64,000 nt of DNA, taken from Streptomyces turgidiscabies Car8. GTDB lineage: Bacteria > Actinomycetota > Actinomycetes > Streptomycetales > Streptomycetaceae. The position numbers and the translations under genes are program-made. Below are positions 1-64,000 of this stretch, piece by piece. How positions within the stretch are numbered: the first letter of the stretch is position 1; the number at the start of each line of letters is the position of its first letter. The notes under the pieces were generated by a model. That model saw nothing but the letters and a program-made list of their open reading frames with translations, had not been told where the DNA came from and did not search any database. The stretch is taken from the NCBI RefSeq assembly GCF_000331005.1, contig NZ_AEJB01000070.1:1-64000 (forward strand), read 5' to 3'.

Positions 1-2
1 AC

Positions 3-35
3 CGCCTCCAGATCCGCAAGGCCGAAGAGACGTGA
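3..35 (+). CDS. 3' end of an upstream gene (partial)
   Basis: The first bases read in one frame as RLQIRKAEET followed by TGA at 33-35, a plausible charged C-terminus of a gene that begins before the window. Only ten residues are visible, so the product cannot be named, and chance reading is possible. Confidence 0.35.
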   Translation, partial: RLQIRKAEET

Positions 36-169
36 CGGTCGTCAACAGGCAGTCCAAGGCTAGGGAGATCCCAGCCCTCGCTCGTCGAGAAGGTCACCGG
101 CACCAAGGTCGCCCGCGCGTCGATTCACCTCTTTTTTGTCGCGCAGAGCGGCCGGCCGCTGGAGTGCCG

Positions 170-1651
170 ATGGACCAGCCTGTCCCAATACCCGACCCGT
201 CGGCCGCGCGCCGCCTGCGCGACCGGACGACCGTTCCGGCGCTGGCGTTCGGCGGGATGCTCATGGCGGTCATGCAGACCGTCGTCATCCCCCTGCTGCC
301 CGACCTCCCCCGGCTGACGGGAGCCTCGCCCGGAGCGGTCTCCTGGATGGTGACCGCGACCCTGTTGTCCGGCGCCGTTCTCACCCCGGTGCTGGGCCGC
401 GCCGGCGACATGTACGGCAAACGGCGGGTACTGATCGCGGCCCTGGGGCTGATGGTCATCGGCTCGGTCATGTGCGCCCTGTCCTCCGACATCGGCGTAC
501 TCATCACGGCCCGCGCCCTCCAGGGCGCCGCGTCCGCCGTCGTCCCCCTGTCGATCAGCATCCTGCGCGACGAACTGCCGCCCGAGCGCACCGGAAGCGC
601 GGTGGCCCTGATGAGCTCCACCGTCGGGATCGGCGCCGCCCTCGGGCTGCCGCTCGCCGCGCTGATCGTCCAGTACGCGAACTGGCACATCATGTTCTGG
701 GCGACCGCGGGCCTCGGCACGGTGGGCGTGAGCGCGGTGTGGTGGGCGGTGCGCGAGTCGCCCGTCCGTGAGCCGGGGCGCTTCGACGTCATGGGTGCGC
801 TGGGGCTGGCCGTCGGGCTGGTGTGTCTGCTCCTCGGCATCGTCGAGGGCGGCGCGTGGGGGTGGGGCAGCGCGCGCGTCCTGGGGCTGTTCCTCGGCGC
901 CGTCGCGATGCTCGGCCTGTGGTGGTGGCACCAACTGCGCACCCCGGAGCCCCTGGTGGACCTGCGGCTGGTCTCCCGGCCCCGGGTCGGCCTCTCCCAT
1001 GTCGCCGCCCTGCTGACCGGATTCGCCTTCTACTCCAACTCCCTGGTGACGGCCCAGCTGGTCCAGGCGCCCGAGGCCACCGGGTACGGGCTCGGCCTGT
1101 CCATCGTCCAGACGGGCCTCGTCCTGCTGCCCGGCGGCATCGTCATGCTGGTGTTCTCGCCCGTCTCGGCCCGCCTCTCGGCACGGTACGGACCGCGGGT
1201 CACCCTCGCCGTCGGTACGGCGGTCATCGCGCTCGGCTATGTGGTGCGCATCGCGGACAGCCGCGACCTGTGGATGATCATCGTGGGCGCCGCGGTCGTC
1301 GGCATGGGCACCACCTTCGCCTACTCGGCGCTGCCCATGCTGATCCTGGGGGCCGTGCCGCCCGGCCAGACCGCCTCCGCCAACGGCGTCAACGTCCTGA
1401 TGCGCACGGTCGGCCAGGCCATGTGCAGCGCCGTCGTCGTCGCCGTGCTGGTACGCCACACCAGTCCGGTCGGCGGTGTCCCCGTACCCACGCTGCACGG
1501 CTACCTGCTGGCGTTCGGCATGGCGGGGGTCGTCGCCCTGCTGGCCTGCACGGCGGCCCTCACCATCCCCGGCGACCCGGTCGGCGGCGGCACCCGGCGC
1601 GCCCGTGCGCGCACCCCGGGAGCGCGGGACGGGGCGATGGAGGGAGCATGA
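170..1651 (+). CDS. MFS drug exporter, DHA2 (EmrB/QacA-like) type
   Basis: 493-residue integral membrane protein with many hydrophobic segments. It carries the MFS motif after TM2 (LGRAGDMYGKRRVL) and a TM5-type motif (GIGAALGLPLAALI), as in proton-driven multidrug exporters with 12-14 helices. I chose the ATG at 170 because GGAG lies five bases before it and the hydrophobic region begins soon after; a longer frame from 32 adds 46 low-complexity residues. The stop overlaps the start of the TetR gene (ATGA), so the two are translationally coupled and the regulator probably controls this pump. The substrate cannot be inferred. Confidence 0.9.
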   Translation: MDQPVPIPDPSAARRLRDRTTVPALAFGGMLMAVMQTVVIPLLPDLPRLTGASPGAVSWMVTATLLSGAVLTPVLGRAGDMYGKRRVLIAALGLMVIGSVMCALSSDIGVLITARALQGAASAVVPLSISILRDELPPERTGSAVALMSSTVGIGAALGLPLAALIVQYANWHIMFWATAGLGTVGVSAVWWAVRESPVREPGRFDVMGALGLAVGLVCLLLGIVEGGAWGWGSARVLGLFLGAVAMLGLWWWHQLRTPEPLVDLRLVSRPRVGLSHVAALLTGFAFYSNSLVTAQLVQAPEATGYGLGLSIVQTGLVLLPGGIVMLVFSPVSARLSARYGPRVTLAVGTAVIALGYVVRIADSRDLWMIIVGAAVVGMGTTFAYSALPMLILGAVPPGQTASANGVNVLMRTVGQAMCSAVVVAVLVRHTSPVGGVPVPTLHGYLLAFGMAGVVALLACTAALTIPGDPVGGGTRRARARTPGARDGAMEGA

Positions 1652-2250
1652 GCGCTGTGCCCACACCACCGACGACCGACACCGATCCGTCCCCGGCCGC
1701 CACCCCGCGCCGGGACGCGGAGCAGACCAGGGCCGCCATCCTGCGCGCCGCCCGTTACCTCTTCGCCCGCCACGCCCAGGCGGACATCACACTCAAGGCG
1801 GTCGCCGAACGCGCCGGTGTCAGCCCGCCGTTGATCCTGAAGTACTTCGGCAACAAGGACGCGCTCTTCGCCCGCCTGATGTCCTTCGCGGAGGACGCCG
1901 ACGCCGTCCTCGACGCCCCCCTGGACGACCTCGGCCGCCATATGGTCCGCCATCTCCTCACCGGCCAGACCGAGCGCGGCGCCGACCCCGTCCTGCGGAT
2001 CGTGTTCGCCCCCGTCCAGGGCGACCAGGGCGACATCATGCGCGCCAACTTCCGCACCCAGGTGAGCGACCGCCTCGCCGGCCGTCTCACCGGCCCCGAC
2101 CCCGGCCTGCGCGCCGAACTGGCCGTCGCCACCCTGCTCGGCCTGGGCGTCATGTACGGCATCGCCCGCGGCACACATCTGCGGGAGGCGACGGTCGACG
2201 ACATCGTCGACCGGTACGCCCCCACCGTGCAGGCCCTGCTCACCCCTTGA
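1648..2250 (+). CDS. TetR family transcriptional regulator
   Basis: 200 residues with an N-terminal TetR helix-turn-helix at about residues 28-72 (TRAAILRAARYLFA, then TLKAVAERAGVSPPLILKYF). The C-terminal ligand domain is divergent. The ATG overlaps the exporter stop by four bases. By analogy with TetR-pump pairs it is likely the local repressor, but as the second gene of the operon it may also act elsewhere. No clear palindromic operator is visible before the operon. Confidence 0.9.
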   Translation: MSAVPTPPTTDTDPSPAATPRRDAEQTRAAILRAARYLFARHAQADITLKAVAERAGVSPPLILKYFGNKDALFARLMSFAEDADAVLDAPLDDLGRHMVRHLLTGQTERGADPVLRIVFAPVQGDQGDIMRANFRTQVSDRLAGRLTGPDPGLRAELAVATLLGLGVMYGIARGTHLREATVDDIVDRYAPTVQALLTP

Positions 2251-2257
2251 CGAGGCG

Positions 2258-3955
2258 TCAGCGCAGCAGCCGGTCGAGGAACGCGTTGCCGAACACGCCG
2301 TGCGGGTCGAGCCGGTCCAGGGTCCCGACGGCCTCCTGCCACACGGTGTCTCCGTAGGAGGCCGGGACCGCCGTGCCGATGACCTCCTCGTCGCTCCACC
2401 CGGCCGATTCCGTGTACGCCCACCCCTTGGACCACTCGACCCGGGTCAGCGCGTGCCCGCCGTCGTACGTCGCGAGCAGGAACTGTTCGAGCTCGCGGAA
2501 GAACTCCTCCGCGTACGGCGTCCCGGGCAGCGTCAGTACGTCCAGCCAGACGGCGGTGTCCCACTCGGGATGCCCGTCCACCGGTCGCAGCGCGGACAGC
2601 AGCGGGGCGTGGGCGTCGGCCGAGTCGGAGTCGCCGGGGCGGTCGAGGCCGGTGGCGCGGATCTCGACGGTGCCGTTGACCGGGAAGCGGCCCGACGCGG
2701 CGTACGCCGCGAGGCGTTCCCGGTAGAACGCGGTGAACTCCGCGATGACCCGCTGCACCTGGGCCCGGCTGGTCAGCACCGCGTACCCGTTGGCGGTGAC
2801 CCGCAGAGTCGTGGGCCTGACGTACAGCAGCGTGTTCTTCGACGGCCCCCAGATGTCCGCCGACAGCGTCGTCACGAGCCCGAGCGCGGCCGCGTCCAGC
2901 TGCGCGTTGCCGAGCACCGGCGCGAGATACCAGGCCCCGTCGGAGAGGATCCGCCCCACGAGGTCGGCCACCAGGGTCGGGACGTTGTCGGAGAACGGGT
3001 AGTTGTACGGCGACGACACGCGCCGCGAGGTCAGCGGCTTGACCGGCGCGACGCTCCACACCTTCAGCCAGGGGGACTCCGTGAAGGCGAACCAGATCGT
3101 CTCGACCCGCCCGGCCTCGTCCAGGAAACTCGCGAAGGTCCGCCCGCCGGAACCGCTGCCGGGCGCCGCGAACAGTTCGGCCGCCGAGATGTCCGTACGG
3201 CTGACGCAGCGCAGGTTGCTGTTCGCCCCCGCCCGCAGCACGACCTCGACGACCAGGGACCGGCCGAGGTGGGTGAGGAGCGCCGCGCAGTCCGCCTCGT
3301 CGCGCTGGAAGGTCCGCAGGACGTAGGCGCCGGAGCCCTCGTCCCACACGACCGCCGTCAGGGACAGCACGAGATTGCTGAGCGAGCCGTACGTGTGACC
3401 GGGCGGCCTGGTCTCGCCGGTGGCCGGTACGGCGGTGCCGTGCGCGTCGACGGCCAGCGCGCCGCCCAGCGTGAGGTCACCGGGTGCGGGCGCGGCGGTG
3501 ACCCCGAGTCCGTGCCGCTCCAGGTAGGTGAGCAGGGCCTCCAGGGTGACTCCGGTGCCGGCGCGCACGGCGGCCGGGCCGGTGGACTCCAGGGCGAGGC
3601 CGGTGAGATGCGGAGCGGTGTCGACGATCAGTACGGGCGCGCCGGACTCCGTACCGTCCGTGATCGTCAGGGGCGACCAGCCGTGCGCGGAGCCCCGGGC
3701 GCGGACCGTCCAGCCTTGCTGCCAGGCCCAGTTGACGACATCGACCACCTGGCCGGGGTCGGCCGGCGCGCAGGCCCACAGTCCGTCGGCGGTGATCTCG
3801 CCGACCCAGTTGCGGTAGCCGGAGCGGTAGGGCGTGACGGCCGCCGGGAAGCCGGGAAGCTCGGTGGCGGCGACGGCCGGGTCCGCGGCGATCGGCACCA
3901 GGGCGAGGGAGGCCGCGCCGAGCAGGAAACCGCGACGCGCCAAGTGATCAACCAT
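2258..3955 (-). CDS. Secreted FAD-dependent oxidoreductase, type II cholesterol-oxidase-like
   Basis: 565 residues. The N-terminus has a Tat-type signal (ARRGFLLGAASLALVP, cleavage near AVAA). A VAO/PCMH-type FAD domain follows (CAPADPGQVVDVVNWAW, RARGSAHGWSPL, GVTLEALLTYLE, APGDLTLGGALAVDAHGT), then a long cap domain. This matches the covalent-FAD class of cholesterol oxidases (Brevibacterium type), which oxidise and isomerise 3-beta-hydroxysterols outside the cell. The histidine in RARGSAHGW is the natural candidate for covalent FAD linkage. Sterol specificity is inferred from family resemblance only. It is convergent with the TetR gene and divergent from the aldo/keto reductase. Confidence 0.8.
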   Translation of the reverse strand: MVDHLARRGFLLGAASLALVPIAADPAVAATELPGFPAAVTPYRSGYRNWVGEITADGLWACAPADPGQVVDVVNWAWQQGWTVRARGSAHGWSPLTITDGTESGAPVLIVDTAPHLTGLALESTGPAAVRAGTGVTLEALLTYLERHGLGVTAAPAPGDLTLGGALAVDAHGTAVPATGETRPPGHTYGSLSNLVLSLTAVVWDEGSGAYVLRTFQRDEADCAALLTHLGRSLVVEVVLRAGANSNLRCVSRTDISAAELFAAPGSGSGGRTFASFLDEAGRVETIWFAFTESPWLKVWSVAPVKPLTSRRVSSPYNYPFSDNVPTLVADLVGRILSDGAWYLAPVLGNAQLDAAALGLVTTLSADIWGPSKNTLLYVRPTTLRVTANGYAVLTSRAQVQRVIAEFTAFYRERLAAYAASGRFPVNGTVEIRATGLDRPGDSDSADAHAPLLSALRPVDGHPEWDTAVWLDVLTLPGTPYAEEFFRELEQFLLATYDGGHALTRVEWSKGWAYTESAGWSDEEVIGTAVPASYGDTVWQEAVGTLDRLDPHGVFGNAFLDRLLR

Positions 3956-4071
3956 CAGGTCACGCTAAAGGGTGATGGACGCGAATTGGTTGCCGCCTTT
4001 ATCGCCTCACTCGTATGGGTGACACCGGGCCCTGGTCTGCGGGCAGGTCGGACGGATGAAACACTGACGCC

Positions 4072-5055
4072 ATGGACGAGCGTGTAATCGGTAGGTCGGG
4101 TCAGCGGGCGTCGGTCATCGGCCTTGGAACGTGGCAGCTGGGCGCCGACTGGGGCGACGTGGAGGACAAGGACGCCGTCGCGGTGCTGGACGCGGCGGTC
4201 GAGTCGGGAGTGACCTTCTTCGACACCGCCGACGTGTACGGCGACGGGCGCAGCGAGCAGACCATCGCCGCCTTCCTGCGCGGCAGGCCCGAGCTGGACG
4301 TGCTGGTCGCGACCAAGATGGGCCGCCGGCTCGACCAGCTCCCGGAGAACTACGTTCTCGACAACTTCCGCGCCTGGAACGACCGTTCGCGGCGCAACCT
4401 CGGCGTCGACCGGATCGACCTGGTCCAGCTGCACTGCCCGCCGACCCCGGTCTACTCCTCCGGCGAGGTCTTCGACGCCCTGGACACCCTGGTCGACGAG
4501 GGGCGTATCGCCCGGTACGGCGTCAGCGTCGAGACCTGCGAGGAAGCGCTCACCGCGATCGCCCGCCCGGGCGTGACCAGCGTGCAGATCATCCTCAACG
4601 CGTTCCGCATGAAGCCCCTCGCCGAGGTGCTCCCGGCCGCCGAGAAGGCGGGCGTCGGCATCATCGCCCGGGTCCCGCTCGCCTCGGGCCTGCTGTCGGG
4701 CAAGTACACCAAGGACACGGTGTTCCCGGAGAACGACCACCGCACCTACAACCGCCACGGCGAGGCCTTCGATCAGGGCGAGACCTTCTCCGGTGTCGAC
4801 TACGCCACCGGCGTCGAGGCGGCGGCCGAGTTCTCGGCCCTCGCCCCGGAGGGGTACACCCCGGCGCAGCTGGCCCTGCGCTGGATCCTCCAGCAGCCCG
4901 GTGTGACCACGGTGATCCCGGGCGCCCGCTCGGCCGAGCAGGCCCGCGCCAACGCGGCGGCCGCCGCTCTGCCGGCGCTGTCGCAGGAGACGCTCACCGC
5001 GATCCAGGACCTCTACGACCGCCGGATCAAGGCCCAGGTGGAGAGCCGCTGGTAG
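4072..5055 (+). CDS. Aldo/keto reductase
   Basis: 327-residue TIM-barrel NAD(P)H-dependent oxidoreductase, full length for the family. The catalytic tetrad is visible: Asp and Tyr in FFDTADVYGDGRSE, Lys in VATKMGR and His in VQLHCPP. The C-terminal nucleotide-binding segment contains TTVIPGARSAEQARAN. It reduces carbonyls to alcohols in the cytoplasm; the natural substrate is unknown. It is transcribed divergently from the cholesterol-oxidase-like gene across a 116-bp gap. Confidence 0.92.
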   Translation: MDERVIGRSGQRASVIGLGTWQLGADWGDVEDKDAVAVLDAAVESGVTFFDTADVYGDGRSEQTIAAFLRGRPELDVLVATKMGRRLDQLPENYVLDNFRAWNDRSRRNLGVDRIDLVQLHCPPTPVYSSGEVFDALDTLVDEGRIARYGVSVETCEEALTAIARPGVTSVQIILNAFRMKPLAEVLPAAEKAGVGIIARVPLASGLLSGKYTKDTVFPENDHRTYNRHGEAFDQGETFSGVDYATGVEAAAEFSALAPEGYTPAQLALRWILQQPGVTTVIPGARSAEQARANAAAAALPALSQETLTAIQDLYDRRIKAQVESRW

Positions 5056-5073
5056 CGGACAGCCGTACGCGCG

Positions 5074-5421
5074 TCACGGCTCCAGGAGCAGCTGCCGTTC
5101 CTGCTCCTGGTCGCCGGAGACAGTGCCCCGGTCCTGCGCGGTGAACGTACCGGTGAGGGTGTCGCCGGCGCAGCGGACGGCCGTGGGCGTGCCCTGCACG
5201 GTGACCATCACCGGCGCCGAGAGCGGCGTTCTCCTCGGGTGACCGGGCGCGTGGGACTCCGTACCGACGGTGAACGCGGCAGTGTGCACCGTCGAGTGCC
5301 CGTCGTCGTCCCCCGGGGACTCGTCCGCCGGCCCGAAGGCCGATTCCAGTGCTCGTACGACCGTCTGCGCGTCGGCGGCGGTGCCGCCACTGATCGTGAG
5401 GGTGAGCTGCGTTCCGGACAT
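5074..5421 (-). CDS. Small hypothetical protein
   Basis: 115 residues from the ATG at 5421, which follows an AGAGG ribosome-binding site; an upstream in-frame ATG at 5448 has none. It starts SGTQLTLTISGGTAADAQTVVRALES and looks like a small alpha/beta protein with a glycine/aspartate-rich middle and no signal peptide. Codon use is typical of the host, which favours a real gene. Convergent with the aldo/keto reductase. No function is recognised. Confidence 0.6.
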   Translation of the reverse strand: MSGTQLTLTISGGTAADAQTVVRALESAFGPADESPGDDDGHSTVHTAAFTVGTESHAPGHPRRTPLSAPVMVTVQGTPTAVRCAGDTLTGTFTAQDRGTVSGDQEQERQLLLEP

Positions 5422-5571
5422 GGCCGGACCTCTTCTCGACATGGGCACCGTGGTGCGCTACGAGTAGCCCTCCCCCGATCACTCAAACCGGCTGGTCCTG
5501 ACCTGATCGATTTCGCCGTGACGGGGAACCCGTAGCCGACAGGACGTGAGGCGAGTGGGCCGGGAGGAATC

Positions 5572-6072
5572 ATGGTGGACACGGACGGCGAGGTCGGCAC
5601 GCGCAAACGCGGGCGTACGGAGACCGAGGACGAGCGGGCCGACCGTATGTGGGGCGAGCTCATCCAGGAGGTGCGGGTCGCGCAGACGGGTGTGCAGATC
5701 CTGTTCGGTTTCCTGCTGACCGTCGTCTTCACCCCGAGGTACCCGCAGCTGGGACAGACGGAACACACGATCTACATCATCACCGTCGTCCTGGGGGCCG
5801 CCGCGACCGGAGCCCTCATCGGGCCGGTCTCCCTGCACCGGATAGTCTCCGGACGCCGGGTGAAACCGCAGGCCGTGCGCTGGGCCTCGCGCATGACCTT
5901 CACGGGTCTGGTGCTGCTGCTCGCCACGATGACCTCGGCGTTGCTGCTGGTCCTCAGGGTGGCCACCCACGACGGGTACGTGCCCTGGCTGGTCGCGGGG
6001 ATCGTCGCCTGGTACCTGGCCTGCTGGTTCGTGCTGCCGCTGTGGACGCGCTACCGCTACACCACGAACTGA
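5572..6072 (+). CDS. DUF6328-type membrane protein
   Basis: 166 residues, with GGGAGGA before the ATG. A charged N-terminus (RADRMWGELIQEVRVAQTGVQ) is followed by four hydrophobic segments (FGFLLTVVF, IYIITVVLGAAATGALI, FTGLVLLLATMTSALLLVL, WLVAGIVAWYLACWFVL). This matches the actinobacterial DUF6328 family, whose role is unknown. Its last 16 bases overlap the end of the convergent DUF2238 gene. Confidence 0.8.
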   Translation: MVDTDGEVGTRKRGRTETEDERADRMWGELIQEVRVAQTGVQILFGFLLTVVFTPRYPQLGQTEHTIYIITVVLGAAATGALIGPVSLHRIVSGRRVKPQAVRWASRMTFTGLVLLLATMTSALLLVLRVATHDGYVPWLVAGIVAWYLACWFVLPLWTRYRYTTN

Positions 6073-6734
6073 GCGTGAGCGCGCAGCGCCGCGAGCTGCC
6101 GGTCGTGGACGCGGCTCAGCAGGAGCAGCGAGAGGGTCGCACCGATCAGCGCGCAGAACATGTCCCACTGCGTGTCCCACACGTCGCCCTGCGTGGCCAG
6201 GAAGTCGTCGGCCGCGGCGCCGCCGATCACGGCCGCCGCCCACTCGAACATCTCGAACAGCGCGCTGAAGGCGAGGCAGGCGCAGACGGTCAGCGGCGCG
6301 AGCCAGCGGCTGCCGCGCAGCGGTGACGTCCGGCTCAGCACCTCCCGTACGAGCAGGGCCGGCACGAAGCCCTGCATCAGGTGGCCGAGCCGGTCGTACG
6401 GATTGCGGTCGAGGCCGAACGTGTCGCGCGCCCAGTCGCCCAGCGGGACCTGCGCGTAGGTGTAGTGGCCGCCCACCATCAGGACGAGCGCGTGGAGGGC
6501 GAGCAGGCAGCACAGCAGGTTGGTGAGGGGGAAGCGCCGCCAGGTCAGGACGATCACGGGCAGCCCGACCAGGATCCAGACCGTCTCCAGGAACCAGGTC
6601 ATCAGGTCGTGCGGCTGCCATACGGAGATCGCGAGCGCGGCGGTCACCAGCCCGGCCAGCAGCACGGGAAGGCGTCGGCGCGGGGCGCCGACGGCGGCCG
6701 GGAGGGGGTGGGAGGCGGTGTCAACTGCGGGCAT
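6057..6734 (-). CDS. DUF2238/YjdF-like integral membrane protein
   Basis: 225 residues from the ATG at 6734, which has a good AAGGAG site; an upstream in-frame start lacks one. About six transmembrane helices. The family signature region includes DRNPYDRLGHLMQGFVPAL and an acidic segment FEMFEWAAAVIGG followed by DDFLATQGDVWDTQWDM. The family is unannotated functionally. Convergent overlap of 16 bases with the DUF6328 gene. Confidence 0.82.
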   Translation of the reverse strand: MPAVDTASHPLPAAVGAPRRRLPVLLAGLVTAALAISVWQPHDLMTWFLETVWILVGLPVIVLTWRRFPLTNLLCCLLALHALVLMVGGHYTYAQVPLGDWARDTFGLDRNPYDRLGHLMQGFVPALLVREVLSRTSPLRGSRWLAPLTVCACLAFSALFEMFEWAAAVIGGAAADDFLATQGDVWDTQWDMFCALIGATLSLLLLSRVHDRQLAALRAHAQFVV

Positions 6735-6831
6735 CGGGACGCTCCTTGTGGTGGAGCACCATCGTGGGGGAGCGTCCCGGCTCCCCGCTTGAGTACGCGT
6801 ACTCAAGCGGGGGTGCCCATGTCCCCAGGTG

Positions 6832-7986
6832 CTACGCGGGCGAGGTACGGGCCCCGCGCAGCGCCGTGATGCACGAGGCGATGGCCTCCTGGAGCTCTTC
6901 CAGCTGCTGGACCATGTCGTCCTCGGCGAACTCCTGGACGTCGTCGAAGGTCAGCTCCTCGAACGCCTTCGTCGCCTTCGTCAGGCTGCTGTAGAACTTG
7001 GTCCGCCGTTCCTGGACGCGCAGTTCCGGGTCGGCCTCGACGGCCTCGACGACGAGGTTCTTGAGGGTGTCGTAGGCCTCGCTCGCCCACTCGCCGGTGT
7101 CCTCGTCCTCGTCCAGCTCGTCGAGGAGGGACAGATGCCGTTCGGCCTCCTGGCGCAGGTCGACGGGCGCTTCGATGGTCTGCCCGGCGGGCGTCTTCAC
7201 CTGGCCGGACTCGGCGATCTGGCGGACGTATCCGACGCGGTCGGCCGACCGGGACTCGGTGGCCACGGCCTTCTTGAGGTCGTCGGTGCGGACGATGTCG
7301 CGGGCCAGCTCGGCCTGGAGGTCCGGGTCCTCCTTGATCCGGTCGAGCAGTGCGTGCCGGGCGGCGCGGGCGGTCGAGGGGTCGGCCATGATCGCGGCAC
7401 GCAGCGCGGTGGGGTTCTCCGCGACCTCCAGCGCCTTGGTCGGCCGGATGCCCTCCGCCTCGGCGGCCTCGGAGATGGCGGCGCCGCGCTCGGAGCCCGC
7501 GCTGGAACGGGCGCTGTAGTAGGTGAGCCACAGGTCGGCGCCCGGGAGTTCGACCTCCGCGCCCGGGGCCAGCGCCTCGAAGTGCGGGACGACACCGTCG
7601 TCGGCGGCCTTGTCCCAGGCCTTGTAGTAGCGCATGACCCGCTCGGGCGAGCAGTCGGCGAGAGCGGCGAACTCCTTGGCGGAGACCTTCGGCGTCTCAC
7701 CGGCGGCCTGACCGCCGGGCCGTACGCTCCGCGCCACCTTCAGCCCGAAGGCCCAGCCTCCCGTCCGTGCGTAGGCCCCGAACTCCTGCGCGTCGCGCGC
7801 CACGAGGGGGGACACGTCGGCGGGGTCGACGGAGGCCTCGTCGGTGGCGCCGTCGGCGTCGCCGGGTTCCGCGGACGGCTCGGACCACTCGGACCCGGCG
7901 AACTCCTCGGCCACGGAAGGCATCTCGGGTGTCTCGGAAGGTTCGGGCGACTCGGACGTTTCGGACGGGGCGATCGCTACGGTCAC
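6832..7986 (-). CDS. Conserved actinobacterial hypothetical protein with HTH-like segment
   Basis: 384 residues from the GTG at 7986. A Ser/Glu/Pro-rich acidic N-terminus of about 70 residues is followed by a globular part. An apparent helix-turn-helix-like stretch (KVSAKEFAALADCSPERVMR) sits near residue 100. Further on come long amphipathic helices and a very acidic region (LDELDEDEDTGEW). There is no signal peptide or membrane segment. A DNA-binding or nucleoid-associated role is possible, but this is inference from the segment only. A weak candidate promoter (TGTCAA and TATAGG separated by 19-20 bases) lies upstream near 8045-8075. Confidence 0.7.
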   Translation of the reverse strand: MTVAIAPSETSESPEPSETPEMPSVAEEFAGSEWSEPSAEPGDADGATDEASVDPADVSPLVARDAQEFGAYARTGGWAFGLKVARSVRPGGQAAGETPKVSAKEFAALADCSPERVMRYYKAWDKAADDGVVPHFEALAPGAEVELPGADLWLTYYSARSSAGSERGAAISEAAEAEGIRPTKALEVAENPTALRAAIMADPSTARAARHALLDRIKEDPDLQAELARDIVRTDDLKKAVATESRSADRVGYVRQIAESGQVKTPAGQTIEAPVDLRQEAERHLSLLDELDEDEDTGEWASEAYDTLKNLVVEAVEADPELRVQERRTKFYSSLTKATKAFEELTFDDVQEFAEDDMVQQLEELQEAIASCITALRGARTSPA

Positions 7987-8155
7987 AGGTGACTCTCCCG
8001 GGCAGGGTGGACGGACTGAGAAGGTGCAGACACGCAGCCTATATGCGCGCATTGGCGCTGCTTTGACAGACCGGGCCCGACCCCGGATCCCGGCCTGTCA
8101 CCGGCTCCGTACGCCCGGTGGTCGACACGTGTACCCGCCCACAGCTGTACGCGGT

Positions 8156-9829
8156 TCACTCTCTGAAGGTCCGCAGGAAGGTGTCCAGGGCCTGCCGGTT
8201 GGCGGTGTCGTTCCAGTCGGCCGCGGGCGTCGTCCAGCGCAGCGAGTAGCCCGTCTTCTCGCCGGTGAGGAAACCCCGGCCGAAGGTCCGTATGCGGGTG
8301 CCCTCGAAGTCGGACAGCCACTCCATGTCGGCCCCGCTCCGGCCACGATAGGTCGTCGCCCGGATCGCGCCGATCCGCTGGAAGCCGATGTCCGCCCGGA
8401 TCAGGTCGGGTTGGACGTCGTCGCGCCACACGGCCACGGGGTCGGGTCGCAGCAGCTGGCTGTACGTGACGGTCAGGGTGCGCGGGTCGTCGTCGGCGCC
8501 GAACACGATGCGGTAGGCGACGTTGCCGGGGGAGACGTCCTCGCTCAGCCGCTTCCACCCCTGAGGGAGGGCGATGGAGAACCCTTCCGGCGCGTTGTAC
8601 ACCCGGAACCCCGCGGGCAGGGCCTCGGCGGTACCGCCGGTGGCCGAGGGGGTGGGGCTGGGCGCGGGAGGTGTGGAGGGCGGCGCCGACGGTGTCGTCG
8701 AGGTCGGTTCGGAGGGTGCGGGGCTCGGCGCGGGGGGCTGGTCGGGGAGGGTGGCGCCGCCGCCCGTGGCGGGGACGGACGGGACGGGGGCGACGGCTGA
8801 CGGGGTGGTGTCCACGCCGGACGCGGAGGCGTCGATGCCGGGCAGGTTGTCCGTCGTGGCGAGCACGGCGACCGTGACGGCGGCCAGGGCCGCACCGGCG
8901 AGGACGAGTTTGCGGGCGGCACTCCTGTTCCCGTTCCGGCCGACGCGCCGCGCACCGCCGGCGTCACCGGCGCCGCGCACCCGGACCGAGGGCAGCGGTT
9001 CGTCCGCGGTGTCGGGTTCGTCCCTGATGACGCGCAGCAGGGCGTCCCGTGCCACCGGGGCGGTCAGCCGTTCCCGGGCGCTCTTGCGCAGCAGCCCCTG
9101 GATGACCTGGGTGAGCGGACCGGCTCGCACCGGGCTGCGCAGCGGCAGCCGGTCGACCGCCTTGAGCGTGGCGTCGGCCCGCCCCCGGTCACGGAAGGGC
9201 GGGCGTCCCTCGGCCATCGCGTAGAGGAGCGCGCCGAGCGCCCACAGGTCGTCCGACGGGTCGGCGCGCGCGCCGTGGGCCTGCTCGGGCGAGGCGTACG
9301 AGGGCGCGCCGACCCGGGACGCGGACGTGGCGCCCGCCAGACCGAAGCCGGTCACCACGACCGGCCCCTGGTCCCGCACGAACACCTGGCCGGGACTGAG
9401 TTCGGCGTGCACGATGCCCTCGCGGTGCGCGGCCTCCAGCACGTCGAGTACTTCGAGGGTGATGCGTGCCGCCCGAACGTAGTTGAACGTGCCCTGCCGT
9501 TCGAGGAGTTCACTGAGCGGTGTGCCGTCGATCCACTCGGCGACCGTCCACAGGGTGCCGAACTCCTCCAGGACGTCGATCACGACGCCCACCCGGCCGG
9601 GCAGGACCAGTCCGAGGATCTCGGACGCGCGCAGCACCCGGGCGATGGCCCGGCGCGCGGTCTGCTCCCGGGGATCGGGCGGGAGCTGGATCTGGGTGAG
9701 GACGACCGGGCGCTCGGACGAGGTGTCCTCGCCGTACCAGGAGACCCGGTTCGTTTCGCGATGGACGACATCGAGGAGTCGGTACCTTCCGGCCACCAAC
9801 TCGTGTGTGGAGACGTGCGCCTTGACCAT
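8156..9829 (-). CDS. Membrane-anchored pseudokinase (Ser/Thr kinase fold, catalytic residues lost)
   Basis: 557 residues from the ATG at 9829; an ATG two codons upstream sits too close to the GAGGG site. Residues 15-270 align with bacterial Ser/Thr kinases, but the glycine loop is absent, the VAIK lysine is replaced (VVLTQIQ), the HRD loop reads HAELSPGQ near residue 143, and DFG reads TGFG near 160. Structural signatures remain (SYASPEQA, SDDLWALG, RPPFRDRG). Then come a basic linker, one transmembrane helix (LVLAGAALAAVTVAVLA, about 309-325), a Pro/Ser/Thr-rich linker and an extracytoplasmic C-terminal domain of about 150 residues. Phosphotransfer is not expected; a binding or scaffolding role is inferred. 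Confidence 0.88.
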   Translation of the reverse strand: MVKAHVSTHELVAGRYRLLDVVHRETNRVSWYGEDTSSERPVVLTQIQLPPDPREQTARRAIARVLRASEILGLVLPGRVGVVIDVLEEFGTLWTVAEWIDGTPLSELLERQGTFNYVRAARITLEVLDVLEAAHREGIVHAELSPGQVFVRDQGPVVVTGFGLAGATSASRVGAPSYASPEQAHGARADPSDDLWALGALLYAMAEGRPPFRDRGRADATLKAVDRLPLRSPVRAGPLTQVIQGLLRKSARERLTAPVARDALLRVIRDEPDTADEPLPSVRVRGAGDAGGARRVGRNGNRSAARKLVLAGAALAAVTVAVLATTDNLPGIDASASGVDTTPSAVAPVPSVPATGGGATLPDQPPAPSPAPSEPTSTTPSAPPSTPPAPSPTPSATGGTAEALPAGFRVYNAPEGFSIALPQGWKRLSEDVSPGNVAYRIVFGADDDPRTLTVTYSQLLRPDPVAVWRDDVQPDLIRADIGFQRIGAIRATTYRGRSGADMEWLSDFEGTRIRTFGRGFLTGEKTGYSLRWTTPAADWNDTANRQALDTFLRTFRE

Positions 9830-10034
9830 GGCCATCCCTCGCTGAACCCCTGGCTTTCACCTTTCCCAGTGGTACGAGGGGTGCGACGGTGTCTGTTCAA
9901 ATATTCCGCAACTCCCGGGCCTGATTTTCCTTTTATTCATCTGCGGGGAGCGGGTGTGCGAAGAAATGGGGACTTTCACCGGCAGTGAGTGACGGCCCGC
10001 ACACGATCTTTCCACCGGATCTCCTCGGTCCCCC

Positions 10035-11093
10035 TCACGCCTCCCGGCGTACGAGGAAGCCCAGCAGTGCCCGCAGACCGTCCAGTGTCGGTCCCGCCAA
10101 CTCCACTTCGTCCAGGCCGCGTTCGACCGCGGCGAGGTGTCGACGGGCCTCCGCGAGGGCCGCCGTACGGCCGCCCGCCTCCGCGACGAGCGCCGCCGCC
10201 CGGCGCGCGAGCGCCTCGTCGGGCACCTCGACGGACTCCAGCAGCGCGGCGAGCCGCCGGGCGGCGGGGACCGGGGCGTCGAGCGCGGCCAGTACCGGGT
10301 ACGACTTCTTCCGCTCCCGGAGATCACCGTGGACGGGCTTGCCGGTTATGGCGGGATCGCCCCAGATGCCCAGTACGTCGTCGACCATCTGGAAGGCGGT
10401 CCCGGCGTGCCGCCCCACTCGCTCCAGCGCCGCCGTCGTCGCCGGAGGAGCGCCGCCCAGCGCGGCTCCCAGGGAGAGCGCGCAGCCGAGCAGGGCGCCC
10501 GTCTTGCGCTCGGCCATCGACCGGTACTCCTCGGGTCGCACCCGCTCGGGCCCGGTCCACGGCCGGTGGGCGAACAGCAGGTCGTCGGCCTGTCCGGACA
10601 CCACGTCCGTCAGCGCCGCCGACAGCAGCCGTATCCCGGCCGGGCCCCCTGGAGTCCGCGCGAGGGTCTCCACCGCCAGCGCGAACAGCGCGTCGCCCGC
10701 GAGCACGGCCGGCCCGGTGCCGTACGCCTTCCACACCGTGGCGCGGCGGCGCCGGGTCGGGTCGCCGTCCATGATGTCGTCGTGCAGCAGCGAGAAGGTG
10801 TGCACCAGCTCCACCGCGACGGCCGCCGCGATGCCGGACCGCGGCGGCGCCCCGGCCGCCTCCGCCCCGAGCACGGCCAGCGCCTGGCGTACGCCCTTCC
10901 CGCCGGACGCGTCGGCGGGCGCCCCGCCCACCTCGCACCAGCCGAAGGAGTACGCGGCCATCTCGCCCAGCCAGGGATGCAGCCGGCCGACGGCCTCGGT
11001 GAGCGCCGGACGCACCAGGTCACGGCACCGGTCGAGGAGCTGGGGCACGGACGGGACCGCCGGTGCCAGGACCTCGGAGGCGGGCGGCGTCAT
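10035..11093 (-). CDS. Polyprenyl diphosphate synthase (trans-isoprenyl, GGPP/FPP-like)
   Basis: 352 residues. The first aspartate-rich motif is DDIMDGD, preceded by FSLLH, and is followed by the basic RRRRATVW. The second is DDVLGIWGD, and GKPVHGDLRERKKSYPV is also present. It condenses isopentenyl diphosphate with allylic diphosphates in the cytoplasm. Chain length cannot be read reliably. Its ATG overlaps the stop of the upstream TPR gene (ATGA), an unusual partner. No terpene cyclase is adjacent. Confidence 0.9.
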   Translation of the reverse strand: MTPPASEVLAPAVPSVPQLLDRCRDLVRPALTEAVGRLHPWLGEMAAYSFGWCEVGGAPADASGGKGVRQALAVLGAEAAGAPPRSGIAAAVAVELVHTFSLLHDDIMDGDPTRRRRATVWKAYGTGPAVLAGDALFALAVETLARTPGGPAGIRLLSAALTDVVSGQADDLLFAHRPWTGPERVRPEEYRSMAERKTGALLGCALSLGAALGGAPPATTAALERVGRHAGTAFQMVDDVLGIWGDPAITGKPVHGDLRERKKSYPVLAALDAPVPAARRLAALLESVEVPDEALARRAAALVAEAGGRTAALAEARRHLAAVERGLDEVELAGPTLDGLRALLGFLVRREA

Positions 11094-12136
11094 CGAGCGG
11101 CCTCCGTGTCCGTGTCGAGGCCGAGTTCGGCCTGCGCCCGCGCCACCATGGCATGGGCGTGCCGCAGCCCTATGCGGTCCAGCTCGCGGGCGAGTTCGGC
11201 CAGTTCGGCGGCCGTCTCGGCGCGGTCGTGACCCAGCCGGGCCAGTGACTTGGCCAGCCCGAGGCGGGACAGCGCCTCACCGCGCGGCTCGCTCATGGCG
11301 CGGAACTCCGCCAGGGCCCTGGTGTACAGGTCGCGCGCCTCGGCGTAACGCCCGGCGCGGTAGAGGACGTTGCCGCGCATCTTGTGGTTGTAGGCGAGCG
11401 CGCTGATCAGATTCATCGCCGTGCAGCTCTCCTCGGCCTCCGTGAGCAGGGCGAGCGCACGTTCCGCGTCCCCGTCGCGCACGGAGACGATGTCGGCGAG
11501 TCCGCGCAACGCCCAGGCGTGACCGCGCCGGTCGTCGGCCCGCGCGGCGATCTCGGCCGCCTCCTCGAACATGGCGTACGCGCTGTCGTACGAACCGGTG
11601 TTGCGGTGCATCTGCGCGATGCCCTCCAGCGCCCACACCGTGTGCCGCGCCTCACCGCGCTTGCGTGCCTCGGCGAGCAGCTGCTCGTGCAGCCGGCCGA
11701 CCGCCTCGTAGTCGCCCTGGATACGCCCGGTCTCGGCAAGCCCCGCGAGCGAGTAGCCGCGTACGACGATGTCGCCGCCGCGCTCCCCGAGTTCCGCCGC
11801 GAGTCCCAGCAGCCGCCGGGCCAGCGGGAACGCGCCCCGTTGGCGGGCCAGGGTGCCGCCGCTCCACAAGGCCCACGCCATCGCCGCGGTGTCCCCGGCC
11901 GCCCGGGCCGCCCGGTAACTCGCCTTCCAGGCGCGGTCGGCGTCGCCCACCTGCCCGAGCCGCCGGTGCGCCTCGGCGACCGCGAGTCCGGAACGGGCGA
12001 CCTCGCCGGCCTGCCCCGCCTGCTCGGCGGCGGCCAACTGCTCGGTGCCCGCGGCGAGCACGTCGACCAGGGAGGAGTTCACCGAGAGGCTGGTGAGCGC
12101 GCCCTGGTACTCGGGGGCGAATGCCTTGCCGTACAT
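11090..12136 (-). CDS. Tetratricopeptide repeat protein coupled to prenyl synthase
   Basis: 348 residues from the ATG at 12136, with AAAGGG five bases upstream. It is almost entirely alpha-helical repeats resembling TPRs (RSGLAVAEAHRRLGQVGDADR, ALAYNHKMRGNVLYRAGRYAEARDLYTRALAEF and others). It has no HTH and no membrane segment. The stop overlaps the prenyl synthase start by four bases, so the two proteins are made together. A scaffold or regulatory role for the synthase is inference. A perfect palindrome lies 13 bases before the ATG. Confidence 0.82.
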   Translation of the reverse strand: MYGKAFAPEYQGALTSLSVNSSLVDVLAAGTEQLAAAEQAGQAGEVARSGLAVAEAHRRLGQVGDADRAWKASYRAARAAGDTAAMAWALWSGGTLARQRGAFPLARRLLGLAAELGERGGDIVVRGYSLAGLAETGRIQGDYEAVGRLHEQLLAEARKRGEARHTVWALEGIAQMHRNTGSYDSAYAMFEEAAEIAARADDRRGHAWALRGLADIVSVRDGDAERALALLTEAEESCTAMNLISALAYNHKMRGNVLYRAGRYAEARDLYTRALAEFRAMSEPRGEALSRLGLAKSLARLGHDRAETAAELAELARELDRIGLRHAHAMVARAQAELGLDTDTEAAR

Positions 12137-12148
12137 ACAACCCTTTCG

Positions 12149-12167
12149 GTATACGCTCAGCGTATAC
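12149..12167. promoter_or_regulatory. Perfect 19-bp palindrome, probable operator
   Basis: GTATACGCT-C-AGCGTATAC, nine-base perfect arms around one central base, located 13 bases upstream of the TPR gene start. It sits between the TPR gene and the 3' end of the AIM24 gene. The position, symmetry and AT content against the GC-rich background suggest a repressor site controlling the TPR/prenyl synthase operon. The cognate regulator is not identifiable here. Confidence 0.65.
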
Positions 12168-12311
12168 ATGGTGTGTATAGTGCGCCGGAAAATCGCCCCG
12201 GCCGGTTCGGGCCGGGGCGGCTCTGTGCTGTCGTCCGTCAAGACGACGGCGACGGCGCTGGGGTTGCCTGTGCGACGCAGATCACGTGCCGAGACGCGAG
12301 TTGGAGGAGCG

Positions 12312-12989
12312 TCAGTGCTGCTGAGCCTTCTGCGGAGTCGCCTCGCTCGGCCGGACGACGACGAAACCCTGTCCCTGGAGCATGAGTTGGACGGCCTCGC
12401 CCGAACCGCCCCGGATCATCGAGCCGATGGACTGCGAACGGTGCAGCGACGTCTGCAGGCCGGCCGACCAGCCCACCACCGCGTCCGTGTCGACGTACAC
12501 CGGATACTGCGGCGACACCGGGATCACCAGCGGATTGCCCTCGCAGACCAGGCCCAGCCGCCCCTGCCCGGTGAAGACACTGTTGAACAGGCCTCCGCCG
12601 CTGATTCCCGCCCCCTTCACGGTCTTGATCTCGTACGTCAGAGAAGCGTCGAAACACAGCACGTTGCGTCCGTTGACCGTGAAGACGTCACCCGGGTCGA
12701 TCTCGACGATGAAACAGTTCTGCGCCTCGTGCGCGAACCAGGCCTCGCCCTGCCCGCGCACCGTCATCAGAGGCAGTCCCTCGCCCGTGACCGCGCGCTT
12801 CAGCATGCCGCCGACGCCCTGGCCCTTGCGCTCGAACTGGAGGTTGCCGCGATAGGCGATCATCGCGCCCTGGCGGGCCAACATCTCACCGTTGACCGCG
12901 TACTTGATCGACTTGGCGTTCTCGACGGTCATGCCGGGCGCTGTGGCCGGCTGCACCATGTACTCGTGGGAAAAGAGGTCACCCTTCAT
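12312..12989 (-). CDS. AIM24 family protein
   Basis: 225 residues matching the AIM24/TIGR00266 fold: glycine-rich beta strands with GEMLARQGAMIAYRGNL, GEAWFAHEA, VTYEIKTV-like (LTYEIKTVKGAG) and GLVCEGNPLVIPV. The family forms beta-helical trimers of unknown biochemical role in bacteria. It has no signal peptide. It is divergent from the methyltransferase gene, and no obvious ribosome-binding site precedes the ATG. Confidence 0.88.
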   Translation of the reverse strand: MKGDLFSHEYMVQPATAPGMTVENAKSIKYAVNGEMLARQGAMIAYRGNLQFERKGQGVGGMLKRAVTGEGLPLMTVRGQGEAWFAHEAQNCFIVEIDPGDVFTVNGRNVLCFDASLTYEIKTVKGAGISGGGLFNSVFTGQGRLGLVCEGNPLVIPVSPQYPVYVDTDAVVGWSAGLQTSLHRSQSIGSMIRGGSGEAVQLMLQGQGFVVVRPSEATPQKAQQH

Positions 12990-13165
12990 GCGGGCATCGT
13001 GTCCCGGAGGGTGGCGTTCCGCCAGGAGAACGCGCGGAAAGGGGGGAGGCCAGGCGAAAGGAGGCCGGAAGGACTCCGGTCCGGACGATCCGCGCCGTCG
13101 GCGGCGCCGGTGACGCTACGTTGTAGGGCAGGGCCAACTACTGTTCCCCACAAGGAGGTTGCCCG

Positions 13166-13981
13166 GTGACGCAGGACTCGTCCGCCCTTGGCACACAGAC
13201 GCCCGAGAAGATCGACACGACGGTGCCGCACTCGGCCCGGATCTGGAACTACTGGCTCGGCGGCAAGGACAACTATCCGGTCGACCATGCGGCGGGCGAC
13301 GCCTTCCGTGAACTCTTCCCGGGCATCACCGACCTGGCCCGTGACTCCCGTGCCTTCCTCGGCCGCGCCGTGCGCCACCTGGCCGGCGAAGCCGGGATCC
13401 GGCAGTTCCTCGACATCGGCACCGGCCTGCCCACGGCGGACAACACCCACGAGATCGCCCAGCGGGTGGCCCCGGACGCCCGCGTCGTCTACGTGGACAA
13501 CGACCCCCTCGTCCTGACGCACGCCGAGGCCCTCCTCACCAGCTCCTCCGAGGGCGTGACCGCCTACGTCGACGCCGACCTGCACGACCCAGACGCCGTC
13601 CTCCGGGAAGCGGCCCGGACCCTGGACCTCAAACAGCCGGTCGCCCTCACGCTGATGCAGGTCAGCGGACACATAGCCGACTACGACGAAGCGCGTGCCA
13701 TCGTCGGCGCGCTGCTGGACGCCCTGCCGTCGGGCAGTTTCCTCGCCTTCAACGACAGCGTGGACACCAACAGGGCCAACGCCGAGGCCACCCGCCTCTA
13801 CAACGAGAGCGGGGCGGCCCCCTACCACCTGAGGAGCCCGCAGGAACTCGCCGGGTTCTTCGAGGGTCTGGAACTGCTGGCCCCCGGTGTCGTCCCCATC
13901 ACCGACTGGCGCCCCGGCCCCGGGACGGCCGCCGCGACCGGCGAGACGATCGCCCTGGGCGGTGTCGCACGCAAACCTTAG
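13166..13981 (+). CDS. SAM-dependent methyltransferase, SAV2177/DUF574 family
   Basis: 271 residues beginning at GTG with AAGGAGG eight bases before it. Family hallmarks are SARIWNYWLGGKDNYPVDH at the N-terminus, the SAM-binding FLDIGTGLPTADNTHE and the acidic strand-2 end VVYVDNDPLVL. These methyltransferases are highly amplified in Streptomyces; their substrates are unknown. Convergent with the TerD-CAP gene. Confidence 0.9.
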   Translation: MTQDSSALGTQTPEKIDTTVPHSARIWNYWLGGKDNYPVDHAAGDAFRELFPGITDLARDSRAFLGRAVRHLAGEAGIRQFLDIGTGLPTADNTHEIAQRVAPDARVVYVDNDPLVLTHAEALLTSSSEGVTAYVDADLHDPDAVLREAARTLDLKQPVALTLMQVSGHIADYDEARAIVGALLDALPSGSFLAFNDSVDTNRANAEATRLYNESGAAPYHLRSPQELAGFFEGLELLAPGVVPITDWRPGPGTAAATGETIALGGVARKP

Positions 13982-14015
13982 GCGCGCGGGCACCACGGCG
14001 AGGGGGGCAGGCTTC

Positions 14016-15542
14016 TCAGGCGCCGAACAGCTGGGTCCAGTACGTGCCCGCCTTGCCGCCGCCCGCGAAACCGATGCCTATGTGTGTGAACTCCCGCTTG
14101 AGGATGTTGGCGCGGTGCCCCGGGCTGTTCATCCACCCCTCCACGACCTCGGCGGGGGAGCGCTGTCCGCACGCGATGTTCTCGCCGATCGTCCGCCGGG
14201 TGGACCCCGCCGCGGCGGCCCGGTCCCATGGCTGGCCGCCGTCGGGCCCGGTGTGCGAGTAGAACGCGCGGACCACCATGTCCGTACTGTGCGCCTGCGC
14301 GGCGCGGGTGAGCAGGGCATCGGTGGCCAGCGGCGGCAGTCCCGCCCGCGCCCGCTCCCGGTTGGTGAGGTCGGTGACCTCGGCGGCCGTTCGCGCCAGG
14401 TCACCGGGCAGGAGGGGCCGGGCCCAGAGGGCGGTCCAGTACGTGTCATCCGTACGGGATCCGGTGACGTAGGCCAGGCCGACCTGGGTGAACGCCGGGT
14501 CTTGGAGGGTGCGCCGGGCCTGTTCGGTGCGCAGGCAGTAGTCGACGAACTCCTCGGGCGTACGCGGACCGGAGACCAGGTGCTCGCCGACGGTCAGATA
14601 CGTGTATCCGGTGTCGGTGACGCGCTGGTGGACGGAGGTGCCGTCCCGGCTCTCGGTGCCGAGGCGGCCGGCCGACGCCATGTCGGCGGCGTGCGCCCGC
14701 GCGGCGGCGCCGAGCCGCCCGTCGAGGGAGACGGGTGGAGAACCGGCGGCGGCCCGGGCGGAGTTGACGAGACCGAGGAACCCGTCGGAGGGGGTGAGCG
14801 GGCCCGGTGTTCCGGCGGCCGGGTACACCGACCCCGGCGACCCACCGGCGCCGGACACCACGGCCGGGGGAGCCGACCCGGCCGCCTCGGCCGACGACGG
14901 GCCGCCCGTCGGCCGGGACCGGCGGGAAGCCGCCTCCGACAAGCGGGAGGCCGCGCCCGACAGCAGGGAGGCGGCGCCGGACAACCGGGCCGGTGTACGC
15001 AGGCGGGCGCCGGCCCGCGCAGGCGGTGCGGCGGACCCTGACGAGGCCGATGCCGAGGAGGCGTCGTCCGTGACGTCCACCCCGAAGTCCCGGGCCAGGC
15101 CCGCCAGTCCGTCCGCGTACCCCTGCCCCAGCGCACGCAGCTTCCAGCCCGCGCCCCGCCGGTACAGCTCCGCCAGCAGCAGGACCGTCTCCCGCTGCGG
15201 GCGAGGCGGAGTGAACCGGGCGAGCGGGCGGCCGCCGGGGCCGGTGACGTGGAGGGTGGGCGCGGGGAGCCCGCCCAGCGCCCTACCCGGATCGGCCGCG
15301 CTGACCACCACCGTGACCCGGGTGGCGCCGGGCCGCAGGGCCGCCGGGTCGACGGTGAGGGTGTCGCCGTGCAGCCGGGCTCCCGGCGTCGCCGGCTGGT
15401 TGTAGAACACGAAGTCGGCGTCGCCGCCGACCCTGCCGCCGTCGTCCGTCACGAGCGCGCTCACATCGAAGGGGCCCGGCACCCGGAGCGTGAGGGTGCC
15501 GCCCGGAAGGGGCGTGTTGCCCCCGGGGACCAACTCGCTCAT
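14016..15542 (-). CDS. TerD-CAP-CAP fusion protein
   Basis: 508 residues in three parts. Residues 1 to about 165 form a TerD-like domain (PGGNTPLPGGTLTLRV, DDGGRVGGDADFVFYNQP, LLLAELYRRGAGWKLRALGQGY). A Ser/Ala/Pro-rich linker runs to about 250. Two CAP/SCP-like domains follow (FLGLVNSARAAAGSPPVSLD, then VTDLTNRERARAGLPPLATD with YSHTGPDG, GENIA and SPGHRANIL). Only the second CAP copy keeps the conserved cavity motifs well. No signal peptide is visible although CAP domains are usually secreted, so the compartment is unclear. TerD proteins bind calcium and are linked to stress resistance. Confidence 0.88.
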   Translation of the reverse strand: MSELVPGGNTPLPGGTLTLRVPGPFDVSALVTDDGGRVGGDADFVFYNQPATPGARLHGDTLTVDPAALRPGATRVTVVVSAADPGRALGGLPAPTLHVTGPGGRPLARFTPPRPQRETVLLLAELYRRGAGWKLRALGQGYADGLAGLARDFGVDVTDDASSASASSGSAAPPARAGARLRTPARLSGAASLLSGAASRLSEAASRRSRPTGGPSSAEAAGSAPPAVVSGAGGSPGSVYPAAGTPGPLTPSDGFLGLVNSARAAAGSPPVSLDGRLGAAARAHAADMASAGRLGTESRDGTSVHQRVTDTGYTYLTVGEHLVSGPRTPEEFVDYCLRTEQARRTLQDPAFTQVGLAYVTGSRTDDTYWTALWARPLLPGDLARTAAEVTDLTNRERARAGLPPLATDALLTRAAQAHSTDMVVRAFYSHTGPDGGQPWDRAAAAGSTRRTIGENIACGQRSPAEVVEGWMNSPGHRANILKREFTHIGIGFAGGGKAGTYWTQLFGA

Positions 15543-15608
15543 CGCGCCTGCCCTGGGGTCGTCGTTCGCGCCCTCGGGGGCGTTGCCCCTGTAACGCGCG
15601 GCCGGGGC

Positions 15609-15624
15609 GCCGGGGTTCCCCGGC
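15609..15624. terminator. Short GC hairpin after the alpha-galactosidase gene
   Basis: GCCGGGG-TT-CCCCGGC, a seven-base perfect stem 32 bases beyond the alpha-galactosidase stop on the minus strand. No T run follows, so this is a candidate terminator only. Confidence 0.35.
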
Positions 15625-15655
15625 CGCTACGACAGCCGACCGGGGAACAGCCCGG

Positions 15656-17786
15656 CTACGCCTCCTCGACGCGCACCAGGTGCACGGCCGTGCTGGACCA
15701 GTCGCCGGGCGCGAGGTCGAGCCGCAGCCCGTAGTCGCCGAGCACGTTCGCGTGGTGGACGGCACCCGTGCGCGCGTCCCGGTACCGGGCGCCGGGGGTG
15801 AGGCCCCGCAGCCGCACCGGAATCCGCGGAAGACCGTGCCGGGGGCCGTACCGGAAGCCCAGCACCAGGGCCTCGGCCCCGTCCTCGCCGACGTACTGCA
15901 GAGCCGTCGGCTCCTCCCCGAGCGGCCCCGACAGCCGGAACAGCTCACCGTGCTGCACGAGATGCCGCACCGTCTTGTACTCGGCGACGAGAAAAAGCGC
16001 TCTCCGCGAGCTCCTCCTCCGACCAGCGGGTGAGGTCACCGCCGATACCGAGCAGCCCGCACATCGCCGCATGGAAACGGAACCGCAACGGCACCGAACG
16101 CCCCGTGAGCTGATTGGGCACATCGGTCACCCAGGCGGACATGGCCCGCGCCGGATACACCTGCCCGAACCCGTGCTGGATCACCAGCCGGTCCACGGCG
16201 TCCGTGTTGTCGGACGTCCACGCCTGGTCCGTACGGGACAGGATGCCGAGGTCGATCCGGCCGCCACCGCCACTGCACGTCTCCACGCGCAGCCCCGGAT
16301 GGTCGGCGCGCAGCCGGTCGATGACGTCGTACAGATTCGCCACGTACCGCGTCCACAGCCGGTCGTCGCCGTCCGGCCGCCCCGACCAGCCCGACTCGCC
16401 GAACGCCCGGTTCATGTCCCACTTGAGGAAGTCGACCCCGTGGTCCCCGACCAGCCGCGTCAGCCAGCCGTACGCCCACTCGGCGACCTCGTCGCGCGCG
16501 AAGTTCAGGACGAGCTGGTTGCGCAGCTCGGTGCGGGCCCGGCCGGGAAGGTGCAGCACCCAGTCGGGGTGCTCGCGGTAGAGGTCGCTGTCCGGATTGA
16601 CCATCTCCGGCTCGACCCAGATCCCGAACCGCATGCCCAGCCCGTGCACGGCGTCGGCCAGCGGCTTGAGCCCCTCGGGGAAGCGTTCCGGAGTCGGCGT
16701 CCAGTCACCCAGCCCGGCGCGGTCGCTGCGCCGTGCCCCGAACCAACCGTCGTCGACGACATATAGCTCCACCCCGAGCAGCGCGGCCCGTTCGGCCAGC
16801 GCCAGCTGGCTCGCCTCGTCGACGTCGAACCCGGTGGCCTCCCACGAGTTGTAGAGCACCGGCGCCAACTCCCCTGCCCGGGGCAGCACATGGCTCGTCG
16901 TGTACGTGTGCCAGGCGCGGCTCGCCGCCCCGAACCCGCCGTCCGTGCACAGCCCGGCGAACACCGGCGTGGTGAACTCCTCGCCCGGCGAGAGCGGAAC
17001 ACTCGTACCCTCATGGCCCACGCCTCCGGTGAACCCCGCCAGCCCGTCGGGGGTGCGCTGGGCGGTGATGCGCCAACTCCCGCTCCAGGCAAGGGCCGCA
17101 CTCCACACCCGGCCGTGCTCCTCGGTCGCCTCACCGGCGTCGAGCATCACCCACGGGTTGGCGTGATGGCTGGTGATGCCGCGTCGGCTGGTCAGCACCG
17201 TCTCACCGAACGGCATTGTGTCGCGCCGTAGTTGGCTCTCGGCCGACCACTGGCCGGTGACATGGCTGAGCCGGTAGTCGCGCAGCGGCGGCAGCGTCCA
17301 GGCGGCGGAGTCGGCCCGCAGCAGGTCGACGTGCTCGTCACCGGCATTGCGCACCACGGTCCGGCGCTCGATGACGTCCGTGTCGGTGCGGACCGTGTAG
17401 TGCAGCGCGACATCGAGGGGATACAGACGGTCGCGGAACTCCAGCACCAACTCGCTCACCCCGGGCGCCGGTTCGACGACCCGGTGGCCGATCGGCACCC
17501 ATTCGAAACCGCGGGAGGAGTCCGCGTACCGAACCTGGAGCGAGGGCGGCCCGTAGCGGGTGCCGCCGTCGACGGGAAGTTCCTCGCCCACCGGGGTGCG
17601 GCCCTCGAAACTGCTCGACATGTCCCGCGCCGGGGCGACCAGCGAGCCCGCCTCCGCGAGGGTCAGCCGCGGCCCCCACGCCAGGTGACACGGCGCGCCG
17701 GTCTCGTCGATCCGCAGCGCGTACGACGTGCGCGGTGTGGTCAGCAGCCAGACCCCGGTGTCCGGGGAGTGGGAGATCAGCGGCAT
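15656..17786 (-). pseudogene. GH36 alpha-galactosidase with a +1 frameshift
   Basis: Two overlapping frames together give one 709-residue GH36 enzyme. The N-terminal part runs from the ATG at 17786 (GTGAGG site) and contains YVVDDGWFG, the nucleophile Asp in FLKWDMNR (about 457) and the acid/base Asp in WTSDNTDA (about 526). After EEELAES the frame is lost. The C-terminal beta-domain continues as VAEYKTVRHLVQHGELFRL through to VHLVRVEEA at 15656. Removing one base from the five-T run (A5 at 15993-15997 on the plus strand) restores the frame. The shifted product would end at 15945 with 25 foreign residues. It may be a real inactivation or a sequencing error. It would release terminal alpha-galactose. 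Confidence 0.85.
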
Positions 17787-17960
17787 GGTGCCTCACGTTC
17801 GTGGAACTGGCGTTACCGGGCGAAGCCAAGCGCGGCCATGGATCTTGTGTCAATGGGGTGCCCGTATCGGCTTTTCGCAAGTCTAGATGCCAGTCCGGAG
17901 ATGGTTCGTCTCCTCAGGGCTTCTTTCATTGACAGGGGAAAATAAGCTAGGTTCCCGGGC

Positions 17961-19133
17961 ATGCCCTCGACCATCCGTGCCGAGGCGTTTCCGGCCCGTA
18001 CGCCGGCCGCCTCGCTGATCTTCACCACGGTCCTGTCCCACGGCCCCCTCACCCGCGCCGACGCGGCCCGGCGCACCAGGCTGTCCGCCGCCGCAGTCAC
18101 CAAGGCGGTCCGCCCGCTGATCGAGGCCGGCTATCTGGTCGAGGACGAGGACGCGGAGACCCGTCCCGGACTGGGGCGCCCGGCGAACCCGGTACGCGTC
18201 GACGGCGGCCGGGCCCTGTTCATCGGCGTCAAGATCACCGGTGACGAGATCTTCGGCGTGCTCACCGACCTGTGCTGCCGTACCCGGATCGCCCGGAACA
18301 TACCGCTGACCGCCCGGGCTCCCAAGGCGGTGCTGGTCGCGGTCGCCGAACTGGTCCGGGAACTGCTCACCGAGGCGGAGGGTTTCGGGGTGCCGGTGCT
18401 CGGCTGCGGAATCGCCCTCGCCGGAGAGATCGACCGCGCCGAGGGCGCCGTACGCTACTCGCCGTTCCTCCAATGGCGTGACGTACCGCTCGCCGAGCTG
18501 GCCGCCATGACCACGGGGCTGCCTGTCACGGTCGACAACGACGTGCGCGCGCTCACCGTCGCCGAGCAGTGGTTCGGTGCCGGGGTGGGGCTCTCCGACT
18601 TCGCCGTGGTGACCGTCGGCGCGGGCATCGGCTGCGGGCTCGTGGTCCACGGGCGGGTGGTCGAGGGGACGCACGGTGTCGCCGGTGAGATCGGGCACCT
18701 CGTCGTCGATCCGGCGGGCCCGCCCTGTCACTGCGGCAGGAGGGGCTGTCTGCAGGCGTTCGCGGGGGACGCGGAGATCGTCGCCCGGGTCCGGGAGGTC
18801 ACGGGAACCGGGGTCATGGACAGCGCCGGGGCCGTCGCCCTGGCCCACGCGGGCCACCCCGGAGCGCGGGAGGTGTACGCACAGGCGGGTGCGGCGATCG
18901 GCCGGGGCATCGCCACCGTGGCCAACCTGCTCGGCCCCCAGCGAGTGATCATCTCCGGCGAGGGGCTGGCCGCGTACGACCTGTTCGCCGACCAGATCCG
19001 CGACGCGTTCACCGCCACCGCCTTCGGCTCCGCCGCCCGCTGTGAGCTGCTGACCCGGCCGCTGCCCTTCGAGGAGTGGGCGCGAGGGGCGGCGGCGACG
19101 GCGATCCGGTCCTTCGTCAGGGTGGAACTGTAG
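17961..19133 (+). CDS. ROK family transcriptional regulator
   Basis: 390 residues. A winged HTH occupies residues 25-75 (LTRADAARRTRLSAAAVTKAVR). A ROK sugar-kinase-like domain follows, with VDNDVRALTVAEQWFGAG, TVGAGIGCGLVVHGRVVEG and the zinc-binding CXCGXXGC signature (CHCGRRGCL) after EIGHLV. It is divergent from the alpha-galactosidase gene across 174 bases, so it is likely that gene's sugar-responsive repressor. The gap contains TTGACA at 17930 and a weak GGAGA-N7-TCTCC dyad at 17897-17913. Confidence 0.9.
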   Translation: MPSTIRAEAFPARTPAASLIFTTVLSHGPLTRADAARRTRLSAAAVTKAVRPLIEAGYLVEDEDAETRPGLGRPANPVRVDGGRALFIGVKITGDEIFGVLTDLCCRTRIARNIPLTARAPKAVLVAVAELVRELLTEAEGFGVPVLGCGIALAGEIDRAEGAVRYSPFLQWRDVPLAELAAMTTGLPVTVDNDVRALTVAEQWFGAGVGLSDFAVVTVGAGIGCGLVVHGRVVEGTHGVAGEIGHLVVDPAGPPCHCGRRGCLQAFAGDAEIVARVREVTGTGVMDSAGAVALAHAGHPGAREVYAQAGAAIGRGIATVANLLGPQRVIISGEGLAAYDLFADQIRDAFTATAFGSAARCELLTRPLPFEEWARGAAATAIRSFVRVEL

Positions 19134-19158
19134 ACGCGGGGCGGGTCAGGCCTTCGTG

Positions 19159-22100
19159 TCAGCGTGGCTCCTGCGCCGGCTCCGGAGTCGGCGCCGCCGT
19201 GGTCGCCGCCGTCGAGGCCGGTGGGATCAGGCCCTCCCGGTAGGCGACCGCCACCGCCTCCCCGCGGCTCGCGGCGCCCAGCTTGGCCAGGATGTTGGAG
19301 ACATGGACGCTCGCCGTCTTGCCGCTGATGAACAGTTCCTCGCCGATCCGACGGTTGCTGCGGCCGAGGGCGAGCAACCGCAGGACGTCCTGTTCACGGG
19401 CGGTGAGCGGGGCCGGAGCCGAGGCGGCGCCGGTGCCCTCTGCGGGGGAGGGGTCCGTGAGCCGGCCGCGGCGGATCAGGGCGTCCACGGCCTGGAGCAG
19501 GGGTGCGGCGCCCAGGCGCAGCGCCGTCTCCCGGGCCGCGCGAGCCTGCGTGGCCGCCTCCTCACGGCGGCCGTCCGCCAGCAGTGCCTCGGCGAACCGC
19601 CTTCGGCAGCGCGCCTGTTCGTAGACATCGCCGAAGCCGAACGCCGTGACCGCCCGCTCCCACGCCGGTGTCTCGGGACCGGCCGTCGCCCGGGCCCACT
19701 CGGCCTCGGCACGGGCCAGCCAGGCGTGTCCCTCCGGGCCCTGCGGGGATCCGTCGCGGCCGATCGCGCCCCGGGACCGGGCCAGCTCCAGCAGTTCGGC
19801 CGCCGTGTCCGTCCAGCGCGCGGTCCCCGCGTCGTCGCCGGTCCGGCGGAGCTGGACGACAGTGTCGGCGACGGCGGCCAGGGCGAGGGCGACGAGCCGG
19901 ACCGCGACCTCTGGACGCGCCCCGGCGTCGTCGGTGAGCGCCTTCACCGTGCTGTGCACGCGCTCCACGGCCGCCTCGGGGTCACCCGCCAGGGCGGCGG
20001 CGTCCGTGAGCACCACGCTCGCGACCAGCGTGGCCATCCAGTCGAACGGGCCGTCGAGGAGAGCCCAGGCGCGGTCCACGGCGCCCAGGTCACCGCGTGC
20101 CAGTGCCACGTACAGCGAGGGCCCGGCCACATAACCGGCGGCCGCGGGCAGCACCTCGGTGTCGGCCGCCGCCGCGCGGGCGCACTCGTCCCACCGGCCC
20201 AGGGTGTACAGCACCAGGGAGTGCAGATAGCGCATCTCCAGGGGGTACGGCGAGGACAGGAGGCCGGCGCGGCGGGCGCGGTCCAGGCCCTCCGAGAGCC
20301 ACGGCAGGCATTCGTCCAGCAGACCGGACTCGAAGGAGCCGATCGCCAGATTGAACAGCGCGCGCATCTCCACCGGTGTACAGCCCGCCCGCCGGGCCAG
20401 TTCCCGGGCTTCCCGGAACCGCTCGCGGGCCCCGGGAGTGCGCCGGCCCCCCGCTTCGAGACCGGCCACGGAGATCATGAGGTCGGCCTGCGCGTCGAGG
20501 GCCTGCAGCTCCTCGGCGACGGAGAGCGCCTGCCGTGCCACCCGCAGCGCTGTCTCGTTGTCGCCCATCTGCCGTGCCGCCATGACATGGGTGGCCGCCG
20601 CCCACACCCATGTCCGCGACGGAGGCTCGGCCGGGATCAGGGCGAGTGCCTCACTGCTGTACGCGAACGCCGCCGCCAGGTGGTCGATGCTCATGAGGTT
20701 GTCGGCGAGGGTATAGCGGACGCGGGCCGCGAGTTCGGTGTCCGTGTCCTGACCGACCCCGGCGAGAGCGGCCCGGGTGAGCGACACCGCGCGGTGCGAG
20801 TCCCCGGCGTGCGCGGCCGCGGCCGACGCCCGCAGCATCAGCGTCACCGTGTCCAGGCCCTCGCCCGTGGGACGGGCGCCCGCGTCCACCGCCGGCCACA
20901 TGTCGAGGGCGGCCTCCAGGTGCCGTAGCTCCTCCGCGGGCGCGCCGACGCGATGGGCGTGATCGGCCGCTTCCAGGGACGCCGTCAGCGCCTCGGCGAG
21001 GTCGTGGCTCTCCCGGTAGTGGTGGGCCCGCTCCGCCGCGCTCTCGGCCGGGCGGCCCCGCCCGGCCAGCAGCCGGGCGAAGGCCCCGTGCAGGCGCGAT
21101 CGCTCGCCCGGCAGCAGATCGGCGTAGACGGCCTCTCGGGCGAGCGCGTGCCGGAAGGAGTACGTGTCGCCCGCACCGGGGACGAGCAGCTGGCGTCCGA
21201 CCGCCTCGCGCAGCGCCGACTCCAGCTCGTCCTCCGGCAGCCGGACGGCGTCGCTCAGCAGCTCGTGCTCGACGCGCCGCCCGGCGACGGCCGCCGTACG
21301 CAGCACCTGCTGGGCCGTGTCGCTCAGTTGCTCGAAGCGGATGAGGAGAACGTCGGCGAGCCCGCTGGGTACGCCTCCCGACTCCGCGTCGGTGGCCGCG
21401 AGCAGCTCCTCCGCGTAGAACGCGTTGCCCTCGGCACGCTCGACGATCCGGCGGACGGTCATGTCCGGCAGCGGCCCCTCGCCCAGGGCCCGCACCAGCC
21501 GGGCCACCTCGGCGTCGGCCATCGGCCGCAGCTCCAGCCGCTCCACGGCGGGCAGCCGGACCAGTTCCGCGAGGAGGGGGCGCAGCGGATGGCGGCGATG
21601 GAGGTCGTCCGCGCGGTACGACGCGAACACCGCGAGCCGGTGTCCGGGCGCGCCGCCCGCGGACCCCTGGAGCACACCCCGGCTGAGCAGGAAGCGCAGC
21701 AGGTCCCGGGACGACTGGTCGGCCCAGTGCAGGTCCTCCAGGACGAGCAGCAGCGGGGCGACCTCGGTGACGGCGGCCAGCAGCCCGGCCATCCCCTCGA
21801 ACAGCCGCAGCCGCCCGCCGGCGTCCTGCACCCCGTCCTCGGCCCCGCCGCCGAGCAGCCGACCGACCACGGGATGCGCGGCGAGCGCCTCCGCGAACCG
21901 CTCGTCGGCGGCCAGTACGCCCAGGATCTCGGTGAACGGCAGATAGGGCAGCCCGACGTCACCGAGATCGACGCAGTGCCCCGTGAGCACGGTCATCCCC
22001 CGGTCCGAGGCCCGCCCGGCTGCCTCCGCCAGCACCCGCGTCTTGCCCACCCCGGCGTCCCCGGCGATGAGCACGGCACGGGCCTCACGGACACGGGCAC

Positions 22101-22176
22101 GGTCCAGCACACCGCCGAGACGGCTCAGCTCGTCGTCCCGGCCGATGAGTGGGGTGTTGTACAGGTTCTGCGGCAC
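19159..22176 (-). CDS. LAL-type LuxR family ATPase regulator
   Basis: 1005 residues starting at GTG. The N-terminal STAND/AAA ATPase has Walker A GDAGVGKT at residues 39-46 and a Walker B-like LLLVLEDLHWAD near 145. A long helical TPR-like middle follows. The C-terminal LuxR HTH contains LTAREQDVLRLLALGRSNRR and GKTASVHVSNILAKLG. Such large regulators activate carbohydrate or secondary-metabolite genes; the target here is unknown. Convergent with the ROK gene. Confidence 0.92.
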   Translation of the reverse strand: MPQNLYNTPLIGRDDELSRLGGVLDRARVREARAVLIAGDAGVGKTRVLAEAAGRASDRGMTVLTGHCVDLGDVGLPYLPFTEILGVLAADERFAEALAAHPVVGRLLGGGAEDGVQDAGGRLRLFEGMAGLLAAVTEVAPLLLVLEDLHWADQSSRDLLRFLLSRGVLQGSAGGAPGHRLAVFASYRADDLHRRHPLRPLLAELVRLPAVERLELRPMADAEVARLVRALGEGPLPDMTVRRIVERAEGNAFYAEELLAATDAESGGVPSGLADVLLIRFEQLSDTAQQVLRTAAVAGRRVEHELLSDAVRLPEDELESALREAVGRQLLVPGAGDTYSFRHALAREAVYADLLPGERSRLHGAFARLLAGRGRPAESAAERAHHYRESHDLAEALTASLEAADHAHRVGAPAEELRHLEAALDMWPAVDAGARPTGEGLDTVTLMLRASAAAAHAGDSHRAVSLTRAALAGVGQDTDTELAARVRYTLADNLMSIDHLAAAFAYSSEALALIPAEPPSRTWVWAAATHVMAARQMGDNETALRVARQALSVAEELQALDAQADLMISVAGLEAGGRRTPGARERFREARELARRAGCTPVEMRALFNLAIGSFESGLLDECLPWLSEGLDRARRAGLLSSPYPLEMRYLHSLVLYTLGRWDECARAAAADTEVLPAAAGYVAGPSLYVALARGDLGAVDRAWALLDGPFDWMATLVASVVLTDAAALAGDPEAAVERVHSTVKALTDDAGARPEVAVRLVALALAAVADTVVQLRRTGDDAGTARWTDTAAELLELARSRGAIGRDGSPQGPEGHAWLARAEAEWARATAGPETPAWERAVTAFGFGDVYEQARCRRRFAEALLADGRREEAATQARAARETALRLGAAPLLQAVDALIRRGRLTDPSPAEGTGAASAPAPLTAREQDVLRLLALGRSNRRIGEELFISGKTASVHVSNILAKLGAASRGEAVAVAYREGLIPPASTAATTAAPTPEPAQEPR

Positions 22177-22222
22177 AGATCAATCCTGACACGCACCGCT
22201 GACAGTCCTGTCCGGACAGGAC

Positions 22223-22573
22223 TCAGCGCAGCGTCTCGGCCCAGTTCGCCGGAACGCGTCCCGCCGGCCCCGGCACGGGCTGGTCCGCCGGGTGGCTCGA
22301 CGGGGGAGCCAGGGCTGGGCCGGACTCGTACAGCTCGGACGTCTCGAAGTTCCAGAACCAGGCCTCGCCGGGCTCGTAACTGCGGATCACGGGATGGCCG
22401 GTTTCCCGGAAGTGGGCGGTGGCGTGCTTGGCGGGTGAGTCGTCGCAGCAGCCGATGTGGCCGCACTGCGCACAGCGCCGCAGATGGAACCACCAGCCGC
22501 CGTCGGCGTCGCACTCGACGCAACCCGCCCCGCTGGGCGGGACGGTGGGGTCGATTCCGGTGTCCTTGGTCAT
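22223..22573 (-). CDS. UBP-type zinc finger protein
   Basis: 116 residues comprising a stand-alone ZnF-UBP domain: CVECDADGGWWFHLRRC, CAQCGHIGCCDDS and KHATAHFRETGHPVIRSY supply the Cys/His zinc ligands. In eukaryotes this fold binds the ubiquitin C-terminus; bacterial copies have unknown ligands. Its ATG overlaps the stop of the histidine kinase gene (ATGA), so it is the third gene of a tightly coupled signalling operon. Confidence 0.92.
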   Translation of the reverse strand: MTKDTGIDPTVPPSGAGCVECDADGGWWFHLRRCAQCGHIGCCDDSPAKHATAHFRETGHPVIRSYEPGEAWFWNFETSELYESGPALAPPSSHPADQPVPGPAGRVPANWAETLR

Positions 22574-24048
22574 GAGGGCTCCTGGGCCGGGGCGGAGCCC
22601 ACGGCCGGGTCGGGGTCGGTGGCGGTGAGGGGGAGCAGGACCTGGAAGCGGGTGTCGCCGGGTACGGACTCGACCTTGAGGTCACCGTGGTGCTTGTTGA
22701 CGACGATCCGCCAGGAGATGTCGAGCCCGAGCCCCGTGCCCTCGCCGACCGGCTTGGTGGTGAAGAACGGGTCGAAGATCCGGCCGCGGATCTCCGCCGG
22801 GACTCCCGGCCCCGTGTCGCGGAACTCCACCAGCAGCCGGTCGTGCACCAGCGAGGTCCGCACGGTCAACGTGCCTTCGCCGTCCCCGCACTTGATGGCG
22901 GAGACCGCGTTGTCGATCAGGTTGGTCCACACCTGATTCAGTTCGGCCGGGTAGGCCGGAATCCTCGGCACCGAACGGTCGTAGTCCTTCACGACCTTGA
23001 CCTGTGGACCGATCTTGCCCGAGAGCATCAACAGTGTGCTGTCGAGGAGTTCGTGGACATCGGCGACCTGGTAGGGGGCGCGGTCCAGCTGCGAGTACTG
23101 CTTGGCGGCGTCGACGAGATGCGAGATACGGGTGGTGGAGTCCTCGATCTCGGACATCAACAGCTCTGTCTCGACCGTGTAGTTGAGCCACCCGATGGCA
23201 CTCTGCAGGATCTCCGGCTCGTCGACGGCCGCGTCGATCTGCTCCAGCCAGTCGACGTCGAGACCGCCCTGCACGAAGGTCGGCGCGATCTGCCAGCCGT
23301 TCTGGACACCGTGGTCGTCGAGCCAGTCGGCGAGTTCGTCCTCCCGGTCGGACGCTTCGAGCGGGCTCAGTGCCGGCGCCTTGGAGACCCGCTCGGCCGT
23401 ACGCTCCTGGAGGTCGACGAGCGCCCTGAGGTCCTCGGGCCGGAAGTGGCCCGAGGCGATCATGCCCAGCTTGTGCCGCATGTGCGCGACGCGGTCGCGC
23501 AGGGTCGACGTGGCCCGGACGGCAGCCGCAGCCGGGTTGTTGAGCTCATGGGTGAGGCCTGCGGACAACGAGCCCAGCGCCAGCAGCCGTTCGCGCTGCC
23601 CGACGGCCCGCTGAAAGGTCTGGGAACCGAGGAAGAGCCCCTCCAGGAGATGGACCGCCATCGGAAACCACTCGTGCATGAAGTTCGCGAACGATTCGGC
23701 GGGCAGGACGAAGAACCGCGTCGGCTCCGACACCCGCAACGAGTTCATGTACCGCTGTGGTTTCCCGTCCTCGAGGTACGCCTGTATGGCCCCCGCGTAC
23801 ACCCCTGGCTGGGACGTGCGGCTCACCTCGACCTCGTCGCCGCCCACCCGGCGCGACATGACGACGGTGCCCTCGATCATCACGAAGAAGCGGGCCGCCG
23901 GGTCGCCTTCGGTGAACACCGGCCCGGGGTCGAACAGTTCGACCCGCCCCTCGGCGCACAGCCTGCCGAGCTGCTCGGCGTTCAGCTTCTCGAACAGGAA
24001 CAGCGAGCTGATCTCCGCCGTGCTGCACGGCATCGGCCGGCCGCTCAC
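22570..24048 (-). CDS. Cytoplasmic histidine kinase with cyclic-nucleotide-binding domain
   Basis: 492 residues if it starts at the GTG of a GTGA overlap with the upstream gene; an ATG at 24033 is the alternative. A CNB domain (about 15-125; GPVFTEGDPAARFFVMIEG) is followed by a kinase core with the H box LSAGLTHELNNPAAAA (His near 167), N box NQVWTNLIDNAVSAIK, G1 DTGPGVP and G2 GTGLGLD. No transmembrane segment is seen. It likely senses a cyclic nucleotide or similar cytoplasmic signal and phosphorylates a receiver domain. The obvious partner is the receiver fused to the flavoenzyme encoded immediately upstream. Confidence 0.92.
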   Translation of the reverse strand: MSGRPMPCSTAEISSLFLFEKLNAEQLGRLCAEGRVELFDPGPVFTEGDPAARFFVMIEGTVVMSRRVGGDEVEVSRTSQPGVYAGAIQAYLEDGKPQRYMNSLRVSEPTRFFVLPAESFANFMHEWFPMAVHLLEGLFLGSQTFQRAVGQRERLLALGSLSAGLTHELNNPAAAAVRATSTLRDRVAHMRHKLGMIASGHFRPEDLRALVDLQERTAERVSKAPALSPLEASDREDELADWLDDHGVQNGWQIAPTFVQGGLDVDWLEQIDAAVDEPEILQSAIGWLNYTVETELLMSEIEDSTTRISHLVDAAKQYSQLDRAPYQVADVHELLDSTLLMLSGKIGPQVKVVKDYDRSVPRIPAYPAELNQVWTNLIDNAVSAIKCGDGEGTLTVRTSLVHDRLLVEFRDTGPGVPAEIRGRIFDPFFTTKPVGEGTGLGLDISWRIVVNKHHGDLKVESVPGDTRFQVLLPLTATDPDPAVGSAPAQEPS

Positions 24049-25721
24049 GACTGCTCCAGATACCGGTGTACGAGCATCACGGCCATGGCTCCCTCTCCGA
24101 CGGCGGACGCGACCCGCTTGGCGGACTCCGCGCGCGCGTCCCCGGCGACGAACACGCCGGGGATGTTGGTCTCCAGGTGGTACGGCGGCCGGTCCAGCTC
24201 CCAGTCCGCCGGTGGCCGCCCGTCGGCGGTCAGATCCGGCCCGGCGAGGATGAACCCGCGCTCGTCCCGCAGCACGGTGCCGTCCAGCCAGTCGGTCAGT
24301 GGGGCCGCGCCGATGAACACGAACAGCCACTGCGCGTCGACCAGTTCGGTCTCCCCGGTCGCCGTGTCGCGCAACGTCAGCTGTTCCAGGTGGTCGCCGC
24401 CGTGCGCGGCCTCGACGACCGTGTGGGCCCGCACCGAGATGTTCGGCGACTCGGCGATCTGCTGGATCAGGTAGTGCGACATGGAGGCGGTGAGGTCCGC
24501 TCCGCGCACCAGCAGGGTGACCGACTTGGCACCCCTGGACAGGTACATCGCCGCCTGCCCCGCCGAGTTGGCGCCGCCCACGATGTAGATGTCGTGGCCC
24601 TGGCAGGCGGCGGCCTCGGTCAGCGCCGACCCGTAGAACACCCCGCAGCCCGACAGATCGGTGGCGCCCGGCGCCTCCAGTTGCCGGTAGGACACACCGG
24701 TCGCGAGGATCACGCTGTGCGCGGCGATCGCCGACCCGTCCGCGAACCGCACGAGTCGCGCCGCGCCGCTCACCTCCAGGCCGGTCACCTCCCGCGCGGA
24801 GAGGATCTCGGCGCCGAACTTGGTGGCCTGGCGCCGCGCCCGGTCGGTGAGCTGGCCGCCGGACACCCCGTCCGGGAAGCCCAGGTAGTTCTCGATCCGC
24901 GAACTCTGCCCGGCCTGCCCGCCGGTCGCCGACCGCTCCACGAGCACCGTACGCAGCCCCTCCGAGGCTCCGTACACGGCAGCGCCCAGCCCGGCCGGTC
25001 CGCCGCCGATGACGACGAGGTCGTAGAAGTCGGCCGTCGGTGTCGTCGCCAGCCCCACCCGGGCGGCCAGCTCCGGCACCTCCGGCTCGACGAGCGCCGT
25101 ACCGTCCGCCGTGATCACCACCGGCAGCCGCTGCCCGTCCTGACCGCAGGCCGCGAGCAGCCGCTGCCCCTCGGGCTCCTCGGTGGAGTACCAGCGGTAC
25201 GGCACCTGGTTGCGGGCCAGGAACTCCCGCACGTCCGTCGAGCGCGCCGACCACCGGTGACCGACGACCTTGGTGCTCGGCACCGGCCGGAAGTCACTGC
25301 ACCGCCAGGCCGCCAGGAGATCGTCGAGCACCGGGTAGAGCTTCTCCTCCGGCGGATCCCACGGCTTGAGGAGGTAGTGGTCGAGGTCGACGACGTTGAT
25401 GGCGTCGATCGCCGCGTTCGTGTCCGCGTACGCCGTCAGGAGCACGCGGCGGGCGCCCGGATAGACGTCCAGGGCCTGTTCGAGGAACTCGATGCCGTTC
25501 ATCTGGGGCATGCGGTAGTCGGCCAGGATCACCGCCACGAGGTCACCGCGCAGCTTCAGCTCCCGCAGGGCCTCCAGCGCGGACTCGCCGGACTCCGCGC
25601 GCACGATCCGGTAGGACTCGCCGTAGCGCCGTCGCAGGTCACGGGCGACGGCACGGGACACCCCGGGGTCGTCGTCCACGGTCATGATGACGGTCCGCGC
25701 TGTGTCCGCGGCCTGTGCCAT
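24045..25721 (-). CDS. Response-regulator receiver / glutaredoxin-like / thioredoxin-reductase-like fusion
   Basis: 558 residues from the ATG at 25721 (GGGAG site). Residues 10-125 are a receiver with the acidic pocket DDD16-18, phospho-acceptor D68 in ILADYRMP, T96 and K119. Residues 150-215 look like a glutaredoxin fold (FLARNQVPYRW, LPVVITADGTALVEP) with no CxxC at the expected position. Residues 232-558 are a thioredoxin-reductase-like FAD/NAD(P)H module with GGGPAG at 239-244 and VGGANSA at 381-387. The usual CATC site reads YGSAL at 363-367, so the disulfide cysteines are missing. A phosphorylation-gated flavoprotein oxidoreductase is inferred. It is first in an operon with the kinase and zinc finger. 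Confidence 0.92.
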   Translation of the reverse strand: MAQAADTARTVIMTVDDDPGVSRAVARDLRRRYGESYRIVRAESGESALEALRELKLRGDLVAVILADYRMPQMNGIEFLEQALDVYPGARRVLLTAYADTNAAIDAINVVDLDHYLLKPWDPPEEKLYPVLDDLLAAWRCSDFRPVPSTKVVGHRWSARSTDVREFLARNQVPYRWYSTEEPEGQRLLAACGQDGQRLPVVITADGTALVEPEVPELAARVGLATTPTADFYDLVVIGGGPAGLGAAVYGASEGLRTVLVERSATGGQAGQSSRIENYLGFPDGVSGGQLTDRARRQATKFGAEILSAREVTGLEVSGAARLVRFADGSAIAAHSVILATGVSYRQLEAPGATDLSGCGVFYGSALTEAAACQGHDIYIVGGANSAGQAAMYLSRGAKSVTLLVRGADLTASMSHYLIQQIAESPNISVRAHTVVEAAHGGDHLEQLTLRDTATGETELVDAQWLFVFIGAAPLTDWLDGTVLRDERGFILAGPDLTADGRPPADWELDRPPYHLETNIPGVFVAGDARAESAKRVASAVGEGAMAVMLVHRYLEQS

Positions 25722-25821
25722 ACGTCTCCCACCCCGAGTGGTCCGAGTCACCGGGCGGCGCCGGCCGGGTGCCGAGCCGCCTTCGGCCCATCGTATGTTC
25801 GATCGCCGCGCTTCGCTCCGG

Positions 25822-26175
25822 TCAGCTCTTCCGCACGCCGAGGACGCAGAACTCGTTGCCCTCCGGGTCCAGGAGTGTGGTCCAGGGCTGCTCTCCCTGG
25901 CCGATGTCCGCGTGGCGCGCTCCGAGGGCCAGCAGACGGTCGACCTCGGCCCGCTGGTCGTCGGGCCGGAAGTCGAGGTGCAGCCGGTTCTTGACGGACT
26001 TCGCCTCCGGGACGCGTACGAACAGCAGGCCGGGAAGCCGGTCCGGCGTCGGCCGGACCTCGTACTCCTCGGGTGAGTCGTCGACGACCGCCCAGCCGAG
26101 CGCATCGGCCCACCAGCGCCCCAGCGCCGCCGGGTCCGCCGCGTCCACGATCACTTGTTCCCATTCCAAGGCCAT
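25822..26175 (-). CDS. VOC superfamily (glyoxalase/dioxygenase fold) protein
   Basis: 117 residues from the ATG at 26175; an in-frame start 12 codons upstream adds an unlikely tail. It has the single VOC module pattern VIVDAADPAALGRWWADALGW, RLHLDFR and TTLLDPEGNEFCVLG. It is close to actinobacterial stand-alone VOC proteins with unknown small-molecule ligands. Head-to-head with the universal stress protein gene. Confidence 0.87.
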   Translation of the reverse strand: MALEWEQVIVDAADPAALGRWWADALGWAVVDDSPEEYEVRPTPDRLPGLLFVRVPEAKSVKNRLHLDFRPDDQRAEVDRLLALGARHADIGQGEQPWTTLLDPEGNEFCVLGVRKS

Positions 26176-26238
26176 GGGCGCAGCGTAGTGAAGACTGGGC
26201 GCGGTACGCATCCATGATCACGACAGGGAGGGAACCGT

Positions 26239-27111
26239 ATGACGCGCCCGATCACGGCAGGGGTGGACGGAACGTCCGAAAGTCACGCCGCGCTGGCCTG
26301 GGCGGCCCGCGAGGCCGTCCGCCGGGACCTCGCCCTGCGGGTCGTGCACGCCTGGCAGCTGGTGCCGGACCAGGCGTTCGGGGCCGGGACCCGGGAGACC
26401 CACGACCAGTGGGTGCGGGAAGGAGTGGACGAGACCGCGAGGAGCGTCGCCGAACGCCATCCGGGGCTGGACATGACCGTCGACGTGGTCGAGGGCGGCG
26501 CGGCGCACGTGCTCGCCGAGGCCGCCGCGCAGGCCGAGATGCTGGTGCTCGGCTCCCGCGGGCACGGTGCCGTCGTCGGGTTCCTCCTCGGCTCGGTCGG
26601 GCAGCACGTGATCGCCGAGTCCACGCGGCCCGTCGTCCTCGTCCGCGCCGAGGACCGCGCCTCCGACGAGGCCGCCGGGCGTGAGGTCGTCGTCGGGCAG
26701 CACGGTGACCCAAAGGAGAGCGCGCCGGCCCTGCGGTTCGCGTTCGAGGCGGCTGCGGCCCGTGGCGCGGCCGTCCGTGCCGTCCGCGCGTGGAGCCTGC
26801 CGCCGGTTTTCGCGTACAGCCCCGGCTCGATGAAGCTCCTCGACGAGGCCGGGGGGCTGGAACCGTACGAGAAGAACGCGCTCGCCGCCGCGCTGGAGCC
26901 GTGGCGTGAACGCTTCCCCGAGGTGCCGGTCACCCAGCAGGTGGAGATGGGCAGCGCGGGTGAGGTGCTGCTCTCGGTGGCCCCGCACGCCCAGCTCCTG
27001 GTCGTCGGGCGGCGCGCCCACCGCTCGGCCGTGGGCGCGCGGATCGGCTCGGTCGCCCACGGCGTACTGCACCACGCGCACTGCCCGGTGGCCGTGGTCC
27101 CGCACGACTGA
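26239..27111 (+). CDS. Tandem universal stress protein
   Basis: 290 residues with two USP domains. Each starts at a strand (ITAGVDGTSESHAALAWAA; then EVVVGQHGDPKESAPALRFA). Each carries a glycine-rich nucleotide-binding motif, GSRGHGAVVGFLLGSV in the first and VGRRAHRSAVGARIGSV in the second. Such proteins bind ATP and accumulate in dormancy, hypoxia or stress. Convergent with the DUF4032 gene, five bases away. Confidence 0.93.
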   Translation: MTRPITAGVDGTSESHAALAWAAREAVRRDLALRVVHAWQLVPDQAFGAGTRETHDQWVREGVDETARSVAERHPGLDMTVDVVEGGAAHVLAEAAAQAEMLVLGSRGHGAVVGFLLGSVGQHVIAESTRPVVLVRAEDRASDEAAGREVVVGQHGDPKESAPALRFAFEAAAARGAAVRAVRAWSLPPVFAYSPGSMKLLDEAGGLEPYEKNALAAALEPWRERFPEVPVTQQVEMGSAGEVLLSVAPHAQLLVVGRRAHRSAVGARIGSVAHGVLHHAHCPVAVVPHD

Positions 27112-27116
27112 CCGAC

Positions 27117-28367
27117 TCAGACGGGCGGCGCGGCCTCGTCCGTGGGCAGGGGCAGTGCCTGGCGGGCCTTGGGCAGGATGTTGACGATGTAGTCCTTGAC
27201 CGCCGTGTCCAGGCCGATGTCGTGCTGCGCCCGCTCGGAGAGGAACCAGCGGTGCTCCAGCAGCTGGTGGTAGATCTCGGCGGGGTCCACGTTCCCCCGC
27301 AGTTCGCGCGGCACCTCCCGGACGGTCGGCCGGAACACCTCACGCACCCACCGGTGCGCGAGGACCTCCGGGCTGGCACCCAGGGGGTCGCCCGGCTCGT
27401 AGTCGTCCTGGGTGGCCATCCAGCTCTCCAGGTCGCTCAGGAGCCGCCGAGCCTGGTTCTCCTCGGTGTCGAGCCCGGTCAGCCGCAGCAGCTGCCGCTG
27501 GTGATGACCGGCGTCGACGACCTTCGGTACGAAGGTCACGGTGTCGCCGTTCGACGAGTGCTCGATCTGCATCTCGGCCACGTCGAAACCGAGCTCGTTG
27601 AGGCGCCGGATCCGGCGCTCGATGTAGTGGTACTTGCCCGCCGGATAGACGGAGGTCCGGGTCAGTTCCTGCCACAGCCGCTGGTAGCGGGCGCAGATCT
27701 CCATGCCGAACTCGATCGGGTCCACGGAGGGGTGCAACGCCCCGGACGCCTCCAGGTCCAGCAGCTCACCGCTGATGTTGACCCGGGCGAGGTCGAGGTC
27801 GTACTCGCGCTGTCCGTCGCTGAGCTGCGGGTGCAGATCGCCCGTCTCGGCGTCGACCAGGTAGGCGGCGTAGGCGCCCGCGTCGCGCCGGAAGAGGGTG
27901 TTGGACAGGGAGCAGTCGCCCCAGGCGAACCCGGCGAGGTGGAGCCGGACGAGCAGGACGGCCAGCGCGTCCATCAGCCGGTGCATGGTGGCCGGGCGCA
28001 TCGTCGTCTCGAACATCGAGCGGTACGGCATGGAGCCGCCGAGGTGCCGGGTGATCAGCACCGGCTCCAGGGCGCCGCCCCCGTCGGTGACCCGCCCGGT
28101 GACCACGGCGAGGGGGTCGACGGCCGGGATGCCCAGCCGGTCCAGGTCCCGCAGCAGTTCGTACTCGCGCAGGGCGGGGCGTTCCGCCAGCTCCTTGACG
28201 GCTATCACCTCGTCGCCGGCGCGTGCGTAGCGCACGACGTGCCGGGAGATACCGCGCGGCAGCGGAACGAGGTAGCGGTCGGGCCACTCCTCCAGGGGGA
28301 GGTCCCACGGCAGTTCGAGCAGGAGTGCGGGATGCTCGGGGTTGGTGGCGCTGATCTGCAATGCCAT
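27117..28367 (-). CDS. DUF4032 protein with kinase-like fold
   Basis: 416 residues. The N-terminal half resembles an atypical protein/small-molecule kinase: VIAVKEL supplies the lysine, WGDCSLSNTLF a catalytic-loop Asp/Asn, and AYLVDAETGD a metal-binding Asp. The C-terminal half corresponds to DUF4032 (RYQRLWQELTRTSVY, YHYIERRIRRLNELGFDV). Unlike the pseudokinase at 8.2-9.8 kb, the key polar residues are present. The substrate is unknown. Confidence 0.85.
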   Translation of the reverse strand: MALQISATNPEHPALLLELPWDLPLEEWPDRYLVPLPRGISRHVVRYARAGDEVIAVKELAERPALREYELLRDLDRLGIPAVDPLAVVTGRVTDGGGALEPVLITRHLGGSMPYRSMFETTMRPATMHRLMDALAVLLVRLHLAGFAWGDCSLSNTLFRRDAGAYAAYLVDAETGDLHPQLSDGQREYDLDLARVNISGELLDLEASGALHPSVDPIEFGMEICARYQRLWQELTRTSVYPAGKYHYIERRIRRLNELGFDVAEMQIEHSSNGDTVTFVPKVVDAGHHQRQLLRLTGLDTEENQARRLLSDLESWMATQDDYEPGDPLGASPEVLAHRWVREVFRPTVREVPRELRGNVDPAEIYHQLLEHRWFLSERAQHDIGLDTAVKDYIVNILPKARQALPLPTDEAAPPV

Positions 28368-28421
28368 GGCTCGACCGTTCTCGTTTTGCTGGTGATCGTC
28401 ACCTCACTGTAGAGCGCCGCC

Positions 28422-29162
28422 TCACAGCGCCCGCTCCCGCGCCTGCCCGGCCGCCTCCAGCACGCTGCCGTGGTGCACGGGCCCGTGCCCGGGCAGTACG
28501 ACGTCGGCCTGGAGCTTCGCCAGCAGGTCCAGGGAGGCCAGCGCACGCGCGCGCTCGCGGTGGAACATGTCCGGCAGCAGCTGCGGGCCCTTGAGCCGCG
28601 AGGTCGGATGCCCGCTGACCAGGGCGTCACCGGAGACCACGACCCCGGCGTCCGGGAGGTGGAAGGCACAGTGCCCGTCGGTGTGCCCGGGGGTGTGGAC
28701 GGGGACGGGCCCGCCCGGCAGGTCGAGCGCCTCCGGGAACGGCAGCGGCTCGGCGACCGGGACCTGCGCGGTGCCGCCGGAGCGGATCGCGTGCACGGCC
28801 CAGGGGAGCACACCCGGCCGCCACCCGTTCTTCAGCACCTCCCCGACCGTCACCTGGTGCAGGAAGTCCCGGCGCGCGTGCGGTACTTCGGCCTCGTGCG
28901 TCAGCACCGGCGTGCCGTAGGCGGAGCGCAGGTACTCGGCCGAGCCGATGTGGTCGTTGTGGGCGTGCGTGACGAGTATCGCCGCGACCGCCTCCGGTGA
29001 ACTGCCCACCTGCGCCAGCGAGTCGAGGACCAGCTGCCGGTCGCCGGGGTATCCGGTGTCGATCAGGGTGGCGGCGTCCCCCTCGGTGAGGATCACCCAG
29101 TTGGTGTTGCTCCCGTGTACGAGGTAAATGCCATCGGCGACTTGCTGGACGTCTGCCCGCAT
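28422..29162 (-). CDS. Metallo-beta-lactamase fold hydrolase
   Basis: 246 residues with the zinc motif HAHNDHIG, an N-terminal YLVHGSNTNWVILTEGD strand pair, HTPGHTDGHCAFHLP and VSGDALVSGHP, and a terminal LPGHGPVHHG. Full length for the glyoxalase II-like MBL superfamily. It probably hydrolyses a thioester or ester; the substrate is not deducible. Confidence 0.92.
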   Translation of the reverse strand: MRADVQQVADGIYLVHGSNTNWVILTEGDAATLIDTGYPGDRQLVLDSLAQVGSSPEAVAAILVTHAHNDHIGSAEYLRSAYGTPVLTHEAEVPHARRDFLHQVTVGEVLKNGWRPGVLPWAVHAIRSGGTAQVPVAEPLPFPEALDLPGGPVPVHTPGHTDGHCAFHLPDAGVVVSGDALVSGHPTSRLKGPQLLPDMFHRERARALASLDLLAKLQADVVLPGHGPVHHGSVLEAAGQARERAL

Positions 29163-29253
29163 GATCTTCCCGTTCTGCAGTTCGCTGCCGGATGACGCAC
29201 AGCAAAGCAGACGGCGCCGGAGTGGATCACGACGGGGCTCACCTCTCGGCGTC

Positions 29254-29880
29254 TCACCGCACCCCGCGCGGCCGGAACTGGATGCTGATGCGAGGGCCCG
29301 TGGCGCGTGTGCTCTTGGGAACGGCGTGCTCCCAGGTCCGCTGACAGGAGCCGCCCATCACGATCAGGTCCCCGTGTCCCAGCGCGCGCCGAATCGTCTC
29401 GCCGCCGCGCACCGGCCGCAGCAGGAGGTCGCGTGGCGTGCCCACGGAGACGATCGCGACCATGGTGTTCTCGCGCGCACCGCGCCCGGTCCGGTCCCCG
29501 TGCCAGGCGACGCTGTCCCGCCCGTCCCGGTAGTGACACAGCCCGGCCGTGGCGAACGGCTCCCCGAGCTCGGCTGCGTATTGCGCGCCGAGCGCGTCCC
29601 GCGCGCGGGACAGCACCGGGTGCGGCAGGGCGTCCCCCTCGCCGTAGAAGGCCAGCAGCCTCGGTACGTCCACGACGTGGTCGTACATCTTCCGGCGCTC
29701 GGCCCGCCAGGGGACCTCGGCCGCCAGCTGTTCGAACAGGGCGTCCGCTCCGTGCAGCCAGCCGGGCAGTTCGTCGATCCAGGCGCCGTGCCCCAGCGGT
29801 GTACGGCGCATTCCGGCCAGGGAGCCGAGCCGTACCTCGTCCGTCTGGTCGAAGAGGGAGCCCTGGAGATGCGCGGTCAT
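29254..29880 (-). CDS. AlkB-like 2-oxoglutarate/Fe(II) dioxygenase
   Basis: 208 residues. Iron ligands are the His and Asp in VAWHGDRTG and the His in TWEHAVPK; the 2-oxoglutarate-binding arginine lies in RISIQFRPRG. The substrate lid has LLAFYGEG. It oxidatively demethylates alkylated bases in DNA/RNA. Divergent from the TetR gene across the tandem operators at 29958-29990. Confidence 0.92.
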   Translation of the reverse strand: MTAHLQGSLFDQTDEVRLGSLAGMRRTPLGHGAWIDELPGWLHGADALFEQLAAEVPWRAERRKMYDHVVDVPRLLAFYGEGDALPHPVLSRARDALGAQYAAELGEPFATAGLCHYRDGRDSVAWHGDRTGRGARENTMVAIVSVGTPRDLLLRPVRGGETIRRALGHGDLIVMGGSCQRTWEHAVPKSTRATGPRISIQFRPRGVR

Positions 29881-29957
29881 GGCATCAGCGTACTCCCGGA
29901 TTCGAATATGCGTTCCTATTTAGGGGTGGCGGGATCCCATCCATTCCGAACCCTTTG

Positions 29958-29990
29958 GATACATCGATGTATCGGATACATTCGCGTATC
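29958..29990. promoter_or_regulatory. Two tandem 16-bp palindromes, probable TetR operators
   Basis: GATACATCGATGTATC (29958-29973) is a perfect palindrome. GATACATTCGCGTATC (29975-29990) is an imperfect second copy 17 bases on. They lie 17-48 bases before the TetR start, between it and alkB. Two sites about 1.6 helical turns apart suit cooperative binding of two repressor dimers and likely autoregulation of the TetR/FAD-dehydrogenase operon. Confidence 0.75.
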
Positions 29991-30006
29991 GAACGGAGGG
30001 CCGGAC

Positions 30007-30648
30007 ATGGCGGTCGAGGGAACGACGGGGCGGGTGACCAAGCGCCGGGTGCGGACGCGGGCCAACCTGCTGGAGGCCGCCTTCGCGGTGTTCGCCGCGA
30101 AGGGGTTCGGGCGCGTCTCCATCGAGGAGGTCTGCGAGGCCGCCGGCTACAGCAGGGGCGCCTTCTACTCGAACTTCGACAGCCTCGACGAACTGTTCTT
30201 CGCCCTCTACACGGACCGCGCCGGTCTGATCGCCGACCAGGTCGCGGGCGCCCTCGCCCTGGACGGCCCGGGTCTCGACGTCCCCGCGGCCGTCGACCGG
30301 GTCACCGAGGTGCTGCTGCTCGACCTGGACTGGCTGCTGGTCAAGACCGACTTCCTGGTCCACGCGGCCCGGATCCCGGCCGTCGCCCAGACCCTCCTGG
30401 AACACCGCGAGCGGCTGCGGCGGGCCGTCGCGGAGCGACTCGCCCGGGCCACCGGACACACCGAACTGCCCGTCGTACTCGGTGACACCGAGGGCGCCGC
30501 CCACGCGGTGATCGCCGCGTACGACGGGGTCACGACCCAACTGCTGCTGGACAAGGACGTCGAGCACGCGCGCGCGTGGCTGAAGCAGCTGCTCACCGCA
30601 CTGCTCACCGACGGCCCTGACAACCCGACCGCGCGCAGCGGCGGATGA
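30007..30648 (+). CDS. TetR family transcriptional regulator
   Basis: 213 residues from the ATG at 30007 (CGGAGGG site). The HTH is RANLLEAAFAVFAAKGFGRV, then SIEEVCEAAGYSRGAFYSNF. The C-terminal ligand domain is large. It lies directly behind two palindromes and 17 bases before the FAD dehydrogenase gene, so it is likely a local repressor of itself and that enzyme. Confidence 0.93.
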   Translation: MAVEGTTGRVTKRRVRTRANLLEAAFAVFAAKGFGRVSIEEVCEAAGYSRGAFYSNFDSLDELFFALYTDRAGLIADQVAGALALDGPGLDVPAAVDRVTEVLLLDLDWLLVKTDFLVHAARIPAVAQTLLEHRERLRRAVAERLARATGHTELPVVLGDTEGAAHAVIAAYDGVTTQLLLDKDVEHARAWLKQLLTALLTDGPDNPTARSGG

Positions 30649-30665
30649 GAGAGGGAACAATCGCC

Positions 30666-32339
30666 ATGGATGCGGACGTCATCGTCGTCGGAGCCGGCCT
30701 CGCCGGACTGGTCGCGGCCCACGAGCTGACCAGCAAGGGCCGACGGGTCGCACTCGTCGACCAGGAGAACGCCGCCAACCTCGGCGGGCAGGCCTTCTGG
30801 TCCTTCGGCGGGCTCTTCCTCGTCGACTCCCCGGAACAGCGGCGAGTGGGCATCAAGGACTCCTTCGACCTCGCCTGGAGCGACTGGCAGGGCAGCGCCG
30901 GATTCGACCGCGTCGACGACGAGGACTCCTGGGCGGTGAAATGGGCGCGCGCCTACGTCGAGTTCGCGGCCGGGGAGAAGCGGTCCTGGCTCGCCGGTCA
31001 CGGCATCTCGTTCCTGCCGACGGTCGGCTGGGCGGAGCGCGGTGACCTGCGCGCCCACGGGCACGGCAACTCCGTACCCCGCTTCCACGTGTCGTGGGGC
31101 ACGGGCACCGGGGTCGTCGAACCGTTCGTCCTCAGCGCCAAGCAGGCGTCCCGCGCCGGACTGCTGACCTTCTACCACCGTCACCAGGTCGACGAACTCG
31201 TCGTCACGGAGGGCGCCGTGCGCGGTGTACGCGGCACGGTCCTCGCCGAGGACACCTCCGCGCGCGGAGTGGCCTCCAACCGGGAGCGGATCGGCGACTT
31301 CGAACTCACCGCCCAGGCCGTGGTCGTCACCACCGGCGGCATCGGCGCCAACCACGACATCGTGCGCCGCTACTGGCCCGAGCGGCTCGGCACGGCGCCG
31401 GCCAACATGGTCACCGGTGTGCCCGCCTACGTCGACGGGCGGATGCTCGACATCAGCGCCGAGGCCGGAGTCCGCCTCGTCAACCGCGACCGGATGTGGC
31501 ACTACACCGAGGGCATCCAGAACTGGAACCCGATCTGGCCCGGCCACGGCATCCGCATCCTGCCCGGCCCGTCGTCCATGTGGTTCGACGCGCTCGGCCG
31601 CCGCCTGCCCGACCCCTGCCTGCCCGGTTACGACACCCTCGGCACCCTCAAGTACCTGCGTACCACCGAGGACATCGCCGAGCACGACCACTCCTGGTTC
31701 ATCCTCACCCAGCGGATCATCGAGAAGGAGTTCGCCCTCTCGGGCTCCGAGCAGAACCCCGACATCACGGCCAAGAACCGCAAGGCCTTCCTCAAGGAAC
31801 GCATCCTCGGCAAGGGCGCCCCCGGCCCGGTGGCCGACTTCGTGAAGCACGGCGCGGACTTCGTGGTCGCGGGCTCCCTCGACCAACTCGTCGTCAAGAT
31901 GAACGAGCTGACCGACAAGCCGCTCCTCGACGTGGACCGGGTGCGCCGCCAGATCGAGGCCCGCGACCTCCAGATCGCCAACCCCTACAGCAAGGACGCG
32001 CAGGTCCAGGGCATCCGCAACTCCCGCCGCTACATCGGCGACCGGCTCGGCCGCACCGCCGTCCCGCACCGCATCCTCGACCCCGAGGCCGGTCCGCTCA
32101 TCGGCGTCAAACTCCACACCCTGACCCGTAAGACCCTCGGCGGCATCCAGACGGACCTCGACTCACGCGCGCTGGGTGCGACGGGCGAGCCCGTCGACGG
32201 GCTGTACGCGGCCGGTGAGGTCGCCGGCTTCGGCGGCGGCGGTGTGCACGGCTACAACGCCCTGGAGGGCACGTTCCTCGGCGGCTGCCTGTTCTCGGGC
32301 CGCGCGGCGGGGCGGGCGGCGGCCCGGGCGACCGCCTGA
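30666..32339 (+). CDS. FAD-binding dehydrogenase (fumarate-reductase/3-ketosteroid-dehydrogenase-like)
   Basis: 557 residues starting at the ATG at 30666 (GAGAGGGA site). The N-terminal Rossmann motif is VIVVGAGLAGLVAAHEL, followed by NLGGQAFWSFGGLFLV. The C-terminal FAD contacts are LYAAGEVAGFGGGGVHG and LEGTFLGGCLFSGR. The family contains flavin dehydrogenases acting on steroids or related ketones; specificity is not readable. It forms an operon with the TetR gene. The cholesterol-oxidase-like gene at 2.3 kb is another possible steroid enzyme, but not linked. Confidence 0.9.
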   Translation: MDADVIVVGAGLAGLVAAHELTSKGRRVALVDQENAANLGGQAFWSFGGLFLVDSPEQRRVGIKDSFDLAWSDWQGSAGFDRVDDEDSWAVKWARAYVEFAAGEKRSWLAGHGISFLPTVGWAERGDLRAHGHGNSVPRFHVSWGTGTGVVEPFVLSAKQASRAGLLTFYHRHQVDELVVTEGAVRGVRGTVLAEDTSARGVASNRERIGDFELTAQAVVVTTGGIGANHDIVRRYWPERLGTAPANMVTGVPAYVDGRMLDISAEAGVRLVNRDRMWHYTEGIQNWNPIWPGHGIRILPGPSSMWFDALGRRLPDPCLPGYDTLGTLKYLRTTEDIAEHDHSWFILTQRIIEKEFALSGSEQNPDITAKNRKAFLKERILGKGAPGPVADFVKHGADFVVAGSLDQLVVKMNELTDKPLLDVDRVRRQIEARDLQIANPYSKDAQVQGIRNSRRYIGDRLGRTAVPHRILDPEAGPLIGVKLHTLTRKTLGGIQTDLDSRALGATGEPVDGLYAAGEVAGFGGGGVHGYNALEGTFLGGCLFSGRAAGRAAARATA

Positions 32340-32346
32340 GATTCCT

Positions 32347-32718
32347 TCACTGCCCGCCTCCGGACGACAGCAGTTCGACCAGTACCGAGGTGTGGCTCCG
32401 CGCGGGGGACCTGGTGGCGGTCAGGAGTGTCACCGGTCCCTCGCCGGCCAGCGCGCGCAGCGCGTCCAGGGCTTCCGCCGCCTCGGGCGCGGCCAGCTCC
32501 GCCTCGTACCGGCGCCGGAACTCCTCGTACGCGTCGGAGGTGTCCTCCTGGGCGTGGTGCCAGCGGCGCAGCTCGGTCGACGGGGTGAGTGCCTTCGGCC
32601 ACTCGTCGACCCGCGCCGCGTCCTTGGACAGGCCGCGCGGCCACAGCCGGTCGACCAGGACGCGTACGCCGTCGTCCGGCTCGGGCGGTTCGTAGACGCG
32701 ACGGACGCGGACGGTCAC
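32347..32718 (-). CDS. DUF488 family protein
   Basis: 123 residues from the GTG at 32718 with GGAGG six bases upstream. Family motifs are RVLVDRLWPRGLSKDAA, WPKALTPSTELRRWH and GPVTLLTATRSPARSH. It is a small cytoplasmic alpha/beta protein of unknown function. It is convergent with the FAD dehydrogenase. Confidence 0.9.
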   Translation of the reverse strand: MTVRVRRVYEPPEPDDGVRVLVDRLWPRGLSKDAARVDEWPKALTPSTELRRWHHAQEDTSDAYEEFRRRYEAELAAPEAAEALDALRALAGEGPVTLLTATRSPARSHTSVLVELLSSGGGQ

Positions 32719-32874
32719 GGTGAACCTCCGGCGGGGCGGGGAAAGAGGGCCGAAAGAATGATGTGGCCGGTCTCGGTGACTCGCAACTTGACCAGAAGGA
32801 GGAGGAATCCGCGCGGTGGCGCCTCTAGGGTGAAAGACCTGAAGATGATCAGACCCATCACCGTAGGAGCTCGC

Positions 32875-34299
32875 GTGAGACCCCCCAGGAAGTACGCAGG
32901 CAGACGCACCGCAGTCCTCCGCCGTGACGCCGTCGTCGCGACGGTGCCCGTGGCTCTCGCGGCCCTGCTGGCCGCCGCCGCACCCGCCGGAGCCGCGACG
33001 ACGGGCACCTCCGGCGTCGGCGACCCGTACTTCCCGCTGTCCGGCAACGGCGGCTACCACGTCGCCCACTACGACCTGAACCTCCGCTACGACCCCGTGA
33101 GCCGCCGCCTCGACGGCAAGGCCGTACTCACCGTCCGCGCCACCCAGAAGCTGACCCGCTTCAACCTCGACCTCAGCGGCCTGAAGGTCACCGCCCTCAC
33201 CGTCGACCGCGTGAAGGCCGGCTTCCGGCGCTCCGGGCAGGAACTGATCGTGAGCCCGCGCCGCGCCCTGAACAAGAACCAGACGTTCCAGGTCGCCGTC
33301 ACCTACACCGGTGTCCCCAAGGCCGTCATCGACCCGGACGGCTCGAAGGACGGCTGGATCGCCACCGACGACGGCGTGTTCGTCGCCGGTGAACCGCAGG
33401 GCTCCATGAGCTGGTTCCCCGGCAACAACCACCCCAAGGACAAGGCCTCGTACGACTTCACGATCACCGTCCCCCAGGGACGCACCGCGGTCGCCAACGG
33501 TGTCCTCGTGAGCCAGAAGACAGCGGGCGGCAAGTCCACCTTCCGCTGGCGCCAGACCGAGCCGATGGCCGCCTACCTGGCCACGGCCACGGTCGGGAAG
33601 TTCAAGGTCGAGCAGTACACCACGCGCGGCGGCATCAAGGTCTACAACGCCGTCGACCCGCGCGAGGCCACCGCCGCCGCGCCCGTGCTGAAGAAACTGC
33701 CGTCCGTCCTGGACTGGGAGGCCAAGCTCTTCGGCCCCTACCCGTACAAGGCCGCCGGAGCCATCGTCGACCGCGCCCCGCAGGTCGGCTTCGCGCTGGA
33801 GACACAGACCCGTCCCGTGTACGACCGGGCACCCGACCTGAGCACCGTCGTCCACGAGAGCGCGCACCAGTGGTTCGGCGACTCCGTCGCCCTCACCACC
33901 TGGAAGGACATCTGGCTCAACGAGGGCTTCGCGACGTACACGGAGTGGCTGTACGAGGAGCAGCACGGCGGCCCGAGCGCCCAGAAGACCTTCGACGGCC
34001 TGTACGCCACGGCCAAGGACGACGATCTGTGGTCGTTCCCGCCCGCCGACCCGGGCAGCGGCGCGAACATCTTCGACAGGCCCGTCTACGACCGCGGTGC
34101 CATGGCCCTGCACAAGCTCCGCAAGGCGGTCGGTGACCCGGCCTTCTTCAAGATCCTGCGCACCTGGGCGACCGAGCACCGGGGCGGGCACGGTACGACC
34201 GCCCAGTTCACCGCCCTCGCCGAGCGCGTCTCCGGCAAGGATCTGGACCAGCTGTTCCTGACCTGGATCGGCACCAAGGGCAAGCCCTCCGCGCCGTAG
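32875..34299 (+). CDS. Secreted M1 family metallopeptidase
   Basis: 474 residues from the GTG at 32875, preceded by GTAGGAG; earlier in-frame starts at 32830 and 32845 lack such a site. A basic signal peptide (RRTAVLRRDAVVATVPVALAALLAAAAPAGA) is followed by an M1 beta domain. The catalytic domain has HESAHQWFGDSVALTTWKDIWLNEG, giving the HEXXH-18-E zinc site, and GFALE in place of the GAMEN exopeptidase motif. It lacks the long C-terminal helical domain of large aminopeptidases. It probably trims peptides outside the cell. Confidence 0.9.
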   Translation: MRPPRKYAGRRTAVLRRDAVVATVPVALAALLAAAAPAGAATTGTSGVGDPYFPLSGNGGYHVAHYDLNLRYDPVSRRLDGKAVLTVRATQKLTRFNLDLSGLKVTALTVDRVKAGFRRSGQELIVSPRRALNKNQTFQVAVTYTGVPKAVIDPDGSKDGWIATDDGVFVAGEPQGSMSWFPGNNHPKDKASYDFTITVPQGRTAVANGVLVSQKTAGGKSTFRWRQTEPMAAYLATATVGKFKVEQYTTRGGIKVYNAVDPREATAAAPVLKKLPSVLDWEAKLFGPYPYKAAGAIVDRAPQVGFALETQTRPVYDRAPDLSTVVHESAHQWFGDSVALTTWKDIWLNEGFATYTEWLYEEQHGGPSAQKTFDGLYATAKDDDLWSFPPADPGSGANIFDRPVYDRGAMALHKLRKAVGDPAFFKILRTWATEHRGGHGTTAQFTALAERVSGKDLDQLFLTWIGTKGKPSAP

Positions 34300-34320
34300 A
34301 ACCGCGCCGTGGAACCGCCG

Positions 34321-34346
34321 GCTCCCCGGGTTTCGGCCCGGGGAGC
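34321..34346. terminator. Bidirectional terminator hairpin
   Basis: GCTCCCCGGG-TTTCGG-CCCGGGGAGC, a perfect ten-base stem with a six-base loop between the convergent M1 peptidase and saccharopine-dehydrogenase-like genes. No long T tract follows, as is common in Streptomyces. Confidence 0.75.
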
Positions 34347-34351
34347 GCACC

Positions 34352-35569
34352 TCACTGCTCGCGCAGGCCCCACGGCGAGCCGTACGCCGTCAGCAGGTCC
34401 AGGAAGGGGCGCGCCGGGAACGCCTCCGGGCCGAGGACACCCGAGCCGGACCAGGCGCCGGTGGCGACGAGTTCCAGGGCGACGACCGGATTGACGGCCG
34501 TCTGCCACACCACGGCCTGGGAGCCGTACTCCGCCATGGACCACTGGTTGTCGACCACGTGGTAGAGGTACACCTCGCGGGGCGCCCCGTCCTTCGTGCC
34601 CTTGACCCAGGTCCCCGCGCACGTCTTGCCGTGCATACGGTCGCCCAGTGTCGCCGGGTCGGGCAGACAGGCGGCGACGACATCCCGGGGCGACACGGCG
34701 ACGGGTCCTGCGGCGCTCGGGACGGTCACGGGGTCGGTGCGGTCCAGGCCGAGCAGATGGAGCGTCCTGAGGGTCTGGATGAACTCCTCGCCCAGGCCGT
34801 ACTTGAAGGTGACGCGGCGCGCGTCGATCCAGCGCGGCACGAGCAGCACCTCCTCGTGCTCGACGTTCACGCACTCCACCGGTCCGATGCCCTCGGGGAA
34901 GTCGAACACCTCGGGTTCGCTGAAGGGCGGTGTGGTGAACCAGCCTCGGCCGGACTCGTAGACGACCGGCGGGTTGAGGCATTCCTCGATCGTGGTCCAG
35001 ATGCTGAAGGACGGCGCGAAGTCGTAGCCGTCGACGGTGAGATTCGCTCCGTCGCGGATACCGATCTCCTCGATCTCGTCGAAGAGTTCGTCGGCGGCGT
35101 ACCGGGCGAACACATCGGACATGCCCGGCTCCACACCCATGCCGACCAGGGCCAGCGCGCCCGCCTTCGCCCACTCGTCGCCCGCAGCGAACTGTTCGTC
35201 GCCGAGCTTGACCCCGCACAGCTCGTGCGGCCGCTCGGCGTGCGGGCGGGACAGGGACATCGCCATGTCGAGATAGGTGACCCCGGCGGCGCGGGCCGCG
35301 CGGAACAGCGGCATCACGAAGCGCGGGTCGGTCGCGTTGAGCAGCACGTCGCACCCGTGCCGGGCCAGCAGCTCCGCCACCGCACTCTCGTCGGACGCGT
35401 CGACCCGCTCCGCCACGAACCGCTCCCCGGTGTCGAGCGCCGTGACCGCGGCCTCGGCCCGCGCCGGGTCGTAGTCGGCCACGACCATCAGGTCGAAGAA
35501 GGAGCGCCGGGCGGCGATCCGGGTGATCGCGGTCCCCACACCGCCGGCTCCCACGAGTAGCACACGCAT
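34352..35569 (-). CDS. Saccharopine dehydrogenase family oxidoreductase
   Basis: 405 residues; the ATG at 35569 has GGGAG upstream. The N-terminal NAD(P)-binding motif is VLLVGAGGVGTAITRIA, followed by the family's DATDP-like LLNATDPRF and GVTYLDMAMSL. The large C-terminal domain matches the Lys1/homospermidine-synthase-like superfamily. The natural substrate is unknown. Divergent from a TetR gene 107 bases away. Confidence 0.88.
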   Translation of the reverse strand: MRVLLVGAGGVGTAITRIAARRSFFDLMVVADYDPARAEAAVTALDTGERFVAERVDASDESAVAELLARHGCDVLLNATDPRFVMPLFRAARAAGVTYLDMAMSLSRPHAERPHELCGVKLGDEQFAAGDEWAKAGALALVGMGVEPGMSDVFARYAADELFDEIEEIGIRDGANLTVDGYDFAPSFSIWTTIEECLNPPVVYESGRGWFTTPPFSEPEVFDFPEGIGPVECVNVEHEEVLLVPRWIDARRVTFKYGLGEEFIQTLRTLHLLGLDRTDPVTVPSAAGPVAVSPRDVVAACLPDPATLGDRMHGKTCAGTWVKGTKDGAPREVYLYHVVDNQWSMAEYGSQAVVWQTAVNPVVALELVATGAWSGSGVLGPEAFPARPFLDLLTAYGSPWGLREQ

Positions 35570-35615
35570 GGCAAAACTCCCTTTTGTAAAGGTTCCGACG
35601 CCGTTGTCCGCCGAT

Positions 35616-35652
35616 CCAACGCCGTGCCGTCACCTAAGGTCAATGGCGTTGG
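35616..35652. promoter_or_regulatory. Dispersed inverted repeat in a divergent promoter
   Basis: CCAACGCC (35616-35623) and GGCGTTGG (35645-35652) are exact inverted copies separated by 21 bases, between the saccharopine-dehydrogenase-like gene and the TetR gene. They could be two half-sites or the arms of an operator for that TetR protein. Confidence 0.4.
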
Positions 35653-35676
35653 CATAAGAGACGCGGGGAGGTGCCT

Positions 35677-36408
35677 GTGCCGAAGCAGGTCGTGCCGGAG
35701 GAGAAGCGGCGGCGACGCCGTCCCACGAGGGGCGGCACCGTGCTGTCCGAGCGGCTGATCGTCGACACCGCCTTGCGCATGCTCCGCGAACACGGCAGTG
35801 CCGGCCTCACCGCCCGCCGCCTGGGCCTCGCCCTGGACGCCGACCCGAGCACCCTCTACCGCTACTTCCGGGGCATGGACGATCTGACCCTCGCCATCGG
35901 TGACGCCCTCATCGGCCAGGCGCTGCACGGCTGGCGACCCACGGGGGAGTGGTCGGCGGACCTGCGGGCCATCGGGCTGCGCGTCCACGCCGTGTACGTC
36001 GCCCATCCGCAGGCCGCCGTCCTGACCGCCAGCCGGGTCACGGGCCGCGCCAACGAGCTGGCCGCCGACGAGGCCATCCTCGACGTTCTGCGCACCGCCG
36101 GTTTCCCGCTGCCGGAGACCGTACGGATCTACCACGCCTTCATCGACCAGACGCTGGCCTTCGCCGCCCTCGACGCCGCCTCCCTGGCCCTGCCGCGCGC
36201 CAGCCTCACCGCCGACGAGGACATGTGGCGCTCGACCTACGCCCGTCTGCCCCGCACCACCCACCCCCGCATCGCCGAAGCGGCCCCGCTGCTCGCCGCC
36301 CGCATGGTCGCCAGCGCCTATCCGACGGCCCTCGACATGCTGCTGGACAGCGCCGCACGGACGCTCGCCGGAGAAGACCCCGGGAGTACTTGTGATATTG
36401 AAAGCTGA
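35677..36408 (+). CDS. TetR family transcriptional regulator
   Basis: 243 residues from the GTG at 35677, six bases after GGGGAG; a GTG at 35671 would give two more residues but sits on the site itself. The HTH is VDTALRMLREHGSAGLTARR, then LALDADPSTLYRYFRGMDDL. The C-terminus resembles the TetR_C tetracycline-repressor-like class. The MFS gene follows 33 bases later and may be a target, as may the divergent oxidoreductase. Confidence 0.9.
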   Translation: MPKQVVPEEKRRRRRPTRGGTVLSERLIVDTALRMLREHGSAGLTARRLGLALDADPSTLYRYFRGMDDLTLAIGDALIGQALHGWRPTGEWSADLRAIGLRVHAVYVAHPQAAVLTASRVTGRANELAADEAILDVLRTAGFPLPETVRIYHAFIDQTLAFAALDAASLALPRASLTADEDMWRSTYARLPRTTHPRIAEAAPLLAARMVASAYPTALDMLLDSAARTLAGEDPGSTCDIES

Positions 36409-36441
36409 GCCGATTGGATGTAACGAGCAACCAGGACACCC

Positions 36442-37743
36442 GTGGACCCCAGCGACAACAGCACCGGCAACGACTCGGACCCTCAGCCGGCCGCGCCCCC
36501 GGAGGAACCCCGCCCGGCCGGGCGCCGTTGGGCCATGGACACCCGGCCCCTGCGCCGCCCCGCCTACCGCCGCCTGTGGTCCTCGACCGCCGTCACCGCC
36601 GTCGGCAGCCAGCTCACCGCGGTCGCCGTGCCCAAGCAGATCTACGACATCACCGGCTCCTCCGCGTGGGTCGGCTACGCGAGTCTGGCCGGGCTCGTGC
36701 CCCTGGTCGTGTTCGCGCTGTGGGGCGGCGCCATCGCCGACAGCATGGACCGCCGCAAGCTGCTGCTGATCACCAACACCGGCATCGCCGTCACCTCGCT
36801 GCTGTTCTGGATCCAGGCGCTCGTCGGTCTCGACTCGGTGGCGACCCTCATGCTCCTGCTCGCCCTCCAGCAGGCGTTCTTCGGCCTGAACTCACCGGCC
36901 CGCAGTGCCGTCGTCGCCCAGCTCGTCCCCGAGGAGGAGTTCGCCGCGGCCAACGCCCTCGGTACGACCGTCATGCAGACCGGCCTGGTCGCGGGACCGC
37001 TGCTCGCCGGCGCCCTGATACCCGTCGTCGGTCTCGCCGAGCTGTATCTGATCGACGCGCTCGCCCTGTCCGTCACCCTGTGGTCCGTCGTCCGCCTGCC
37101 CGCGCTGCCGCCGGGGCCGGCGGCCACCCGGAAGGCGGGCGCCCAGGAGATCGTGGCCGGCTTCCGCTACATCGCCCTGCACAAGGTGCTCCTGCTCTCC
37201 TTCCTCGCGGACATCGTCGCCATGGTCTTCGGCATGCCCCGCGCCCTGTTCCCCCAGCTGGCGGCCCAGACGTACGCCCCCTACGGGGAGGGACTCGCCC
37301 TCGGCCTGATGTTCGCGGCGATCCCCGTGGGCGCGGTGCTGGGCGGACTGTTCTCCGGCACGTTCTCGCGGGCGCGCCGGCACGGCTGGATGGTGATCGG
37401 CGCGGTGGTCGTCTGGGGACTGGCGATCACGGGGTTCGGGCTGAGCGGCAGCCTGTGGGTGGCGGTGGCGTTCCTGGCCGTCGCCGGAGTCGCCGACCTG
37501 GTCTCCAGCGTCTTCCGGGTGGCGATCCTGCTGTCGGCGGCGACCGACGAGATGCGAGGCCGGATGCAGGGCGTCTTCACGGTGGTCGTCGTGGGCGGCC
37601 CCCGACTGGCCGACCTGCTGCACGGCACCACGGCATCCGCCCTCGGCCCCCGCACGGCCGTCGCCGGCGGCGGACTCCTGGCCGTCGCCGTCACCCTGGC
37701 TCTGGCGGCCGCGATGCCGGCGCTGCGCCGCTACCGCGTCTGA
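36442..37743 (+). CDS. MFS transporter, EntS (enterobactin exporter)-like
   Basis: 433 residues starting at GTG (AGGA site); an internal ATG at 36535 just before RPLRRPAYRRLW is the alternative. It has twelve hydrophobic segments and the EntS/MFS_3 signatures AVPKQIYDITGSSAWVGYA, DSMDRRKLLLITN and LNSPARSAVVAQLVP. Members export siderophores or drugs. No siderophore genes are nearby, so the substrate is unknown. Confidence 0.88.
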   Translation: MDPSDNSTGNDSDPQPAAPPEEPRPAGRRWAMDTRPLRRPAYRRLWSSTAVTAVGSQLTAVAVPKQIYDITGSSAWVGYASLAGLVPLVVFALWGGAIADSMDRRKLLLITNTGIAVTSLLFWIQALVGLDSVATLMLLLALQQAFFGLNSPARSAVVAQLVPEEEFAAANALGTTVMQTGLVAGPLLAGALIPVVGLAELYLIDALALSVTLWSVVRLPALPPGPAATRKAGAQEIVAGFRYIALHKVLLLSFLADIVAMVFGMPRALFPQLAAQTYAPYGEGLALGLMFAAIPVGAVLGGLFSGTFSRARRHGWMVIGAVVVWGLAITGFGLSGSLWVAVAFLAVAGVADLVSSVFRVAILLSAATDEMRGRMQGVFTVVVVGGPRLADLLHGTTASALGPRTAVAGGGLLAVAVTLALAAAMPALRRYRV

Positions 37744-37759
37744 GCCCGGACCGGGCCTG

Positions 37760-38215
37760 TCACCCGGACCCACGCCTGTGCGGGGAGAACTGCTCCATCA
37801 GCCGGCCCCGGGTCAGCTCCAGCCGATGGGCGAGGATCTCGGCGATGACCCGCACCAACTGCAGCCCGAGGGCCGGTTCCTCCTCGCAGAGTTCGAGGAC
37901 CGACGCGGCATCGAACTCGTAGGCGCGCACGAAACTGAATGCCTCGGCGCCGAAGTCCCACTGGTGGGGCGGGAAGAGCCAGGACCAGCCGAGCAGATCA
38001 CCCGCCCCGAGGCTGGCCACGGTCACCCGCTGCACCGGCGTCACCTGCTGGACCAGGGAGACAGCGCCCGAGCGGACGACCCAGAAGCGGTCGGCGGTGC
38101 CGCCCGCCTCGAAGATCCTGAAGTCCTCGGGGAAGGACACCTCCGTCGCGAGCGCGAGCAGACGCTCACGGCGCGGCGGGGGAAGGGCGGTCAGCAGCTT
38201 TGTCGCTTTGGTCAT
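37760..38215 (-). CDS. Stand-alone cyclic-nucleotide-binding domain protein
   Basis: 151 residues containing one CNB domain (FPEDFRIFEAGGTADRFWVV, VTVASLGAGDLLGWSWLF) and a C-terminal helix. There is no HTH, so it is not a complete Crp/Fnr factor. The domain is related to the sensory part of the kinase at 22.6-24.0 kb. A long structured leader lies upstream (38216-38480). Confidence 0.85.
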   Translation of the reverse strand: MTKATKLLTALPPPRRERLLALATEVSFPEDFRIFEAGGTADRFWVVRSGAVSLVQQVTPVQRVTVASLGAGDLLGWSWLFPPHQWDFGAEAFSFVRAYEFDAASVLELCEEEPALGLQLVRVIAEILAHRLELTRGRLMEQFSPHRRGSG

Positions 38216-38292
38216 GAGCAGGGCTCCTCACCGGCGATCGGGAGGGAAGACGTCCGCCACGACAGCGCGCTGCCCGGATCCGGCGGCTTCCC

Positions 38293-38478
38293 CTACACCC
38301 ATTTGAGCCGTTGCGGACGCGCCGGGCACCTCGGCGGCGGGCAGGAATCTGGTTTTGGACAGAAGAAGGCCCTGGCTGGACGGGGGAGACCAGCCAGGGC
38401 CGTAGGTGGTGGCACGCGGAGGGCGGTCGCCTCGCGGCGAAAGGCTCCATGGGGCTTCAGCCGAACGATCTTCCCCAT
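38293..38478 (-). CDS. Possible leader peptide
   Basis: 61-codon frame starting MGKIVRLKPHGAFRREATAL and running through VPPPT into the terminator hairpin. There is no ribosome-binding site, but TATAG seven bases before the ATG would suit a leaderless start. Only the first 25 or so residues look protein-like. It could be a translated attenuator leader or noise. Confidence 0.3.
   Translation of the reverse strand: MGKIVRLKPHGAFRREATALRVPPPTALAGLPRPARAFFCPKPDSCPPPRCPARPQRLKWV
38368..38401 (-). terminator. Strong intrinsic-terminator-like hairpin
   Basis: GGCCCTGGCTGG and CCAGCCAGGGCC form a perfect 12-base stem around a ten-base loop. On the minus strand it is followed by TTCTTCTGTCC, while the plus strand has no T-rich tail. 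It could end the oxidoreductase transcript about 210 bases after its stop, or attenuate the CNB gene. Confidence 0.7.
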
Positions 38479-38610
38479 GGGCTATAGGTGAGGCCCGGGG
38501 ACACTGTCCCCTCCGCAGCCACGTACAGAAGAACGGCCGGCCCCTCCGGGTTGTTCCGTATCCACTCCGAAGCGGCGCGTGATCCACGTCACGCGCGTTT
38601 TCGGGGCTGC

Positions 38611-39504
38611 TCAGGCCTCGGACACCTGGGCCATCAGCGTCTGCAGATGCAGGCCGCGACGGGCGTCGAGCTCTCCGGAGACACCGGTGCGTACGGAGGT
38701 CGCGAACTCGTGGCGCAGTACCGGCCAGGTCTCCTCGTGGTCGAGTTCCGCGCTGTCGAACACCAACTCCGGGCCGGATCCGAAGAGTTCGACACGGGCG
38801 GAGCCCTTTGCCACGTTCACCGAGCCGGACAGGGAGGCCTGGCTGACCGCGCCGTTCTCGTGCTCACAGGTGAGTTCGATCCACCGGCGCGGATCCCCGG
38901 TGCCGCGCACCCGCGTGATCGGCCCCACGGAGGCGTCGAGGAGGTCGAGGACGTGCGGCCCCAGATCGAGCAGCGCGCCCTGTTCCAGCCGCCAGGGGCT
39001 GGCGAACGCGCCGCCGAGGAAGGCACCGCTCAGAAAGGCCGCCCGAGCGCCGAACACGTCCGCCTCACCCGCCGCCGCCAGGAACCGGCGTGTCTCGGGG
39101 TGGAATCGGTTCGTCAGGGTCACCTGGGAGACGACCCCGGCCTCGTCGATCGCGTCCACCAGCCGCCGGGCCGCCCCGAGATCCTCGGCGATCGGCTTCT
39201 CCAGCAGCAGCGCCTTGCCCGCCTTCGCTGCGCGCAGCGCGAGCTCGGCCTGGACGGCGGGCGGCACGGCGAACGCCAGCGCCTCGCAGGAGTCGAGCAG
39301 ATCCTCGAACCGGGCGGCGACCGGGGCGCCGTACGGCGCCGCCGTCTCCTGGGCCGCCTCCGGGCGGCGCGCCCAGACGCCGGCGAGTTCGGTCTCGGGC
39401 CCGGCGGCCAGCGTGCGTGCGTACACCCACTGCGCCCAGGGGCCGGCGCCGACGAGCCCGACCTTGACGGGCGCGTGCGACCACGGTGCGGCGGTACTGG
39501 TCAC
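38611..39504 (-). CDS. Gfo/Idh/MocA family oxidoreductase
   Basis: 297 residues from the GTG at 39504; the start is uncertain because no strong ribosome-binding site is seen. The NAD(P)-binding motif is VKVGLVGAGPWAQWVYA, and the conserved EKP lies in LLLEKPIAEDLG. The C-terminal beta-sheet domain has GALLDLGPHVLDLLD. It oxidises or reduces a sugar, inositol or similar cyclitol. Confidence 0.9.
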   Translation of the reverse strand: MTSTAAPWSHAPVKVGLVGAGPWAQWVYARTLAAGPETELAGVWARRPEAAQETAAPYGAPVAARFEDLLDSCEALAFAVPPAVQAELALRAAKAGKALLLEKPIAEDLGAARRLVDAIDEAGVVSQVTLTNRFHPETRRFLAAAGEADVFGARAAFLSGAFLGGAFASPWRLEQGALLDLGPHVLDLLDASVGPITRVRGTGDPRRWIELTCEHENGAVSQASLSGSVNVAKGSARVELFGSGPELVFDSAELDHEETWPVLRHEFATSVRTGVSGELDARRGLHLQTLMAQVSEA

Positions 39505-39604
39505 GGGGATGGTCCAATCCGTACGGGAGCCGATTCGGAGATCACTCTGCGGGCCCGTCCGTCGTACCGTCAACCAAGAACTGCCCCGCGTCCGTGCCCG
39601 GCGA

Positions 39605-41515
39605 TCAGCGGAACACGTTGTCCGAGTCGTCCCAGTGCGCGAGTTCGTCCGCCGCCGCGTCCGGTCGGGGAGAGCGCGTCCTGGCCTGGTACATCGCGTC
39701 GATCTCGAAGGCGTAGTGCCGCACGATCGCGTCCCGGCGCAGCTTCATCGAGGGGGTAAGCAGGCCGTTGCTGAGGGCGAAGGGCTCCGCGAGGACCCGG
39801 AAGACCCGGATCGACTCGGACCGCGACACCGAGCTGTTGGCGGCGGCGACGGCCCGGGCGATCTCCTCCCGCAGGGCGTTCTCCTCGCGCGCCTGACGGT
39901 GCGGCGTGTCCTCCTGCAGGGCCAGCGAGGCGCGCCAGTGGGCCAGGAACTCCGGGTCCAGGGTGATCAGGGCGCCCACGCACGGCCGGTTGTCGCCCAC
40001 GATCACCGCCTGGTGCACGAGCGGATGCATGCGCAGCCGATGTTCCAGGGCGGCCGGAGCGACGCTCTTGCCGCTGCTGGTGATGATGATGTCCTTCTTG
40101 CGCCCGGTGATCGTCAGGTACCCCTCCTTGTCCAGCCGCCCGATGTCCCCGGTGGCCAGCCAACCGCCCCGCAGCGCCGCCCGGTTCCCGGCTTCGTCGT
40201 TCACGTACCCCTGGAAGACGGAGGCGCCGTACACCAGGATCTCGCCGTCCTCCGCGACCCGGATCTCCGTGCCGGGCAGAGGCTGTCCGACCGTCCCGAA
40301 CTTCTCCCGGCCCACGGGCTGAGCGGTGACGCCCCCGCAGGTCTCGGTGAGGCCGTAGCCGTCGTGGACGAGGATGCCGATCCCCGAGTAGAACAGGGCG
40401 AGTTCACGGTTGAGGGGCGAGCCGCCCGACACCGCGCCGCACACCCGCCCGCCGAGGGCGCCACGGAGTTTGCGGTACACCGTCCGCTCGTAGAGGGCGT
40501 GTTGGAGCCGCAGGTCGAAACCGGGACCGGAGCCCGTGCCCAGCCGCTGCCGTTCGGCAGCCGTCGCGAAATCCCGGGCTGTGGCGACGGCACGCTCGAA
40601 GAGGCTGCCCCGGCCCGATCTCTGGGCGGCGCGCAGGAAGTTCTTGTAGATCTTCTCGAACACCGACGGCACCGCGTAGAGGTAGGTCGGCCGGAAGGAG
40701 AGCATCGCCGAGGACAGCGCCTCGCCGCTCAGGTCGGGTTCGTGACCCATCAGGAGACCGCCGCGCAGACACAGGCCCTGGACCATCAGGCCGTACACGT
40801 GCGAGAAGGGCAGGAAGGCGAGAACCTTCGGCTGTTCGCCGGGCGGCGCCGCCGTGTGCCTCCAGCCCGCGAGCAGGGTGTCACAGGGGCTGGCCAGACT
40901 GCGGTGACTCAGGGCGCAGCCGCGCGGATGCCCGGTCGTGCCGGACGTGTAGGCGATCACCGCGGCCGAGTCCGGCAGCACGATCCGGCGCAGTGAGTCG
41001 ACCGTCGTCGTCGCCACCGACCGGCCCAGCTCGACGAGTTGGGCGAGGGCTCCGTCGTCCAGCTGCCAGACGTTGCGCAGCAGGGGCAGCGAGGTGCACA
41101 CCGAGCCGACGGTCATGAGGCCCTGTTCGTCCTCCACGACGACGGCGCTGCACTGCGAGTCCGCGAGGATCCAGGCGACCTGGTCGCGCGAGGAGGTCGG
41201 GTAGATCGGCACGACCTCGGCGCCCACCGCCCAGAGCGCGTAGCAGAGCACCGTCCACTCGTAACGGGTGCGGGCCATGATGGCCACGCGGTGGCCCGGT
41301 GAGATCCCGGAGGCGATGAACCCCTTGGCCAGGTCGACGACCTCGTCCCGCAGTTCGGCGGCCGTCACCTGGGTCCAGACCTGTTTGGCCGGATCGACGC
41401 GACGGCCGAGCTGCACCAGGTCGGGTTCACGGATCGCCGTGTCGAAGACGCTGTCGGCGAGTCCGCCCGTCAACGGTGGGGCGCCGGTGGGGGGAGCGAG
41501 GGCGAAGTCGCGCAT
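39605..41515 (-). CDS. Long-chain fatty acyl-CoA ligase (AMP-forming)
   Basis: 636 residues from an ATG with AGGAG six bases upstream. Adenylation motifs are IAYTSGTTGHPRG, GGSPLNRELALFY, HDGYGLTETCGG, WLATGDIGRLDKEGYL and GRKKDIIITSSGKSV. The length and insert pattern match the FACL/FadD15-type ligases that activate fatty acids with ATP and CoA. The C-terminal lysine region is PSMKLRRDAIVRHY. Confidence 0.92.
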   Translation of the reverse strand: MRDFALAPPTGAPPLTGGLADSVFDTAIREPDLVQLGRRVDPAKQVWTQVTAAELRDEVVDLAKGFIASGISPGHRVAIMARTRYEWTVLCYALWAVGAEVVPIYPTSSRDQVAWILADSQCSAVVVEDEQGLMTVGSVCTSLPLLRNVWQLDDGALAQLVELGRSVATTTVDSLRRIVLPDSAAVIAYTSGTTGHPRGCALSHRSLASPCDTLLAGWRHTAAPPGEQPKVLAFLPFSHVYGLMVQGLCLRGGLLMGHEPDLSGEALSSAMLSFRPTYLYAVPSVFEKIYKNFLRAAQRSGRGSLFERAVATARDFATAAERQRLGTGSGPGFDLRLQHALYERTVYRKLRGALGGRVCGAVSGGSPLNRELALFYSGIGILVHDGYGLTETCGGVTAQPVGREKFGTVGQPLPGTEIRVAEDGEILVYGASVFQGYVNDEAGNRAALRGGWLATGDIGRLDKEGYLTITGRKKDIIITSSGKSVAPAALEHRLRMHPLVHQAVIVGDNRPCVGALITLDPEFLAHWRASLALQEDTPHRQAREENALREEIARAVAAANSSVSRSESIRVFRVLAEPFALSNGLLTPSMKLRRDAIVRHYAFEIDAMYQARTRSPRPDAAADELAHWDDSDNVFR

Positions 41516-41641
41516 GCGCTGCTCCTGGATCGTACTGACTGTGACCGCGCCGACGGGTGGAGTTATCGACGGTGAACGAATCTAGCTCAGGTCACGGGCT
41601 TTGTTGTCGGGAACTGTGAAGTCGTTGTCCCCCAAAGGTTT

Positions 41642-41657
41642 CGGAAGAGGACTTCCG
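41642..41657 (-). terminator. Weak hairpin downstream of glgB
   Basis: CGGAAG-AGGA-CTTCCG, a six-base stem 31 bases after the glgB stop; on the minus strand it is followed by AAACCTTTG. A candidate end point for the glgE-treS-mak-glgB transcript. Confidence 0.35.
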
Positions 41658-41687
41658 TGACCGCACCTCATGTCACCTCACCGCACT

Positions 41688-43907
41688 TCACCTCATTCGG
41701 GCCGGCGTCAGCCACACCGTGGCGAGCGGCGGCAGGGTCAGCCGGATGCCCGACGACCTGGGCTTCACCGTCCCGGGGTTGAGGATGTCACCGCCTCCGT
41801 AGTGGGCGGCATCCGTGTTGAGGACCTCCTGCCAGGCGGTGACCGGGCCGGGGACGTCGAGGCGGTACTCGCGGCGGACCACCGGCGAGAAGTTGCTGAC
41901 GGCCAGCAGGGGCACTCCTTCCGCGTCGTAACGGAGGAAGGCGAAGACGTTGTCCTCGGCGGCGTCCCCGGCCACCCACCGGAAACCGGCGGGGTCGGTG
42001 TCGCGCTGCCAGAGCGCGGGGGTGCGCCGGTAGGCGGTGTTGAGATCGCGGACGAGATCGCGGACACCCCGGTGATCGGGCTCGGCGGCGTACGTGGGGT
42101 CCAGTAGCCACCAGTCCGGCCCGACGGCCTCGGACCACTCGGAACCCTGGGCGAACTCCTGCCCCATGAACAGGAGTTGCTTGCCGGGATGGGCCCACAT
42201 GAAACCGAGGTACGCGCGGTGGTTCGCCCGTTGCTGCCACCAGTCGCCCGGCATCTTCGACACCAACGACCGCTTGCCGTGGACGACTTCGTCGTGCGAG
42301 ATGGGCAGGACGTAGTTCTCGCTGTACGCGTACACCATGGAGAACGTCATCTCGTGGTGGTGGTACCTGCGATGGACCGGCTCGTGCTGGACGTAGCCGA
42401 GCGAGTCGTGCATCCAGCCCATGTTCCATTTCAGGCCGAAGCCGAGCCCGCCACTGTCGGTGGGCCGGGTCACCCCGTCCCACGCGGTCGACTCCTCGGC
42501 GATCGTCATGACCCCCGGGACCCTCCGGTACAGGGTGGCGTTCATCTCCTGGAGGAAGGCGACCGCGTCGAGATCCTCCCGCCCGCCGTGCACGTTCGGC
42601 GTCCACTGCCCCGAATCGCGCGAGTAGTCGAGGTAGAGCATCGAGGCGACCGCGTCCACCCGCAGCCCGTCGAGGTGGAACTCCTCGCACCAGTACACGG
42701 CGTTGGCGACCAGGAAGTTGCGTACCTCGGTCCGCCCGAGGTCGAACTCGTACGTCCCCCAGTCCGGATGCTCGGCACGCCGCGAGTCACCCGGCTCGTA
42801 GAGGGGCTCCCCGTCGAACCGGGCCAGCGCCCACTCGTCCTTGGGGAAGTGCGCCGGAACCCAGTCCAACAGGACGCCGACACCGGCCCGGTGCAGCGCG
42901 TCGACCAGATACCGGAAGTCGTCGGGGGAACCCAGCCGGGCTGTCGGCGCGTAGTAGGAGGTGACCTGATACCCCCAGGACGGGCCGAAGGGGTGCTCGG
43001 CGACCGGCATGAGCTGCACATGGGTGAAGCCCAGGTCGGCCACATACGCGGGGAGCTCGTCGGCCAGCTGACGATAGGTCAGTCCTGGTCGCCAGGACGG
43101 GAGATGGACCTCGTACACGGAGAACGCCTCCTCGTGCACGGCACTTCCCGAGCGGCGTGCGAGCCACTCCTCGTCGCCCCAGTCGTAATGCGAGGCGGTG
43201 ACAATGGACGCCGTCGCGGGCGGGACCTCGGTGCGCCGGGCCATCGGGTCCGCCTTCATGACCCGGCCGCCGCCCCGGCCCACGACCTCGAACTTGTACC
43301 GCTCGCCCTCACCCACACCGGGCACGAACAGCTCCCACACCCCGGCGGCGCCGAGGGAACGCATGGGGTGGGCGGTGCCGTCCCAGCAGGTGAAGTCCCC
43401 GGCGACCCGCACGCCCTGCGCGTTCGGCGCCCAGACGGTGAAGCGGGTGCCGGTGACACCCTGGTGGGTCATCGGCTCGGCGCCCAGCGCCTTCCACAGC
43501 TCCTCGTGCCGCCCCTCCCGGATGAGATGCAGATCCAGCTCACCGAGCGAGGGCAGGAAACGGTACGGATCCCCGACCTCCGACGCGCCGCCCTCGTACG
43601 ACACCAGCAGCGTGTGGTCGGGAAGCGTCTCGGAGGTGGGGTCGAAGGGGAGTACGGCACTGAAGAACCCGTCACCGTCGTCGTCGAGCCGGTTCGGCCG
43701 CCCGTCGACCAGCACGCTCACGCCGCGCGCGAACGGGCGCAGCGCACGGAAGACGATCCCGCCGACGGGCAGGGGATGCGCGCCCAGAACGGAGTGCGGG
43801 TCGTGATGGGTGCCGGCGAGCAGACGCCGCCTGTCGTCGGGGTCCCACAGCGCGTCGGGCCTGCCCAGGGAGGGCGTGTCGGGGAGTGAGGGATCGTGCA
43901 GGGCCAC
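41688..43907 (-). CDS. glgB: 1,4-alpha-glucan branching enzyme
   Basis: 739 residues from the GTG at 43907, which follows GAGGAGG within the end of mak. It has tandem N-terminal carbohydrate-binding modules, then a GH13_9 barrel: the nucleophile D418 in [11 protein letters not shown], acid/base E471 in TIAEEST, and [11 protein letters not shown]. It introduces alpha-1,6 branches into the glucan made by GlgE. It is the last gene of the glgE-treS-mak-glgB operon, five bases after mak. Confidence 0.96.
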
Positions 43908-43912
43908 AGCGG

Positions 43913-45292
43913 TCAGCCTCCTCGGACGGCGAGTCGTTCGATCGCCGCCATCGGGACGGGGAGCCAGTCCGGGCGGTGCCTGGCCTCGTAGACGACCTCG
44001 TACACGGCGCGGTCCGTCTCGTACGCGCGCAGCAGCCCGGGGTCGCGGCGCGGGTCCCACCCGGCCCGGGCGGCGTACCCCGCGCAGTAGGCCTCCCGGC
44101 AGCGCCGGGCCCACTCGGGGTGCCACGGCAGCCGGGTGCGGGCGGCGTAGTCGAAGGAGCGCAGCATGCCGGCGATGTCCCGCACCGGTGACTGGGCGCT
44201 GCGCCGTTCCGCGAGCGGGCGGGACGGCTCGCCCTCGAAGTCGATCACGTACCAGTCGCCGTCGGCACCGCCCGTACGCAGCACCTGTCCGAGGTGCAGA
44301 TCGCCGTGGACGCGCTGCGCGGCCGGACCGGCGTCGAACCCGGCCAGGGTGTCGAACGCGGCGCGCAGCCCCCGGGCGTACGGCCGCAGCGCCGGTACGC
44401 AGTGCACGGCGGCATCGAGACGGTCGGTCATCGCAGCCGCCGTACGTCGGCTGTGCCGTCCGTCGCGGGTGTCGCAGGGGAAGGCGGTCGCGAGGGCCAG
44501 ATGGACATCGGCGGTGGCGCGGCCCAACTCGTGGGCCTCGGCGGTGAAGTCGTGCCCCGAGGCGAGAGCGCGCAGAGCGAGGGTCCAGCCGTCGGAGGCG
44601 CCCGGAAGAAACGGCTGGAGCACTCCGAGGGTCGCGTCCTGAGGCAGATCGGTCCTGAACCAGGCGGCCGGCGCGGGTACCCGGGCACAGCCCTGCCTGG
44701 CGAGAGCGGCGGGCACCTCCAGGTCGGGATGGACACCCGGCTGGACGCGTCTGAGCACCTTCAGGATGAACGAGTCGCCGTACACGAGCGAGGAGTTGGA
44801 CTGCTCGACGTCGAGGAGACGCGGGGCGAGTCCGGCGGGCACGCTGACGGCGGGGTCGGCCTCGAAGCGCAGGGGGCCGGCCGTTCCGGGGTGACGGAGG
44901 CGCTCCAGCAGCAGTTCCGCCGCCCGGGGGTCCTGCAGCGCGTCGTAGACCAGCAGACCGGCCAGGGGCCCCTCGTGCGCGCGGCCGATGAGAGCCCGGC
45001 CGAGGCGCGGCGAGGGGCGGTCCTGGACTCGGAGGAGCAGTTGGTAGCAGTCGCCGGGCGGGGGAGGGCCGCCGGGGACGGGGAGAGCGGTGTGGCCGGT
45101 GCGGACGAGCAGGTGCAGGCAGCCCGGGAACAGCTCCGTCATCGACAACAGATCCAGGTCCGTGACGGGCCGGTCCTTGCCCGCGAACCAGCGCTGCTGC
45201 GGCAGCCACTCGCGGAGCAGCCCACCGAGCGAACTCAGCGGCTCGGCGAGGGCCGTGGTCCGGCCCGGGCGAAGAGATGCGGTCTTCGGCAT
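43913..45292 (-). CDS. mak: Maltokinase (Pep2)
   Basis: 459 residues from the ATG at 45292 (AAAGGAG site). It has an N-terminal cap with [14 protein letters not shown] and an APH-like kinase core with [11 protein letters not shown] (catalytic Asp) and [14 protein letters not shown] (metal-binding Asp). It phosphorylates maltose to alpha-maltose-1-phosphate using ATP, the substrate of GlgE. In several actinomycetes TreS and this domain are fused; here they are separate genes 28 bases apart. Confidence 0.95.
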
Positions 45293-45320
45293 GGTGACGC
45301 TCCTTTCGCGGGGCACTCGG

Positions 45321-47057
<1,737 letters not shown>

Positions 47058-47061
47058 GGTG

Positions 47062-49050
47062 TTACTGGCCTCCAGTCGAATACCGCAGCACGTGGAATAC
47101 GTGCGCGGGCGTCCTGCCCGGCTCCAGACGCACGTAGTTGGTGCGTCCCCAGCGATAGGTCTCACCGCTCAGTTCGTCACGCACCGCGAGCGAACATTCC
47201 TCGTCTTCCCGCTTGTCCAGGCCGAGTTGCGGCATGTCCAACGAGACCGTCGCCTCCTGGGTGTGGTGAGGATCGAGGTTCACGACCACCAGAACGGTGT
47301 CCTCGCCGGTGCGCTTGCTGTACGCGATCACCGCGTCGTTGTCGGTCCGGTGGAAGTGCAGGTTCCTGAGCCGGCGCAGGGCGGGGTGGCCGCGTCTGAT
47401 CCGGTTGAGGGCGGCGATGAGCGGGGCGATCGAATGCCCGTTGCGTTCGGCCGATTCCCAGTCCCTGGAGCGGAGTTGGTATTTCTCGGAGTCCAGGTAT
47501 TCTTCGCTGCTCTCGCGCAGCGGGGTGTTCTCGCACAGTTCGTAGCCGCTGTAGACGCCCCAGGTCGGGGAGAGTGTCGCGGCGAGCACGGCGCGTACCT
47601 CGAAGGCGGGGCGTCCGCCCTGCTGAAGGTACGCGTGCAGGATGTCGGGCGTGTTGACGAAGAGATTCGGGCGCATGTACGCGGCCGTGTCACCGGACAA
47701 CTCGGTCAGGTACTCGGTGAGTTCGCTCTTGCTGGTACGCCAGGTGAAGTAGGTGTACGACTGCTGGAAGCCGACCTGGGCCAGGGTGTGCATCATCGCC
47801 GGCCGGGTGAAGGCCTCCGCCAGGAAGATGACGTCGGGGTCGGTGTGGTTGATGTCCGCGATCACCTGTTCCCAGAAGACGACCGGTTTGGTGTGCGGGT
47901 TGTCGACGCGGAAGATCCGCACCCCGTGGTCCATCCAGTGCCGCAGCACCCGCACCGTCTCCGCGACCAGCCCGGGCAGGTCGGCGTCGAAGGCGATGGG
48001 GTAGATGTCCTGGTACTTCTTCGGCGGGTTCTCCGCGTAGGCGATCGTCCCGTCGGGGCGGTGATGGAACCACTGCGGGTACTTCTGCACCCAGGGGTGG
48101 TCCGGTGAGCACTGCAGCGCGAAGTCCAGCGCCACCTCGAGCCCGTGCCGGGCGGCCTCGGCGACGAAGAAGTCGAAGTCCTCCAGCGTTCCCAGATCCG
48201 GGTGGACGGCGTCGTGGCCGCCCGCTTCGGAACCGATCGCCCACGGCACCCCCACGTCCTGCGCCGACGCGGACAGGGTGTTGTTGGGGCCCTTGCGGAA
48301 GGTGTGCCCGATCGGATGGATCGGGGGCAGATAGAGGACGTCGAAGCCCATCGCGGCGATCGCCGGCAACCGCCGCGCCGCCGTCCGGAACGTGCCGTGC
48401 GGCTGCTCCGGGGTGCCCTCCGAACGGGGGAAGAACTCGTACCACGCCCCGTACAGGGCCCGCTCCCGCTCCACCACCAGCGCCAACGGCTCACTCGACG
48501 TGAGCGGTTCACGCAGCGGGTACCGGCGCAGCACCTTGTCCACCGCCGGAGTCAGGGCCGGTGCGAGACGATCCGTCACAGGGAGCGAGTCGTCGCCCAG
48601 AGCCCGTGCGGCGGCCAGTACGACAGACCGGGCCGACCGCTCCGGCACACCGGCGGCGGCACGCTCGTACAGCAGCGCGCCCTCCTCCAGCACCAGCCCC
48701 ACATCGATACCGGCCGGGATCTTGATGCCCGCGTGGTGCCGCCAGGTGCTGATCGGGTCGCCCCACGCCTCGACCCGGTAGGTCCAGTGGCCCGCCGTGT
48801 CCGGGGTGACGTCCGCGCCCCAGCGGTCGGTGCCCGGGGCCAGTTCACGCATCGGCGTCCAGGGGCCCGGCCGGCCCTCCGCGTCGCACAGCACCACGTT
48901 CGCGCCGACCGCGTCATGGCCCTCGCGGAAAACCGTCGCGGTGACCTGGAAGGTCTCTCCCGCGACGGCCTTCGCCGGGCGTCTGCCGCTTTCGACGGCC
49001 GGGCGCACATCCCGCACCGGGATGCGGCCGATGGCCGGGGTCGGGCTCAT
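47062..49050 (-). CDS. glgE: Alpha-1,4-glucan:maltose-1-phosphate maltosyltransferase (Pep1)
   Basis: 662 residues from the ATG at 49050 (AGAGGTGAG site). GH13_3 features are an N-terminal beta domain ([20 protein letters not shown]), [20 protein letters not shown], the nucleophile D383 in [12 protein letters not shown], acid/base E412 in FLAEAFTRP, and [14 protein letters not shown]. It transfers maltose from maltose-1-phosphate to the growing glucan. It is first in the operon. The plasmid-free pathway trehalose to maltose to maltose-1-phosphate to branched glucan is complete here. Confidence 0.96.
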
Positions 49051-49103
49051 GGGTCTCACCTCTGGGGTGTGGGGTCGGGGTCGACGGGGGGCCGTGGGCG
49101 GTG

Positions 49104-49400
49104 CTATCCGCCCGCCGTGGAGCGCTGCACGGCCGGGGGCGTATGCCCGGTGAAGCGGTCCGCGTGGGCCCATCCGGCCTGCTCCCGGAGATAGGCGACC
49201 AGGCTGGTACGGAGATAGCGCTCGGCGGCGTGCACGGCCTCCCGCGCACAGCGCTTCCCCATCAGCACGCACAGGGTGTAGCCCGAGTCCTCGAAACTGT
49301 CCCGCGCCGAACGGTCGGACGGGGCCGCGAGCATGACGCGCTCCCACTCCCGGTACCTGTTCAGCTGTCGGGCGACCTCGGCTTTGGCGGGCAACAGCAT
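49104..49400 (-). CDS. DUF5133 protein
   Basis: 98 residues, mostly helical, matching the Streptomyces DUF5133 pattern: MLLPAKAEVARQLNRYREWE, SGYTLCVLMGKRCAREAV and AAERYLR. Function unknown. It lies 53 bases upstream of glgE on the same strand and may share its promoter region. Confidence 0.85.
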   Translation of the reverse strand: MLLPAKAEVARQLNRYREWERVMLAAPSDRSARDSFEDSGYTLCVLMGKRCAREAVHAAERYLRTSLVAYLREQAGWAHADRFTGHTPPAVQRSTAGG

Positions 49401-49647
49401 GGTGCTGGTCCCCTTCCTCGTGACTCACTGCTTCTACGGCGAGACCTTCACTCATGGTGCACGCGCGACGACCCAGCGTCCTGTTGGATTTTCAACCACC
49501 GGGAGTTCCGCTCGTGTTGCACGAATGGACTAGCGCTCCCACTCTGGGAGGTGACTCAGAAGCGAACAGTGCTCACGCTTCGCGCTCGGGGCCCTGCCCC
49601 GCAGAGCGTGAGGAACGTGGGTCCGCCGCCGTGAGGAGCCAACGACG

Positions 49648-50154
49648 ATGAAGACCGCAGAGTCCTGCTACTACCACCTCGACGTGGAGGTCTGTCCGGA
49701 ACGGATCGGACAGGTGGGCCGCATCCTGGCCGCCCATCTCCGGCTCTGGGACCTGGAACACCTGGTCGGGCCTGTCTGCGACGGCACCGAAGCTCTGTTG
49801 AGCGCCATCGACGGACACGCGACCGACAAGCGTGCGGTGATCGAGATGTGGTGGAACGGCCAGCACCTCATCACCGCCATCGCCGAGAACGACCGTGACC
49901 TGCGGCTCGACCGGGAACTCGGCAACTGCCTGGCCTGGATCGCCGCGGCGAGCGACGGCTGGGGCTGCTGCGACACCGACACGGGCGCCAAGGTCATCTG
50001 GTTCTCACGCCGGGCCCGCTCCTGCGAAGGCGTGCCGCTGATCCCGGCCCCGCCCGCGCCGACCCTCCGCGAGGGATGCCGGACCCCGGGAGGCGCGCCG
50101 GCCTTCGCCGGTGGGGAGCAGCATCGGGCACCGGACGTTCTCGTGACCGCGTAG
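49648..50154 (+). CDS. RsbW-like ATP-binding protein with degenerate N box
   Basis: 168 residues from an ATG with GAGGAG nine bases upstream. It has the anti-sigma HATPase fold (VCPERIGQVGRILAAHLRLWDL, ITAIAENDRDL, DGWGCCDTDTGAKVIWF). The N-box asparagine is not seen: EALLSAIDGHA replaces the usual ELVTNAVRHA, so ATP or Mg binding may be altered. The C-terminal 40 residues are low complexity. Divergent from DUF5133; regulation of a nearby sigma factor is possible but unproven. Confidence 0.8.
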   Translation: MKTAESCYYHLDVEVCPERIGQVGRILAAHLRLWDLEHLVGPVCDGTEALLSAIDGHATDKRAVIEMWWNGQHLITAIAENDRDLRLDRELGNCLAWIAAASDGWGCCDTDTGAKVIWFSRRARSCEGVPLIPAPPAPTLREGCRTPGGAPAFAGGEQHRAPDVLVTA

Positions 50155-50235
50155 CAGCGGTACCGCCGACTCTCCCTGGGCATAGTGAAGTTGGCACCCT
50201 GCTACGGGGGCGGGGCGGGCCACAGGGGGAACGCC

Positions 50236-50751
50236 GTGATCAGGTATGTCCACTACGAAGTGATGTGCGGGATTCTCGCGGTCTGCGCGGCAGCGGTGAG
50301 CGCGGGGGTGGTGTTCGGGTCGGAGGGTGCTCCGGAGGCGCCGCGAGGTGTCGCCCCGGCGATAGCCCTCGGTCTGCTCGCCCTGGCGTGCGCCGCGGGG
50401 TTCGGAGTGCTCACCGTCTCCCGGCTGAAGTGGTTCGGCGAGGGACGGGACTTCGAAAAGGCGGTTCCGCTGGAGAAGACCGGTGTGGTCCTGCCTGCAC
50501 CGGGCAGGCAGTACCGCGACAGCGTCAACGTCTGGCTCTTCCTCGGTCTGGTGGCGTCCGCGCTGGGCGGCGGACTGCTGTGGGGGCGAGCGCTGGCGCT
50601 CTGGCCGCTGCTCTTCGCGGCGGTATGGCTGGCCCGGGGCCGGCAGGTCGCCCGCTGGGAGCGCTGTCACGGCCTGGTGCTCTGGATCGGTCGGGTCCAC
50701 ACCCGGCTTCCGGAAGGCGACAACCAGAATCTGTACTCCTCGGTCCGGTGA
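50236..50751 (+). CDS. Small multi-pass membrane protein
   Basis: 171 residues from the GTG at 50236 with GGGGGA eight bases upstream; an upstream start at 50185 has a glycine-rich extension. There are four hydrophobic segments (CGILAVCAAAVSAGVVFG, AIALGLLALACAAGFGVL, VWLFLGLVASALGGGLLWG, ALWPLLFAAVWLA). No family recognised. Confidence 0.7.
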   Translation: MIRYVHYEVMCGILAVCAAAVSAGVVFGSEGAPEAPRGVAPAIALGLLALACAAGFGVLTVSRLKWFGEGRDFEKAVPLEKTGVVLPAPGRQYRDSVNVWLFLGLVASALGGGLLWGRALALWPLLFAAVWLARGRQVARWERCHGLVLWIGRVHTRLPEGDNQNLYSSVR

Positions 50752-50760
50752 CAGGCGGGC

Positions 50761-51573
50761 TCAGCGCGGGATGCGTGAAGTCACCGTGAACTGCGCCCCG
50801 TCCGGATCGCGCAGCACCGCCTCGTAGGGCACGGAATCGGGGTCGTGCCGCAGGATGCTGCCGCCGTTGTCCTGTGCGGCCTTGACACAGGCCGTCACGT
50901 CCTCGACCGCGAAGTGGACCTGCCAGTGAGGGCGGATCGTGGGGTCGGGCGCGGCTTCCAGTGCGCCCGACACGATGCGGGCCACGACGTCGCCCCGACT
51001 GCGCAGCACGACCTCGTCGCCCTCGTACAGGACCTGGCAGCAACCTGGCTGGTCCGAAGCCCACTCCAGGATCTCGCCGTAGAAGATGGCGGCGTCGAAC
51101 GCGTCTCGCGTGTGCAGCCGTACGAACGTCGGTGCGGACCGCCGCCAGGCCTCCCAGCCGGCCAGCAGCTCTCCCTCCCAGACGCCGAAGATCGCGCCGT
51201 CGCGGTCGGCCAGCAGGGCCGCCCGGCCGGGCGGGAGGGAGAGCGGCCCGACCGCCGCCGTGCCCCCGCGCTCACGGACCCGGGCCACCGCCTCGTCCGC
51301 GCTCGGCACGGCGAAGTACGGCGTCCAGGCGACCACCATCTGCCATACGGAGGCCACCGCGGCGATCCCCGCGACGGGTGTGCCGTCCACCAGGGCGACC
51401 CGGAAGCGGTCGCCCAGCCGGGCCGGACGCCACCTCCAGCCCAGGACGGCGGTGTAGAACGCCTCGGTGGCCCGCAGGTCGCGGCTGGTCAGACTCACCC
51501 AGCAGGGGGCGCCGAACACGGAACGGGTCGAGAAGACGTCCGTCGCGCCGCGGGGATGTGTCGGGTGGTTCAT
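50761..51573 (-). CDS. Two-module VOC protein
   Basis: 270 residues from the ATG at 51573. It has duplicated VOC halves: PCWVSLTSRDLRATEAFYTAVLGWRW with GPLSLPPGRAALLADRDGAIFGVW, then FVRLHTRDAFDAAIFYGEILEW with WQVHFAVEDV and RDPDGAQFTVTS. This matches glyoxalase/bleomycin-resistance-like fusions common in Streptomyces. Ligand unknown. Confidence 0.9.
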   Translation of the reverse strand: MNHPTHPRGATDVFSTRSVFGAPCWVSLTSRDLRATEAFYTAVLGWRWRPARLGDRFRVALVDGTPVAGIAAVASVWQMVVAWTPYFAVPSADEAVARVRERGGTAAVGPLSLPPGRAALLADRDGAIFGVWEGELLAGWEAWRRSAPTFVRLHTRDAFDAAIFYGEILEWASDQPGCCQVLYEGDEVVLRSRGDVVARIVSGALEAAPDPTIRPHWQVHFAVEDVTACVKAAQDNGGSILRHDPDSVPYEAVLRDPDGAQFTVTSRIPR

Positions 51574-51808
51574 GGCACTCGTGTCCTGACTTCGTCGACC
51601 GGCGGGCACCGGTCGGACACCAGTCTCCGACCGACCCCGTCCCGGTGCCTGTCGAGTACCCCGATCGGGCCTGTCGGCACCTGGGGGGCGGCGGCGGGCG
51701 AAGTCACGCGACGGGAGTGTGTTTCAACTCCGTCCCTCCGGTGCAACCGGGAGGGGTGGGTTCGCTGGTGAACCGTTCCCGGGAGGGTTCGGCAGTGAGC
51801 CCGTCCCC

Positions 51809-51845
51809 CAGTCGCCCGGCATTGAAGCAATTGCCCGGGCGACTG
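51809..51845. terminator. Nested hairpin downstream of the sigma factor gene
   Basis: CAGTCGCCCGG and CCGGGCGACTG (perfect 11-base stem) enclose a second ATTG-AAG-CAAT stem. It is located 26 bases beyond the sigma factor stop. A strong candidate terminator for that gene; no T tract follows. Confidence 0.6.
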
Positions 51846-51870
51846 TGGTGTGTTCGGGTTCGGCAGGCCC

Positions 51871-52734
51871 TCAGCAGGCATCTGCGAGCATGTCCTCGTC
51901 CCGCGCCCGGCTCCTCCCGGCGGCGTGTTCGACGGACGGCTCGGCGGCGGACTCCTCGTCGAGCTCCTCGCGGATGCGCGCGCAGCAGGTGCTCAGCAGC
52001 CGGGAGACGTGCATCTGCGAGATGCCCAGTTGCGACGCGATCCGGCTCTGGGTCATCCCGCCGAAGAACCGCAGGTAGAGGATGGTCCGCTCGCGCTCGG
52101 GCAGAGCCCGCAGACAGGGACTGACGGCTGTGCGGTCGACGATTCTGTCGAAGCCGGGGTCGGTTCTGCCGACGGTGTCCGTGAGCGCGTATCCGTCGGT
52201 GCGCGGCATCTCCGCCTCCAGCGACAGCACGGAGAAGCACTCCAGGGCCTCCATGCCGGTACGCACCTCGCTCTCGCTCAGCTGTGCGTACGCGGCGATC
52301 TCGGCGTCGGTCGGGGGCCGCCCCGGGGTGGTGGCGGAGAGTTCCCTGGAGGCGGTGCGCACCCGGTTGCGAAGGTCCTGGACCCGGCGCGGCACATGCA
52401 GCGCCCACAGATGGTCGCGGAAGTGGCGCTTGATCTCGCCGGTGACCGTCGGTACGGCGTAGGCCTCGAAGGCGGTGCCGCGCTCCGGGTCGTAGTGGTC
52501 GACGGCCTTGACGAGTCCGACGGCGGCGACCTGGTAGAGATCCTCCAGGGCCTCACCGCGCCCCCGGAACCGGACGGCGATCCGCTCCGACATGGGGAGC
52601 CAGGCCCGTACGAGGTCGTCGCGGAGCGTCTGACGTTCCGGCCCTTCGGGGAGTCGGGCGAGCCGCTCGAAGTCGGCGGCGGTGTCGGGGGCGTCGTCGT
52701 GCGGATGTTGCCTCGTTCTGGTGGCGATACGCAT
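51871..52734 (-). CDS. RNA polymerase sigma factor, SigB/SigF/SigG type
   Basis: 287 residues from the ATG at 52734 (GAGGAAGG about ten bases before); a GTG at 52743 is too close to that site. Region 2 has EDLYQVAAVGLVKAVDHYDP and GTAFEAYAVPTVTGEIKRHF. Region 3 has WALHVPRRVQDLRNRV. Region 4 has LPERERTILYLRFFGGMTQS and IASQLGISQMHVSRLLS. This group is controlled by anti-sigma/anti-anti-sigma switches and governs stress or sporulation genes. A degenerate RsbW-like protein is encoded 1.7 kb away. Confidence 0.95.
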   Translation of the reverse strand: MRIATRTRQHPHDDAPDTAADFERLARLPEGPERQTLRDDLVRAWLPMSERIAVRFRGRGEALEDLYQVAAVGLVKAVDHYDPERGTAFEAYAVPTVTGEIKRHFRDHLWALHVPRRVQDLRNRVRTASRELSATTPGRPPTDAEIAAYAQLSESEVRTGMEALECFSVLSLEAEMPRTDGYALTDTVGRTDPGFDRIVDRTAVSPCLRALPERERTILYLRFFGGMTQSRIASQLGISQMHVSRLLSTCCARIREELDEESAAEPSVEHAAGRSRARDEDMLADAC

Positions 52735-53038
52735 CGCGCGCACCTTCCTCGGTTGGCGCTGGATGGACAGACACCGAGGGAGGGTGCGCTCACGGACCGG
52801 ACGGAGGTCGGCCGGAGCCCGGCGAACCGGCTCCCACGGGCGTGCCTCCAGTCCGAAGCACTAGGTGACCGATTCCCGTTCCAGGCGGTATGGAAACAAA
52901 TCGGCATAAAATATGACTCACTGTTTCCGGTCGACCGCGAAACGAATTCACGAAATGGAACGTGCCGCATACATGTTCTTGACCGCTCCATTTGTTTCCC
53001 GTGGTTCATTACCTCTGACACAGAGCTAATCTCGCTGT
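52735..53038. other. Intergenic region between sigma factor and MarR genes
   Basis: 304 bases, distinctly AT-richer than its flanks between 52870 and 53030. It carries the divergent promoters of the sigma factor and MarR operons. Apart from the MarR operator/-10 described separately and a TTGACC at 52979, I see nothing definite. Confidence 0.5.
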
Positions 53039-53040
53039 GT
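53018..53040 (+). promoter_or_regulatory. Probable MarR operator overlapping the -10 of a leaderless promoter
   Basis: ACACAG (53018-53023) and CTGTGT (53035-53040) are inverted copies spaced by 11 bases and enclose TAATCT (53027-53032), a good -10 hexamer. A start of transcription about seven bases after it would coincide with the GTG at 53039, so the MarR mRNA may be leaderless. Binding would block the -10, giving autorepression. Confidence 0.5.
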
Positions 53041-53512
53041 GGACCGAATGGACCCGGCAGACCCAGAGACCTTCTCGGACGAACTGGCCGACGCGCTCCT
53101 CGGAGTACAGCGGCTGATCCGGCGCCGGCTGCGCGGCGGGACGAGCGTGCCCCGGCTGCGGGGTGCCGAGGTCGAGCTGCTGCGGCTGGTCATCGGCCGC
53201 CCCGGTATCGGTATCTCCGACGCCGCCAGGGAGCTGTACCTGGCGGGCAACTCCGTGTCGACGCTGGTGAACCAGCTGGTGGCGGCCGGATACCTGATCC
53301 GCGGCACGGATCCGGCCGACCGGCGGGCCGCCCGGCTGCTGCCCACCCCTGCGGCCGAGGCCCGCCTCAGGGAGTGGCGGGAACGGCGCGCCGCTCTCGT
53401 ACGGCGGCAGGTGTCCCGTCTCGACGACGCCGACCGGGACGCCCTGCGGGCCGCGCTCCCGGCTCTGCGGACACTCGCCCGCAACCTGCACGAGGAGACG
53501 GAGGAGGCATGA
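53039..53512 (+). CDS. MarR family transcriptional regulator
   Basis: 157 residues from the GTG at 53039; an ATG at 53048 is the alternative, and neither has a ribosome-binding site. The winged HTH spans about residues 45-100 (GAEVELLRLVIGRPG, ISDAARELYLAGNSVSTLVN, wing GTDPADRRAARLLPT). The stop overlaps the ABC ATPase start (ATGA), so it is likely the drug-responsive repressor of the exporter that follows. Confidence 0.9.
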   Translation: MDRMDPADPETFSDELADALLGVQRLIRRRLRGGTSVPRLRGAEVELLRLVIGRPGIGISDAARELYLAGNSVSTLVNQLVAAGYLIRGTDPADRRAARLLPTPAAEARLREWRERRAALVRRQVSRLDDADRDALRAALPALRTLARNLHEETEEA

Positions 53513-54426
53513 CGTCAGAACGGATCACCGGGGCGGCCGCTGAGGCGACCGGTGAGAAGGCCGCTGGGGCGACCGAGAGGGTCGCGGAGAGCCGTGCGGC
53601 CGTCAGCTGTACCGGTCTCGTGTACGCCTTCGGCGGGACCAGGGCCGTCGACGGACTCCATCTCACCGTCCGGGAGGGGGAGGTGTTCGGCCTCCTCGGG
53701 CCCAACGGCGCGGGCAAGACGACCGCTATCCGCTGCGTCACCACACTCCTGCCGGTGCCCGCCGGCATGGTCCGCGTCTTCGGCCACGACGCCGCCGGGG
53801 ACCGGATGGCGGTGCGCCGGCTGCTCGGCTACGTACCGCAGCAGCTGTCCGCCGACTCCGGGCTCACCGGGCGCGAGAACGTCGTCCTGTTCGCCCGGGT
53901 CTTCGACGTCCCGCGCCGCGAGCGGGCCGAGCGGGTCGGCCAGGCCCTGGCGGCGGTAGGCCTCACCGACGCCGCCGACCGTCTCGCGAAGACGTACTCC
54001 GGTGGCATGGTGCGCCGGCTCGAACTCGCCCAGGCGCTGGTCAGCGCGCCCCGGCTGCTCATCCTCGACGAACCCACCATCGGACTCGACCCCATCGCTA
54101 GAACGGACGTGTGGGAGCACATCGGCGCCGTGCGCGCCACCACCGGTATGACCGTCCTGGTCACCACGCACTACATGGACGAGGCCGACCAGTACTGCGA
54201 CCGCGTCGCCCTGATGCACCACGGCCGTATCCGCGCCCTCGGCACCCCCGACGAACTCCGGGCGGGGCTCGGCGAACGGCGCAGGACCGAGGGCGCTTCC
54301 AGCACCGCCTCGCCGCCCACGCTGGAGGACGTCTTCCGGGATGTCGCCGGCAGCGGCCTCGAAGACAGGTCAGGAGACTTCCGCGATGTCCGCAGCACCC
54401 GCCGCACCGCTTCCCGCGTCGGCTGA
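53509..54426 (+). CDS. ABC transporter ATP-binding protein, DrrA-like
   Basis: 305 residues starting in the ATGA overlap. Walker A is GPNGAGKTT, Q-loop VPQQLSADSG, signature YSGGMVRRLELAQAL, Walker B LLILDEPTIGLD, and the switch histidine lies in TTHYMDEAD. A C-terminal DrrA-type extension (SPPTLEDVFRDV) is present. It pairs with the adjacent ABC-2 permease to export drugs or lipids, but that permease is truncated, so the exporter is probably non-functional. Confidence 0.93.
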   Translation: MTSERITGAAAEATGEKAAGATERVAESRAAVSCTGLVYAFGGTRAVDGLHLTVREGEVFGLLGPNGAGKTTAIRCVTTLLPVPAGMVRVFGHDAAGDRMAVRRLLGYVPQQLSADSGLTGRENVVLFARVFDVPRRERAERVGQALAAVGLTDAADRLAKTYSGGMVRRLELAQALVSAPRLLILDEPTIGLDPIARTDVWEHIGAVRATTGMTVLVTTHYMDEADQYCDRVALMHHGRIRALGTPDELRAGLGERRRTEGASSTASPPTLEDVFRDVAGSGLEDRSGDFRDVRSTRRTASRVG

Positions 54427-55081
54427 CCCCACCGCCCGGAACCTCCTGCTCGTGCCGCCCCGGCCCAGAACGGGCTGGCGGCTGCTGCCCGCCCGGGCCG
54501 GCGCGATGTGCGCGGTCGAACTGCAGAAACTCCGCCACGACCGCACCGAGCTGTACACCAGGGCCGTCCAGCCCGCCCTCTGGCTGCTCATCTTCGGCGA
54601 GACCTTCACCCGGATCCGGGCGATACCCACCGGCGGCATCCCGTACCTCGACTATCTGGCGCCCGGGATCATCGCCCAGTCCGCGATGTTCATCGCCATC
54701 TTCTACGGCATCATGATCATCTGGGAGCGGGACGCCGGGATCCTCACCAAACTCCTCGTCACCCCGACCCCGCGCGCGGCCCTCGTCACCGGCAAGGCCT
54801 TCGCGGCCGGGGTGAAGGCGCTGATCCAGGCCGTCGTCGTGATCGTCATCGCCGCCCTGCTCGGCGTGGCCCTGACCTGGAACCCGCTCAGGCTGCTCGG
54901 AGTCGCCGCGGCCGTCGTCCTCGGGTCCGCGTTCTTCTCCTGCCTGTCGATGACGATCGCCGGGATCGTCCTCACCCGCGACCGGCTGATGGGCATCGGC
55001 CAAGTCAATGGCTGCTCGCAAGCTATAAAATCCGGAGAGGTAGCGACTAGGGCGTGTGTTGGAAGTGGATCATGCGCCTAG
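54386..55081 (+). pseudogene. Truncated ABC-2 (DrrB-like) permease
   Basis: It starts at the ATG at 54386 (AGGAGA site), overlapping the ATPase 3' end by 41 bases. About 205 residues match DrrB-type permeases (CAVELQKLRHDRTELYTRAVQ, PGIIAQSAMFIAIFYG, IIWERDAGILTKLLVTPTPR, LGSAFFSCLSMTIAGIVLTRDRLMGIGQ). After the GIGQ codons the homology stops at about 55000 and 26 unrelated residues lead to a stop. The last two helices and the conserved C-terminus (about 70-80 residues) are missing. The junction marks an insertion or deletion end point. Confidence 0.85.
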
Positions 55082-55090
55082 GGTGTTGGC

Positions 55091-55522
55091 ATGTCGCTGA
55101 GTCGCATAGTCCTCCCGTCTGGTCGGTCGATCGAGCTCATCGAGCTGCGGATGTCGTCGACCTATGGGGGGATGCTGGAGGGTTACCCGTGCAAGCGCAT
55201 CAACGACATGAAGGTCAGCGGTCTCCAGTGGCAGGCCGAACGCGCGTTTCCCTCCACGCCGTTCCATCTCGTTCCGCCCTCCCGTGAGTACCCGGACCAG
55301 ACCGCCGGCCCCTTCGGCCCTGTTGAGGTGCTGCCTTCCGTGGCGTGCATCGGCGTCTTCGGCTCGACAGCGGTCACTCCTGAGGTCGACCCTGTGCTGT
55401 ACCGCTCCGCTCTCGTTGTGGCCTGGTTCCAGGCCGCCCCGGATGTCCCGTCGGGTGAGGATGCTGATTGGTCGCTTGGCAGCATTCGCTGGGAGGAGCT
55501 GGCCCAGGACTACGAGCTCTAG
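55091..55522 (+). CDS. Hypothetical protein
   Basis: 143 residues starting MSLSRIVLPSGRSIELIELR and containing SSTYGGMLEGYPCKRINDM and a C-terminal SIRWEELAQDYEL. There is no signal peptide or membrane segment. GC is intermediate between host and island. A perfect hairpin at its stop codon supports a real, separately terminated gene. No function recognised. Confidence 0.65.
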   Translation: MSLSRIVLPSGRSIELIELRMSSTYGGMLEGYPCKRINDMKVSGLQWQAERAFPSTPFHLVPPSREYPDQTAGPFGPVEVLPSVACIGVFGSTAVTPEVDPVLYRSALVVAWFQAAPDVPSGEDADWSLGSIRWEELAQDYEL

Positions 55523-55546
55523 CCTCCATCAAGAAAGATGGAGGCT
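55521..55546 (+). terminator. Terminator hairpin
   Basis: AGCCTCCATC-AAGAAA-GATGGAGGCT, a perfect ten-base stem with a six-base loop that begins at the stop codon of the hypothetical gene. It shields it from the adjacent insertion sequence. Confidence 0.75.
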
Positions 55547-55560
55547 AACGCCTCTGCCGA

Positions 55561-55570
55561 CGCCTGGGGG
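55561..55570. repeat. Target-site duplication, left copy
   Basis: CGCCTGGGGG, identical to 56915-56924, immediately outside the left inverted repeat of the insertion sequence. Confidence 0.85.
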
Positions 55571-55588
55571 CAGGTGTGATGCGTGCTC
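55571..55588. repeat. IS left terminal inverted repeat
   Basis: CAGGTGTGATGCGTGCTC; it runs into the stop codon of the transposase. The partner is at 56897-56914 with one mismatch at the fifth base. Confidence 0.88.
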
Positions 55589-56804
55589 ATCCGGTGAGAC
55601 CGAGTTCGCGTAGGGCGTCGGCGGGGTGGTTGCGGTAGTGGTCGTGGGCGGCGGCGTTGTTGGTCCAGCCGGCGAGGTGGGCGAGGCTGATCGCCAGGCT
55701 GCGGAAGGTCGCGAGGGCCCGGGGCAGGCTGCCGGTGCGGGCCCGGCAGGCATCCTCGCCGAAGGTCACGTCTCGCACGAAGTGCTGGGCCTCGATGGAC
55801 CACTGATCACGGGTGCAGCGGGCCAGGGTGGCGGCGTCGGCTGTGGCAACGGGTGCGGTGGTGATGCCGAGTTCGGCCACGGCGTGCTGCTTTCCGTCGC
55901 CGCGGCCGGTGGTGTACCGCTCGGTCAGCAGGGCCTGGGTGGCGTGCGGGAAGGCGACCTGGCCGTCGGCGAGGGGCTGGACGCGCACGATGCGGATCTC
56001 GTGACGGCCGCTGTTCCTCTCCTCGGTGCGGTGCACCGTGATGGCCGTGTTGGTGTACTCGTCCCGGTCGAGGGCGTCGAGTTGAGCGAAGAGGGCGGGC
56101 CGGTTCTCCTTGACCGGGAAGAGGCCGAAGGCGCCCCGTCGGTGCAGGTAGCGGGCGTGGGCGGCGACGGTGTGCAGGGCGTCCGCGGTCACGATCATGC
56201 CGGAGATGTCGGTGACCAGGTCCAGGGCCGGGGCGAAGTGGAGAGTCTCATGCGGCTTGTGCCGCATTTCGCGCTGGGCGAGCATCACGCCCGGATCGGT
56301 GAGGTAGACGCCCAGCAGGTGCAGTTGATGCCCGTCGCTGTCGCGGGCGCCACGGACCGTCTTGCCGTCCGCTGCGAGCGAGAGCACGGGCATCTCGCCG
56401 GCGATGCCGGCCGGCGGGTCGGCTGTGTGCGCCTGGATGAACGTGCCGACGGCCGCATCCAGCGCGTCCAGACGGGCGAGCGCGCGGGTGAGAGTGGTGG
56501 CCACCGGAAGCCGGTCCGGGTCTGCGCCGGGGACTTCGAGGGCCGCCAGGACGCCGGCGCCCTGGCCACGCGCCCAGCGGATCACGCCGCGCACCGAGCA
56601 CACCCCGCACAGCATGGCGCAGGCGACCAGGCCGAGCAGCATCGGCCAGGCGTGTGTGACCAGATGCGGAGTCCTGGGGTCGGGCACCGTGCGGACGGCC
56701 TCCAGCAGCGACGGCAGGCGTTCCGGCGCGGACAACTGGCTGGCTGCCGGGCCGAGTTCAGCGGCGAGTTGGCGCGAGGTGGGCAGGGTCGGGCAGGATG
56801 GCAT
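55587..56804 (-). CDS. ISAs1-family DDE transposase
   Basis: 405 residues. The N-terminal DDE_Tnp_1-associated region ([15 protein letters not shown]) precedes the catalytic core. The first Asp is in [15 protein letters not shown], the second in [10 protein letters not shown] and the Glu in [20 protein letters not shown]. All three acidic residues are present and there is no internal stop, so the element may be active. It belongs to the H-repeat/ISAs1 group. Confidence 0.93.
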
Positions 56805-56896
56805 GCGGGCGCGACCTTCACGATCTTGCGAGTGGAATCACATGATCATGACGGGTCGCGCCCTTCCGCGTTCACCCGGCCTCCCGTCCAAGATCC

Positions 56897-56914
56897 GAGC
56901 ACGCATCACGCCTG
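56897..56914. repeat. IS right terminal inverted repeat
   Basis: GAGCACGCATCACGCCTG, reverse complement of the left end except for one base. It lies 92 bases upstream of the transposase start. Confidence 0.88.
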
Positions 56915-56924
56915 CGCCTGGGGG
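56915..56924. repeat. Target-site duplication, right copy
   Basis: CGCCTGGGGG, matching 55561-55570 exactly. Beyond it, 56925-57111 is AT-richer with no recognisable gene. Confidence 0.85.
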
Positions 56925-57111
56925 TTACGTTGGGGATCCAGTCCGCAGTGGAGTGGATCTGCGGCCAGCAGCCCGTAGAGCTGCCATGTCGACCACACCA
57001 TTCTGACTTCTGACCGAAGAGTAACGCTTGGCAAGAAGCCAGCAACGGAAAGAATAAGTTGTTGGCACTGACAAGCAGATGGCTGCGGACGATCCAAGTA
57101 CCCAATACCCG

Positions 57112-58113
57112 CTACCCGCGAGCGGCTTCTTCTCCAGAATATCGGGGGATCGATCGATATACTGCGAAGGGGATTACTGAGAAACCGGGATACTGGGGTA
57201 GATCAATAAATCCGAGACCGCCGAGATGGCGCATGTGTGCGTTGATGTAGTTGGCGAATTCTCCCCGTAGGACACTGCCATCTTTTCGGAGGAAATTAGC
57301 TTCGGGTACGTCTGTTCTTGTGGGACCGTAGCTTCCCAAGCTCCCCACTAGTGTCCATTCTTGTTGCTCTGTGCCGTAGCGCGCAAATAGAATGTCTGTC
57401 TCTGAATCTAGGTACTGGCGTCCTTCCTGCAATCGGGCGCTGATTAGAACTTCGCCTGATTCCACGGGGGAGAGATTAATGTGTAGACCTGGGGCGAACA
57501 CGCCTCTGGCTACCTGCGCAATGGCCCGCATGTAATATCCGTTGGCGGCTTCTTCGGTGGTGCCGATGATTTGAAAATCAGGAATGACATCTTCTAGCTG
57601 CCGCATCTGAGGGTCACTTTTATTTGCGACAGTTGGCCTGTTTAGTTGCTTTCCTTGCCTTCCCTTGGATCCTGTTTGAGGTGAAGTCTGGAGAGCACTG
57701 TTCTTATCGATGGCCCTGAGGCCAATATTGACTGCCCCGAAAGCTGCGAAGGTCTCTGCGACGTAACGGGCATCGAACAAGGAGCCGTATGCCTTGATCC
57801 GAACCAGGGACCCTGGGGGTACGCTTTGTTTAAGGCGTCCAGACATCCATTCGTCAATGTCGGCCACTTCGTCGGAAATATCTTGGATCAATCCCTCTGC
57901 ATCAAGTGCCGCCTCTAGCGTGGGAAATAGCGCATCTCCTAGAGACTTCTGAGTGTGCGTCTCACTATCAATATTCTGGAGGTGCTGTCCGACGGTCCAC
58001 CGATTCCCTTCCCGGTTCGTCTTGCGTTCTTCCTCTGCGATTCCTCCGTCCAGCTGTGCCAGCATCGCTCGAACTTTATCCGTGTCTACGTATAGAAATT
58101 CACGCAAGATCAT
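57112..58113 (-). CDS. DUF6414-like protein of the low-GC pair
   Basis: 333 residues; the ATG at 58113 has AGGAGA six bases upstream. It starts MILREFLYVDTDKVRAMLAQ, the pattern I associate with DUF6414 proteins. After a polar stretch comes a central beta-rich region (GSLVRIKAYGSLFDARYVAE, FQIIGTTEEAANGYYMRAIA) and RTDVPEANFLRKDGSVLRGE. Cytoplasmic, no known catalytic motif. Base composition is far below the host average, with A/T-ending codons, indicating transfer. It lies 109 bases downstream of the pentapeptide gene on the same strand. Confidence 0.7.
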   Translation of the reverse strand: MILREFLYVDTDKVRAMLAQLDGGIAEEERKTNREGNRWTVGQHLQNIDSETHTQKSLGDALFPTLEAALDAEGLIQDISDEVADIDEWMSGRLKQSVPPGSLVRIKAYGSLFDARYVAETFAAFGAVNIGLRAIDKNSALQTSPQTGSKGRQGKQLNRPTVANKSDPQMRQLEDVIPDFQIIGTTEEAANGYYMRAIAQVARGVFAPGLHINLSPVESGEVLISARLQEGRQYLDSETDILFARYGTEQQEWTLVGSLGSYGPTRTDVPEANFLRKDGSVLRGEFANYINAHMRHLGGLGFIDLPQYPGFSVIPFAVYRSIPRYSGEEAARG

Positions 58114-58222
58114 GGTGAGTCTCCTGTGGGTTTAGGATGGGCGGGCCGTGTACCAATCGCGGTGCGACTACGATGCAAATGCGGAGGCGGGGTATATAGG
58201 GCTGAAAGTTCCTTGTTTTACC

Positions 58223-60037
58223 TCACCGCTTCACTCTGCCTCTAATTGCGAGTGCGGCAAGACCTAGGAGGATCGGCTCAGAGAATCTAGAGGCCATTTC
58301 GATATATCCGCCAGCGGTAGTTAGATCGTCCCCGCTGGAGCGAAAGACGACTGAGTTGAGAGTAACGTTAAGGGATTTCTCGAATCGTTTGCCAGTTAGC
58401 CTATCTTCAGTCGCATTTACGGGATCATCTTTGCTGATATTGAACTTTGCTAGGCCGCCGTTGGCTGGAAGGATGCCCGTAACTTCCTGCTTGGGGGATT
58501 CTTTAGGTAGCCCGAAAGTCATCATCAGAAAGATGGTTGTCACCATCGCTATTGAGAGCCAGCCGAGGGCACGCGAAGCGCGTAGGCCGTACCCTGACAA
58601 TAGCCAATACGCTTGAAGTAGCCAGCGCTCTGCTTCCTTCCATGTTCGACTGTGTCGACGCATCTCCATCTCGCCGTAGTAGAAATCTGCGGCTCCTGGC
58701 TCATCCTTAGCGTCTTCGCTAGCTTTGCGTAGTTGTCGATAGAGGGCTGCGACGTCTTCCGGGTCGGGAGTCTGGTCGGGGTCGGGATGATGCGGGCCGC
58801 TTCGCCAGTTATGCAAAGATGGCTGTGTACCGGATTGAACGGCTGGCTGATTCGCTGCCATAGCGCGCCAGTGGTGTTCTTCGGCGACCGTGTTTCTGCG
58901 CGTGAGAACTGGTGTAATGATAGGCCAACGCCGGAGAGTGAAGTGAATTCCTATAGGCGGGGTCGCGAAGACGCTTCTACCGTCTAGGCGGATCTGATCT
59001 AGATGGAAGGCGCCAGAGAATAGACAATCACTCAAATCCGTGTCGGCCAACACCAGGTGCGCTGCGTCCACTGATTGAACGGATACGACCCGAACTCGCG
59101 ATTCATGAGTACCGGCAAAACTTTCATCTACTATCACCCCGCTAGATGTTCGAAATTGAGATGGATGAGTTGCAACGGATACGGGAAATGTTAGTACAGC
59201 TCCAGTCAGGTCTACATCGGAGTGGCGTAGGCGCAAGTTTGCGGTCGAATTCCATTGAGTTCGAATGCACTCCACGCGACGTGCCGCAGCTTCAATCGTA
59301 ACCGGTGCATTAAAAATTGCCCCGGATAGGTCAAGGGTTTCCGTGCAGGAAATCGGGCCGATAAGAGACTCTGTGTTGAAATTTGTTCCCGCGAAATTTA
59401 CCCCTTGAGTGAAAGTGGTTCCAGCGAATTGTGTTTTCCCGGAGAAGGTTGCGGAGCTGAACCCGGCATGGTTGGTGAATGTTGCGTCATCAAACCGGGT
59501 GTTCCCATTGAAATGGGTACTAAGGAAAGAAGTGTTGCCTAGAAATTTTGCCTCATTGAAGATTGCGGCCTTCTCGAATCGCGTTGAGGTGAACGTAACG
59601 CCGATACTGAAAATGGTGTGGCTGAATCCGACATCGCTTGAGAATGTGACATCCCTGAAGACAGCGTGGTTGGTAAATGTTGCTCCGTTAAAGGTGGCAA
59701 CTTGGTTGAACAGGATGCTGTCAAGATAGGCGAGATCTTCGAAGGTCGCTTCATCGAAAAGGGCAAATCCGAAGATTGCTGGAGAGGTGTTTGACGTGCG
59801 GAGGGCCCTAAGTAGGGCGTTGAAGACGAATCCGGTGAGATGGGTGCCTCGGTAGTCTGCATCGGAACCGGGTCTCAACGTGCTCAAGTAAGCACTTCGG
59901 TCGACATCTGAAATGTGAGCAAGGCAAACCGAGTAACCGTTGATTTGCCGGCCACGGCACCCCACAGGGTCCGACCCGGCGTTTGCGCCTTGTCCGCAGT
60001 GCGGCCAGCTGGGAGCCCCGGGGGGCGGTGTCGTCAT
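58223..60037 (-). CDS. Pentapeptide-repeat protein with N-terminal zinc ribbon and C-terminal membrane segments
   Basis: 604 residues. A CCCH zinc-ribbon-like start (PHCGQGANAGSDPVGCRG, YSVCLAH) leads into an array of about 14 pentapeptide coils from residues 85-230 (FEDLAYLDSILF, ATFNGATFTNHAVF, TRFDDATFTNHAGF). A second beta-helical part follows to about 370, then a helical region with ADFYYGEMEMRRHSRTWKEA. The end has two membrane segments (LGWLSIAMVTTIFLMMTF; EPILLGLAALAIRG) around a loop, reminiscent of small ion-channel tails. Low GC. The start is weak; a palindrome lies 18 bases upstream. A membrane effector or sensor is inferred. Confidence 0.8.
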   Translation of the reverse strand: MTTPPPGAPSWPHCGQGANAGSDPVGCRGRQINGYSVCLAHISDVDRSAYLSTLRPGSDADYRGTHLTGFVFNALLRALRTSNTSPAIFGFALFDEATFEDLAYLDSILFNQVATFNGATFTNHAVFRDVTFSSDVGFSHTIFSIGVTFTSTRFEKAAIFNEAKFLGNTSFLSTHFNGNTRFDDATFTNHAGFSSATFSGKTQFAGTTFTQGVNFAGTNFNTESLIGPISCTETLDLSGAIFNAPVTIEAAARRVECIRTQWNSTANLRLRHSDVDLTGAVLTFPVSVATHPSQFRTSSGVIVDESFAGTHESRVRVVSVQSVDAAHLVLADTDLSDCLFSGAFHLDQIRLDGRSVFATPPIGIHFTLRRWPIITPVLTRRNTVAEEHHWRAMAANQPAVQSGTQPSLHNWRSGPHHPDPDQTPDPEDVAALYRQLRKASEDAKDEPGAADFYYGEMEMRRHSRTWKEAERWLLQAYWLLSGYGLRASRALGWLSIAMVTTIFLMMTFGLPKESPKQEVTGILPANGGLAKFNISKDDPVNATEDRLTGKRFEKSLNVTLNSVVFRSSGDDLTTAGGYIEMASRFSEPILLGLAALAIRGRVKR

Positions 60038-60054
60038 ACAGACATGGACGCGCC

Positions 60055-60066
60055 GTTGGCGCCAAC
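60055..60066. promoter_or_regulatory. Perfect 12-bp palindrome upstream of the pentapeptide gene
   Basis: GTTGGCGCCAAC, 18 bases before the ATG at 60037 on the minus strand. Position suggests an operator or a promoter-proximal hairpin; 12 bases is short enough to occur by chance. Confidence 0.4.
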
Positions 60067-60158
60067 AGTTCCCGAGATCAGGACATTCGAGTTAGAAACT
60101 CAGTCCATCGAACGATAGATCCACATGTTCGCTATCGATACCTGGCTAGGCATACGTT

Positions 60159-60359
60159 CTAGATCTCGCGACTCATTGCCTCGTCAACGAAAGAGATTCC
60201 TGCGTGGAAACCGTGATGTGCTAGTAGTCGAGCGACGGGATTTCCGTAGTGCGACGCATGCACGGCAGCTACTGTGGCCTCGTCGTAGCCTTGGTATAGA
60301 TAGGTACCAGGCTCCGTTACCGTCCCGCTTCGACGCGACCGTACACCTGTCGGTGCCAC
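60159..60359 (-). pseudogene. Possible gene remnant
   Basis: 66-codon frame with a protein-like segment, GTYLYQGYDEATVAAVHASH then YGNPVARLLAHHGFH. Upstream on the same strand another frame carries LSDNYAVLWHRQVYGRVEA, as if a frameshift separates two parts of one decayed gene. No family recognised; it may be spurious. Confidence 0.25.
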
Positions 60360-60551
60360 AAAACTGCGTAGTTGTCAGACAGGCCGAGGCTTGTCTCTCG
60401 AAGCTGACCTGGTTCTTGGGACTCACGGGGCCGGGGCATGCCGTGGGCGATGTCCTGGGTACGGTCGTAGTCGTGTCTGGCGTGCGTCGGGTTGGTCACC
60501 TGTGGGCGTGCGCTGGTTTGATCGCGCGCGACTAGGGGAGCTGGTACGGGC

Positions 60552-61466
60552 ATGGCGGTTGATGCTGCTCGGTCGGAAGAGGGGTTCACGTCGGCGGGGG
60601 CTGCGCGGGTGTTAGGTGCCGCGTGCCGGGCTGCGGGGCTCGATGGCGGTGGGGCGGAGTTGATCCGGCTCGGGGAGAACGCGTTGTTCCGGCTGGCTTC
60701 GGTTCCGGTGATCGTGCGTGTGGCTCGGGGGGAGGAGTGGTTGCCGACGGCGCGTACGGAAGTGGCTGTCTCGCGGTGGCTGGCGGCAGAGGGGTTTCCT
60801 GCGGCTCGGATCGTTGAGGATCTTGAGCAGCCGCTCTTGGTGGACGGTCATCCGGTGACGTTTTGGCATCTGATCGTGGAGGGTGATCGGAAGGCGACCT
60901 ACGGGGAGTTGGGGGGTGTCCTGCGGGATCTGCACTCCCTGACGGTGCCGGATGGTCTTGAACTGCCCTCCTTTGATCCCTTCGACAAGCAGGAACTGCG
61001 GCTGGACCGGGCCGTGGTCTCTGAGGATGACAAGGCCTTCCTGCGTAAGCGTTGGTTCGAACTGCGTGACAGGTACGCCGAGTTGCGGTTCGAGACTCCC
61101 AAGGGGCCTGTGCATGGTGATGCGCACGTGCAGAACCTCATGGTGGACGATCAGGGGCAGGTGATCCTGATCGACTTCGAGGCCTTCTGTTTCGATCATC
61201 CTGAGTGGGATCTGATGGTCACGGCGGTGGAGCATCACAGTCTTGGGTGGCAGACCGATGAGCAGTACGCCGACTTCGTGGCCGCGTACGGGCGGGATCT
61301 GTACGACTGGCACGGGTACGGGACGCTGCGGGGGCTGCAAGAGTTCGGGATGACGACGTGGCTGATGCAGAACGTGCGGGAGGATGAGGGGACGGCTGCC
61401 GAGTATGGCCGGCGCATCGCTGGTCTGCGCAATGACGGTGCGCCTCGGGACTGGCGGCCCTGCTAA
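60552..61466 (+). CDS. Aminoglycoside-phosphotransferase-fold kinase
   Basis: 304 residues; GGGGAG lies about 11 bases before the ATG. APH family signatures are GENALFRLASVPVIVRVARG (ATP-binding lysine replaced by R in VRVARG), the Brenner motif VHGDAHVQNLMV with catalytic Asp and Asn, and VILIDFEAFCF with the metal-binding Asp. It phosphorylates a small molecule or antibiotic; substrate unknown. It is convergent with the XRE/TPR regulator three bases away. GC is about 60%, below the host average. Confidence 0.85.
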   Translation: MAVDAARSEEGFTSAGAARVLGAACRAAGLDGGGAELIRLGENALFRLASVPVIVRVARGEEWLPTARTEVAVSRWLAAEGFPAARIVEDLEQPLLVDGHPVTFWHLIVEGDRKATYGELGGVLRDLHSLTVPDGLELPSFDPFDKQELRLDRAVVSEDDKAFLRKRWFELRDRYAELRFETPKGPVHGDAHVQNLMVDDQGQVILIDFEAFCFDHPEWDLMVTAVEHHSLGWQTDEQYADFVAAYGRDLYDWHGYGTLRGLQEFGMTTWLMQNVREDEGTAAEYGRRIAGLRNDGAPRDWRPC

Positions 61467-61469
61467 GGG

Positions 61470-62843
61470 CTATTCGTCGCCCTCCAGGCGGGCAAGTGCG
61501 TCGCGGACCTGGTTGTTGAAGGCGGCCACAACCGGGTTCGTCGCGTGCGTGCTCACCTCGGCCTGGAAGTCGGTCACGTAGCGCTGGAAGCGGTTGGACT
61601 GGAGGCTGTCGCCGCCGTCCACTGCCAGGCTGGCGGTCGTGACGGCGGCTTCCAGGTCACCGTTCAGGAGGTGGCTTTGGGCGAGCACCATGCGGCAGAA
61701 ACCCAGGGTGCGGGCGTACTTCGGGTCGGTGTCGTCGACCGCGCGTTGCGCTGCTGTCACGGACTCCCGGCGCATTCTGAGGTCGCGGAAGCAGTGGCAG
61801 ATTTCGCCCATGAGTTCCGCGGAGTCGAAGTAGCCGAGCCAAGTGGGGTCTTCGGCGGTGTCCGCGCGTTCGAAGTAGCGTTCCGCTTCGTTCATCGCGC
61901 GTCCGGCGCCGATCGGGTCGCCTGCGTTGGACAGTGCGCGGGCCTCCATCGCCGAGTTCAGCGCCATCGCTCGTGGCGTGGCCCGGCCCTTGGCGCCCTC
62001 GACTGCCGCACGGGACAACTGGATCGCCTGGGCGTGGTTGCCGAGGTAGTTGGCCTGGTGGCTGAGGTTGCCGAGGATGCGGGCGCCGAACATGCGGTCG
62101 TCGATGACCTGTGAGAGGCGGAGCGTGGAGGTCAGGTAGCGGTGGGCAAGCCGGTGGCTTCCGTTGTCGTACGCGGTCCACGCGAGTAGCTGTGAGACTT
62201 CGGCGGCGGCGCCGAATAACGCCGTGCCCACTCTTTCGCTGTAGCTGGCGTCCAGCAGGGGCAGGACTTCGTGGCGGAAGTAGTGGCGCAGTGCTTTGTG
62301 GCCGTGGCCTCCGCCGTACTTGAAGTCGAGCTGCATGAACATGCTGGCGGCGTCTCTGATCGCGCGTACGTCCCGCATGCCGATGCGTTGGCCAGCGGGC
62401 TTGTCGGCCTGGATGCCGTCGGGGCGCGCGATCATCCATGACAGGACAGCGGAGTTGAGGTCGGCTTCCGCAATCGTCAGTTGGTCGGATGCGAGGGCTT
62501 CGGCGCGCTGGTCGGCCAGTCCTGCCAGCATGGACAGCACGTCGGGGACGGTGCTGGAGTAGCCGACTGGCTGTGGGGTGCTCGGACGTGAGTGATCGAA
62601 GAAACCGAGATCGCCTGGTGTGACGCGGCGGCTCAGTTTGGTGGAGAGTACGTCCGCCATGATCGCGGCTGTCTGTGGCTGGATGCCCGCGCCGTCCCGC
62701 CATCGCTGCACGGCGACGTGCGTCGTCCCGAGACTCACTCCTCGCTGGGCGGCGGCGTCCTGCATCCGCTTCGCGAGACCCTTGTTCGAAACCTGCGCCT
62801 CGCCCATGACGGCGATCAACTGTGCGTTCGGCTCTCGGCTCAT
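61470..62843 (-). CDS. XRE-like regulator with TPR-type sensory domain
   Basis: 457 residues. The N-terminal HTH region (KGLAKRMQDAAAQRGVSLG, THVAVQRWRDG) is followed by a helical-repeat domain (AHRYLTSTLRLSQVID, GNHAQAIQLSRAAVEGAKG, HLLNGDLEAAVTTASLAVDGG). This is a large Streptomyces-specific regulator family often found beside small ATP-binding proteins and on mobile DNA. It is divergent from the RsbW-like gene across the GTGAACCCCC repeats, its probable operator. Confidence 0.85.
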   Translation of the reverse strand: MSREPNAQLIAVMGEAQVSNKGLAKRMQDAAAQRGVSLGTTHVAVQRWRDGAGIQPQTAAIMADVLSTKLSRRVTPGDLGFFDHSRPSTPQPVGYSSTVPDVLSMLAGLADQRAEALASDQLTIAEADLNSAVLSWMIARPDGIQADKPAGQRIGMRDVRAIRDAASMFMQLDFKYGGGHGHKALRHYFRHEVLPLLDASYSERVGTALFGAAAEVSQLLAWTAYDNGSHRLAHRYLTSTLRLSQVIDDRMFGARILGNLSHQANYLGNHAQAIQLSRAAVEGAKGRATPRAMALNSAMEARALSNAGDPIGAGRAMNEAERYFERADTAEDPTWLGYFDSAELMGEICHCFRDLRMRRESVTAAQRAVDDTDPKYARTLGFCRMVLAQSHLLNGDLEAAVTTASLAVDGGDSLQSNRFQRYVTDFQAEVSTHATNPVVAAFNNQVRDALARLEGDE

Positions 62844-62904
62844 GCTCCCCTGCCAACCCGAGAATGACAGCGAGTGTCCATCGTGTCACAGCAGTCCCGT
62901 CTTG

Positions 62905-62959
62905 GGGGGTTCATTCGTGAACCCCCTTTGCGCTGGCCGGTGTTCACGTGAACCCCCTG
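62905..62959. promoter_or_regulatory. GTGAACCCCC repeats, hairpin and palindrome in a divergent promoter
   Basis: GGGGGTTCA-TTCG-TGAACCCCC (62905-62926) is a perfect nine-base stem with a TTCG tetraloop. GTTCACGTGAAC (62942-62953) is a perfect 12-base palindrome. Both contain CGTGAACCCCC, repeated 31 bases apart (from 62916 and 62947). The array lies between the XRE/TPR regulator and the RsbW-like gene and is a strong candidate operator for that regulator. Confidence 0.65.
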
Positions 62960-63050
62960 GTGAACGCTCCCGCCTGCCCTTCCCGCGTCGTTCACTGGTC
63001 GGCACAGATCGACGGGCTACAGGGCCTGTCAGTGCTCGGGAGGGGACGCG

Positions 63051-63608
63051 GTGGAAGCACAGCAGAGCAGACACGCAGCGAATACATCAGCGGCAGTGGG
63101 TGCTCCGCGTCGTTCGATTCATGATCCGACAAACGGACACTTCCGGGCGCTGACACTCTTTGCTGAATCCCCGGACTGCGTCAAGGCTGCGCGGGACATG
63201 GTCGGCTCGTACCTCAAGACCTGGCACCTGGAGCACGCGGTAGACGACGCACGGCTCGTCGTGTCGGAACTGGTCGGCAACGTCGTCCATCACGCGGTGC
63301 CGGACAACCGGCTTGCCCTGCCTGGATCCGGGCGGCGTATCGACGTATCGCTCATGACGTATCCGGAAGTGCTGGTCATCGGGGTGTCGGATGAGGACTC
63401 GACTCCGCCCGACCTCCCGGCGGGTGAGTTCTTCTCACCCGATCTTGCGGGCAGTTTCTCCGAAGCGTTGCTGCCGGACCGGGGACGTGGGCTGCTGATC
63501 GTTCAGCGGCTGGCGGACGCGGTGTGGTGGTCGCCGGGGATCAGGGCCGGCAAGACGGTGTGGTGCCGTCTGGACCTTGACCGCCTTTGGGCTGAGAACT
63601 CGGCCTGA
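63051..63608 (+). CDS. RsbW-like ATP-binding protein
   Basis: 185 residues starting at GTG after GGGAGGGGA. GHKL fold with an intact N box (LVVSELVGNVVHHAVP), DEDSTPPDLP as the G1 region, and RGRGLLIVQRLADAVWW as the G2 region. Such proteins are anti-sigma-like kinases or ATPases, very numerous in Streptomyces. It is paired with the divergent XRE/TPR regulator, a recurrent arrangement. Unlike the copy at 49.6 kb, the catalytic asparagine is retained. Confidence 0.9.
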   Translation: MEAQQSRHAANTSAAVGAPRRSIHDPTNGHFRALTLFAESPDCVKAARDMVGSYLKTWHLEHAVDDARLVVSELVGNVVHHAVPDNRLALPGSGRRIDVSLMTYPEVLVIGVSDEDSTPPDLPAGEFFSPDLAGSFSEALLPDRGRGLLIVQRLADAVWWSPGIRAGKTVWCRLDLDRLWAENSA

Positions 63609-63937
63609 CCGACCCCGGATCGCCGCCCCGTTCTGCTCCCTCGCGATCGGGAGTGGACGGCGATCCGGTCAACGGCCGGAGTCTGACCACTCCGGCCAAG
63701 GGGCGCGGCTCCTCGGAATTCCGGGAGCTCCCCTCCCACATCGGGGAGCCGCGCTTCACAACCTCATACCGAGACCGGACCACCCCCTCGCCTGGCAGCT
63801 ATCGGGGTGGTCCGGGAGGGGACGCGACGGTCCCCGGTGCCTGATGGTACCGGGGCCCGTCGCGTTGCGTCGCTTCTGGCCCTGAAATCAAGGCAGTTGA
63901 CGATCCATTACCTGCAACAGGGCTGAGGTGAACAGGC
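63609..63937. other. 329-base non-coding region with four strong hairpins
   Basis: No gene is supported here. The region is dominated by four consecutive inverted repeats (63674-63864), followed by about 70 bases of ordinary sequence leading to a ribosome-binding site and a GTG start at 63938. Confidence 0.7.
63674..63864. repeat. Array of four consecutive inverted repeats
   Basis: IR1: GGCCGGAGT/ACTCCGGCC (63674-63682, 63689-63697; 6-base loop). IR2: GCGCGGCTCC/GGAGCCGCGC (63703-63712, 63745-63754). IR3: CCGGACCACCCC/GGGGTGGTCCGG (63775-63786, 63804-63815). IR4: 63823-63838 against 63849-63864, 15 pairs with one mismatch. All stems are otherwise perfect and not alike in sequence. Such density exceeds a simple terminator; a replication or transfer locus, or a structured RNA, is possible. 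Confidence 0.7.
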
Positions 63938-64000
63938 GTGAATGACTCGGGTGAAGACTGGATCCATGACGGCTTGGACGATGTCGCGGGCACAGATGCC
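63938..64000 (+). CDS. 5' end of a gene running off the window (partial)
   Basis: The GTG at 63938 is preceded by GAGG and opens an uninterrupted frame beginning NDSGEDWIHDGLDDVAGT with typical codon use. Only 21 codons are visible; the product is unknown. Confidence 0.5.
   Translation, partial: MNDSGEDWIHDGLDDVAGTDA

Follow-up and report, generated by a model that had tools for sequence, protein, structure and literature searches.

A CNB histidine kinase and a cysteine-less receiver, glutaredoxin-like and thioredoxin reductase-like fusion in Streptomyces turgidiscabies: a candidate phosphorylation-gated flavoenzyme

Response regulators joining a receiver (REC) domain to a thioredoxin reductase (TrxR) constitute an architecture already recorded in a census (PMC5847659). 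The available text of that census makes no mention of missing cysteines, a glutaredoxin (Grx)-like domain, a CNB kinase, a UBP partner or a mechanism. The literature searched contained no paper on REC-TrxR proteins with a CNB kinase, none on zf-UBP with TrxR and no tested mechanism, in agreement with a first-pass annotation of the DNA described here, which knew of related fusions in databases and of no demonstrated mechanism. The accessible portions of three further papers (PMC6599016; PMC4506424; PMC5459824) hold nothing on the system of this operon. The only measured relative that we found is ATII-TrxR, a purified enzyme fused to a CNB domain. According to the part of its description available, this enzyme is FAD-bound, is active with NADPH and NADH, and displays a kcat of 28.4 per s with thioredoxin and 5.63 per s with DTNB (PMC6544261). 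It is called a true thioredoxin reductase and E. coli proteins are said to have been washed out on purification; the same portion of text describes neither a test for carried-over host TrxR nor cysteine mutants (PMC6544261). Cys206, Cys223 and Cys376 of ATII-TrxR correspond, at a single offset of 19, to Cys187, Cys204 and Cys357 of the CNB-TrxR of C. metallidurans, which is devoid of CxxC; its fourth cysteine (467) has no counterpart at this offset. This cysteine spacing makes it most likely that ATII-TrxR belongs with the CNB relatives that lack CxxC, the C. metallidurans protein used for the comparison being presumed to be the accession named in the paper.

The window, i.e. the whole stretch of 64,000 nucleotides that was analysed, carries an operon of three genes on the minus strand. 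They encode a REC/glutaredoxin-like/thioredoxin reductase-like protein of 558 aa (24045..25721), a CNB histidine kinase of 492 aa with a GTG start (22570..24048) and a small zf-UBP protein of 116 aa (22223..22573). The coordinates bear out the four-base overlaps initially noticed at the two junctions (24045-24048 and 22570-22573). A chance overlap of unrelated genes was rejected since the layout recurs across phyla. The receiver/kinase overlap of 4 bp is readable at 82 of the 112 kinase-bearing loci, and the kinase/UBP overlap of the same length occurs at 73 of the 81 kinase-bearing loci with a downstream UBP gene. Receiver protein and CNB kinase are also paired in Deinococcus, Caballeronia, Paraburkholderia and Gloeothece, and one receiver protein is found with three tandem CNB kinase genes (L163-L166). 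The surroundings of 108 loci were surveyed for open reading frames of at least 110 aa, a length limit unfair to the short UBP gene; once the module, the kinase and reading-frame shadows were excluded, the most frequent other neighbour family was an ABC ATPase (17 loci, median 2.8 kb), and Usp was nearby in five loci. A role in defence found no support, since none of the three operon proteins matched a PADLOC family at E 0.001. In the window, a LuxR-type regulator frame begins 46 bases past the UBP stop, and related frames occur in 28 rows (window counted); this regulator gave a single weak PADLOC match of 17 bits.

We give about even credence to the reading that kinase and receiver form a cognate two-component pair gating an FAD/NAD(P)H flavoenzyme by phosphorylation, with an enzyme-like rather than DNA-binding output. 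The soluble CNB-type kinase would sense a ligand and autophosphorylate at H167, from which the phosphate would move to D68 of the receiver. Phosphorylation would alter how the receiver and a dead glutaredoxin-like domain pack against the reductase-like part, and would thereby gate the passage of hydride from NAD(P)H to FAD. The reduced flavin would probably hand its electrons to a non-thiol acceptor such as oxygen, a quinone or a partner protein, and the UBP protein would be a likely accessory adaptor. The arrangement of the genes, their domains, the disappearance of the cysteines in the family sample and the complete phospho-switch of all rows near a kinase are observations; phosphotransfer, gating, redox chemistry, acceptor and UBP role we infer.

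In the kinase, Pfam recognizes a CNB-like sensor domain (23614..24003, minus strand; cNMP_binding, 31.0 bits for a cut-off of 27.5) and a HATPase_c catalytic domain (residues 368-475; 22624..22947, minus strand; 78.9 bits), HisKA remaining under its cut-off (17.3 against 26.9). The predicted phospho-donor H167 (codon 23548..23550, minus strand) is invariant in 14/14 aligned kinases. An AlphaFold2 model places a helical insert of about 80 residues (199-277; 23218..23454, minus strand) between two predicted DHp helices, with pLDDT blocks of 76-93 over residues 201-280 and values below 50 around H167. The phosphate-binding cassette of cyclic-nucleotide domains carries a Glu and an Arg in a GE...PR arrangement. 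This arrangement is kept in the kinases of L116, L117, L119, L121 and L122 but lost from the CNB domain of the window kinase, which reads YAGA..QRY. A cyclic-nucleotide sensor by name was rejected because the cassette is degenerate in the clade of the window.

The receiver domain spans residues ~10-133 of the 558-aa protein (25323..25694, minus strand; PF00072, 54.7 bits), in which Pfam detects Response_reg and Pyr_redox_2, and displays D16, D17, D68, T96 and K119. Its phospho-acceptor, predicted to be D68 (codon 25518..25520, minus strand), is invariant in 25/25 aligned receivers. The full phospho-switch D17, D68, T96 and K119 is present in all 112 rows with a nearby kinase (window counted). 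Conversely, a kinase accompanies none of the 28 degenerate receiver-like rows within the flanking sequence examined, which is short for some rows; in L133 it comprises only 278 bases 3' of the gene, so that a kinase could be missed. D68 is still present in 11 of these 28 rows, and Pfam detects a receiver in only 11, their label as degenerate receivers being alignment-based. Two rows have an intact receiver but no kinase: L118, which lies close to the end of a contig, and L130, which falls inside the degenerate clade. The association between kinase and phospho-switch amounts essentially to a single evolutionary split, with two changes required for the kinase label. On these alignments, kinase and receiver are likely a cognate pair, as had been supposed, with phosphotransfer as the predicted step between them.

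The glutaredoxin-like domain (residues ~150-225; 25047..25274, minus strand), delimited by model fold and alignment, is modelled as beta-alpha-beta-alpha-beta-beta-alpha and aligns with the Pfam Glutaredoxin domain of a relative (L153); the window protein itself yields no Pfam Glutaredoxin match. GHRWSARST, which includes WSARS, occupies the position of the Grx CxxC, so that the domain has none. The thioredoxin reductase-like FAD/NAD(P) module follows at residues 231-556 (24054..25031, minus strand; PF07992, 106.2 bits; aligned to TrxR structures by VIA-align with Z values of up to 30) and reads YGSAL at the CATC position (residues 363-367; 24621..24635, minus strand). YGSAL and the missing Grx CxxC had been noticed from the letters alone and are confirmed by sequence and alignment. 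In the family alignment that had been suggested as a check, 159 of 167 proteins (window counted) have neither CxxC, among them all 142 with a receiver-range N-terminus; two rows without the Grx-site CxxC either have no Grx part (L135) or are gapped there (L195). Relatives were gathered by searches seeded with the window protein or its Cys-less relatives, so that the universality of cysteine loss applies to this sample only. The remaining eight proteins are stand-alone Grx-TrxR fusions retaining both CxxC. A domain swap was considered for four genomes in which only residues ~197-556 matched (G422, G398, G549 and G488) and was rejected, since the REC and Grx-like parts are kept; the Grx-like domain is interrupted by an insert, and the kinase adjoins.

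The FAD motifs of the window protein are intact and, like NSAGQAA, near invariant in the family alignment. The claim of an equally intact NAD part was too strong: HRRxxxR is the TrxR motif for the NADPH 2'-phosphate, and a single Arg of the three is left (R406), the second position being Gly, Ala or Ser in most rows. The loss of both catalytic CxxC and of part of the NADPH site would suit a pseudoenzyme in which the role of FAD and NAD(P) is limited to shaping a protein-binding scaffold, without electron transfer. We regard this as very improbable, because the FAD and dinucleotide glycines, N278, D528, NSAGQAA and MSxYL are near invariant across deep divergence, which fits a selected active site. 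The structure model has a mean pLDDT of 70, low over ~264-289 and 342-368. In alignments restricted to the TrxR-like part (residues 228-558), it is nearer to the flavin-reducing than to the flavin-oxidising conformer of the same enzyme (5mh4 at 2.7 Å vs 5mjk at 7.3 Å; 1f6m at 3.1 Å vs 1tde at 7.4 Å), although 5w4c, labelled FO, also fits at 4.9 Å.

Since the flavin-proximal cysteines are missing, electrons probably go to a non-thiol acceptor, and with the TrxR-type cysteines lost it is probably some other kind of redox enzyme that the kinase controls. The cell's main thioredoxin reductase was rejected as an identity for this protein, as the same genome encodes a separate TrxB with CATC. Functional cysteines elsewhere in the fold, named at the outset as a possible refutation, found little support. 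The best conserved, C373, is present in 103 of 113 close rows and in only 4 of 34 others; 9 of the 112 kinase-bearing proteins lack Cys at all four candidate columns (192/353/359/373), and the alignment holds no cysteine column conserved throughout the Cys-less rows. These observations argue against a genuine disulfide or thioredoxin reductase that dispenses with CxxC and relies on direct flavin-to-disulfide transfer or on scattered cysteines, as does the unmatched Cys467 of ATII-TrxR. Such an enzyme seems unlikely to us, even though the reported turnover of ATII-TrxR with thioredoxin and DTNB and its three cysteines matching the C. metallidurans protein speak for it. The initial assertion that the protein is not a disulfide reductase is nevertheless unproven, because ATII-TrxR, a probable Cys-less relative, is reported to reduce both substrates.

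All versions of the Cys-less module fall into a single clade, within which three kinds of N-terminal input occur: some members have a CNB domain, others a degenerate receiver-like region, and others an intact receiver encoded next to a CNB kinase. At E 1e-60, relatives were found in 158 of the 296 genomes sampled in the class and in 63 of 114 genera. The UBP gene accompanies the CNB version, the REC-kinase version and one degenerate-REC version, and in L116 kinase and UBP are joined in one protein. The zinc finger recognized beside the window kinase is a zf-UBP domain (PF02148, 49.9 bits for a cut-off of 22.7) whose closest solved structure by sequence is 2ida. The zf-UBP of USP5 binds a C-terminal Gly-Gly with a pocket Arg; a HMMER alignment to USP5 places a His of the window protein at the CGR position. 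This recurrent partner, the neighbouring LuxR-type frames and the disappearance of CxxC chemistry are compatible with a flavoprotein that senses redox state or NAD(P)H instead of being an enzyme; its flavin state would alter receiver phosphorylation or dephosphorylation, with output through another partner such as UBP or the LuxR-type regulator. We hold this to be rather unlikely: CNB or REC at the same N-terminal place argues that the module is the output, and a relative is reported to be catalytic in the accessible text (PMC6544261).

The phosphorylation-gated reading has a broader form, which we advance tentatively. A Grx-TrxR fusion that lost both dithiols may have given rise to a widespread, input-switchable class of NAD(P)H-FAD electron-transfer proteins with new chemistry, switched by a fused CNB ligand or by CNB-kinase phosphorylation and sharing the UBP finger as partner. 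If the kinase gates a flavoenzyme, the two-component pair would act on redox chemistry directly, with no transcriptional step. Natural controls are available among the intact and degenerate receivers and the CNB-fused, stand-alone and both-CxxC forms of the family. Some CNB-fused relatives bear the NCBI product name 'thioredoxin-disulfide reductase', in contrast with a CATC pair in 0/15 of the CNB-fused sequences examined.

Comparison with known systems places the window protein beside several enzymes. It shares fold, FAD motifs and dinucleotide glycines with low-Mr thioredoxin reductase but is without CATC, has mostly lost HRRxxxR and reaches 213.6 bits for a cut-off of 343.45 (TIGR01292). 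AhpF, the top Foldseek match, similarly consists of an N-terminal Trx/Grx-fold part followed by a TrxR-like module. According to the available text, each part of AhpF is equipped with catalytic cysteines as a pair (PMC8945050); the window protein has no such pairs and scores 159 bits for a cut-off of 502.9 (TIGR03140). TrxR-like ferredoxin/flavodoxin NADP reductases, in which a residue from the partner monomer stacks on FAD, also combine a TrxR-like fold with the absence of CxxC; their matches are weaker (68.8 bits for 5xhu and 47-54 for others, vs 161 for the best TrxR) and the accessible source text mentions no regulatory domains for them. The stand-alone Grx-TrxR fusions (eight rows, e.g. 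L153) present the same domain order but keep CPDC (CGDC in one) and CATC, and their frames, at 401-448 aa, are too short to accommodate REC or CNB, the Pfam scan covering L153 only. ATII-TrxR and the CNB domain-containing thioredoxin-disulfide reductases possess the same CxxC-less Grx-like/TrxR-like module, judging from the sequences of relatives; ATII-TrxR carries its CNB domain in the same chain, whereas the operon combines a receiver with a separate CNB kinase.

The operon is real, widespread and ordered. It lies on the minus strand and encodes a REC–glutaredoxin-like (Grx)–thioredoxin-reductase-like (TrxR) flavoprotein of 558 aa (24045-25721), a CNB histidine kinase of 492 aa (22570-24048) and a zf-UBP protein of 116 aa (22223-22573), neighbouring genes sharing four bases each, as the first-pass annotation had stated. 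The matches point to a Streptomyces genome, the best named relative among those listed being 97% identical. The same genome holds no second kinase match at E 1e-20 and no second full-length flavoprotein copy, the next match being a canonical TrxB with CATC. Since this TrxB is separate and the flavoprotein is present in a single copy, the role of standard thioredoxin reductase in this cell does not fall to the flavoprotein. An AAA_16/LuxR-type regulator ORF of 1005 aa (19159-22176, minus strand) begins 46 bases beyond the stop codon of the UBP gene, in the same orientation; it is regarded as an optional operon neighbour because related ORFs occur in 28 rows of the relatives table including the window, all Streptomyces loci (phmmer, E 1e-30). 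Elsewhere in the window, ORFs resembling a glycogen/trehalose cluster of GlgE-pathway type (approximately 41688-49455, minus strand) and a transposase-like ORF (55587-56804, minus strand) were recognized by reading translations.

Relatives were found in 71 of 296 genomes by a phylum scan at E 1e-60; a class scan found them in 158 of 296 genomes, representing 63 of 114 genera. The table of 167 rows is made up of the window itself, 80 named-genome loci (the best 80 of at least 562 relatives, 60 of them Streptomyces), 80 loci from regions around phylum-scan matches (80 places were taken into the sample and the rest left out) and six plasmid loci from 124 matched plasmid records. Some genomes contribute more than one paralogue, and the sample is weighted towards close relatives. 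All searches were seeded with the window protein or its Cys-less kin, and CATC-bearing REC-fused reductases may exist elsewhere.

CxxC is absent from both the Grx and the CATC sites in 159 of the 167 rows, window included, the Grx site being unreadable in two of the 159 (fragment L135 and gapped L195). The cysteine loss raised in the first-pass annotation extends, in this sample seeded from Cys-less proteins, to all 142 rows with a receiver-range N-terminus, but only to 17 of the 25 others. The remaining eight are stand-alone Grx–TrxR fusions, all with CATC and a Grx CxxC (CPDC in seven, CGDC in one); two further stand-alone forms, L204 and L205, are CxxC-less. L098 carries a CxxC at another position of the module. 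Cys-less rows mostly carry Y-G followed by A or S at the CATC position, and the FAD glycines, N278, NSAGQAA, MSxYL and KRVA...G are near-invariant. The alignment contains no cysteine column common to Cys-less rows; C373 occurs in 103 of 113 close-set rows versus 4 of 34 others. Three genomes (L208 4216-6165, L209 4853-6799 and L211 1528-5946, in G422, G398 and G488, respectively) have a low-complexity insert of varying length, Ser/Asn/Gly- or Ala/Asp-rich, that interrupts the Grx-like domain ahead of the LPVV strand.

The receiver phospho-switch residues D17, D68, T96 and K119 are all present in each of the 112 rows with a CNB kinase at the locus. The switch is intact in 114 rows, and the two lacking a kinase are L118, in which about 0.5 kb of contig follows the gene, and L130, placed in the degenerate clade of the tree. 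No kinase was found near the 28 degenerate rows (receiver-like N-terminus without a full phospho-switch) in the flanks available, which after the gene come to 278 bases for L133 and under 1.3 kb for L139 and L128. D68 persists in 11 of these rows and T/S96 in two; Pfam at E 0.01 recognizes Response_reg in just 11 and cNMP_binding in none, so that some of them may have ceased to be receivers. A tree of the module alone, built from 107 of 108 rows after removal of fragment L135, recovers the Cys-less rows as one clade (SH-aLRT 100) and, within it, a CNB-fused clade (97, with CNB row L151 outside). Of the 28 degenerate rows, 26 fall in one clade (97), and there is an intact-receiver clade (92, unstarred). 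Because the kinase label needs only two changes on this tree, its association with the phospho-switch is strong conservation after one event, not repeated co-evolution. The receiver–kinase layout also occurs in Deinococcus, Caballeronia, Paraburkholderia and Gloeothece, and at L163-L166 a tandem trio of CNB histidine kinase genes stands beside one REC-TrxR gene.

The CNB domain of the window kinase passes Pfam narrowly (31.0 versus a cut-off of 27.5 bits). Its phosphate-binding cassette reads YAGA..QRY versus GE...PR in the kinases of L116, L117, L119, L121 and L122; most CNB-fused flavoproteins keep the GE and not the PR. On these motifs, it would be unsafe to presume that the ligand is a cyclic nucleotide. 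In the kinase model, about 80 residues (23218-23454, minus strand) form a helical insert that separates the two predicted DHp helices; the model has good confidence for this insert and poor confidence around H167, the predicted phospho-donor.

A UBP match accompanies 58 of the 60 Streptomyces loci (from the best 80 of at least 562 relatives), 26 of 52 other kinase-bearing rows (window included), 4 of the 12 CNB rows and just one of the 28 degenerate ones. Chance adjacency is unlikely, since 20 of 21 genomes in the relatives scan hold one to three zf-UBP matches and one holds none. Adjacency changes frequently, 12 times on the module tree, and in L116 (3274-4941) a single reading frame joins a zf-UBP domain to the C-terminus of a CNB histidine kinase. 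A second zf-UBP match of the window's genome lies away from the operon (G000:C486:7522-7710). The closest solved structure by sequence is 2ida, and the position aligned with the pocket arginine of USP5 is His in the window's UBP protein.

The claim that FAD and NAD motifs are intact was half right: the FAD glycines stand, but the NADPH-site motif HRRxxxR is reduced relative to the genome's own TrxB to one aligned arginine, R406, followed in most rows by Gly, Ala or Ser. In an AlphaFold2 model (25 sequences, mean pLDDT 70), the reductase part lies closer to flavin-reducing conformers (5mh4, 2.7 A over 296; 1f6m, 3.1 A over 304) than to the flavin-oxidising conformers of these two enzymes (5mjk, 7.3 A over 293; 1tde, 7.4 A over 302). 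However, 5w4c, labelled FO, fits at 4.9 A over 308. From this one model of moderate quality, the conformer fit would suit an enzyme that brings NAD(P)H into direct contact with its flavin.

The REC-TrxR architecture is known by annotation and is mentioned in a census (PMC5847659). Among the titles and abstract openings listed from the open-access literature searched, most subscription journals lying outside that search, none deals with a mechanism for the operon. In these sources there also seems to be no description of a Cys-less module that has exchanged its inputs and, in one form, carries a phospho-switch linked to a kinase. A purified CNB-fused relative, ATII-TrxR, is described in the available passages of PMC6544261 as a 552-aa FAD-bound protein with a CNB domain at 13-146, 87% identical to C. 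metallidurans WP_011516654.1, active with NADPH and, less well, NADH, and reducing DTNB and thioredoxin. These passages model Cys206-Cys223 and Cys376-Cys467 as 'redox centres' and state that E. coli proteins were washed out; they describe neither a host-TrxR trace assay nor cysteine mutants. The C. metallidurans CNB-TrxR-type ORF at L213 (3437-5263; CNB part judged by reading), which is not necessarily WP_011516654.1, has no CATC (VYYWASPVEAKLC); other CNB-TrxR-type entries are named thioredoxin-disulfide reductase. ATII-TrxR is most likely CxxC-less itself, because Cys187, Cys204 and Cys357 of L213 (start giving 546 aa) match three of its four cysteine positions at a single offset of 19, against two matches for the runner-up among offsets within 60. 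The reduction of DTNB and thioredoxin reported in those passages speaks against the earlier proposal that the flavoenzyme is not a disulfide reductase, and the reported activity supports a working flavoenzyme.
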